Of a stretch of DNA of 34,396 nucleotides, positions 1 to 34,396 are shown piece by piece. Source of the stretch: Chlorobiota bacterium (lineage in GTDB: Bacteria > Bacteroidota > Bacteroidia > Flavobacteriales > Flavobacteriaceae); the NCBI GenBank assembly GCA_013153655.1, contig JAADEB010000059.1, forward strand, positions 1 through 34,396, in the 5' to 3' direction. Numbering within the stretch: position 1 is the stretch's first letter; the number at the start of each line of letters is the position of its first letter. Below the pieces are notes generated by a model, which saw only the letters and a program-made list of their open reading frames with translations, had not been told where the DNA came from and made no database searches. Position numbers and translations under genes: made by a program.

Positions 1-2
1 AC

Positions 3-326
3 TTAGCTGGCGAAAAAACATTTTTTATGCAAAACCGGAAATTGGAAGGCCGGGTCAAATGGCATAACCGGAAATGGGACGTGATGTTTTCCATACAAAA
101 ATTATGGTTGCAATCCGGCTCGATACTTTCACATCCTGTTATTCCTTCCTTTAAAACGGTTTACAAACCTAAGGCGGCTTTTGAAATATATTTGGAAGCT
201 TTTGATTTCTTTCATTTAGACACATGGCGTATCAACCGTTTTGAAACTACGGATTTATATTACCAAATCGCCCGCGAATGGCATCAGGCCGGATATATTC
301 TTCTGGGATTCAAGTGGAGTTATTAA
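3..326 (+). CDS. C-terminal fragment of a TonB-receptor-like outer-membrane barrel protein, cut by the window edge; paralogue of the 2391..4934 protein
   Basis: Frame is open to the left window edge. The C-terminus ..YYQIAREWHQAGYILLGFKWSY* resembles the C-terminus of the 2391..4934 protein (..YYEVETFPVFKGYILAGMRWKL*). Confidence 0.6.
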   Translation, partial: LAGEKTFFMQNRKLEGRVKWHNRKWDVMFSIQKLWLQSGSILSHPVIPSFKTVYKPKAAFEIYLEAFDFFHLDTWRINRFETTDLYYQIAREWHQAGYILLGFKWSY

Positions 327-440
327 GAAATCAGGTTATTCAGATTTATGGCAAGTCCTATAAAATATACAATCTTCTTTGCAAATATTGAGCCTCCGGA
401 AATTTACGTTCCATGGGATATATAATTAAATACTATATGA

Positions 441-734
441 ACCCCGGCGGGATTCAGCGAGTTTATCGAAACGGGTTGGAGTTTAGGGGGCGGATATACG
501 CCGGAAATTCCCTTGCCGTTCGGTCCTTCGGAATATATGGGTTTGCCGGGCATGGTGTTGGATGCCTATCATACACGCCGTCACAGGCGATTTCGTGCTA
601 CGGAAATACGTACCAATGTCCCGGTGGAAGTCGTGATGCCCGAGGAAGGCAAAATTATTTCCCGGGAAGAAGCCGGGAAGTGGTTTGCACAAAAATGGTC
701 CGGGTTTATGCAAAAGGCTTCTAAGCGGGATTGA
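441..734 (+). pseudogene. Remnant of a GLPGLI-family protein; N-terminal half missing
   Basis: In-frame translation PAGFSEFIETGWSLGGGYTPEIPLPFGPSEYMGLPGMVLDAYHTRRHRRFRATEIRTNVPVEVVMPEEGKIISREEAGKWFAQKW.. carries the TPEIP..GP..Y.GLPG signature. An in-frame TGA sits at 438-440 and there is no upstream N-terminal domain. Confidence 0.65.
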
Positions 735-762
735 GAGGAACCGGCTATATAGCTTTTTTTCT

Positions 763-812
763 AAAACTCCGGATAAAAGCTGAATCCTAAATAACGACCT
801 TTTTGTAAAATT
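763..812 (-). pseudogene. Short relic of an outer-membrane barrel C-terminus (..LQKGRYLGFSFYPEF*)
   Basis: Minus-strand translation resembles the C-terminus of the 8193..11285 protein (YRKWSFGFSFYPGF*). CCGGATAAAAGCTGAATCC is identical at 769..787 and 8201..8219. Confidence 0.5.
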
Positions 813-1079
813 TATCATATAAGCCGCTTTATTTTTCCTTCTTAATGATTTGTCTTTGCATGAACTGTTAATAGAATTAATTTATTGTTACAGAAATTAA
901 CTATAATTTTGAAATGAGAGTTTTTGCCTGAGGATTTATGAATTAAAAGATGGTCAAATCGCATTATATTATGCATATTTCAATTAAAAAATTTATTCTT
1001 ACATGCGCTAAATCATTTAAAATATCAAAATATTTGACCATTAACAAAAATTTATCATGAAAACACTTGACTCGTATCG

Positions 1080-1095
1080 TTTTTTTTTTTTTTTT
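1080..1095 (+). repeat. Homopolymeric T tract (16 nt)
   Basis: Direct read: sixteen consecutive T residues. Confidence 0.9.
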
Positions 1096-1100
1096 GTATA

Positions 1101-1146
1101 GAATTTCATGTTTGTACCGAAGGCGCCACGTACAAACATGAAATTC
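1101..1146. repeat. Perfect 17-bp inverted repeat with a 12-nt loop
   Basis: GAATTTCATGTTTGTAC (1101..1117) and GTACAAACATGAAATTC (1130..1146) are exact reverse complements. Confidence 0.9.
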
Positions 1147-1293
1147 CAAGCTCGGCCGAGCATCGACATACCGCTGCAAGATGCGGAAGTATAACCTAAC
1201 TGTCCGGAAGCAGGCAGGCATCATACCGCCGGGCATGGTGGGATATAAGTGATGCGTTTTGGAAAATTTTATTAACTTTAAAAATTTAGAACG

Positions 1294-1656
1294 ATGAAAA
1301 AGTTTTATTTCATTCTATTATTTTTATTTGCAGGAGTTATGATAAATATAACAAGTTGCAAAAAAGCTTCTGAAACCAAAGAAATTACCTCTTTGGAACA
1401 GGCAATAAAGGCTTTGAATGATCACAACATGATTATTATAAAACATGGGGAAGGATACCTGACTTTTGAAGTAAGAGAAAAACCGGTTGTTGATAATATA
1501 TACTTGGCAAAGGAAGAAAATGAACATAATTGTTATACAAAAGATCAAGATGAGTTCAAGGATTGTACCACTAAATTGTTGGATGCAGGATATTGCCTCA
1601 AAACTTATAAAGACGGAGATTATTATGTGGCAGATGTTATAGATTGCGATGATTAA
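1294..1656 (+). CDS. Small uncharacterised lipoprotein
   Basis: 120-aa ORF with signal peptide and lipobox (MKKFYFILLFLFAGVMINITSCKK), followed by an intrinsic terminator. Confidence 0.75.
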   Translation: MKKFYFILLFLFAGVMINITSCKKASETKEITSLEQAIKALNDHNMIIIKHGEGYLTFEVREKPVVDNIYLAKEENEHNCYTKDQDEFKDCTTKLLDAGYCLKTYKDGDYYVADVIDCDD

Positions 1657-1659
1657 AAG

Positions 1660-1697
1660 AAAAGTTGCCGGAGGCAGGTAACTTCGGCAACTTTTTT
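1660..1697 (+). terminator. Intrinsic terminator
   Basis: AAAGTTGCCG..CGGCAACTTT hairpin followed by a T run, directly after the 1294..1656 stop. Confidence 0.8.
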
Positions 1698-1742
1698 ATA
1701 ATTTTTTTGTAATTTAGTGCATTATAAAGTACAAAGTTTATT

Positions 1743-2390
1743 ATGAGGTATTTTTTTTTCATAGGAATATGGCTTCATTTATTTACGGCTGATACGACCT
1801 GCTATTCATCGTATATTTTAAAATATCATTATGTAGACACTCGGGTGGATAAGTTGTTATTGGAATTGGCCGATAATGAAGCTTTCAACAAAGAGGCTAT
1901 GCTCAAACGTCGAGATAAGGATTTTGAATTGTTTGTCAATGATTCCTGTGTATTATTTAAGGGGGCGGACAAAGAATTTTTTCGTCATAATAAAAAAAAG
2001 ATACTTTTGAAAACTTTTATATGGTACGATCGTAAAAATGATATGAAAGAAAAAATAGTGGTCTCATATCCCTATTTTATGCCTACATGGACCATATACC
2101 CGGAAATATTAGAATGGAAGGATTATAAAGTATATAAAGCCTTGTATAAAGACAGGAAAACTGTTGCCTGGTTTTCTCCGGATATTCCCTTGGATGGCGG
2201 GCCGGAATTTTTCCATGGATTACCCGGTGCTATTGTAAAATTGGAAAAGCCCAATGGAATTGTCTATACGCTTGTTTCTATAAAAAAAGAAAAAAAACCT
2301 TTTGGCCGCCCGCAAGGCGACCGCTACATGACCCGGAAAGAATTTTCGGCTTTTTTGGAAGCTCATGGAGTTGCCGTACCCGGAAATTAA
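1743..2390 (+). CDS. GLPGLI family protein
   Basis: 215-aa ORF with WFSPDIPLDGGPEFFHGLPGAIVKLE motif and signal-peptide-like N-terminus. Confidence 0.85.
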   Translation: MRYFFFIGIWLHLFTADTTCYSSYILKYHYVDTRVDKLLLELADNEAFNKEAMLKRRDKDFELFVNDSCVLFKGADKEFFRHNKKKILLKTFIWYDRKNDMKEKIVVSYPYFMPTWTIYPEILEWKDYKVYKALYKDRKTVAWFSPDIPLDGGPEFFHGLPGAIVKLEKPNGIVYTLVSIKKEKKPFGRPQGDRYMTRKEFSAFLEAHGVAVPGN

Positions 2391-4934
2391 ATGGAAATGA
2401 AGCGATGGGGTCTATGGTGTGTTATGACATGTGTATATGGATTTTCGTATGCGCAAATTTCATTAAGCGGACAAGTATCAAATTCCTCTGGTCAGTCTTT
2501 GCCCCAAGTACAAGTAGTGGTATTTGATACTTTGATGCGTATTCATCATTATACAGGCACCGATAGTGCAGGAGTGTTTTATCTTACATTGCCTCCCGGT
2601 CATTATTATGTTTCCTTTCGTAAAATGGACTATCAATCCATGGATACTTTGGTGTATTTGAGGCAATCATCAAATTGGCAAATCATTTTGGGACACGATA
2701 AGTATAATGTAGAACAATTGCAGCAAATAGTTTTTGAAATACCGGATCATGCCACACGTCGATTAACCGATACTATATATTTCAAAACGGACAGCATACG
2801 GGACGGAACGGAAAAAAACATGGGCGAGTTATTGGATAAATTACCCGGATTGGAAGTTAGAAATGGCCGCTTGTATGCCTATGGAAATCCGGTTACGGAG
2901 TTGTTGATCGAAGGAAAGAATGTTTTTGGTAGAAATCAGAAAATTCCTTTGAGCGAATTACCTGCCGAAATGATAAAATCCGTAGAATATTATGAAAATT
3001 ACAATGATCCGTTGAATCCGGCTTCGGAAGGTTTTTTTTCGGGTAAATCGGCAGTAAATGTATTGTTGAAAAAAAATTATATCAATCGTTGGACCGGACG
3101 CTTGGAAGCCGGCTTGGGATATCCATCCAAAAGAGCTACGCAAAATCACCTGTTTCGGTTTGGGAGTGGCGCTAATCTTTTTTTGATGTTGCATTACAAC
3201 AATATTCAGAAGCAAGTTTTGGATATACAGGATTTATATACGCTTACGGGTACTTTGCCTCTTTCGGCCACTGATTGGATTACCCAAAATGAAAAAGGTA
3301 CAACGGAAAGCATGCGTTTGTTGCCTGCTATACATTATTTTTATGAAAATCCCGGAAAATACCGTTTCAAATCTTATGGCATTTATTACGGCTTGTCTGA
3401 TATAACTCGGAGGACCAAATACAGATATTATTACACGGATACTGTGCCATTGATTTGGAAAGCGGATCATTTACGTAGGGGAGGTTCCGCATTGGGCGGT
3501 TGGCAATATACTTTCAAAACACATCGAAATGCTACCTGGCTATGGGAGGGATATTTAATGAAAAGTATTTATCATCAAAAAGGAAATGAATTTTGGAATA
3601 ATAAACCATGGAATACTGACGGGCAATTACATAATGTTTCAGGCCGTATAGAGACCCGTTACAGTTTGCGGAAAGGTAAATGGTTATGGGAATGGAAAGG
3701 ATTATGGGAAGGAGGAACGGATAATCATAATGTTTTGTTTGATAATGCCGATAATCGTCTGCTATCCTTATCAGCCATCCAAAAAAATATTTGGGAAGGA
3801 GGTCTTAGTGTCAAACGCCGTATGAGTTTGCGTTTATTTCTGTTTGGTAAAACCCGTTTCCGTATCGAGGATAAAAGGAATTCGTATTCTTGTGCAGGGA
3901 TTTATGACATGGATAATGAATATATTAATAAAAAGCGAATTTGGAGTACGCAAATGGGAGGTTTATATTTTCGGGGCAGGTGGATTTTGGATGCTTCCCT
4001 GACCACATGGTATGTAAGCATGAATGACAATTTCCGGATGAAGAGGGATTACTTTATGGGATTACCTTCTTTACGACTGACCTATCGGACGTCTGTTTGG
4101 CATTTATTGTACCAATGGTCACATGAAGCATCGATTGCCGGAGATACTTATTTTGTTCCTTTCGGCATAATGAATAATCCTTATGAGCTATTTACCGGAA
4201 ATTCGAGTTTGGAAAATGTTTCAAAAAAAAATTATCACCGGTTGCGTATGGCCTATTTGAAACCTTCTTCATTATGGGATGAATTGACATGGGAAATGAA
4301 ATATGCCGATACGTATTTACCTGCTATGTGGGCCGTTACCGGAGACACTACAATGATGAGATATAAAGCAGTGGGGGGCGGATGGCAATCGAGTGATGAA
4401 ATAATGTTTCGTTGGCGAAAAAAAATCAAACGATGGCAAGGGGATTACCGGTTTATTTATACGAATAATCATACACGCCAAATTTCAGGGGATACATCCG
4501 AATTAAAATATATTCAGGGATTAGGATATGCAAGACGTCATCGATTAAAAATTTCGTATCTGCATGACAAATTCAAGTCTATTGTCAGCTTCCACTATGG
4601 CGTTTTAAATTACAAAACAAATATGTTTTCTGGAAAGTATTATCGTTACGGTTGGAAATGGAAATTGATTTATATGGGGAATACTTGGGGTATGGAAGTG
4701 TTGTGGGACCATAAATATTTACAATATTCATCCATGATATATATGATCAATATTCCTTCCATGAGTGTCTATTATCGTCTTAATGATAAATGGTTTTTTG
4801 TGCAATGGCAAAATATGCTTCATTTCTATCCCGGAATGGAAATGAGCACACAATACTTTGATTCTTATTATGAAGTAGAAACCTTTCCGGTTTTTAAGGG
4901 GTATATATTGGCAGGTATGCGTTGGAAGTTATAA
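2391..4934 (+). CDS. Carboxypeptidase-regulatory-like / TonB-receptor-like outer-membrane protein
   Basis: 847-aa ORF. N-terminal ISLSGQVSNSSGQSLPQVQVVVFDT.. beta-sandwich, plug-like LPGLEVRNGRLYAYGNPVTELLIEGK, then a long aromatic-rich barrel. Start codon directly follows the upstream stop. Confidence 0.85.
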   Translation: MEMKRWGLWCVMTCVYGFSYAQISLSGQVSNSSGQSLPQVQVVVFDTLMRIHHYTGTDSAGVFYLTLPPGHYYVSFRKMDYQSMDTLVYLRQSSNWQIILGHDKYNVEQLQQIVFEIPDHATRRLTDTIYFKTDSIRDGTEKNMGELLDKLPGLEVRNGRLYAYGNPVTELLIEGKNVFGRNQKIPLSELPAEMIKSVEYYENYNDPLNPASEGFFSGKSAVNVLLKKNYINRWTGRLEAGLGYPSKRATQNHLFRFGSGANLFLMLHYNNIQKQVLDIQDLYTLTGTLPLSATDWITQNEKGTTESMRLLPAIHYFYENPGKYRFKSYGIYYGLSDITRRTKYRYYYTDTVPLIWKADHLRRGGSALGGWQYTFKTHRNATWLWEGYLMKSIYHQKGNEFWNNKPWNTDGQLHNVSGRIETRYSLRKGKWLWEWKGLWEGGTDNHNVLFDNADNRLLSLSAIQKNIWEGGLSVKRRMSLRLFLFGKTRFRIEDKRNSYSCAGIYDMDNEYINKKRIWSTQMGGLYFRGRWILDASLTTWYVSMNDNFRMKRDYFMGLPSLRLTYRTSVWHLLYQWSHEASIAGDTYFVPFGIMNNPYELFTGNSSLENVSKKNYHRLRMAYLKPSSLWDELTWEMKYADTYLPAMWAVTGDTTMMRYKAVGGGWQSSDEIMFRWRKKIKRWQGDYRFIYTNNHTRQISGDTSELKYIQGLGYARRHRLKISYLHDKFKSIVSFHYGVLNYKTNMFSGKYYRYGWKWKLIYMGNTWGMEVLWDHKYLQYSSMIYMINIPSMSVYYRLNDKWFFVQWQNMLHFYPGMEMSTQYFDSYYEVETFPVFKGYILAGMRWKL

Positions 4935-4950
4935 TTAAAAATTCATTCAG

Positions 4951-5697
4951 GTGATGAGATACTTTTACATATTTTTTTTCCTTTGGCTAATCCGGCCGGC
5001 ATTGGCACAACAAGCAGACGTTGCACCAAAGAATGATTCCCTTATATTATACCGTTTGGATACCATCAGGTTGGATCAAACCATACGGAAAAGAAATCTA
5101 AACCGCTTGTTTCGCAGGCCGGTTTTTAATCTGTATCCGGGAGATATAATAATTATTGAATATCCTAAAAAAGAACGGCCGTACAAACAAGAAGTGCTTA
5201 TCAAATACGAAAACAGGGTACCCAATACGAATATGGATTATTTAATAGCCATTTACATGACCAACAGGATGATTACAAAAGATTATAAAATACTTACAGA
5301 TTCAATTTTTACCCATGGAATTTTACTGTTTAATAGAGGGACCGTCAATTTGGAAAAAAATGTTTTTAAATATACAGACCATGCTTCACTTTTGGGTTGG
5401 AGTTCGGATAAGAATGTACATATTGTACACTATATAAGTAATTTTGATGGTTCGTTAGACAAAATTCCTTCCGATAGTTTAAGGAATTTGATAAAGCAAT
5501 ATCCTGCCATTCATACCGTATATCCGTTTCAAAGTTTATTGTTTTTTAAAACGGTAAAGAAGAAAAAATCTACGCCATATAAAATATATGTGATGCGTCC
5601 CGGCTATCTGATGCCACGCCCTATCGAAGAAGTCATAAGAGAACGCTATCCATGGGTAAAAAAAGACTATACGATCAAGTTATTTTTAATTCAGTAA
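4951..5697 (+). CDS. Uncharacterised secreted protein, third gene of the GLPGLI/OMP cluster
   Basis: 248-aa ORF with signal peptide (MMRYFYIFFFLWLIRPALAQ), 16 bp after the OMP gene and on the same strand. Confidence 0.75.
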   Translation: MMRYFYIFFFLWLIRPALAQQADVAPKNDSLILYRLDTIRLDQTIRKRNLNRLFRRPVFNLYPGDIIIIEYPKKERPYKQEVLIKYENRVPNTNMDYLIAIYMTNRMITKDYKILTDSIFTHGILLFNRGTVNLEKNVFKYTDHASLLGWSSDKNVHIVHYISNFDGSLDKIPSDSLRNLIKQYPAIHTVYPFQSLLFFKTVKKKKSTPYKIYVMRPGYLMPRPIEEVIRERYPWVKKDYTIKLFLIQ

Positions 5698-5855
5698 AAA
5701 AAAAAAGCAAAAACATGCTTCCACTCGCCTTTTCCCGGGATGAGAAAATCCGGCAAAAAACGAATATTCTGCTGAAATTGAAGACAAGCACTTTTATAGT
5801 TTCTATGAGATTTTATTATTGCGTATTCATTAAGTTCCTAATTTGAAATTTTTAT

Positions 5856-5863
5856 TAAATTTG
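5856..5863 (+). promoter_or_regulatory. Putative Bacteroidota -7 element TAAATTTG
   Basis: Exact TAnnTTTG match upstream of the 5921 gene; -33 box not clear. Confidence 0.4.
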
Positions 5864-5920
5864 AAAATAATAATAATTTAACATAACATTGGAATCTTAC
5901 AAAACGAACCATTAAACATT

Positions 5921-7615
5921 ATGCCACGCCCTACCGTTTACCTGCTGTTCTTGTTGTTTCCCCTGTTGGTGCGGGGGCAATATACCGCCATTCCCGATTC
6001 CGTTTTCGAGCAAAAACTCATTGATTTGGGCATTGACAGCGACGGCACGGTAAACGGACGGGTGCTTACTTCGGATGTGGCAAGAGTGCGCACACTTCAA
6101 TTAATTAGGGGAACCGGAGGTTACATCCATGATCTGACCGGAATAGAAGATTTTATCAATCTGGATACATTGATTTGCAACGATCATATTATCAGGCAAA
6201 TGGATTTGTCGCATAACACTTCCTTGAAATATTTGGATGTTTATCAAACGGGGCTTCACTCCTTGGACGTGAGTGCTTTAACGCAATTGGAATACTTGAA
6301 GTGCAGCAATGAAATGCATACCGATTATGTGTTCGACGGATTTAACCGGATCGATACCTTGGATTTGAGCAGAAACAGCCGGTTAAAAACGTTAATTACC
6401 AACGCTAATGGTTTGCATCATATCATCTTTCCCGGCAATCCGCGGCTTGAATATTTGGAAGCCGGCGCCAACCGTTTGGAACATATTGATTTTTCCGGGC
6501 AAAAACAACTGCGGAAATTAATTTTACTTACAAGCTATATGGGGGACACTTTGGATATTTCCGGCCTGTCGTCCTTGGAATATCTGGATGTGAATAAATG
6601 TGATTTGCGGCACATACGTTTCCCCGACACACAAACACTACGTTACTTGTTTCTCGGTTATTTTTATATGGGTTGGGAAAGGACGGAAGAATTCGACGGT
6701 GATAACCGTTTGCCCGATTTGGATTTAAGCAGATTTACGGAGTTGCGTGTGCTGGCGGCCCGTCAGATTGGACTCCGGTCCATTGATTTATCCTCCAATC
6801 CGGAATTGGAAATACTGAATGTTTCCAAAAATCCGCTTCATTCGTTGGATGTTTCCCGTAATATACATTTAAAGGATTTACATGCCGTATATAGCGGGTT
6901 GCATTCCTTGGATGTATCCCACAATCCGGAATTGGAAATATTAAGCATAAGAAATTTTGTTATTCCGGTGGAAAATCAGCAAATGCTTTATGAAAATCAT
7001 GTGGAAAACATAGATTTATCCCATAATTCACAGCTACAAACATTTCTTGCCGAGAACGTGGGTTTACAATCTTTGGATTTTTCTAATAATCCCGATATTG
7101 AAGAAGTGAGTATTTCCGAAAATCCCATACATTTTTTGGATTTAAGCGAAAATCCGCAAATGTATGCTTTATTCGCTATCCAAACGGAATTGGAATATCT
7201 CAACCTGAAAAACGGCCACAACCGCCGCTTGGAATACATGTATGCCACCCGCAATCCGTATCTTGAATGTATTCAAGTGGACGATACCGCCTATGCGTAC
7301 ACCCGGCCCCATTGGTACAAAGACAGTACGGCCGTATATGCAACGGAATGCAGCCGTCCCGGGGAAGAACCCGGCAATGACGTTGAAGATTTTGTCCTGT
7401 ATCCCGTGCCTGCCCATGACAGAATTTATTGGAAATTGCCGCCGGGCAAGGCGCTGCGCCGCCTTTCGGTGTATGATATGAGCGGCAAACATGTAGGTGA
7501 CGGCATGTCCGGAGCAGATTCATATTTTATCGGTGAATTGAGCAGTGGAATTTATCTGGTAACGATCATTTTTGCGGATGGAGAAAAAAAGATTAAGACG
7601 TTTGTTAAATACTAA
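5921..7615 (+). CDS. Leucine-rich-repeat surface protein with T9SS C-terminal sorting domain
   Basis: Repeated LxxLDLSxNxxL units (LRSIDLSSNPELEILNVSKNPLHSLDVSRN...) and C-terminal VLYPVPAHDRIYWKLPPGKALRRLSVYDMSGKHV..GIYLVTIIFADGEKKIKTFVKY. Confidence 0.88.
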   Translation: MPRPTVYLLFLLFPLLVRGQYTAIPDSVFEQKLIDLGIDSDGTVNGRVLTSDVARVRTLQLIRGTGGYIHDLTGIEDFINLDTLICNDHIIRQMDLSHNTSLKYLDVYQTGLHSLDVSALTQLEYLKCSNEMHTDYVFDGFNRIDTLDLSRNSRLKTLITNANGLHHIIFPGNPRLEYLEAGANRLEHIDFSGQKQLRKLILLTSYMGDTLDISGLSSLEYLDVNKCDLRHIRFPDTQTLRYLFLGYFYMGWERTEEFDGDNRLPDLDLSRFTELRVLAARQIGLRSIDLSSNPELEILNVSKNPLHSLDVSRNIHLKDLHAVYSGLHSLDVSHNPELEILSIRNFVIPVENQQMLYENHVENIDLSHNSQLQTFLAENVGLQSLDFSNNPDIEEVSISENPIHFLDLSENPQMYALFAIQTELEYLNLKNGHNRRLEYMYATRNPYLECIQVDDTAYAYTRPHWYKDSTAVYATECSRPGEEPGNDVEDFVLYPVPAHDRIYWKLPPGKALRRLSVYDMSGKHVGDGMSGADSYFIGELSSGIYLVTIIFADGEKKIKTFVKY

Positions 7616-7652
7616 ACAACTAATGGGAATTTTACTTGAAAATGATAAATCA

Positions 7653-8180
7653 ATGAAACAATTCATTCCTAAAACAGTTCTTTTTCTTTTGCCATTCTTG
7701 TCGGTTTTTATGTCATGCCACAGGACGGAACCCGTTGTTTCCCGGTGCGACACCACGGACTTGGGGTTGGATACTACTTTTCAATATTCCACATGGGATT
7801 TTAATGATTCCGGAGATGTTATAGGGGTAGATAAGTGGAAATGGGGGGTTAAAGGAGATACATTGATAATATGCGGAAATGAGGGGTTTGCATACGGTGA
7901 AGATTCCTATCAATATGGATTTTATTTCGTCCCCCATGACGCATGTATTGATTATGTTAAAACAAGTTTGGATTACATGTCGGATGAAATAATTATTGAT
8001 GCCAATACGGGAGAGGTCATCTCCGGTATTGATTACGAGGAATACACCGAAGGTCCTTTCCGGATACAGGAATATGAACCCGGTGTTCGTCTGGTGGCGC
8101 AAGTGGGTCCGCATCGTTTCTGGGTGGAATTTGAACGGGAAAATTGGTTTGACGCTTCGCACTGCGGGGCGCCGGAGTAG
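7653..8180 (+). CDS. Uncharacterised lipoprotein
   Basis: Within ORF 7572..8180. The likely start MKQFIPKTVLFLLPFLSVFMSCHR gives a lipoprotein signal. Confidence 0.7.
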   Translation: MKQFIPKTVLFLLPFLSVFMSCHRTEPVVSRCDTTDLGLDTTFQYSTWDFNDSGDVIGVDKWKWGVKGDTLIICGNEGFAYGEDSYQYGFYFVPHDACIDYVKTSLDYMSDEIIIDANTGEVISGIDYEEYTEGPFRIQEYEPGVRLVAQVGPHRFWVEFERENWFDASHCGAPE

Positions 8181-8192
8181 GGTCTTGGTTCC

Positions 8193-11100
8193 CTAAAATC
8201 CCGGATAAAAGCTGAATCCGAACGACCATTTGCGGTAATCCTTCAAGGTGAGCGGTGTGGCGATATAGGGTTGCAGGATGATTTGTCCGAACAGGTTGAT
8301 ACGCCAGGCCAATCCCATGGAAGCCCAAAGCTGACGGTCGCCGGGGCGTCCCGTGTAGGACCATGTCAGATGATCGCCTTTGTTCCACACCCAACCGGCA
8401 TCCACAAATCCCACCAAATCCGAAAACAGAAATCCGGAACGGATCAAGGCCAGCCGTTCGGGTCCCGTAAAGGGAACCCGTATTTCGAAATTGCTCACCA
8501 GGATCTTGCTTCCGGCCAGGTCGTTGAGTGTAAGGGAATGGGGGGTGGTATGAACATATTCCGACAACACATTGTAGCCGAATCCTCGCAGGAAATAGTC
8601 ATAGGTGATAAAGAAAGGATACAGGATACCGTTGTCCTCGGCATTGCGTCCGAACCGGTTGATATGCATGCCGCGGAAGGCAAAGGTGAAGGGTTTCAGG
8701 TAATAATATTCGCGGAAGTCCAATGTGCCGGTATAGAAATTCAATTCGCCGAAATAGCGTTGCAATCCCACCCGGTAGCGCATTCCCTTCATGGGTGCCG
8801 TCATGCCGAATACCGAGTTGTCGCCCACATAGGCGGCATTCACTTCTCCCAGCGTAAAGCCCGGGGGGCTATTTTCCTTATGACGTTCGTAATGGACGGC
8901 ATAGGGATAAACATAATGGTTTACGGTATCGTAGGGGTAGTAGTAATTATGGCTGTCTATGCGGTAATAATACCGTGCCAACGACCCGCCGCCTTCCAAG
9001 CGCATGGTGCGGGAGAACGGAAACAGGCGAAAAGCCCCCACCTTGTCCTCAAACATGCGCAGAATATATAGTTTTTGGATGTAATAAATATCCCCTTCCA
9101 CATCGATAAAATCATAGCCTTGTGCATAACTCGTGTAGGGAATATGCGAAGCATACACACCTATTTGACGTTTTTTGCCTTGGTTGAAATACATGGCCAT
9201 GGCGCCGAAATCATAGATTTCGCCGTTGAGTTGCAGGGCGGCCGAGAGGATATTTTTGCCCAGCATATCGCTGAAAATCATGTTTACACCGCCTTGAAAA
9301 CCGGTGCCGTACATGGAGGTGGTCATGCCGAAACCCGTGTTGCTGATATAATCCAATTTGAATTTGGGTTTGTAGGGTGCCTTTTCCATTTTTACGTTCA
9401 TGCTGTCGATACGGGTTCGTATAAGGGCATCCACCAATCCGTATTTGGGTAAGCGGCCTTCGCGCAACATGACCATGGCTCTTTGCAAGCGAATATCGGG
9501 CGGCAGCAAGGCGGCCTCTTGATGTACGTCGGAGGGATTTACTTCTTGACGGTACAAATCTTCGGGGCGGGCTTTCAGAATGCGATAGCCGTGGTTGTAG
9601 AAATAATTATAGATGATTTCTCCGGTTTTGTCGTTTACGCTTATGGCGGGAGAAAATTTGGTAATGCCCGAAACGCCCGTAAAATAGCGGGTCAATTGAT
9701 ACACTTTGCCCGTGGCGGGTTCGTATTCATACAAGTCGCGGAAACCGTCGCGGTCGGAGAGGAAATAAATCTTTTTGCCGCCGGCGGCATAAACGGGATT
9801 CAGGTTGTCGGCACCCGGGAAAATGCCGGGATAGTTTTTTTTACCCGTTTCCATGTTGAGAAAACCCAAATGATAGTGTGAGGGATATTTACCTGTTTTG
9901 TAGTAATAGTAATCCGTGGAAAAAACGATGTTTTTGCCGTCGGGCGACCAGGCGGGCATCATTTCGGCATAAGGGTCCCGGGTGATTTGTTTTAGTTTTT
10001 TGGATGCAACGTTGTAAAGAAACAAGTCCGTGTAACCGTCTTTTTGTCCCACCAGCAATATGTTTTTGCCGTCGGGCGACCATGCCGGCCAAGTGAAGGA
10101 TTGCAGGCCTTTCACTTTCCATGTTTTTACGATTTTGCGGCGTGCCACGTCCACTACGGCCAATTGGTTTTTGCCTTTTTTGAAAATGACAAAAACAAAA
10201 TATTTTCCGTCGGGCGACCAAGTGCCCGGACTCTCAAAGCCGTCGATGGCGTCGATGTGGTTGGTGATGCTGTGCGAACCGATGATTTTGGTTTTTTTGG
10301 TTTCCAGGTCGGCCAGGTATAAATCCAAACTGATGACTTGTTTTTCCGACAGGAAAACCATATGCTTGCCGTCGGGCGACACCGAAGGAGCTATATTGAT
10401 GCGGCCGCCGTTTTTTTCGTCAAACAGCACCGTTCCTTTGGCCAGAGTGTCGCGGCCTTTCATAAAGGGGCGATAATAATTTTCGTTGGCGATTTTCCAG
10501 CGGTTGAAAAAGGTGTCGATACGGATACCGTAGAGACTGTCCATGGCCTTGTCGGGGCCTTGCATGAGAGTGGCTTCGTAGAGGCGTGTGATTTGGTCGT
10601 CGCCGTAGGTGGCGCCGAAAAAGGCCCAAAAATTTTGCCCGTAGCGATAGGGGAAGTATTTGGGTTTGTACATGTCCTTGTAGCGCGGGAAAAACCCGCC
10701 GCGAACGGCGTCCCGCATCCACATGGCCGTATGCGGGTCCACGCGTCCGATGGACAGGTATTCGGCCATTCCCTCGATCATCCACAAGGGCATGTTCATC
10801 AGGTTTTGGAAGGAAAGGTAAGGTCTAACCTTAATGCGGTTGTATTGGAAGGCATGTACCAACTCGTGGCCCAACACGTGCTTGGTTTGCCCGTAGGAAA
10901 GGCGGAGCGGCATCACCACACGGTTTTTCAATCCTTCGGTAACGCCGCCGGTACCCACGCCTATTTGTCCGCTAATGGCCGTGGTTTGTTGGAAATCGGC
11001 ATGGTTGTTATACAAAATAACCGGAATGCGGTTCTCGAAGGTGTCCTTGAAAATCAAATGATGTTTCAAATACCATTCTTCGGCATCGGTGAGGAATTGC

Positions 11101-11285
11101 TTGACGGCCGTGTCGTTTTTCAGGTAGGAATACAATTCGATATGCTTCGATTTGTATACCTTGAAATCAAAATCTTCGTAAATGGGTTTGTTTTGTCCGA
11201 AACCGAAACCTTGGGCCGAAACGGACAGTATATTGAACAGGAAGAAGGCGAAGAAAAATATTTTTTTAATAATCACAGGTTTCAT
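8193..11285 (-). CDS. Fusion of gluzincin-like metallopeptidase domain, PD40/WD40-like beta-propeller and C-terminal surface-antigen barrel
   Basis: 1030 aa: HELVHAFQYN..MIEGMAEYLS, five WSPDGK repeats, and C-terminal barrel ending ..WSFGFSFYPGF. Confidence 0.88.
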   Translation of the reverse strand: MKPVIIKKIFFFAFFLFNILSVSAQGFGFGQNKPIYEDFDFKVYKSKHIELYSYLKNDTAVKQFLTDAEEWYLKHHLIFKDTFENRIPVILYNNHADFQQTTAISGQIGVGTGGVTEGLKNRVVMPLRLSYGQTKHVLGHELVHAFQYNRIKVRPYLSFQNLMNMPLWMIEGMAEYLSIGRVDPHTAMWMRDAVRGGFFPRYKDMYKPKYFPYRYGQNFWAFFGATYGDDQITRLYEATLMQGPDKAMDSLYGIRIDTFFNRWKIANENYYRPFMKGRDTLAKGTVLFDEKNGGRINIAPSVSPDGKHMVFLSEKQVISLDLYLADLETKKTKIIGSHSITNHIDAIDGFESPGTWSPDGKYFVFVIFKKGKNQLAVVDVARRKIVKTWKVKGLQSFTWPAWSPDGKNILLVGQKDGYTDLFLYNVASKKLKQITRDPYAEMMPAWSPDGKNIVFSTDYYYYKTGKYPSHYHLGFLNMETGKKNYPGIFPGADNLNPVYAAGGKKIYFLSDRDGFRDLYEYEPATGKVYQLTRYFTGVSGITKFSPAISVNDKTGEIIYNYFYNHGYRILKARPEDLYRQEVNPSDVHQEAALLPPDIRLQRAMVMLREGRLPKYGLVDALIRTRIDSMNVKMEKAPYKPKFKLDYISNTGFGMTTSMYGTGFQGGVNMIFSDMLGKNILSAALQLNGEIYDFGAMAMYFNQGKKRQIGVYASHIPYTSYAQGYDFIDVEGDIYYIQKLYILRMFEDKVGAFRLFPFSRTMRLEGGGSLARYYYRIDSHNYYYPYDTVNHYVYPYAVHYERHKENSPPGFTLGEVNAAYVGDNSVFGMTAPMKGMRYRVGLQRYFGELNFYTGTLDFREYYYLKPFTFAFRGMHINRFGRNAEDNGILYPFFITYDYFLRGFGYNVLSEYVHTTPHSLTLNDLAGSKILVSNFEIRVPFTGPERLALIRSGFLFSDLVGFVDAGWVWNKGDHLTWSYTGRPGDRQLWASMGLAWRINLFGQIILQPYIATPLTLKDYRKWSFGFSFYPGF

Positions 11286-12309
11286 CGATTGCGGTTTTGT
11301 TTACGTTTACTACATAAGGCTTTTCCGTGCCTTTCACCACAAAAGCCACCAATTCCATTTGAGCGGAATCGCTTATTTCGGAAGGTATTTCACCCGAATA
11401 GGTCCACCGGTACACATGGTCGAAGCGCTGTTCGCCGGCGGGAATATCATCGCCCAGTACCGAGGTAAAGGAATGACGCAGCACGTGGTTGTGTTCGAAA
11501 CCGGGGATGGGATCCTGTCCGCCGTAGTATTGTGTGGCATTGGCTTGGTCGGCATGGAGGCCGTTTTCCAGTGCATAAACCACGATTTTTAAGGTGTCTT
11601 CCGGCAAGTCCATATCAAAACGCACATCTACCGAAATATCCAGCCGGTTGCCCGTGACCCGGTTTTCGATGCGGATACCCAACACGGCCGGCCGGGCCAA
11701 TTCTTCGCGGACGGAGGCCACTTGTTCGTCCCAAACTTCTTTGCGGTTTAGCAGTGGAGTGGGGTAGGCGGAGATATCGTATGTGTCGGCCAATTCGTCC
11801 ACGCCGTCGAAATGAAAGGGGTCGGTATTGTATCCACGGTTGTGGATGGCCACGGGGACGATGCCGTCCACCTGTTGCATGGCCTCTTCCAGGTGATAAA
11901 TCACCCGCGGGCAATTGACACACCAGGTTCCCGTAAAATCGTCGATAAGCACCCTGGTCCGGCTGCGCGGATCGATTACTTCGGCTTCCAGGTTTTCGTC
12001 GGCCTGTTTTTCCGTGCCGCCCAGGTCCCATACGGCACCCACGGTGTGATGACCGGCCTGGCGAAAGATATGGGAGGAACCGGCGATGTCTTGGCCGTCC
12101 ACCAAAAAGGTGACGGCCGCGGTGATATCGTTGCCGTTGGCATCCGTGGCGCGGAAGGGAATTTCCTTGCCCGTGATATAATGAGTGCCGTAGGGGCTGC
12201 TTATCCGGAAATGAATGTTCGAAATATCGATGCCTTTTTCTTGCCGGTTACAAGCGGGAAACAAGAGAAAAATAAATAGAACAACAGGGACGGAAAGAAT
12301 GTTTTTCAT
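11266..12309 (-). CDS. Omp28-related lipoprotein with thioredoxin-like domain
   Basis: Lipobox ..FLLFPACNRQ and thioredoxin-like LIDDFTGTWCVNCPRVIYHLE. Overlaps the 8193..11285 gene start by 20 bp. Confidence 0.8.
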   Translation of the reverse strand: MKNILSVPVVLFIFLLFPACNRQEKGIDISNIHFRISSPYGTHYITGKEIPFRATDANGNDITAAVTFLVDGQDIAGSSHIFRQAGHHTVGAVWDLGGTEKQADENLEAEVIDPRSRTRVLIDDFTGTWCVNCPRVIYHLEEAMQQVDGIVPVAIHNRGYNTDPFHFDGVDELADTYDISAYPTPLLNRKEVWDEQVASVREELARPAVLGIRIENRVTGNRLDISVDVRFDMDLPEDTLKIVVYALENGLHADQANATQYYGGQDPIPGFEHNHVLRHSFTSVLGDDIPAGEQRFDHVYRWTYSGEIPSEISDSAQMELVAFVVKGTEKPYVVNVNKTAIDETCDY

Positions 12310-12317
12310 TAGGATGA

Positions 12318-13052
12318 TTATTGTTGCGGTTGGTTGGAGTTGTTTTTGCGTTGGTCCTGCAAGGCAAATACGCGTCGCAGCAAATCATTGGTTCGTTCCG
12401 AAATGTCGGTGCGTATTTTGACTTCTTCATCGGCTATTTTTTTATACACGCCTTTGAGTGCTTCGCGGGTAACATAATCGTTCAGGTCCGTATTGACCGG
12501 TTGAACCAACGGAAGCGAATTGTAGCGCGAAATCAGATCCGACCAGATTTTGTCGGCACCCACTTTGGAGAAATTTTCCCGGACGATGGGATAAAATTTT
12601 TGGTAGAGTTGGTTTTCGGTTTTTCTTTTCAGGTATTCGGTGGCGGCTTTTTGGTCGCCCATAAGGATCTTGCGGGCGTCGTCGAAGGTCATTTCCCGGA
12701 TGGCTTGCACAAAAATGGGTTTGGCTTCTTTGACCGCTTCCTCGGCGGCACGGTTGAGTTTCATTTCCGCTTGGTCCACCAACGAGTTGAAGCCCAAATC
12801 CCGTAATCGCTGTTCCACGGTTCGCAATTCGGGCGGGAAAAGGATGCGTACGTCCTTTTGGTTGTAAAAACCGCCTTCCTTCATCAGGGTGCTGACTTCC
12901 TTGTCGATACCTTGTTCCAAAGCCGTTTTCAGTCCGCGCGCAATATCGGCGTCGGTGAGTCCTTCGGCGGGTATCTGGGAAGCCAATTGTTGAAGTTCGG
13001 CACAGCCTTGAAAAGAAAAGACGAGTATGAATAAAAGCATTAATTTTTTCAT
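12318..13052 (-). CDS. DUF4197 domain-containing lipoprotein
   Basis: Lipobox (FSFQGCAE) and DUF4197-like body (GLTDADIARGLKTALEQGIDKEVSTL..). Confidence 0.8.
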   Translation of the reverse strand: MKKLMLLFILVFSFQGCAELQQLASQIPAEGLTDADIARGLKTALEQGIDKEVSTLMKEGGFYNQKDVRILFPPELRTVEQRLRDLGFNSLVDQAEMKLNRAAEEAVKEAKPIFVQAIREMTFDDARKILMGDQKAATEYLKRKTENQLYQKFYPIVRENFSKVGADKIWSDLISRYNSLPLVQPVNTDLNDYVTREALKGVYKKIADEEVKIRTDISERTNDLLRRVFALQDQRKNNSNQPQQ

Positions 13053-13124
13053 GAGCACCTTGTTTTTTTGAGCATCAATTTACAAAAATTATGCCTACCC
13101 GGCCAAATGAACATGCGCCGCTAC

Positions 13125-13157
13125 AAAAAAGCCCTTCCCCGGAAGCGGGAAGGGCTT
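13125..13157 (-). terminator. Intrinsic terminator downstream of the 13176 gene
   Basis: GCCCTTCCCC/GCGGGAAGGGC stem with a T run on the minus strand. Confidence 0.8.
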
Positions 13158-13175
13158 GCGAGGAAGAGGAAAATT

Positions 13176-14507
13176 TTATTTTTTGACAAACCGCACTACG
13201 TAACGGTTATGGTTTCCGGATGCTTGTAAAATATATACGCCGGCCGGTAAATCCTCCACGTTTACGGTTTCCAACGCTTTCCCGTCCGCCTGTTTCCATA
13301 AACGTCCGCTAAGGGAATAAATTTTTATGTGCTCTACGGGTTCTTTGCCGGTGTTTAAGTACAAAATATCTTCCACGGGATTGGGATAAAGTTCGGGTGA
13401 ATAGGTAGCCTGTTGTTGCGCCACGTCCAATTGGCGGTTGGAATAATACATGGATATGTTCGCCACGCGCGCCCAGGTGTGGGTGGTATTGTTATAGGAA
13501 AAGATGCCGCCGTCGTTTATTTTATGGCGGAAACTCACATCCGGCCGTATGATGCCCAGTTCTTTTTCGGGGAGCAACAGTTGATTATAAGTGACCGTGG
13601 TATCGTGATTCACTTCCAATTTGCTTTCGGGTTCCCAGGCGCCGTTGTCCCAATTGTAGTCGATATCGGCCGATAAATCGTTGTTGGCATCGTATTGAAA
13701 TTCTTCTTTGTCGTCGTTGACCCATTGGCCGTTATCATAATCCTGATCGATAATGCTGAGGGGGAAATCCAGGTTGTTGTAGGTATAAGTTGTTCGCGAT
13801 TCGTATTCCCAGCCATTATTGCCCCATGTGTAATCGGTTATGACATCTTCATAACCGGCGGCCGTGTAGGTGCGCGTCTGGCGGTGCATGTTCACCCATT
13901 GTCCGTTGGTATATGATTGTGTAATGTATTCCGTCACATGTTCCTGTGCATCATAACTGAAAGTTTGTTTTTGAATGTCGTTCCATTGGCCGTTGCTGTA
14001 TTCTTGGGTAAGAATTTCCGTCACCAATTGGCCGTTATAGGTATAAATGTATTTTTTGGAGAGTTGCCAGTCGGTTCCGTTATAGTCTTCCCGTACGATG
14101 GAGTCCACGCGGTCTTGGGCATCGTAATAATATTGCTGGCGCCAATCCCGGTGCCAACTGCCGTTGTCGAAATAAAAGCGCTCTTTGTGTTGAGGTTTTT
14201 CGTAAGCGCTATATTGGGTGACCACCCGCCGGCCGTCGGCCAATTGACCTTGGGAATATTCCCGCGATTCGTCCAAAATAACATTTCCCCATTCGTCATA
14301 ATCCCAAATCAATTGTTTGGCCAATTCGTTGGAGTAGTTGATTTCGATATTCAGGCTGTCCAAGGCCAATACGTTGCGGCTCAGGTCGGGACGTCCGGCA
14401 TGGAGGCCGGGTATATCCGGAAAATCGCTTTCCGTTGAGTTGAAAATATTTTGTCCCCAAACGGACAAAACAAGCCAAAACGATAAGAAAAAGCTTGTTG
14501 TTTTCAT
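13176..14507 (-). CDS. Secreted repeat protein (YD/RHS-like ~37-aa repeats) with T9SS C-terminal domain
   Basis: Repeats such as YDNGQWVNDDKEEFQYDANNDLSADIDYNWDNGAWEP and terminal SPELYPNPVEDILYLNTGKEPVEHIKIYSLSGRL..GVYILQASGNHNRYVVRFVKK. Confidence 0.82.
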   Translation of the reverse strand: MKTTSFFLSFWLVLSVWGQNIFNSTESDFPDIPGLHAGRPDLSRNVLALDSLNIEINYSNELAKQLIWDYDEWGNVILDESREYSQGQLADGRRVVTQYSAYEKPQHKERFYFDNGSWHRDWRQQYYYDAQDRVDSIVREDYNGTDWQLSKKYIYTYNGQLVTEILTQEYSNGQWNDIQKQTFSYDAQEHVTEYITQSYTNGQWVNMHRQTRTYTAAGYEDVITDYTWGNNGWEYESRTTYTYNNLDFPLSIIDQDYDNGQWVNDDKEEFQYDANNDLSADIDYNWDNGAWEPESKLEVNHDTTVTYNQLLLPEKELGIIRPDVSFRHKINDGGIFSYNNTTHTWARVANISMYYSNRQLDVAQQQATYSPELYPNPVEDILYLNTGKEPVEHIKIYSLSGRLWKQADGKALETVNVEDLPAGVYILQASGNHNRYVVRFVKK

Positions 14508-14850
14508 GATAATTTTTTTATTTAAAATACTGCAAAAACTGTGCATTGTCAAGGGTATAAACAGAATGGAATGGAGGTTTTTTCCGAAAAAATATCTTTT
14601 GTCAGTATTCTTAAAAAAATAAAATGAATATCCCTAGAAATCGCCGAAAAAATCCGGATACAAGTTTTCTAAGAATATGCATAAAAAATGGTTTAGGGAT
14701 GGAAAGAACAATTGTGTTTTTAAGGCCGATATGCCTTTTCGTCCCTTTGTAAGGGAGTCCCCATGATTCCATGGCATTCTCACGGGATATCTTTCATTCG
14801 AAATCGATTAATTGTTTGGTTTAGAGCAATATCTGACAGGTATGTTCAAA

Positions 14851-14886
14851 GAGATTCCTCCCTCACTTCGTTTCTTCGGAATAACA
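14851..14886 (-). repeat. REP-like unit (ATTCCGA..GGAATCTC family), copy A
   Basis: Minus strand TTATTCCGAAGAAACGAAGTGAGGGAGGAATCTC; related copies at 17049, 17406 and 33925. Confidence 0.6.
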
Positions 14887-14890
14887 AAAC

Positions 14891-14956
14891 CCCCAACTCC
14901 TAAGTCCTAATACCCAATACCTAAATCCCAATACCCAAATCCCAAGACCCAAACTC
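14891..14956. repeat. Short-period word repeat (CCTAAATCCCAATACCC)
   Basis: Tandem degenerate 7-9-nt words: actcctaagtcctaatacccaatacctaaatcccaatacccaaatcccaagacccaaactccc. Confidence 0.75.
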
Positions 14957-14959
14957 CCC

Positions 14960-15976
14960 TCACTCCGTCAATTCGCCCCGTAGTGATTGTTCGAAAAAGC
15001 GGCGGAAGGATTTATCGGACACTTTTTTGCCGAGCAGGTACATCATTTTGGTAAGGGCCGCTTCGGTGGTCAGGTCTTTCCCGGAGATGACGCCTGCTTG
15101 GGCCAAATGTTTGCCCGTGGCGTATTTTTCGGGGAAGATGCGTCCTTTGGCACATTGGGTTACATTGACCACTTTGATCCCCTTGTCAATGGCACGGCGC
15201 AACGCATCGTCCAGCCACGACAATCGCGGGGCGTTTCCGCTACCGTAGGTTTCCAAAACCACACCGCCCAAATCCGGATAATGGAAAATCACGTCGAAAT
15301 ACTCTTTTTGCATGCCCGGAAAAATTTTCAGCAAAATCACCCGCTTATCCATCCGCTCGAAAACCTGAAAAACATTTTTGGAAGGGGGCAAAATCCGGTT
15401 TTGATGAAATTCTATTTCCACCCCGGCTTCGGCCAAAGGCGGAAAATTGGGGGAAATAAAGGCGTTGAAATGTTCGGAACTGTATTTCACCGTCCGGTTG
15501 CCGCGGAAAAGTTTGTATTCGAAATAAAGACTCACTTCGGGCACCAAGGGCAGGCCTTTTTGGTACGAACCGGCTATCTCCACCGAAGTAATAATGTTTT
15601 CTTTGGCATCCGTACGCAGGTCGCCGATGGGGAGTTGCGAGCCGGTAAACACCACGGGTTTGGCCAGGTTTTCCAGCATAAAACTCAGTGCCGAAGCCGA
15701 AAAAGCCATGGTGTCGGTGCCGTGGAGAATCACAAAGCCGTCGTAATCGTCGTATTTCTCACCGATAATGCCGGCCATTTGTTGCCAATGGGCCGGCGTG
15801 ATATCCGACGAATCCACCGGATGGTCGAAGGAAACGAAATCGATGCGGTGGGGCAACAGGTCCAATTCGGGAATTTGATGACGCAATGCCGAAAAATCGA
15901 ACGGATGCAAGCTGCCGTCGGCACGACGTTGCATCCCGATGGTACCGCCCGTGTAGATCAAAAGAATATTACTCAT
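14960..15976 (-). CDS. ansA: Type I L-asparaginase
   Basis: MSNILLIYTGGTIGMQ, DGFVILHGTDTMAFSASALSFML and VVFTGSQLPIG motifs. Confidence 0.92.
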   Translation of the reverse strand: MSNILLIYTGGTIGMQRRADGSLHPFDFSALRHQIPELDLLPHRIDFVSFDHPVDSSDITPAHWQQMAGIIGEKYDDYDGFVILHGTDTMAFSASALSFMLENLAKPVVFTGSQLPIGDLRTDAKENIITSVEIAGSYQKGLPLVPEVSLYFEYKLFRGNRTVKYSSEHFNAFISPNFPPLAEAGVEIEFHQNRILPPSKNVFQVFERMDKRVILLKIFPGMQKEYFDVIFHYPDLGGVVLETYGSGNAPRLSWLDDALRRAIDKGIKVVNVTQCAKGRIFPEKYATGKHLAQAGVISGKDLTTEAALTKMMYLLGKKVSDKSFRRFFEQSLRGELTE

Positions 15977-16919
15977 ATGTTTTTCCCGAAAGTACTTTTT
16001 CCTGTAAGCCGTAGCGTGTCAGACGGATAAAATCCGTCAGGCGGCGGTTGATTTCTTCTTTGGTCAGGTTTTCCAAGCGTTTGGTGCCGAAATCTTCCAC
16101 GGTAAACGAGGCCAGGTTGGCACCGCAAATCATGGCGTTTTTGATGGCTTCCACACCGGGCTTGTCATATTCGCTCAGGTGACCGATAAATCCTCCGGCA
16201 AAGGTGTCGCCTGCTCCCGTAGGGTCCCAAACATGTTCCAAGGGCATGGCCGGAGCCGAAAAGAATCCTTCGTCGTGAAACAGCAGTGCACCGTATTCAC
16301 CCCGCTTGATGATCACATAACGCGGTCCCATGTTCCGGATGAGCCGGGCCGCCGTAACCAATGAATATTCGCCGGTCAGCTGGCGGGCTTCCTCTTCGTT
16401 GAGCATCAGCAAATCCACCCGTGCAATCACCTGCATCAAGGCATCCCGCGCATTGTCCATCCAGAAATTCATGGTGTCCAAAACCACCAGGCGGGGTGTG
16501 GCCGTAAATTGATTCAAAATTTCGGCCTGGATGCCGGGATGAAGATTGCCCAAAACCACCAAATCCGGCTCCCTGAAATCCGACGGCACCCTCGGCGAAA
16601 AATAAGCCAAAGCATTCACCTCCGTCACCAGCGTATCACGCCGGTTCATATTTTCGTAATAATAACCTTTCCAGTAAAAACTTTTGTGTTTTTCCAGCCG
16701 TTGAACCCCGCTCAAATCCACCCCGCGCCGGCGAAATTTGTCCAATAATTCCTCTCCGAAATCGTATCCCACCACCGAAACGATGCCCGTGTGGTTGCGA
16801 AAAAACGAAGCGGCCAAAGCTAAATAGGCCGCCGAACCGCCCATCATACGTCCCGAATGACCGAATGGCGTGGTAACTTCGTCGAAAGCCAATGTGCCGG
16901 CTAACAAAATCTTTTTCAT
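15969..16919 (-). CDS. PfkB/ribokinase-family sugar kinase
   Basis: MKKILLAGTLAFDEVTTPFG..GGSAAYLALAASFF and DPTGAGDTFAGGFIGHL; overlaps ansA by 8 bp. Confidence 0.9.
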   Translation of the reverse strand: MKKILLAGTLAFDEVTTPFGHSGRMMGGSAAYLALAASFFRNHTGIVSVVGYDFGEELLDKFRRRGVDLSGVQRLEKHKSFYWKGYYYENMNRRDTLVTEVNALAYFSPRVPSDFREPDLVVLGNLHPGIQAEILNQFTATPRLVVLDTMNFWMDNARDALMQVIARVDLLMLNEEEARQLTGEYSLVTAARLIRNMGPRYVIIKRGEYGALLFHDEGFFSAPAMPLEHVWDPTGAGDTFAGGFIGHLSEYDKPGVEAIKNAMICGANLASFTVEDFGTKRLENLTKEEINRRLTDFIRLTRYGLQEKVLSGKTYE

Positions 16920-17048
16920 GGGTCCGATTAAAAACCAAAAATAAAACAAGTCTTTTAAATATGAAAATACCGTTTCTTCATTCTCCATATCTCATGTACC
17001 GAAAACCTCTTGCCTGTCCGCACGAGTCCCCTCGTGTGGCATAATTTT

Positions 17049-17077
17049 ATTCCGAACAAACCGGAGGAATCTCTTTT
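17049..17077 (+). repeat. REP-like unit (ATTCCGA..GGAATCTC family), copy D
   Basis: ATTCCGAACAAACCGGAGGAATCTCTTTT. Confidence 0.5.
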
Positions 17078-17085
17078 ATACGGAT

Positions 17086-17114
17086 TTGGGATTTGGGATT
17101 TAGGATTTGGGTTT
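17086..17114. repeat. Word repeat GATTTGGGATTTAGGATTTGGG, inverse of the 14.9-kb words
   Basis: Direct read; reverse complement of the CCTAAATCCC words at 14891..14956. Confidence 0.7.
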
Positions 17115-17184
17115 CTTCGTTAAACCGTTTTCACAGAATCTCTATAAGAGTCGTATCGACCCGTGGAAAATCGTTAAATCGTTA

Positions 17185-17465
17185 CTTAACTAAATCAAAT
17201 AATTTTTAGTTCTTAATTGTTCACTATTCACTAAATCACTATTTTACTATTCACTCATAAAATTCTTAGTTCTTAGTTTTTAGTTATTAATTGTTCATTC
17301 AAAAAACTCCTTCATTCCTTCACTCTTTCACTCATCAAAATCCGTTTCCCTTGTCCCGAAAAACACATCCGTCATCCGTCTTTTCCAACTATTCAACAGA
17401 AACAGGAGATTCCTCAGTCGTAAACTCCTTCGGAATGACAAGAGTAACTATTTGATTTAGTTAAG
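17185..17465. mobile_element. Small element-like segment bounded by perfect 16-bp inverted repeats; no coding capacity
   Basis: CTTAACTAAATCAAAT (17185..17200) and ATTTGATTTAGTTAAG (17450..17465) are exact reverse complements. Confidence 0.4.
17406..17441 (-). repeat. REP-like unit (ATTCCGA..GGAATCTC family), copy B
   Basis: Minus strand TGTCATTCCGAAGGAGTTTACGACTGAGGAATCTC. Confidence 0.6.
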
Positions 17466-17489
17466 GTTAAAGTATCGATTTAACGATTC

Positions 17490-17750
17490 CACGATTTAAC
17501 GATTTAACAATTCTATTCAACTCTTCAACAATTCAACTATTCAACAAAAAAACATTTCCCGTTTCCCGAAAATCCACCGGTCATCCGTCATCCGTCATCC
17601 GTCTTTTCCAACTATTCACTAAATCGCTATCTCACTAATCCACTCAAAAAATCTTTTCAACTCTTCAACAATTCAACTTTTCAACAAAATTAACCGATTG
17701 CCCGATTCAACGTTTGCCCGATTCAACGGTTTAACAACACCCAGGTACCT
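17490..17750 (-). repeat. Composite modular intergenic repeat, inverted copy
   Basis: Read on the minus strand, 17490..17600 gives GGATGACGGATGACC, GGGAAACGGGAAATGTTTTTTTG, TTGAATAGTTGAATTGTTGAAGAGTTGAATAG, AATTGTTAAATCGTTAAATCG. This is the same word order as the 33.7-kb copy. Related words continue to ~17750. Confidence 0.75.
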
Positions 17751-17780
17751 CATTTCACCGAAGATCTTTTCTCTTATTTC

Positions 17781-17809
17781 TTTGCAAGTAAAGAAAATTT
17801 ATAACTTTG
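17781..17809 (+). promoter_or_regulatory. Bacteroidota-type promoter (TTTG-N17-TAACTTTG) for tRNA-Val
   Basis: TTTG at 17781..17784 and TAACTTTG at 17802..17809, 8 bp before the tRNA 5' end. Confidence 0.75.
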
Positions 17810-17817
17810 CACCACCC

Positions 17818-17892
17818 GGGCTCTTAGCTCAGTTGGTTCAGAGCGCTGCCTTGACAGGGCAGAGGTCGGCGGTTCGAACCCGCCAGAGCCCA
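17818..17892 (+). tRNA. tRNA-Val(GAC)
   Basis: Cloverleaf GGGCTCT..AGAGCCC; anticodon arm CTGCC-TTGACAG-GGCAG; T arm GGTTCGAACCC. Confidence 0.93.
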
Positions 17893-17899
17893 CTTTCTC

Positions 17900-19138
17900 T
17901 TATTCGTATTTAACCACCCTGGCCGGCGAAATACGTAAAATATAAGCGGCCGGCAATATCAACACCACAAGGATTATCAAAAGCACAAACACATTGAGTT
18001 TGATCCAATACAGGAAATCAATCTCCAATGGTACCCGGCGCACATAATAAGTTTCGGGATTCAGGGTCAGGAAACCGGTTTTTTGTTGAAGCAAAATAAC
18101 GGCCAGGGCCAAAACATTGCCTATTAGCAGGCCGGCGGCCATGATACGCGCCGCCAAGAGTAAAAATATACCCACAATGCTACGGTCCCGGGCGCCCAAT
18201 GTCTTCATCACCCCTATGAAGCTGGTACGTTCGATAATCAACACCAGCAACATCACCGACATGTTTAAAGCCACCACCACCATCAAAATGCCGATAATCA
18301 AATAAATATTGAAATCGAACATATCGAGCCAATCGAAAAGATAGGGATTCAACTGCTTGATGCTCAATGCACGCAGCTGCGGATCGATGCTGTGATTCAG
18401 GCGGCGGGTTTCTTCGTCGATATGGTCCCATGAAGGCGTGATGATTTCAAATCCGCCGGTAAGGGTGTCACTCCAAGCATAAAGGCGGCGTACATGGCGC
18501 AAATCGCCCCAAATGTAGGTTTTATCGAAATCCTCGAAATCGGTTTGATAAATACCCGCCACTTTGAAACGGCGCACCAAGGGCTTACCGGAATCTTTAC
18601 GAAGAAAATAGGCGCGCACCGGGCTACCCGTGTCCAAACGCAAACGCGAAGCCAAATAGGCGGATATGAGGATGGAATCGTTATAGACCGAATCCGTAAA
18701 CCGGGGAATACGGCCTTTTTTGAGGTAAGTTTTAAACACGGACCAATCGTAATCCGGTCCCACTCCTTTGAGAATGATGCCTTCGAAATCCTTACGGTTG
18801 CTCAGCAGTCCTCCGATGGTGGCATAGGGTGCGATATGCTTGATGGAAGGATAGGCGGAAGGATGCTCGTAAAAATCCTGATGCAGGGAAATGGGTTCGA
18901 GGGTAAGGCGGGAATGGTTGTTATTGTAGGGCAATACAAGAATATGTCCCGAAAAGGCGGAAATTTTCTCCCTGATTTTGGCTTGCATGCCTTTGCCCGC
19001 CGCCACCGACAGCAACATGACGAATATGCTCAAAGCCACGGTACCCACGGCCATTTTTATTATCGGACGGGATACCGTATCTTTATCCACACTCCGGCTT
19101 AACTTTTTTGCTATGAAAAATTCGAACCGCAAGGGCAA
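17900..19138 (-). CDS. LolC/FtsX-type ABC transporter permease
   Basis: FEFFIAKKLSRSVDKDTVSRPIIKMAVGTVALSIFVMLLSVAAGKGMQ.. and FIGVMKTLGARDRSIVGIFLL. Start placed at TTG (19138 or 19132) from the family N-terminus and a -7 element just upstream. Confidence 0.85.
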   Translation of the reverse strand: MPLRFEFFIAKKLSRSVDKDTVSRPIIKMAVGTVALSIFVMLLSVAAGKGMQAKIREKISAFSGHILVLPYNNNHSRLTLEPISLHQDFYEHPSAYPSIKHIAPYATIGGLLSNRKDFEGIILKGVGPDYDWSVFKTYLKKGRIPRFTDSVYNDSILISAYLASRLRLDTGSPVRAYFLRKDSGKPLVRRFKVAGIYQTDFEDFDKTYIWGDLRHVRRLYAWSDTLTGGFEIITPSWDHIDEETRRLNHSIDPQLRALSIKQLNPYLFDWLDMFDFNIYLIIGILMVVVALNMSVMLLVLIIERTSFIGVMKTLGARDRSIVGIFLLLAARIMAAGLLIGNVLALAVILLQQKTGFLTLNPETYYVRRVPLEIDFLYWIKLNVFVLLIILVVLILPAAYILRISPARVVKYE

Positions 19139-20357
19139 CCTAAATTTTTTCAAAGTTACGATTTTAGCTTTACTCGCCATTGCAACGCTTTCATGCCATT
19201 CGGGACGCGATGCCACCCATAGCAAATCCGGCCCGTCCTCCGGAGCTACCAATACCGCCGCCGTCCGGCCCGGCATTTTCCAAACGGACCGTTACCTGCC
19301 CCTATTGGAAGGCAAAAGGGTGGCCGTATGCGGCAATCAAACATCCGTGAACGATACCGCCCATTTGGTGGATTTGCTCCTGGCAAAAGGCATACGGGTG
19401 GTGAAAGTCTTCGCTCCGGAACACGGTTTCCGCGGAAGGCACGATGCGGGCGAAACCGTGGAAAACGGCATCGACACCAAAACGGGACTCCCTATCATTT
19501 CCCTCTACGGCCGGCACAAAAAACCCACCCCGGAAGATCTGCGAAATGTGGACATTATCGTTTTCGATATCCAAGATGTGGGCGCCCGGTTCTACACTTA
19601 CCTTTCCACGCTACATTATATCATGGAAGCCGCCGCCGAACAACACATTCCCGTTATCGTCCTGGACCGCCCCAATCCCCATATCGACGAGGTGGACGGA
19701 CCGGTGATGGATTCCGCGTATTTTTCTTTCGTAGGCATGCATCCCGTACCCATTCTTTACGGCATGACCATAGGCGAATATGCACGAATGATCAACGGCG
19801 AAGGCTGGCTCAAAAACGGCGTCAAAGCCAAGCTGACGGTGATTCCCATATTAAACTACACCCGCCATACGCCCTACACCTTGCCCGTAAAACCTTCTCC
19901 CAACCTGCCCAACCGGCAATCCGTCATGCTTTATCCGTCCCTTTGCCTCCTGGAACCCACCGATGTAAGTGTGGGCCGCGGCACGGATTGGCCCTTCCAG
20001 GTTTTCGGCGCACCGGCCATGTGTCCCGACGAATTCCGTTTTACGCCCAAACCCAACGAAGGCGCCAAGCATCCCAAACATCAAGGAACGGAATGCTGCG
20101 GCAGGGACCTGCGCCGCGTGGACCCTCCCAAAGGTATTAATCTTAATTGGCTTATTTATGCTTATCAAAAACATAAAAACAAGGAACATTTCTTCCGTAA
20201 ATATTTCGAACGCATCGCCGGAACCGGTTCCCTTCGCCTGCAAATCCAAAAAGGACTTTCCGCCGAACGCATAAAAGCTTCATGGCAACCCGAATTGGAA
20301 AAATTCAAGAAAATGAGGCGCCCCTACCTCCTTTATCCCGAAAATACAAACCCATAA
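19113..20357 (+). CDS. namZ: Exo-beta-N-acetylmuramidase NamZ-like (DUF1343) lipoprotein
   Basis: Lipobox MKNSNRKGNLNFFKVTILALLAIATLSCHSGRD; GKRVAVCGNQTSVNDTAHLVDLLLAKGIRVVKVFAPEHGFRG; SVGRGTDWPFQVFGAP. Confidence 0.85.
   Translation: MKNSNRKGNLNFFKVTILALLAIATLSCHSGRDATHSKSGPSSGATNTAAVRPGIFQTDRYLPLLEGKRVAVCGNQTSVNDTAHLVDLLLAKGIRVVKVFAPEHGFRGRHDAGETVENGIDTKTGLPIISLYGRHKKPTPEDLRNVDIIVFDIQDVGARFYTYLSTLHYIMEAAAEQHIPVIVLDRPNPHIDEVDGPVMDSAYFSFVGMHPVPILYGMTIGEYARMINGEGWLKNGVKAKLTVIPILNYTRHTPYTLPVKPSPNLPNRQSVMLYPSLCLLEPTDVSVGRGTDWPFQVFGAPAMCPDEFRFTPKPNEGAKHPKHQGTECCGRDLRRVDPPKGINLNWLIYAYQKHKNKEHFFRKYFERIAGTGSLRLQIQKGLSAERIKASWQPELEKFKKMRRPYLLYPENTNP
19151..19158 (-). promoter_or_regulatory. Putative -7 element TAACTTTG for the LolC-like gene
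   Basis: Minus-strand TAACTTTG 12 bp upstream of the TTG start at 19138; lies inside namZ coding sequence. Confidence 0.5.
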
Positions 20358-20494
20358 TACCGTATTTGACATCAGGCATAATTTTTGATAAGGCTTTATT
20401 TGACCCTAACTCTTAAAATAAATATTTATCCTATGTTATTTTAAATACTTGTTTTATATTTATTTCAAATTTTTTTTCAAAAAGAACGTACATA

Positions 20495-22102
20495 ATGAGA
20501 CATGAATATATTTTACATAAATTTTTCATTATTTTTAATCGAACCAATCTATCTTGCTACCGGTTGTTGTTTATATTATTACTTTTAATTTCGGGAAACG
20601 GTATAGCTTTAAGAGCACAACAAAACGGTCGCGTATATTATTCCGTCATTCCCCAACCCCGTATTGTAAAACCGGCGCCCGGAGATTTTAATATTAAAAC
20701 CCAAATTAATATTTGCCCGGATATACGAGATTCTATATTTCTGGATAGCATTAGATATATGCCCGCCTTTATCCTTTCCGATTATTTTGAAAATATACGC
20801 TACCCCGATACTTGCCCGTCGGATAATTATATAGTTATCAGAAAAGCTCCCGTGGAAGATACCGATAATTCTTCCGCTTATCATATTAAAATCCGTAGAA
20901 AAAAAATCCTTTTGGAAGCTCCCAACGAAAAAGGGATTTTCTACGGCCTACAAACTCTCGGGCAAATTATTGCCGGTCGCAGAGCCATCAACTCATATTA
21001 CATCCCCGCCGGAGATATTATCGATTGGCCCGAATACGAGTACAGAGGAATGATGCTGGACGTAGCTCGTCATTTTTTCGACGAAAATCAAATCCGCTAC
21101 CTAATCGACTACCTCGCTCGATTTAAAATAAACAAATTACATCTCCACCTGACCGATGACCAAGGTTGGCGTATCGAAATAAAATCTTATCCCGAACTTA
21201 CCCGGCGCGGTGCTCTAATTGAAGTGGATAGTACTCCGGGCGGCTATTTTACCCAAAAACAATATAGCGATCTTGTGGCATATGCCCGTAACCGTTATAT
21301 CGAAATCATCCCGGAAATCGATATGCCGGGGCACACTAATGCCGCTTTGGCCTCCTATGCTTTCCTCAATTGCGACAACAAACGACGCGAATTATATTCC
21401 GGAACCGGTGTAGGATTCAGTTCGCTTTGCACGTCCAAAGATACCGTCTATGGATTCGTAAACCGTGTGATCGGCGAATTGGCCGCCATATCCCCTTCTC
21501 CCTACATCCACATCGGCGGTGACGAAAGTAATGCCACTCCCCATAATGAATATATCCGCTTCATCGATAGTGTGGAAAAAATTGTCCGAAGTCACGGCAA
21601 AACCATGATCGGGTGGGATGAAATCGCTCGCGCTCATCCGGATAGCGGTACGGTGGTACAATTCTGGATCCATAAAAACGAAGCCGTCAAAGCCTCACAG
21701 AGCGGCCATCCCCTCATATATTCTTACGCGCCCTACATGTATTTGGATATGAAATACAACAAACGAACACCTATCGGACTTCATTGGGCGGGATATATTA
21801 ACCTCAAAAAAGCCTATACTAAAACTTTGGAACCCGTGGATAGCCTCGACATAAATAAATTTATAGGAATCGAAGCCCCCTTATGGACCGAAACCATCCG
21901 CAACATGCGTGACTTAATCTATATGACTTTCCCCAGAATATGTGCTTATGCCGAAGCGGGATGGACCCCCCGTAAAGAACGAAATTGGCGCCCTTTCCGT
22001 ATCAGATTATCTTTGATCCAAAAATTACTCCCGCCCGGATTTTATAAAGATAAATCCGTGCCCTGGCGCTATCCGGAAAAACATAAATTGCTAAGCGATT
22101 GA
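20495..22102 (+). CDS. Beta-N-acetylhexosaminidase (GH20)
   Basis: YEYRGMMLDVARHFFDENQIRYLIDYLARFKINKLHLHLTDDQGWRIEIKSYPELTRRGA and the catalytic HIGGDES motif. Confidence 0.93.
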   Translation: MRHEYILHKFFIIFNRTNLSCYRLLFILLLLISGNGIALRAQQNGRVYYSVIPQPRIVKPAPGDFNIKTQINICPDIRDSIFLDSIRYMPAFILSDYFENIRYPDTCPSDNYIVIRKAPVEDTDNSSAYHIKIRRKKILLEAPNEKGIFYGLQTLGQIIAGRRAINSYYIPAGDIIDWPEYEYRGMMLDVARHFFDENQIRYLIDYLARFKINKLHLHLTDDQGWRIEIKSYPELTRRGALIEVDSTPGGYFTQKQYSDLVAYARNRYIEIIPEIDMPGHTNAALASYAFLNCDNKRRELYSGTGVGFSSLCTSKDTVYGFVNRVIGELAAISPSPYIHIGGDESNATPHNEYIRFIDSVEKIVRSHGKTMIGWDEIARAHPDSGTVVQFWIHKNEAVKASQSGHPLIYSYAPYMYLDMKYNKRTPIGLHWAGYINLKKAYTKTLEPVDSLDINKFIGIEAPLWTETIRNMRDLIYMTFPRICAYAEAGWTPRKERNWRPFRIRLSLIQKLLPPGFYKDKSVPWRYPEKHKLLSD

Positions 22103-22435
22103 TTAGAAAAACAAGGCGTACAGACGATCAATCTCGCGCGCCAAACCCGTAGGATTCACATGCCGTGCCTGACGAATACTTTCGCGCCCGTCGAAATAAA
22201 CCAATACCGACGGAATAACGAAAATATTGAAATGACCTCGCGCCTCGGGAATCATTTGCACGTTGATTTCCAGAAAATCCATCTTGTCGAAATGCTCCTT
22301 CAACATATTTTGCAACTTGGGCGATAAGGCATCCCCCACGTTACAGGATTCATCGGAAAAAAATACCATCACGGCTTCGTGCTCCTTCAAAAAACGAAGT
22401 GCATCCTCCAACGATTCGGCAAAATGATATTGCAT
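22103..22435 (-). CDS. Thioredoxin-fold protein with single-cysteine active site
   Basis: AVMVFFSDESCNVGDALSPKLQNMLKEHFDKMDFLEINVQMIPEARGHFNIFVIPSVLVYFDG; CxxC position reads CNVG. Confidence 0.75.
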   Translation of the reverse strand: MQYHFAESLEDALRFLKEHEAVMVFFSDESCNVGDALSPKLQNMLKEHFDKMDFLEINVQMIPEARGHFNIFVIPSVLVYFDGRESIRQARHVNPTGLAREIDRLYALFF

Positions 22436-22739
22436 AAATCTATCTTTTTTTAAGGCGCAAAAATACATTATTCCATTAACCCCTCCAAAATCCCCATCAG
22501 AAAAAAACAGCCAAAAAACTTTTTCGTTCGAACATGCCCTTTAACTCAAAAAAACATGTGGATTTTCCTTTTAAATAATTATATTTCAAAAAAAATACAT
22601 CAAAAAATAATATTCTTTTTGATAAAATAAAAATTTTTTTATTGTTTTTTATCTTTTTTTATCTCATAATATTTTATCTTAAAATGACTTTTTGGCTTGA
22701 CAACAACCTCCATCATTTATATTTTTTAAGAAAAAAATC

Positions 22740-24113
22740 ATGAAAAGGGTCATCTTTCTTTTGCTCATTTTTTCGACTTCGCTTCTGTCCGCGCAAGTGA
22801 AGCATTGGAAAAACAAGGTTTGGTTTGTCCCGCCGGTAGTCCAAACCCAAAGAATCGAAGGCGGGGATTACCTGATCTTCGACACTGAATTTCCGGCCGA
22901 CCAAATCCGTCTTTTCGACGACGGTACCTTGGTGGTGAAACGCGGGAAATGGCTGCAAACGTACGATGCGTCCCTGCAAAAAACCGGCGAATTGGAAATG
23001 CAAAAACGGGGTATTAGCCACGGTTTTCGTATCCTGGCCGTAAGCAACCGTCCCAAATCGGTTATATTGGGTATTCCGCTACGTGATAAGAAACAATACG
23101 AATTGGTCCGTGTATTTTTGCCGGACATGAAAACGGAAGTTTTGCTGAGCCTTACCGGAGATGATTTCCCCGGGATGTCACCCAATGCAAGGGTGCGCCG
23201 TGTCATGGAGAACGACAAAAGTTTCGCCGCCGATTTTCGATGGCTGGTCTATCAGAGCGGACATTTTAGGGATGGATTTGTTCGCGGCGATACCCTGTAT
23301 GTGTGGCATGCGCCGGATTACGGACAAACTTTCGGCCGCCTTTATGCCGTGCCGCTTCGTTCGCCCCGGCTTATTTTGCTTCGCGACCGCTTCGACCGCC
23401 TTTTCGGTCACGACCGCCGAAGCATGGTTTACAGCATCCTTACCAATGACGATGCTTCGGACGTAAGCCGGTTTGTCATTATTCGTCACGGAAAATCCGA
23501 AACGCGATCGGCGGCATTGGAACCGCAACGCATCATCTTCTACCGGGCGGGAAAATTGTTTACCGCTCCCGCCCATACCATAAAAATATATGACCTTCCG
23601 GGAGGAAAGGTGCAAACCGTTCGTTTTCCCGGTGACCACGGCTTGTTGTTAGCCGTTTCGAACTCGGGAAACCGCCTGTTCGGCAGTTTTCGTAAGGATG
23701 GAAAAATCCGTTTCGGTTTCTATGATTTACGTACCGGAAAATGGACCGTTCCGGATTTGACATTAAATGAGGAAGCACCAAAGACCGCCGCCACTTATGA
23801 CGGCGAGTATTTTGTTCTTTCGTCTCGTGAAAGATTAATCACGGGGTATCTGAACGACGATTCGCGTCCCCTGTTGAGCCTTCGCGTGGCCGATACCGTA
23901 TATGCCGCACAAACGGAAGTGCGGCCTTTTGCACGGGATCGTGCCTTTGTGTCGGGACTTAAAGAAATTCATTTGGACGGAAAACCTGTAAAACCCGGTG
24001 CGGGAATGACCGTTTCGTTACATGAAGGTGAAAATTGGCTGCGTTTGGAAGCGCGGGACCGGGCGGGCAACAGGTCGGTTGTAAAACAAAAAGTGGTGTA
24101 TCTTAAAAAATAG
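22740..24113 (+). CDS. Uncharacterised secreted protein; propeller-like body with C-terminal Ig-like segment
   Basis: 457-aa ORF with signal peptide (MKRVIFLLLIFSTSLLSAQ); C-terminus VSLHEGENWLRLEARDRAGNRSVVKQKVVYLKK. Confidence 0.75.
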   Translation: MKRVIFLLLIFSTSLLSAQVKHWKNKVWFVPPVVQTQRIEGGDYLIFDTEFPADQIRLFDDGTLVVKRGKWLQTYDASLQKTGELEMQKRGISHGFRILAVSNRPKSVILGIPLRDKKQYELVRVFLPDMKTEVLLSLTGDDFPGMSPNARVRRVMENDKSFAADFRWLVYQSGHFRDGFVRGDTLYVWHAPDYGQTFGRLYAVPLRSPRLILLRDRFDRLFGHDRRSMVYSILTNDDASDVSRFVIIRHGKSETRSAALEPQRIIFYRAGKLFTAPAHTIKIYDLPGGKVQTVRFPGDHGLLLAVSNSGNRLFGSFRKDGKIRFGFYDLRTGKWTVPDLTLNEEAPKTAATYDGEYFVLSSRERLITGYLNDDSRPLLSLRVADTVYAAQTEVRPFARDRAFVSGLKEIHLDGKPVKPGAGMTVSLHEGENWLRLEARDRAGNRSVVKQKVVYLKK

Positions 24114-24280
24114 AGCCTGCCATAAAAATTCCGCGGGCGAAAAAAAAATCATTTAGAGTGGCGGCTTTTAAAAAGGCGTCGGGTGATGATCCGGTGCGGT
24201 TTGGCTTTTTCCATCCGTAAAGGATTGCCCGAAGAACCGTTGACGAACCCGTGTTCCCTTGTCTCGATTATTCTTTTATA

Positions 24281-24315
24281 AAAAAAAACCGCCGTCTGTA
24301 AAAAAACGGCGGTTT
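24281..24315 (-). terminator. Intrinsic terminator downstream of tRNA-Pro
   Basis: Minus strand AACCGCCGT..ACGGCGGTTTTTTTT. Confidence 0.8.
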
Positions 24316-24320
24316 CGGGT

Positions 24321-24394
24321 CGGGATGACAGGATTTGAACCTGCGACCCCCACGTCCCTAACGTGGTGCGCTAACCGGACTGCGCTACATCCCG
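24321..24394 (-). tRNA. tRNA-Pro with anticodon AGG
   Basis: Minus strand CGGGATGTAGCGCAGTCCGGTTAGCGCACCACGTTAGGGACGTGGGGGTCGCAGGTTCAAATCCTGTCATCCCG. Anticodon arm CCACG-TTAGGGA-CGTGG; acceptor CGGGATG/CATCCCG. Confidence 0.9.
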
Positions 24395-24409
24395 TGCTAA
24401 AAGGCGGTG

Positions 24410-24417
24410 CAAAGTTA
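24410..24417 (-). promoter_or_regulatory. -7 element TAACTTTG for tRNA-Pro
   Basis: CAAAGTTA on the plus strand, 15 bp upstream of the tRNA 5' end. Confidence 0.65.
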
Positions 24418-24500
24418 AAACAAATTTTGTTTTTGTGCAAAAAATTTTTTTCGATGATGAATGCCTTTACCGGGAGCGATTTGATTAGGCTTAGTGTCAT

Positions 24501-24531
24501 TTTGTCATTAAGATTTTTGGTATTATTTTTG
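24501..24531 (+). promoter_or_regulatory. tmRNA promoter (TTTG-N19-TATTTTTG)
   Basis: TTTG at 24501..24504 and TATTTTTG at 24524..24531, 21 bp before the tmRNA 5' end. Confidence 0.65.
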
Positions 24532-24552
24532 CATCGCTAAAAGTGACAAACC

Positions 24553-24946
24553 GGGGCCGACCGGTTTCGACGGCAAGGTTCTTTGACAAGTAAGCATGCC
24601 GAGGTTGGGTTTCCTCGTTAATCAAGCCCGACACAACAATAAATGGCGAAGCTAACTTTGCGCTCGCTGCCTAATTCCGAAGCACAGTAGGAATTAAGGC
24701 CAACGTTCCGGCAAGGCCGGAAGGCGGGCAGTCCCTCGGATGCCTTGGTTTACGGCGTCCGGTAAAGGGGCTCCGGAAAGTAAACCTGGGAACGGTGAGG
24801 CCGCTAAGCCGTTCCGAGAAAGCAGCGGCTAAGCCGTAAGTGGTCTGTCCGTGGACAGCTTACGGCCGACCATCAAACACGGACTAAGCATGTAGAAAGC
24901 TTGCCAAAATCTTGACCGGACGAGGGTTCGAGTCCCTCCGGCTCCA
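24553..24946 (+). ncRNA. ssrA: tmRNA (one-piece), tag peptide (A)GEANFALAA
   Basis: 5' GGGGCCGACCGGTTTCGAC and 3' GGTTCGAGTCCCTCCGGCTCCA form the tRNA-like domain. Tag ORF GGC GAA GCT AAC TTT GCG CTC GCT GCC TAA at 24645..24674. Confidence 0.95.
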
Positions 24947-24952
24947 CTACAG

Positions 24953-24980
24953 GCGATCCTCCCTGAGGGTCGCTTTTTTT
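24953..24980 (+). terminator. Intrinsic terminator of tmRNA
   Basis: GCGATCCTCCCTGAGGGTCGCTTTTTTT. Confidence 0.85.
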
Positions 24981-25033
24981 ATGGGCGGATTAAACCTTTT
25001 TACTTGAAATGTATCAAAAGTTTGAAATCCCGA

Positions 25034-25405
25034 ATGATGAAGGAGAAACCCACATATGATTTCCCCGAAACCTTCCGGAAACATTACCGTATTCCGGAAA
25101 AATATTTTGAAGATTTGGAAACGCGCATGACGGCCCGGATACGGCATGAGAACCCCCGGGTCAAACGTCGTCCGTACGCTTGGGTATCCCTGGCGGCGGC
25201 CACCGTGTTGTTGCTAATCGGATGGGGATTTTACCGGCAAATGTTATCGGCGGGCGATATGCCCCCGGAAACCGACAGTTTGCAAGTTTCCGGACCGGCG
25301 CTTATTACCCGCCCGGATAACGGAGACAACGATTTTTCGGATATCCCCGACGAAGTGATAGATGAATATCTCCTGGCCGCCGACGATTTGGAATACGATA
25401 TTTAA
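25034..25405 (+). CDS. Small single-pass membrane protein, anti-sigma-factor-like topology
   Basis: ORF 25004..25405, likely start MMKEKPTYDFPETFRKHYRIPEKYFEDLETRM; one TM segment (YAWVSLAAATVLLLIGWGFYR) and acidic C-terminus. Confidence 0.6.
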   Translation: MMKEKPTYDFPETFRKHYRIPEKYFEDLETRMTARIRHENPRVKRRPYAWVSLAAATVLLLIGWGFYRQMLSAGDMPPETDSLQVSGPALITRPDNGDNDFSDIPDEVIDEYLLAADDLEYDI

Positions 25406-25423
25406 ACACTAAAATCATATGTT

Positions 25424-26002
25424 ATGAAACGTTTTTTTCTGTTGTTTACCATTGCTTTACTATGGTATTATCCCATGGAAGCACAGCACCAAAAACCGGT
25501 CAAACCGCATTCCCCCCGATATGAACAACGCCGTGGAAAACCCGGGCATCACGGAGGTCCGGTTATGAATGAACGTATGTTTAAGGAAAAATATCAACGC
25601 CTGATTCAGAAGAAATGGCAATTTGTTCAAGAACGTCTCCGGCTTAGCCCGCGCGAAGCGCGCGAACTTAAACCCGTCATGGAAGCATATGACAAGGCCA
25701 TGATGAAACTCGTGATTCGTAAACGCAAAATTTTACGCCGTTTAAAGAAAAACAATCCGCAACCTTTGTCCGCTGCACAAGCGGCCGGGGAAATGGATAA
25801 ATTATTGGCCATCGAAAAGGAGATGCACCGGGTTAAAATGAAATATTATTCGCAAATTCAGCGGATTTTGCCTCCTCGCAAAGCTTTGGAACTCATCGGC
25901 CTGGAAGATGCTTGGCGCCACAGGCTCATGCAATACCGCCGGAAGCACAGACAAAAGCCCGGCCAACCCGACAGGCCCCATATTTTGAAAGAAAGGCAAT
26001 AA
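25424..26002 (+). CDS. Periplasmic Spy/CpxP-like (heavy-metal-sensor-like) protein
   Basis: Signal peptide, then basic helical RLIQKKWQFVQERLRLSPREARELKPVMEAYDKAMMKLVIRKRKILRRLKK. Confidence 0.65.
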   Translation: MKRFFLLFTIALLWYYPMEAQHQKPVKPHSPRYEQRRGKPGHHGGPVMNERMFKEKYQRLIQKKWQFVQERLRLSPREARELKPVMEAYDKAMMKLVIRKRKILRRLKKNNPQPLSAAQAAGEMDKLLAIEKEMHRVKMKYYSQIQRILPPRKALELIGLEDAWRHRLMQYRRKHRQKPGQPDRPHILKERQ

Positions 26003-26020
26003 TATTACCGTTATGGATTT

Positions 26021-26048
26021 AACGCCCTCCGGAGAGGGCGTTTCTTTT
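26021..26048 (+). terminator. Intrinsic terminator
   Basis: AACGCCCTCCGGAGAGGGCGTTTCTTTT. Confidence 0.8.
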
Positions 26049-26230
26049 AATCAAGATATCATAAGTACTCATACTGAACCCTTTAAAGGCAATTGCAAAT
26101 GGATAAAATTATTTCTGATTTTCTTATGTTTAATATGAATTTGTATTGATTTCCAATTACTATAAATGTTTCCTAAAAGAACATTAACTCCTCGTCATTT
26201 TCTTCTTATACAATTCATAAACTTAAAAAA

Positions 26231-26620
26231 TTATCCCACACCCAGGATATGTTTCAGATCGTCCACCATGTTTTCCCAAAGCATGAGGGTTTCCTCTTCA
26301 TTATCATCCGAGAAATCGGTGATGAGGAGGGAAACATCGTCGGTGAGTTCGTCCACCAAAATTTTAAATTCGGTGTAATATTCGGTTTCCTTACCTTCTT
26401 GATCAAGCCATTGAAATCGAACCCGTTCATTTTTTTTGTTACGGGTGAGTTTGGCGCGTTCTTCGGAATCGCCCCAGATAAAAATGTAATTTCCGCCGCG
26501 GAATACCACATCATCGGCAAACCATTGCGCCAGTGCCGAGGGAGCCGTTAAATATTTGTGCAACATCGCGGGGGAAACCTTGATAAGGAATTCGAATTGA
26601 TACTTTTTCTTCTTGGCCAT
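26231..26620 (-). CDS. START-like domain protein
   Basis: MAKKKKYQFEFLIKVSPAMLHKYLTAPSALAQWFADDVVFRGGNYIFIWGDSEERAKL. Confidence 0.85.
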   Translation of the reverse strand: MAKKKKYQFEFLIKVSPAMLHKYLTAPSALAQWFADDVVFRGGNYIFIWGDSEERAKLTRNKKNERVRFQWLDQEGKETEYYTEFKILVDELTDDVSLLITDFSDDNEEETLMLWENMVDDLKHILGVG

Positions 26621-26766
26621 ACAACTTTCTGTTTCGCGAGCAAATTATAAATAATTTTCGATTAATTCAAATAAATATTAGCTAAGAGGGACAGGGACAC
26701 TCCGAGGAGTTATGAAAAAGATTATTATCGAGCAAACCGCGGGAATATAGCCACGGGTACCAGGAT

Positions 26767-27054
26767 TTAGGATTTGTTTGAGTCTTCCTTGTCCACTTTT
26801 TTGACTTCGATACGGGGGAGGCCTTCTGCGGGGTCTTTCATTTTTTCGGGGTCGTCGGCCAGGGCATTCAAGTCTTTTACAATCTCTTCGATTTGTTCAT
26901 CGGTAAAGCCTTTGTCTTTGCAGGCCGTTTCCAGGGTACCCCAAATAGGTTCACCGCAGCGGATACATTTGATTCCGCGTACGCGCAGGAATTCTTCGGC
27001 AAAGGGATAATCTTCCACCAAATCTTCAATGGTAATATCTTTGGTAATAGGCAT
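26767..27054 (-). CDS. DUF1858 domain-containing protein
   Basis: MPITKDITIEDLVEDYPFAEEFLRVRGIKCIRCGEPIWGTLETACKDKGFTDEQIEEIVKDL. Confidence 0.85.
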   Translation of the reverse strand: MPITKDITIEDLVEDYPFAEEFLRVRGIKCIRCGEPIWGTLETACKDKGFTDEQIEEIVKDLNALADDPEKMKDPAEGLPRIEVKKVDKEDSNKS

Positions 27055-27106
27055 TTGAATCGGTTTTGGGATTTTTGCAGGGTCAAAATTACAAAAAAAT
27101 CGGTGG

Positions 27107-27120
27107 CCGAAGCGCTTCGG
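27107..27120. promoter_or_regulatory. 14-bp perfect palindrome CCGAAGCGCTTCGG in divergent intergenic region
   Basis: Direct read; 16 bp upstream of the -7 element at 27136. Confidence 0.4.
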
Positions 27121-27135
27121 AAAAAGGAAAAATCC

Positions 27136-27143
27136 TATATTTG
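27136..27143 (+). promoter_or_regulatory. -7 element TATATTTG
   Basis: Exact TAnnTTTG match, 5 bp before the ATG at 27149. Confidence 0.5.
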
Positions 27144-27148
27144 TACAT

Positions 27149-28099
27149 ATGAAAAAGAACCTGGAACAACATATTGCCGACCTGCTGCAACGTTATGATT
27201 TGGTAACGGTGCCGGGGTTCGGAACCTTTGTAGCCAAGCGAAAACCGGCATATTATGCGGAGGAAGACCACAGCTTTTTTCCGCCTTCCAAAGATTTGAC
27301 CTTTAATCTCCGCTTACGTACCGACGACGGACTGCTCAGCGACAGCATCGCGCGCCGGGAAAACATGACCCGCGCGGAGGCCCGCCGTTTGATCGACCGC
27401 ATTACCGACGAATGGGTTGCCGGCCTCAACCGTCACGGTCATCTCTATTTGGATCCGCTCGGCTCTTTTGTGTTTCATGACGGTAAGCTTAGGTTTATTT
27501 CCGCTCCGGGCATTAATTTTTTGCCGGAAGCTTTCGGTTTGCATCCCGTAGTACGCAGACCGGTTGAAAAACACGAAACCTTATTGACTTCCATTCCTAA
27601 AACAAAAACACCGGTGTACACATTGCCTACTTCCCGAAAATTATCCGTAAAAAGAACCGTAATGACCGCCGCCGCCGCACTTTTGATAGCGGGTTCGGTG
27701 GCATGGACTTTTATGCATTTCGGCTCCGCATCCATGTCCGGAACCGAAACCGTTCAGCAAGCTTCCTATACTTTGGAAGCCACCTTTCCGCCGGTTAAAA
27801 TTCATCCGGTCAAAAAGGCCGTGAATGAAACATTGACACAAGATAACCGGACAGCCGGCACGGAAGTGCAAGGTCCTACTTACTACCTCATTGCAGGTGC
27901 TTTCGGCCAAGAAGCCAATGCGCGCAAATTGATGGAACGCTTGGCAGCCGAAGGGTATACACCCGTAGAGGCGGGAACCAATGCCAAAGGTTTGCATTTG
28001 GTGGCCATTGCCGCTTATAAGGATGCCGGAGAGGCTCAAAAAGCCAAACAAGAATTGCGTGCCGCAGGCAAAGAAGTTTGGATTCTTACAAAAGGTTAA
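27149..28099 (+). CDS. HU-like (CCDC81 type) and SPOR domain membrane protein
   Basis: N-terminal MKKNLEQHIADLLQRYDLVTVPGFGTFVA.., central TM, C-terminal SPOR YYLIAGAFGQEANARKLMERLAAEGYTPVE.. Confidence 0.85.
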   Translation: MKKNLEQHIADLLQRYDLVTVPGFGTFVAKRKPAYYAEEDHSFFPPSKDLTFNLRLRTDDGLLSDSIARRENMTRAEARRLIDRITDEWVAGLNRHGHLYLDPLGSFVFHDGKLRFISAPGINFLPEAFGLHPVVRRPVEKHETLLTSIPKTKTPVYTLPTSRKLSVKRTVMTAAAALLIAGSVAWTFMHFGSASMSGTETVQQASYTLEATFPPVKIHPVKKAVNETLTQDNRTAGTEVQGPTYYLIAGAFGQEANARKLMERLAAEGYTPVEAGTNAKGLHLVAIAAYKDAGEAQKAKQELRAAGKEVWILTKG

Positions 28100-28133
28100 G
28101 TTTTTTAGTCGAAAATCATTTGATAAAATTTTC

Positions 28134-28169
28134 CATAAAAAACGACCGGTCCGTAATGGACCGGTCGAA
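28134..28169 (-). terminator. Intrinsic terminator between convergent genes
   Basis: CGACCGGTCC-GTAAT-GGACCGGTCG with minus-strand TTTTTT tail. Confidence 0.85.
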
Positions 28170-28191
28170 TTGTTTTGTGGTAAACGGTGTT

Positions 28192-29907
28192 TTATTTAAC
28201 CAATAATTTCAATACGGATACGCGATTTCCTTCACGTACACGCAGCATATAGATGCCGGGACGTACTTGCAGGCGGATCCATCCGTTGCCTTGGAGGCGG
28301 GTGGTAAGAATTGTTTTACCCGTAATATCCACCAATTGAACCGATTTTTCCAAACCGGCAGGCGTATGGATGTAGACGTTTCCACCGGTTACGGGGTTGG
28401 GATAGATGCGCAAGCCGGCAATGGGATTTGTGCTCATGCCAAGCGTAATATCGTTAATGCTTCGAGGATATACTTGGGGATGTCCGTAATACTCAGCACC
28501 TATTCCCGTTACATCCACTTCTTCGGTGGGTATGCTTTCTCCGGCAAGATCGGAGAAGAATACACGTAAGGTAGTGGTATCCGTAGCGTTATACAGATCA
28601 TAATTGGTGCGAGCCTCGAAGACGGTATTGCCTCCGGAGGTATCGATACGGACACGGGTGAACTTGATCAATTCCGATTCGTAATCGTCATGATTGGCAT
28701 TGAAATCGGCAATATTTACTTCCTGAGGCGTAACGGTATTATTGGAAGAAGAAGTGCCGGGGTCAACGGTGGGAATCAATTCCATCATACCAGCATAGGA
28801 TGCCAATTTACCTTTCAGGTTGGTTACACCGTCATACAAGTTGTATTGGTTATAATCGATTACAGCGTTAGGGTCATAAATCATGATACCGGCGGAAGCA
28901 TCCTGTACGAAAGCATTAAGTCTTCCGCGATTTTCTTGCCCGCCAATAATAATCACTTCACCGGTTACTTCGTAATAATCGCCAATGGTTCCTGCACGCA
29001 AGGCCGCCAGGTCAGCCACTTGGGTGTAGGAAGCGATGGTGAAGCTCACTTGATCGGTTACAGCAGGATTTAGAGAGTTGCCGGTGCTATCCACTAATTC
29101 CATGCTCACGCTATGATTACCTTGCGAAAGACCTGTCAATTGGATGGGATCGGTATCGTATTTGTCTTGTGAAGCACCGCCGTCAACGGAATAAACGATA
29201 TAACCGTCGCCGCCGGATTGTGCCACGGTGAAATTGTTTACGGTGAATTCCACGGTAACATCGGTGGTTTCGGGATTGAACACATAACCGTCGGAAGGGG
29301 AGGTAATGAGCAATTCGGGTTGGGAGCTACATCCGTTGTAGGACCCCAGCTGGTCCCAACCGGCATCCCTGTCCAGAACATTCCATTGGGAATCGTCGGC
29401 ATTGGTTCCGGCCGATACGGCCCAGTCGGTGGTGGGGCTACATACAGTGGATTTTCGGATGAGTGTATGATTCACGGTAGCATTGGACACACCTGCTACC
29501 GTCCAACCATCACCAGGATCCACACCCACTTCGCCGATTACATCCAACGGGTTACCGTTTTTTGTCAAAACCACGGCGTCGTCACCATTAAAATAAGTTA
29601 CCGTGGAGGTGGTGTCGGCTGCATTAAGAATGGCTTGATCGGCACTGGAATTGGCAATCACATAAACGTCGCCGGAAGCCAATGTGCCGGTAAGGGTCAA
29701 TGAATTTGTCGCTGTGCTATCTCCGTTGGCATACAGTTCCACGGCATATTGCGAAAGGTCAACATCGGCGCCGGTTCCGTTGTAAATTTCCAAAAATTTG
29801 TTGTTAGACGAACCTTCGCCGTATTTGCTGAAATACAAGTCGGTGGCTTGGCCGTAAGCCAGACTTGTCAGTAAGAAGGACATGAAAAGAAAATAGATTT
29901 TTTTCAT
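28192..29907 (-). CDS. Lamin-tail-domain secreted protein with T9SS C-terminal domain
   Basis: DLYFSKYGEGSSNNKFLEIYNGTGADVDLSQYAVELY..; C-terminal RIYPNPVTGGNVYIHTPAGLEKSVQLVDITGKTI..GIYMLRVREGNRVSVLKLLVK. Confidence 0.9.
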   Translation of the reverse strand: MKKIYFLFMSFLLTSLAYGQATDLYFSKYGEGSSNNKFLEIYNGTGADVDLSQYAVELYANGDSTATNSLTLTGTLASGDVYVIANSSADQAILNAADTTSTVTYFNGDDAVVLTKNGNPLDVIGEVGVDPGDGWTVAGVSNATVNHTLIRKSTVCSPTTDWAVSAGTNADDSQWNVLDRDAGWDQLGSYNGCSSQPELLITSPSDGYVFNPETTDVTVEFTVNNFTVAQSGGDGYIVYSVDGGASQDKYDTDPIQLTGLSQGNHSVSMELVDSTGNSLNPAVTDQVSFTIASYTQVADLAALRAGTIGDYYEVTGEVIIIGGQENRGRLNAFVQDASAGIMIYDPNAVIDYNQYNLYDGVTNLKGKLASYAGMMELIPTVDPGTSSSNNTVTPQEVNIADFNANHDDYESELIKFTRVRIDTSGGNTVFEARTNYDLYNATDTTTLRVFFSDLAGESIPTEEVDVTGIGAEYYGHPQVYPRSINDITLGMSTNPIAGLRIYPNPVTGGNVYIHTPAGLEKSVQLVDITGKTILTTRLQGNGWIRLQVRPGIYMLRVREGNRVSVLKLLVK

Positions 29908-30016
29908 AATGAAGAGGTTTTGAGATTTTTCAAGTTGAAAGTTACGCATTTCCTTCGGATTGAAAAAAGATTTTTTACATAAAATTTTCAAAAAATCTTG
30001 TCTTTCCATACCACAT

Positions 30017-30050
30017 AAAAAAACCGTCCACCCCGGAAGGCGGACGGCCG
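30017..30050 (-). terminator. Intrinsic terminator downstream of the subtilase gene
   Basis: Minus strand CCGTCCGCCTTCCGGGGTGGACGGTTTTTTT. Confidence 0.8.
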
Positions 30051-30074
30051 GTTATTATTATTTATGGTGGTAAA

Positions 30075-31808
30075 TTATTTCGTGCCGGCGGCTTTTTTCT
30101 TTTCGGCCAATTCTTTGGCCATTTGAAGGGCGCGGTAAGCATTTACGATACGGCCGCTTTTGGACAAGGCTTCGAAGGGTTTTACCTCGGGTTCCTTGCT
30201 ACCGTCTTCACTGGGAACAAACACCATGATCACCGGCGCGATACCCGAATCCATCAGGATGTGTTTTACCTCGGAGGCCGTCAGTTCGGGATAACGCGAA
30301 CGAATCAAGGCGGCTACACCGGCGGCATCCGGAGCGGCCATGGAGGTGCCGTTGAAGGAAGCATAATCGCTGAAAGGCACGGTGGAGTAAATATCCACGC
30401 CGGGCGAAAATACGTCCACGGTGGTTTTGCCGTAGTTGCTGAACGAAGCGGGCAGGTCGGCTCCGAAGAAAGGACTGTAAGCACCGATGGTGATAAAGTT
30501 GTCGGCGATTTCTTGTCCGGGTTTTTCGCCGTCGTTGGGATAGGAGATGAATTCGCCGAATTTGTCCATATCCTTGGCATCGTTTCCGGCGGCATTGACG
30601 ATAAGCACATCGTGATCGGCGGCGTATTTGATGGCATCCCATACCCAATCCTTATGGGGGGAGAAATATTTACCGAAACTGCAATTGATAATTTTGGCGC
30701 CGTTATCCACCGCGTAGCGAATACCCAGCGCAATGTCTTTATCATATTCGTCACCGTCGGGAACGGCACGGATGGGCATGATCAGCACTTTGTCGGCCAC
30801 GCCGTTGATGCCGATACCGTTGTTGCGCTTGGCGGCAATAATACCGGCCACGTGGGTGGCATGAGCTTCGTCGGCGTCCACGGGGCGTACGTCGGGATTG
30901 CCGTAATTGCGGTCGTTCCAATCGTCGGGGTTGTCGCCCACTACGGCACGGCCGTTGAAGTCGATGTTCAGGTTGTATTTCAATTGGCCTTCCATATATT
31001 TGCGAAAACGTTCGATTCTTTTGTTGTGGCTGTTCAATCCTTGAAGATATTTTTCTTTGGCGGCCAGAATTTTTTCATCATCCGTTTGGATGGCCTTTAC
31101 TTTTTCTTCGGTAAGTTCATCGGTTTTAAGGTAATCTTTTAGGGTATTTTCCACCTGTGCAACCATGGCCTCATACATTTTCAGCTGGCGTTCCATGCCT
31201 TTGGCTTCTTTGAGTTTTTCGGCCAATTTTTTTTCGGCGCGTTGATAGAGGCGGAACATTTCGCGGTCTTTTTCGGGAATTTGGTCGATGGTTTTACCGG
31301 CCCACAGCGGTCGGTATTTGGCCACGATGCGGGTGAGTTCCAGTTGTTCGGCATAGGCTTTGCGTCCGTCGCGGTTGCCCAGGAAATTCCAGCCGTGTAC
31401 GTCGTCCACGTAGCCGTTGTGATCGTCATCGATGCCGTTGCCGGGAATTTCGTCGCGGTTGGTCCAAATCACGTCTTTGAGGTCTTCGTGATCAATGTCC
31501 ATACCGGAGTCCAGGACGGCCACTATGACGGTGTCGCCCTTGGGAAGGTCCTTCATCAATTCGGCGTAGGCGCGGTTGACGCTCATGCCGGGAAGTTTGT
31601 CGGTCAGCGGGTCTTTGTGTTGCCAGCCGCGTACTTCTTCGCGGGTGTAGAGTGCGCTGATTTTGTCGGGAACGGATGCTTCGGTTTTGGCGGCGGTTTC
31701 GGTTCCTTCGGCTTTTTTTGCCTCGCCGGCGGTTTTCCGGAAAGCGCCACAACCGGTCATACCGTAGGCCAACAGACCTACGAGTACTATTCTTGCTATT
31801 GTTTTCAT
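30075..31808 (-). CDS. S8 family (subtilisin-like) serine peptidase, lipoprotein
   Basis: AVLDSGMDIDHEDL, HATHVAGIIAA and NGTSMAAPDAAGVAAL catalytic motifs; lipobox GMTGCGAF. Confidence 0.93.
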   Translation of the reverse strand: MKTIARIVLVGLLAYGMTGCGAFRKTAGEAKKAEGTETAAKTEASVPDKISALYTREEVRGWQHKDPLTDKLPGMSVNRAYAELMKDLPKGDTVIVAVLDSGMDIDHEDLKDVIWTNRDEIPGNGIDDDHNGYVDDVHGWNFLGNRDGRKAYAEQLELTRIVAKYRPLWAGKTIDQIPEKDREMFRLYQRAEKKLAEKLKEAKGMERQLKMYEAMVAQVENTLKDYLKTDELTEEKVKAIQTDDEKILAAKEKYLQGLNSHNKRIERFRKYMEGQLKYNLNIDFNGRAVVGDNPDDWNDRNYGNPDVRPVDADEAHATHVAGIIAAKRNNGIGINGVADKVLIMPIRAVPDGDEYDKDIALGIRYAVDNGAKIINCSFGKYFSPHKDWVWDAIKYAADHDVLIVNAAGNDAKDMDKFGEFISYPNDGEKPGQEIADNFITIGAYSPFFGADLPASFSNYGKTTVDVFSPGVDIYSTVPFSDYASFNGTSMAAPDAAGVAALIRSRYPELTASEVKHILMDSGIAPVIMVFVPSEDGSKEPEVKPFEALSKSGRIVNAYRALQMAKELAEKKKAAGTK

Positions 31809-31825
31809 ATTAATGTAAAATGGTT

Positions 31826-32689
31826 TTATAGGTTAATAAATTCGTGCAAAGTTAAAATTTTATCCAATCGAACGCCTTTGTCGGTATGTTTGACGGTGAT
31901 GATTTCGTTTTCGGGATCGTGTTCCAGGAAGAGGTAAATGCCGTTGTCGGCGGCCCAGTTGAGGAAATCGTCTTTTTCGTCCAGGGTAATCAGCGGCCGT
32001 GTGTCGTAGCCCATCACATAAGGCAGGGGAATGTGTCCCGTGGTGGGAAGCAGGTCGGCCATGAACACCAAGGTTTTGTCGCCATGGTAAAGCACCGGTA
32101 GCATTTGGCTTTCGGTATGGCCGCTGACAAAAATAAAATCCATTTTCAGATCGGTGGCTCCCAGGCGGTTGCCCGCGTCGGGAGTGGGGACGAAATGCAG
32201 CACGCCGTGTTCTTGGAGGGGTACAAAATTTTCTTTCAGGAACGAAGCGCGTTCGCGCCGGTTGGGATGTACGGCCCAATCCCAGTGTTTTTCATTGGAC
32301 CAGTAGCGTGCTCGCGGGAAGGCGGGAACGAGGTTGCCCTCTTGGTCGCGGATAACCGATCCGCCGCAATGGTCGAAATGGAGGTGGGTCATGATCACGT
32401 CGGTGATGTCGTCCGGCGTGTAGCCCAGTTCTTCCAATTTGCGGTAGAGGCCGCCGCGGTTGGTGGGTTTGTAGTAGCCGAAAAATTTGTCGCTTTGTTT
32501 GTCGCCCATACCCGTGTCGATGAGGATAAGCCGGTCGCCGTCTTCGATGAGGAGGCTCCGGGTGGCCATTTGAATGAGGTTGTCTTCGTCGGCCGGGTTG
32601 GTGCGTTGCCAGAGCGTTTTGGGTACCACGCCGAACATGGCGCCGCCGTCCAGCTTGAAGTTTTCGTGAATGAGCGAGTGGAGTTTCAT
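31826..32689 (-). CDS. MBL-fold metallo-hydrolase (lactonase-like)
   Basis: VIMTHLHFDHCGGSV and downstream HTESQMLPVLYHGDKTLVFMADLLPTTGHI. Confidence 0.9.
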   Translation of the reverse strand: MKLHSLIHENFKLDGGAMFGVVPKTLWQRTNPADEDNLIQMATRSLLIEDGDRLILIDTGMGDKQSDKFFGYYKPTNRGGLYRKLEELGYTPDDITDVIMTHLHFDHCGGSVIRDQEGNLVPAFPRARYWSNEKHWDWAVHPNRRERASFLKENFVPLQEHGVLHFVPTPDAGNRLGATDLKMDFIFVSGHTESQMLPVLYHGDKTLVFMADLLPTTGHIPLPYVMGYDTRPLITLDEKDDFLNWAADNGIYLFLEHDPENEIITVKHTDKGVRLDKILTLHEFINL

Positions 32690-33441
32690 AGGTTGAGTTT
32701 TTCCATCAACTCGTCGGTGAGTTCCAGGTTATGGTAAACGTTTTGTACGTCGTCTTCGTCTTCGAATTTTTCGGCCAGTTTCAGGATTTTTTCCGCTTGG
32801 TCCAGCGGCAGGGTTTTGGTGGTTTTGGGGATGCGTTGGAGGCCGGCGTTTTTCACTTCGATACCCAATTCTTCCAGTTTGGACGCCATGAGGCCGAAAT
32901 CTTTGTAATCGGTATAGACGGTGATGAATTCGTCGTCGGTTTCGATATCTTCGGCGCCGCCGTCGATAAGTTCCATTTCCAGCTCTTCGGGATCCATGCC
33001 GGCTGTTTTTTCTTTTTCAATGGTAAAAACGCCCTTGCGGTCGAACACATATTCCAGGGAGCCTGTTTTGCCCAGTTCGCCGCCGTTTTTGTTGAATATG
33101 GAGCGTATGATACCCACGGTGCGGTTGGTGTTGTCCGTGGCCGTTTCGATGATGAAGGCGATGCCATAGGGTCCGTAGCCTTCGAAGGTAACTTCCTGAT
33201 AGTTTTCGGCATCTTTGCCCGAAGCTTTCTTAATGGCCCGTTGGATATTATCCTTGGGCATATTCACGCCGCGCGCATTGGCGATAGCCCGCCGTAATGC
33301 GGGATTGCTTTCCGGGTCGGGACCGCCTTGGCGAACGGCAATATTGATTTCACGTAATACTTTGGTAAACATTTTGGCCCGCTTGGCGTCCTGTGCGCCT
33401 TTGCGGTGCTTGATATTGGCCCATTTACTATGTCCTGCCAT
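32686..33441 (-). CDS. yebC: YebC/PmpR family transcriptional regulator / translation factor
   Basis: MAGHSKWANIKHRKGAQDAKRAKMFTKVLREINIAVRQGGPDPESNPALRRAIANARGVNMPKDNIQRAIKKA. Confidence 0.96.
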   Translation of the reverse strand: MAGHSKWANIKHRKGAQDAKRAKMFTKVLREINIAVRQGGPDPESNPALRRAIANARGVNMPKDNIQRAIKKASGKDAENYQEVTFEGYGPYGIAFIIETATDNTNRTVGIIRSIFNKNGGELGKTGSLEYVFDRKGVFTIEKEKTAGMDPEELEMELIDGGAEDIETDDEFITVYTDYKDFGLMASKLEELGIEVKNAGLQRIPKTTKTLPLDQAEKILKLAEKFEDEDDVQNVYHNLELTDELMEKLNL

Positions 33442-33540
33442 ACATTATAATTTATAATTATCCATCCACAAAGTTAATTAAAATATTGGTGATTTGCTGC
33501 GGGGGCGTTGAATCGTAGAATTGTGCAATCGGTAATTTTT

Positions 33541-33920
33541 GTTGAAGAGTTGAAAAGTTGAAAAGTTGAATGGATTGATTTACTTTTTGTTAAACCGTTA
33601 AATCGTGCAATCGTTAAATCGGATTGACTGATGACCGGTGACCGATGACGGATGTGTTTTTTGGGACACGGGGAACGGGAAACGGGGAATGTGTTTTTTC
33701 TGTTGAATAGTTGAAGGGTTGAAGAGTTGAATAGACTTGTTAAATCGTTAAATCGTGAAACCGTTAAATCGTTAAGTCGGTTTGACTGATGACCGGTGAC
33801 CGGTGCATTTTCGGAACAAGGGGAATGGGAAACGGGGAACATGTTTTTTCTGTTGAATAGTTGAAGGGTTGAAGAGTTGAATAGACTTGTTAAATCGTTA
33901 AATCGTTGAACCGTGCAATC
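33541..33920 (+). repeat. Composite modular intergenic repeat, ~150-bp period
   Basis: A 65-bp block TGTTTTTTCTGTTGAATAGTTGAAGGGTTGAAGAGTTGAATAGACTTGTTAAATCGTTAAATCGT is identical at 33692..33756 and 33842..33906; a degenerate copy lies at ~33541..33690. Confidence 0.88.
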
Positions 33921-33924
33921 GTAT

Positions 33925-33990
33925 GTCATTTCGACAGAAGACCGAAGGGAGCGACGCCGAGTCCGCCTCAGGCGGGAGAAATCTCCTTTT
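33925..33990 (+). repeat. REP-like unit (ATTTCGA..GAAATCTC family), copy C
   Basis: GTCATTTCGACAGAAGACCGAAGGGAGCGACGCCGAGTCCGCCTCAGGCGGGAGAAATCTCCTTTT, with internal CCGCC-TCA-GGCGG hairpin. Confidence 0.6.
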
Positions 33991-34087
33991 CGGGAAACTG
34001 AGAACGTAGAACGGGAAACGTGTTTTTTTGGGACGCAGACAACACGGGTATCACGGATTTTTTTTGGATTTTTTAATTGATGATTTC

Positions 34088-34220
34088 GTAGAGACGCCGT
34101 ATGTGGCGTATCGTTCTATCATTATATTCATGAATCATGTAGAGACGCGATGCATCGCGTCTCTACCATATGATGATTTGATGGTCGAAACGTAGAGACG
34201 CCGGTATACGGCGTCTTTAC
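34088..34220. repeat. Three tandemly spaced GTAGAGACGC palindromic units
   Basis: 34139..34166 GTAGAGACGCGATGCATCGCGTCTCTAC is a perfect 28-bp palindrome. 34192..34220 GTAGAGACGCCGGTATACGGCGTCTTTAC has one mismatch. 34088..34120 is a degenerate unit. Confidence 0.85.
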
Positions 34221-34284
34221 ATCCCGTTAATCGTTATACGTTTTCCATTTCACGTTTCCCGTTCCACGTTATCCGTTTACCGGT

Positions 34285-34396
34285 GCCGGCTTTGTGCGCC
34301 GGGTTTGCGCGAGGGGGCGAAGCGATATGCGCGGAGGCCTTGCCGAAGTTCCGGCCGCGGAATGCCGGCGGACAGAGGGGAGCCGCCATTCCGCGG
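34285..34396. other. GC-rich, hairpin-rich element truncated by the window end
   Basis: CCGGC..GCCGG hairpin (34286..34302) and CCGCGGAATG (34355..34364) / CATTCCGCGG (34387..34396) perfect inverted repeat in an otherwise AT-rich spacer. Confidence 0.55.

Follow-up and report, generated by a model that had tools for sequence, protein, structure and literature searches.

The spacer beside tRNA-Val is built from tandem words

The stretch of DNA analysed here (the window, 34,396 bp) is contig C158 of the Flavobacteriaceae assembly G000, which comprises 1.67 Mb in 174 contigs and is 81% complete; the relatives to which it was compared are Flavobacteriales MAGs. A PfkB-type sugar-kinase gene (minus strand, 15,969–16,988) and a tRNA-Val gene (plus strand, 17,818–17,893) border an 830-bp intergenic spacer (16,989–17,817) that is largely built from tandem 7–8-nt words. 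Read 5' to 3' on the minus strand, positions 17,479–17,603 consist of four word modules in the order D-G-T-R, as the original prediction had stated, and the strings that it quoted are present apart from trivial choices of edge. D is GGATGAC repeated about four times with a period of 7 (17,572–17,603), G is two copies of GGGAAAC followed by a T-tract (17,554–17,568), T is four copies of GTTGAA(TA/TT/GA) with a period of 8, its word being GTTGAATA (17,516–17,545), and R is four copies of GTTAAATC/GTGGAATC, also with a period of 8 (17,479–17,508). The interval 17,490–17,600 is an arbitrary slice of this one spacer, since R and T modules continue on its 5' side and D and G modules on its 3' side: preceding R (17,722–17,735) and T (17,656–17,685) modules belong to the same minus-strand chain, as do a second D (17,363–17,380) and a second G (17,337–17,350).

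The spacer also holds a W block (GGATTTG/GGATTTA, plus strand, 17,081–17,112) and other modules, among them a GGAATCTCC-type repeat joined to a AACTAAATCAAATA module in a 61-bp block (17,404–17,464) that is present exactly in contig C6 (L034). R and AACTAAATCAAAT modules form a local inverted pair at 17,169–17,488 (arms 17,169–17,204 and 17,446–17,488); it is short (19–20 nt), its arms are separated by 241 nt, and no ORF lies between them. Positions 17,050–17,080 and 17,404–17,440 contain a repeat with the end GGAATCTC(C), which has the form TGTCATTCCGA...GAGGAATCTC in other spacers; several spacers, as well as a sister species, have repeats with this end adjoining word modules.

A second composite, on the plus strand at 33,541–33,910, adjoins a YebC/PmpR family gene (minus strand, 32,686–33,441) and reads T-R-D-G-T-R-D-G-T-R, a 150-bp unit present 2.5 times (TRF score 497); the claim that the 17-kb spacer has the same module order as an array near 33.7 kb thus stands. 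Palindromic dispersed repeats of the GTAGAGACGCGATGCATCGCGTCTCTAC type lie beside it (34,090–34,220), and composite and palindromic repeats align as a joint block with L020 over about 700 bp. The contig end (34,315–34,396) is a GC-rich dispersed repeat with the ends CCGCGGAATG...CATTCCGCGG that is found exactly in several contigs.

Composites are ordered, co-oriented and dispersed in blocks

Word statistics were taken from a 633-kb sample of G000, of which 360 kb (L029–L068) was picked regardless of words and part was chosen for its R matches. A two-unit R pattern allowing up to 2 mismatches occurs 628 times in the genome versus 2 for the reversed pattern; autocorrelation finds 96 arrays of period 6 to 9 in 395 kb versus none in first-order Markov sequence; and the commonest intergenic 9-mers are the words themselves, with reversed controls mostly near zero. 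The word units are thus tandem, intergenic and present in copies beyond chance, within the 5–11-nt unit range of STRR and LSSR repeats; they are 7–8 nt long, their copies have drifted, and a module carries 2–5 of them. The 633 kb hold 71 chains of T/R/D/G blocks, in which neighbouring blocks have the same orientation 190 times and opposite orientations twice. The block order is T/R, then D, then G (D-to-G steps number 33 and G-to-D steps 2), and neither R nor T is ever directly succeeded by G. The observed D-to-G, R-to-D and T-to-R counts were reached in none of 2000 shuffles; the asymmetry is the robust part of this test, because block merging bars most equal neighbours and the shuffles allow them. 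Together with the 628 to 2 and 190 to 2 ratios, these shuffled controls bear out the original argument for a real dispersed element as opposed to chance low complexity.

The unbiased 360 kb contain 26 chains, from which we extrapolate about 120 composites per genome. Both strands carry them (R patterns: 145 forward, 123 reverse), and their words are scarce or missing in five of the eight sister species. No clear pattern was seen in their placement relative to gene direction or spacer type, apart from a weak disagreement with the strand of most genes (p = 0.02 when counted by chain and 0.16 by contig). A structured RNA was considered and set aside, since no Rfam family was found at the spacers and the folding z-scores of the composites average near 0 on both strands.

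Much of the spacer recurs elsewhere: 71% of it matches other sampled contigs at 85% identity or better, and the 12 kb coding control gave 0. An 83-bp segment (17,630–17,712) is present exactly in contig C17 (L010), and the wider segment 17,610–17,735 is 93% identical to the block there. The linkers between modules recur as well, T4+CTG preceding T/R modules 40 times in G000 versus 3 in the reversed control, and TTTCGGGA(A/C)A opening G modules 54 times versus 3, so that the original statement that word order and spacers are preserved holds. Such exact blocks in other contigs and recurring linkers show that multi-module blocks have been copied; exact 91-bp matches at contig ends, which resemble assembly overlaps, were excluded. 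As G000 has no match to a reverse transcriptase (PF00078) or to a Y1/RAYT transposase (PF01797), no mobiliser was identified. Spread by phages or plasmids was rejected because there was no phage match and a single weak 80-bp plasmid match (Aeromonas), near which no S23 annotation was found.

The same words are the arms of S23 genes in sister species

In the sister genomes G003 and G005 the words occur next to genes for the 23S rRNA intervening-sequence protein (23S_rRNA_IVP, PF05635; S23 hereafter). In G003, 14 of the 20 R matches fall in one region, among its S23 genes, and D, G, T and R are each found as arms of S23 genes in G003 or G005. The S23 loci of the genus have a common plan, a gene bracketed by two mirrored word arrays that point inward, and the word is particular to the locus or to a small group of copies: R at L174–L176, T at L164, T and D at L168, G at L172, TAGTGAA at L177, and GGATTTG at L163, the sole S23 gene found in G000. 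TTTGAC, GAGTTTT and more serve as arm words at further loci. A screen of all ORFs for inverted flanks (score of at least 40) returned 5 of 677 ORFs in G003 and 1 of 489 in G000, and the five in G003 are four S23 genes and a gene that lies between two of these. Two other ORFs of G003, near position 326776 of contig C10 and near 130294 of C2, have very strong direct flank repeats (scores 212 and 184).

Ranked against mispaired flanks, the inverted arms of 23 of the 41 S23 loci from genus and order, and of 13 of 21 elsewhere in Bacteroidota, fall within the top 5%; many of the order-level loci are without clear inverted arms. Most arms have a period of 7 or 8. The inward strand of the arms is G-rich at 29 of the 33 loci with nonzero skew (34 were tested) and carries stop codons in excess of the outward one (p = 0.001); given this excess and a unit length that is not a multiple of three, the arrays are closed in all frames on the word strand. 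The words of the window likewise have more stop codons on their word strand. Predicted arm-to-arm stems at the genus loci average –47.6 kcal/mol versus –32.6 for mispairs, a contrast that is weakened by the inclusion of loci with a common word among the mispairs. The T4+CTG linker opens one arm of four S23 cassettes in G003 and G005, and some word arrays in these two genomes lie away from any S23 gene.

The words at a given site differ between species. G003 and G005 have the nuo (complex I) operon in common, with neighbouring proteins up to 96–99% identical, and its successive gaps hold S23 cassettes (L129:3640–8850 in G003 and L144:2350–8240 in G005), so that four spacers, sites A to D, can be compared directly. 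Site A holds S23 with R arms in G003 and S23 with T arms in G005. At site B the G003 cassette, again S23 with R arms, is matched in G005 by an unrelated ORF that has T/D words on just one of its sides (L144:4818–5513, 231 aa, no Pfam match); site C has S23 with R arms in G003 versus gene-less words in G005, and at site D both genomes have S23, with G arms in G003 and T/D arms in G005. Neighbouring nuo gaps of G003 contain three near-identical R-S23-R cassettes. In the same way, the S23 gene of G000 and its G003 counterpart, which follow the same upstream gene and are 80% identical in protein sequence, have W arms and CTTTAAC arms, respectively, each word being on both arms. Orthologous sites with different words indicate rapid turnover of the words at a site, the two arms nonetheless staying matched.

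Origin of the composites

The modules are real, ordered and co-oriented, they are dispersed as blocks with an orientation that follows the local G-rich strand, and they are common to the S23 arms of the genus. How did they come to lie in spacers that have no S23 gene? The reading that we prefer, which we hold to be about evenly balanced between right and wrong, is that the composites are gene-less derivatives of the arms of S23/IVS-like elements, copied as blocks and oriented with the local G-rich-strand skew. They carry both the words and the T-tract linker of the genus S23 arms, from which they would be descended. A module consists of a short T-rich linker and 2–5 tandem 7–8-nt words, non-coding throughout; in the cassettes of the sister species a matching pair of such arms points inward at the S23 gene, and in G000 the arm modules would have multiplied without it. 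Blocks of 60–250 bp were probably copied between spacers during replication, by template switching or gene conversion through common words, and slippage probably changed the number of units. Their co-orientation could come from strand-biased copying or from strand-biased retention at the fork. Such a composite would, we expect, have no function other than as a selfish or neutral repeat.

Several observations count against this origin. The one S23 gene found in G000 (which is 81% complete) has W arms and not D, G, T or R, and the composites of G000 are one-sided, with no mirrored partner around a gene. No S23 ORF lies in the spacers of the window, the sole S23 gene of the assembly being elsewhere; no terminal inverted repeats or stem surround the composite chains, the local 19–20-nt pair (above) being the only one; and the composite does not lie inside an rRNA gene, as its spacer adjoins tRNA-Val and protein genes. 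Because they run in one direction, have no mirrored partner and have no S23 gene, we do not class the composites as IVS/S23 elements; they look like arms without the gene. The words may instead be primary and the S23 cassettes may have settled among them, since G003 and G005 also have arrays away from S23 genes.

The strongest rival is that these are plain long simple-sequence repeats of the STRR/LSSR kind, 7–8-mers that arose by slippage and were scattered by recombination, the S23 genes merely residing in repeat-rich spacers. The unit length, the intergenic placement and the drifted copies all fit it, arrays without S23 occur in all three genomes, and very similar intergenic heptamers, for which a role in rearrangement was suggested, are found in Beggiatoaceae, cyanobacteria and a few Bacteroidetes (PMC4679880). 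Slippage alone, however, would give neither a fixed order of unrelated words at about 120 sites, complete with linkers and exact 60–83-bp blocks, nor mirrored arms that are specific to S23 genes, and we consider this explanation possible but doubtful.

Descent of the composites from S23 arms can also be cast in a broader form, in which S23/four-helix-bundle genes and their private word arrays would constitute one mobile or self-maintaining class across Bacteroidota. The arms would be rewritten in concert, the S23 ring or its partners would read or write 7–8-nt words, and the arms seen here would have left the gene behind and spread by themselves, as ordered composites. This larger picture is speculative and we think it rather improbable as a whole.

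Orientation follows strand skew, and the skew does not fit a large inversion

Composite orientation was compared with the third-position GC skew of the neighbouring genes after removal of its coding-strand component. The sign of the chain agrees with this residual skew in 27 of 33 contigs (p = 0.0003), and the agreement was reached in 0 of 20,000 contig-flip permutations. We read composite orientation as probably relative to replication.

An orientation that tracks local strand skew would equally suit functional polar arrays, whose 7–8-nt words might be bound by a protein (S23 pentamers acting in trans, for example) or might act as KOPS- or Chi-like replication-polar motifs. The S23 homologue XCC0516 has been solved (2gsc, five chains) and is reported to be a homopentameric ring (PMC4990558), a form that could conceivably read about five units; a module has 2–5. 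We nonetheless find this unlikely, since the words are several and unrelated and do not make up one motif, most of the sister species examined have few or none of them (above), and neither an RNA-fold signal nor a clear bias by gene direction is present.

The original prediction further held that the two composites form a large inverted pair around the tRNA-Val-to-yebC segment, which might allow the 17–34 kb piece to flip, and this part of it fails. The composites are indeed opposite in orientation with the D-G-T-R order in common, but they are two of about 120 similar sites that use the two strands almost equally, so that opposite composites 16 kb apart are expected, and it is in another contig, not at 33.7 kb, that the 17.6-kb block has its best exact match. 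The residual skew is positive over about 1–14.5 kb, mostly negative over about 15–22.5 kb and positive again over most of 22.7–34 kb, and so has the same sign on both sides of the supposed invertible segment and over most of it. Nor is there an excess of synteny breaks: 10% of word spacers versus 8% of other spacers of at least 150 bp are syntenic with relatives (Fisher p = 1; two sister genomes, equally poor at other long spacers). An initial impression of broken synteny was thus an effect of spacer length, and because word spacers keep synteny at least as often as other long spacers do, they were rejected as rearrangement hot spots. With skew, strand use and synteny counts all against it, we reject the large inversion as very improbable. 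The piece from about 15,000 to 22,500 has mostly the opposite residual skew to both of its sides, as if inverted or acquired, and some local rearrangement is therefore possible; if anything flipped, it was this shorter piece, in which the 17-kb composite has the locally expected orientation. An artefact of metagenome-bin assembly is scarcely credible even though, in the unbiased sample, 11 of the 26 composites are found no more than 300 bp from a contig end (versus 6.7% of bases) and the 91-bp end overlaps resemble assembly-graph joins, as most composites are interior, between distinct genes, and two independent and far less fragmented sister assemblies contain these words too.

Significance and relation to known systems

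The dispersed, ordered composite is real and the inversion reading fails, but the interesting part is the connection with S23. Intergenic heptamers and S23-coding intervening sequences (IVSs) are long-standing puzzles, with agreement on neither their function nor their origin, and the evidence presented here ties the two together, as the S23 genes of many Bacteroidota are flanked by mirrored word arrays. This link suggests a source for short tandem intergenic repeats; if it is correct, escaped S23 arms would supply the origin of such repeats in bacteria. It also makes word binding by S23, concerted change of the arms and jumping of blocks open to test, and the word composites explain the fragmented assembly of such genomes. 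No paper linking intergenic heptamers to S23 IVSs was found in the open-access literature, a result that speaks weakly for novelty.

The IVSs that encode S23 within rRNA genes are bounded by terminal inverted repeats able to pair into an RNA stem, and RNase III excises them; in that of Coxiella, tandem heptamers whose number varies between strains lie just ahead of the S23 start codon (PMC4990558). The S23 loci of the genus resemble the IVSs of Leptospira, Coxiella burnetii and others (PF05635, TIGR02436) in having a gene between inverted arms. Unlike IVSs, they lie between protein genes, including several gaps of the nuo operon, and not in rRNA, and their arms are arrays of a locus-private word; the composite in the window differs further in having neither an S23 gene nor a mirrored partner.

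REP/RAYT elements and MITEs are, like the composites, high-copy dispersed intergenic repeats that break assemblies, but unlike REP/RAYT the words are not palindromic and G000 has no Y1/RAYT transposase. One S23 protein of the genus weakly matches the Avd protein of diversity-generating retroelements (bAvd, PF22296), from which the present system differs in that G000 lacks a reverse transcriptase match.

The STRR of heterocystous cyanobacteria and the LSSR of Mrazek are related classes of short repeats. Intergenic direct repeats of a heptamer (TAACTGA) have been described in Beggiatoaceae, cyanobacteria and some Bacteroidetes (PMC4679880). They closely resemble our composites, being many-copy intergenic tandem 7-mers that also occur in some Bacteroidetes, and mixed heptamer assemblages were noted there. 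What sets the present repeats apart from the heptamer, STRR and LSSR classes is that several different 7- and 8-mers are joined here by linkers into an ordered, co-oriented composite, and that its words mirror S23 genes.

Follow-up and report, generated by a model that had tools for sequence, protein, structure and literature searches.

The 34,396-nt contig analysed here (the window) carries, upstream of yebC, a repeat composed of several short words, each of which is itself repeated in tandem. This raises the question of what kind of genetic element such a composite represents and how it came to lie there. The window belongs to a metagenome-assembled Bacteroidota genome (hereafter G000; 1.67 Mb in 174 contigs, 81% complete), in which gene calls were hexamer-based and serve to position gaps only.

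The left neighbour of the array is yebC (TACO1/YebC family, PF01709 and PF20772; 32686-33441, minus strand). The array uses four words, the 8-nt T word GTTGAANR, the 8-nt R word GTTAAAYC with its near variants, the 7-nt D word GRTGACC and a 7-nt G word resembling CGGRRAA. The word profiles combine near-invariant positions with one to three loose ones. At the yebC-proximal edge, 66 nt from the yebC start codon, the repeat search found a degenerate run of R-like words (33507-33535, plus strand). Ten runs then follow between 33541 and 33920, all on the plus strand, in the order T-R-D-G-T-R-D-G-T-R: four T (33541-33572), four R (33589-33620), three D (33630-33650), three G (33669-33689), four T (33702-33733), five R (33739-33778), two D (33788-33801), three G (33819-33839), four T (33852-33883) and four R units (33889-33920). 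From there, 476 nt remain to the end of the contig at 34396. A 65-nt core made up of the linker TTTTTTCT, the T run and the start of the R run is present at 33692-33756 and, identical and offset by exactly 150, at 33842-33906 (both plus strand). A sequence-only reading of this DNA had described the four words as blocks and the two cores 150 nt apart; all four words are present where it placed them, the cores were confirmed, and the description holds in every essential point. Its repeat unit of about 150 bp holds at this site, where TRF returns a period of 150 with 2.5 copies (score 497) and end-to-end comparison of the 150-nt copies that begin at 33658 and 33808 gives 73% identity. It does not extend to other loci, which mix words in variable numbers and in partly variable order: the period is a local duplication at the yebC site and no genome-wide constant. 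Inside the array, no Rfam match was obtained, and the RNA structure of the array alone is not above background (z = 0.37). The array is specific to G000, since in eight of eight congeners the sequence upstream of yebC is devoid of it, even though yebC itself is 84-90% identical.

Within G000, intergenic word arrays number well over a hundred, the yebC-side repeat being one of them. The composite query gave 90 matches in the whole genome, and the T-word pattern 231 sites vs. 15 for the reversed control pattern. These two counts and the profile search described below cover the whole genome; the remaining figures come from a 315-kb sample whose contigs were in part selected for having hits, which makes its densities upper estimates. 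In this sample, 188 runs of the four words are intergenic and 19 coding, and 39 of the 42 clusters with at least two words keep to one strand. Counted independently of the words, tandem segments of period 7 or 8 have an intergenic density of 3.23 per kb in the sample (an upper estimate) vs. 0.16-0.18 per kb at the yebC loci of congeners and other Bacteroidota, and control periods gave no excess comparable to that of period 7/8. A lack of further copies, together with random word order, would have refuted the sequence-only reading; neither is the case, and its hierarchy of micro-repeat, word, composite unit and array is supported genome-wide.

The defined word order that it had also claimed exists as a preference. 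Transitions along the cycle T>R>D>G>T number 74, vs. 37.3 ± 5.1 after shuffling within clusters (maximum of 5000 shuffles, 56), and comprise T>R (28), R>D (18), D>G (17) and G>T (11). The order is nonetheless not strict, with R>T (22) and T>D (10) occurring off the cycle. Linkers have preferred lengths, namely 5 nt for T>R, 10 for R>T, 9 or 13 for R>D, 10 for D>G and 12 for G>T, and run lengths peak at four units for T and R and at three for D.

The orientation of the words follows the gap rather than the genes. Words read from the flanking gene toward the gap centre, with 32 plus and 18 minus runs in left halves and 17 plus and 64 minus in right halves (odds ratio 6.7, runs within one gap not being independent). 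The same inward rule applies where a single flanking gene is present on the contig (35:15 and 25:7). The strand bias of segments detected de novo leads to the same result in tandem gaps and is weak or absent in divergent gaps. A rule based on gene direction, as for a 3'UTR or 5'UTR element, was rejected, no consistent relation being found. In many gaps of G000, words run in one direction only. A second composite array of the window fills the gap between a PfkB-family gene and a MacB/FtsX-family gene (17082-17735), with F words on the plus strand followed by T/R/T/G/D/T/R words on the minus strand. Beside yebC, the words at 33541-33920 are all on the plus strand and an opposite-strand partner exists for the G words only: the repeat search found a right arm of G words at 34251-34282 (minus strand), to which a left arm at 33991-34022 (plus strand) is 88% complementary.

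The same words recur in two of the eight congeners (G003 and G005), where they accompany genes of PF05635, the 23S rRNA intervening-sequence protein (IVP/S23), a four-helix bundle. In G003, the matches cluster in an operon of nuo type according to Pfam, several gaps of which contain near-identical PF05635 genes with R-word arrays pointing inward on both sides. In G005, T, D, G, and F words are found in gaps of the corresponding operon, some of them surrounding other IVP genes, and T and D words form the inverted arms of PF05635 genes. The gaps of G003 and G005 are completely different, and lie between genes that are about 96% identical (mostly 93-97% in DNA). In three further congeners (G002, G006, and G008), the genes are conserved and the corresponding gaps measure 2-21 nt or are replaced by overlaps. 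Gaps of these operons also hold other cargo, co-directional with the operon: in G005, an AT-rich (23% GC) 227-aa ORF with no Pfam match (L183 12818-13498) and, in G003, an ORF of about 330 aa (L181 12207-13208). In G000 itself, one IVP gene was found, elsewhere in the genome, with inverted arms of F words and no T, R, D, or G words. A stop-tolerant profile search for IVP remnants gave no gene beyond that one in this 81%-complete genome, and PF05635 is absent from the yebC-array gap and from the whole window.

The association of IVP genes with inverted arms extends well outside these genomes. PF05635 is present in 157 of 198 sampled Bacteroidota genomes, and the searches recovered as many as 17 copies from one genome. 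At 150 loci, 100 of them non-redundant, each left flank was compared by alignment with the reverse-complemented right flank. For the 100 non-redundant Bacteroidota loci, the median inverted match is 29.5 vs. 17 for swapped pairs, and 56% of them lie above the 99th percentile of swaps. None of 43 control genes exceeds the threshold; this control set is small, and swaps within one genome were therefore added. They gave 32 vs. 18, the locus's own pair being the better one at 73 of 78 loci. Arm words therefore characterise the locus rather than the genome. Arms have a period of 7 (29 arms) or 8 (14 arms), and G outnumbers C on their inward strand (465:181 in left arms). Loci of Y1_Tnp/RAYT genes, used as a positive control for inverted flanks, returned their REP-like palindromes and no period of 7 or 8; RAYTs were rejected on this ground as the driver of the words.

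Strong inverted matches were also obtained at 20 of 24 gammaproteobacterial IVP loci, at 17 of 22 loci from Desulfobacterota, Balneolota, Pseudomonas, Shewanella and others, and at 9 of 12 plasmid loci, mostly cyanobacterial. One locus of the gammaproteobacterial set (L506) contains 23S rRNA motifs and corresponds to a 23S-located IVP with heptamer arms. A plasmid IVP locus of Pseudanabaena (L396) is an exception to the inverted rule, with long (AAAAGCT)n and (AAAAGCC)n arrays that are mainly direct. Some cyanobacterial plasmid IVP genes lie inside CRISPR operons (L396, L401, and L404), either between cas6 and cas4 (in two genera) or between cas10 and cmr3.

In Bacteroidota, 60 of the 67 IVP loci with both neighbours called are situated between two genes of the IVP's own direction, the background of same-strand triples in G000 being 54%. 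IVP arms typically start within about 10 nt of the stop codon and end no more than about 15 nt before the next start. Words are shared by half of the IVP pairs at 60-70% protein identity and by all pairs above 70%, and distant IVPs share none, a pattern that would fit either common descent or a specificity of protein for word. Two relatives with solved structures (2gsc, which is XCC0516, and 2rld) have five chains each, the Xanthomonas IVP protein is described as a toroidal homopentamer (PMC4990558), and homology to Avd, a protein found in diversity-generating retroelements, has been noted (PMC10053308).

Mirror-image arrays, with a different word at each site, bracket IVP genes in many phyla, and suggest that the yebC-side repeat belongs, as an arm, to an intergenic genetic element about which little is known. 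IVP genes would be carried by elements whose paired word arms settle in gene gaps, rRNA intervening sequences (IVSs) representing one case of such elements. In G000, the arms would have multiplied without the gene, and local duplication together with the joining of arms made of different words would have produced the composites. This supposes that the elements move and that the IVP may act on the arms, in trans for copies lacking the gene. By analogy with the stem of the 23S rRNA IVS before the RNase III cut, the arms could pair with each other. Arms match each other and not other loci of the same cell, which points to arm pairing or joint copying rather than to one fixed binding motif.

On this basis, we propose, with a probability of roughly 55%, that the yebC-side array consists of stacked arms that derive from intergenic elements of the IVP type and have multiplied without the IVP gene. 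The figure is held at this level because the gap contains no IVP gene, the lone IVP gene of G000 bears other words (both of which count against an element here), many gaps have words in a single direction, and neither the density nor the stem tests gave support. In other genomes, array density is not predictable from the number of IVP copies (5.2 vs. 3.8 per 40 kb, p = 0.49). As for selection on an RNA stem, wobble-compatible mismatches number 40 vs. 61 of the opposite kind, and the sense duplex is not better than the antisense one. Neither a target-site duplication nor a recent transposition event was demonstrated. The general association of IVP genes with arms is firmer than its role at the window, because it rests on many genomes and on controls. 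A broader proposition, to which we give slightly less than an even chance, is that IVP genes and inverted locus-specific 7-8-nt arrays form one widespread class of intergenic elements in Bacteroidota, Cyanobacteria, Gemmatimonadota, Gammaproteobacteria, Desulfobacterota, and Balneolota. The 23S IVSs, the cyanobacterial and Xanthomonas heptamer arrays, and the composites of G000 would then be variants and IVP-less derivatives of this class, in parallel to RAYT/REPIN.

The best-surviving alternative, which we regard as rather unlikely, is that the arrays are neutral minisatellites, in which 7-8-nt words originate in intergenic DNA through polymerase slippage and are propagated by local recombination and gene conversion; the IVP link, though relevant at other loci, would have no bearing on them. 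The degenerate tandem units, the local 150-nt duplication and the species-specific presence would all be accounted for, as would the single IVP gene of G000 and an array density uncorrelated with IVP number. However, slippage predicts neither inward polarity nor a conserved word order with fixed-length linkers, nor does it predict the peaks in run length; that the same words form the arms of IVP genes in congeners is not predicted either.

Control of the translation or transcription of the neighbouring gene in cis, as proposed for the TAACTGA repeats of Beggiatoaceae (PMC4679880), is a good deal less probable. Arrays are often within about 60 nt of a gene edge, as such a role would have it, but starts and stops are flanked alike whatever the gene direction, and the array beside yebC is missing from all of the congeners in spite of the conservation of the gene. 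It is even less probable that an assembly artefact near the contig end inflated the number of units. In the sample, itself partly chosen by hits, 11 of 30 contig ends fall in arrays vs. 6.8% of interior windows, so that unit counts may be incorrect at individual sites; yet arrays with diverged sequence occur inside contigs at many independent sites, and in other genomes. The preference of contig ends for arrays also means that arrays and IVP genes may be undercounted, and it was not taken as evidence. Finally, quadruplex formation, as proposed for GGGAATC arrays (PMC4692102), is hardly credible here, for in spite of a G-rich inward strand and of GGG/GGGG in the G word, the T, R, and D words have no GGG tract and at least four such tracts within 150 nt of either side occur in only 4 of 61 IVP loci with arms.

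As a repeat class, the arrays of G000 belong with the known intergenic heptamer arrays, of which they form a variant built of several words. The closest likeness is to the GGGAATC and GGGGA(C/T)T arrays of Xanthomonas and Nostoc, which are dispersed intergenic tandem arrays of 7-nt units (the length of D and G here). In those arrays, four units are preferred, convergent pairs occur and the inward strand is G-rich (Rehm et al., 2015; PMC4692102); they are found no more than about 50 nt from the 5' neighbouring ORF, irrespective of its orientation, and differ between related species. The arrays of G000 share these traits, including the inward rule and runs of about four units. For the published arrays, no protein partner is reported, and their role remains to be elucidated (PMC4692102). 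In contrast, G000 joins several unrelated words, two of them of 8 nt, in a preferred order with fixed linkers, and most of its words cannot form quadruplexes. The TAACTGA direct repeats, which in Beggiatoaceae lie mostly just upstream of start codons, occur in some Bacteroidota mixed with other heptamers (PMC4679880). Like these repeats and the cyanobacterial STRRs, the arrays of G000 are intergenic and are places where contigs break; unlike the TAACTGA repeats, they use other words (the word profiles contain no TAACTGA unit) and both gene edges.

The IVP loci resemble the 23S rRNA IVSs with an IVP/S23p ORF in having a PF05635 gene between complementary arms. In Coxiella, the rRNA IVS, excised by RNase III, contains tandem heptamers GACAGAT in its left arm, before the S23p ORF (PMC4990558). 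Unlike these IVSs, the elements described here sit in gaps between protein genes, and the window array has no IVP gene. RAYT/REP systems (REPtrons; PMC3733652) likewise associate a single-gene family with inverted non-coding flanks that are also dispersed without the gene; REPs, however, are fixed palindromes, whereas IVP flanks are non-palindromic, locus-specific tandem arrays of 7-8 nt, and the proteins are unrelated. Apart from the heptamers noted in the IVS of Coxiella, the open-access literature, to which the survey extended, yielded no paper linking IVP genes with heptamer arms. IVP/S23 proteins lack a known function and heptamer arrays lack an explanation; the locus-specific pairing of IVP genes and arrays, seen with controls, joins both questions in one testable system. 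Word arrays also explain assembly breaks at these sites in such genomes.

Other features surround the arrays of the window. Directly after the yebC-side array, positions 33926-33990 hold a different dispersed element (TCATTTCGACAGAAGACCGAAGGGAG...CCGCCTCAGGCGG...GAGAAATCTCC), pieces of which, for example TCCGCCTCAGGCGGA, recur in several gaps of G000. The inverted G words bracket a stretch of about 229 nt (34019-34247) with three palindromes of the GTAGAGACGC type (GTAG). Copies of this stretch, 81-89% identical, are found at L160 11063-11289 and L147 6075-6287, and similar palindromes occur inside and beside a Y1_Tnp (RAYT-like) gene at L144 16234-16881. The window also contains a tmRNA (24553-24949) and two tRNA genes (17818-17892 and 24320-24394), one of which shares the gap of the second array. 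Its GC content is lower at 1-8000 (0.35-0.42) than in most of the rest (0.43-0.51).
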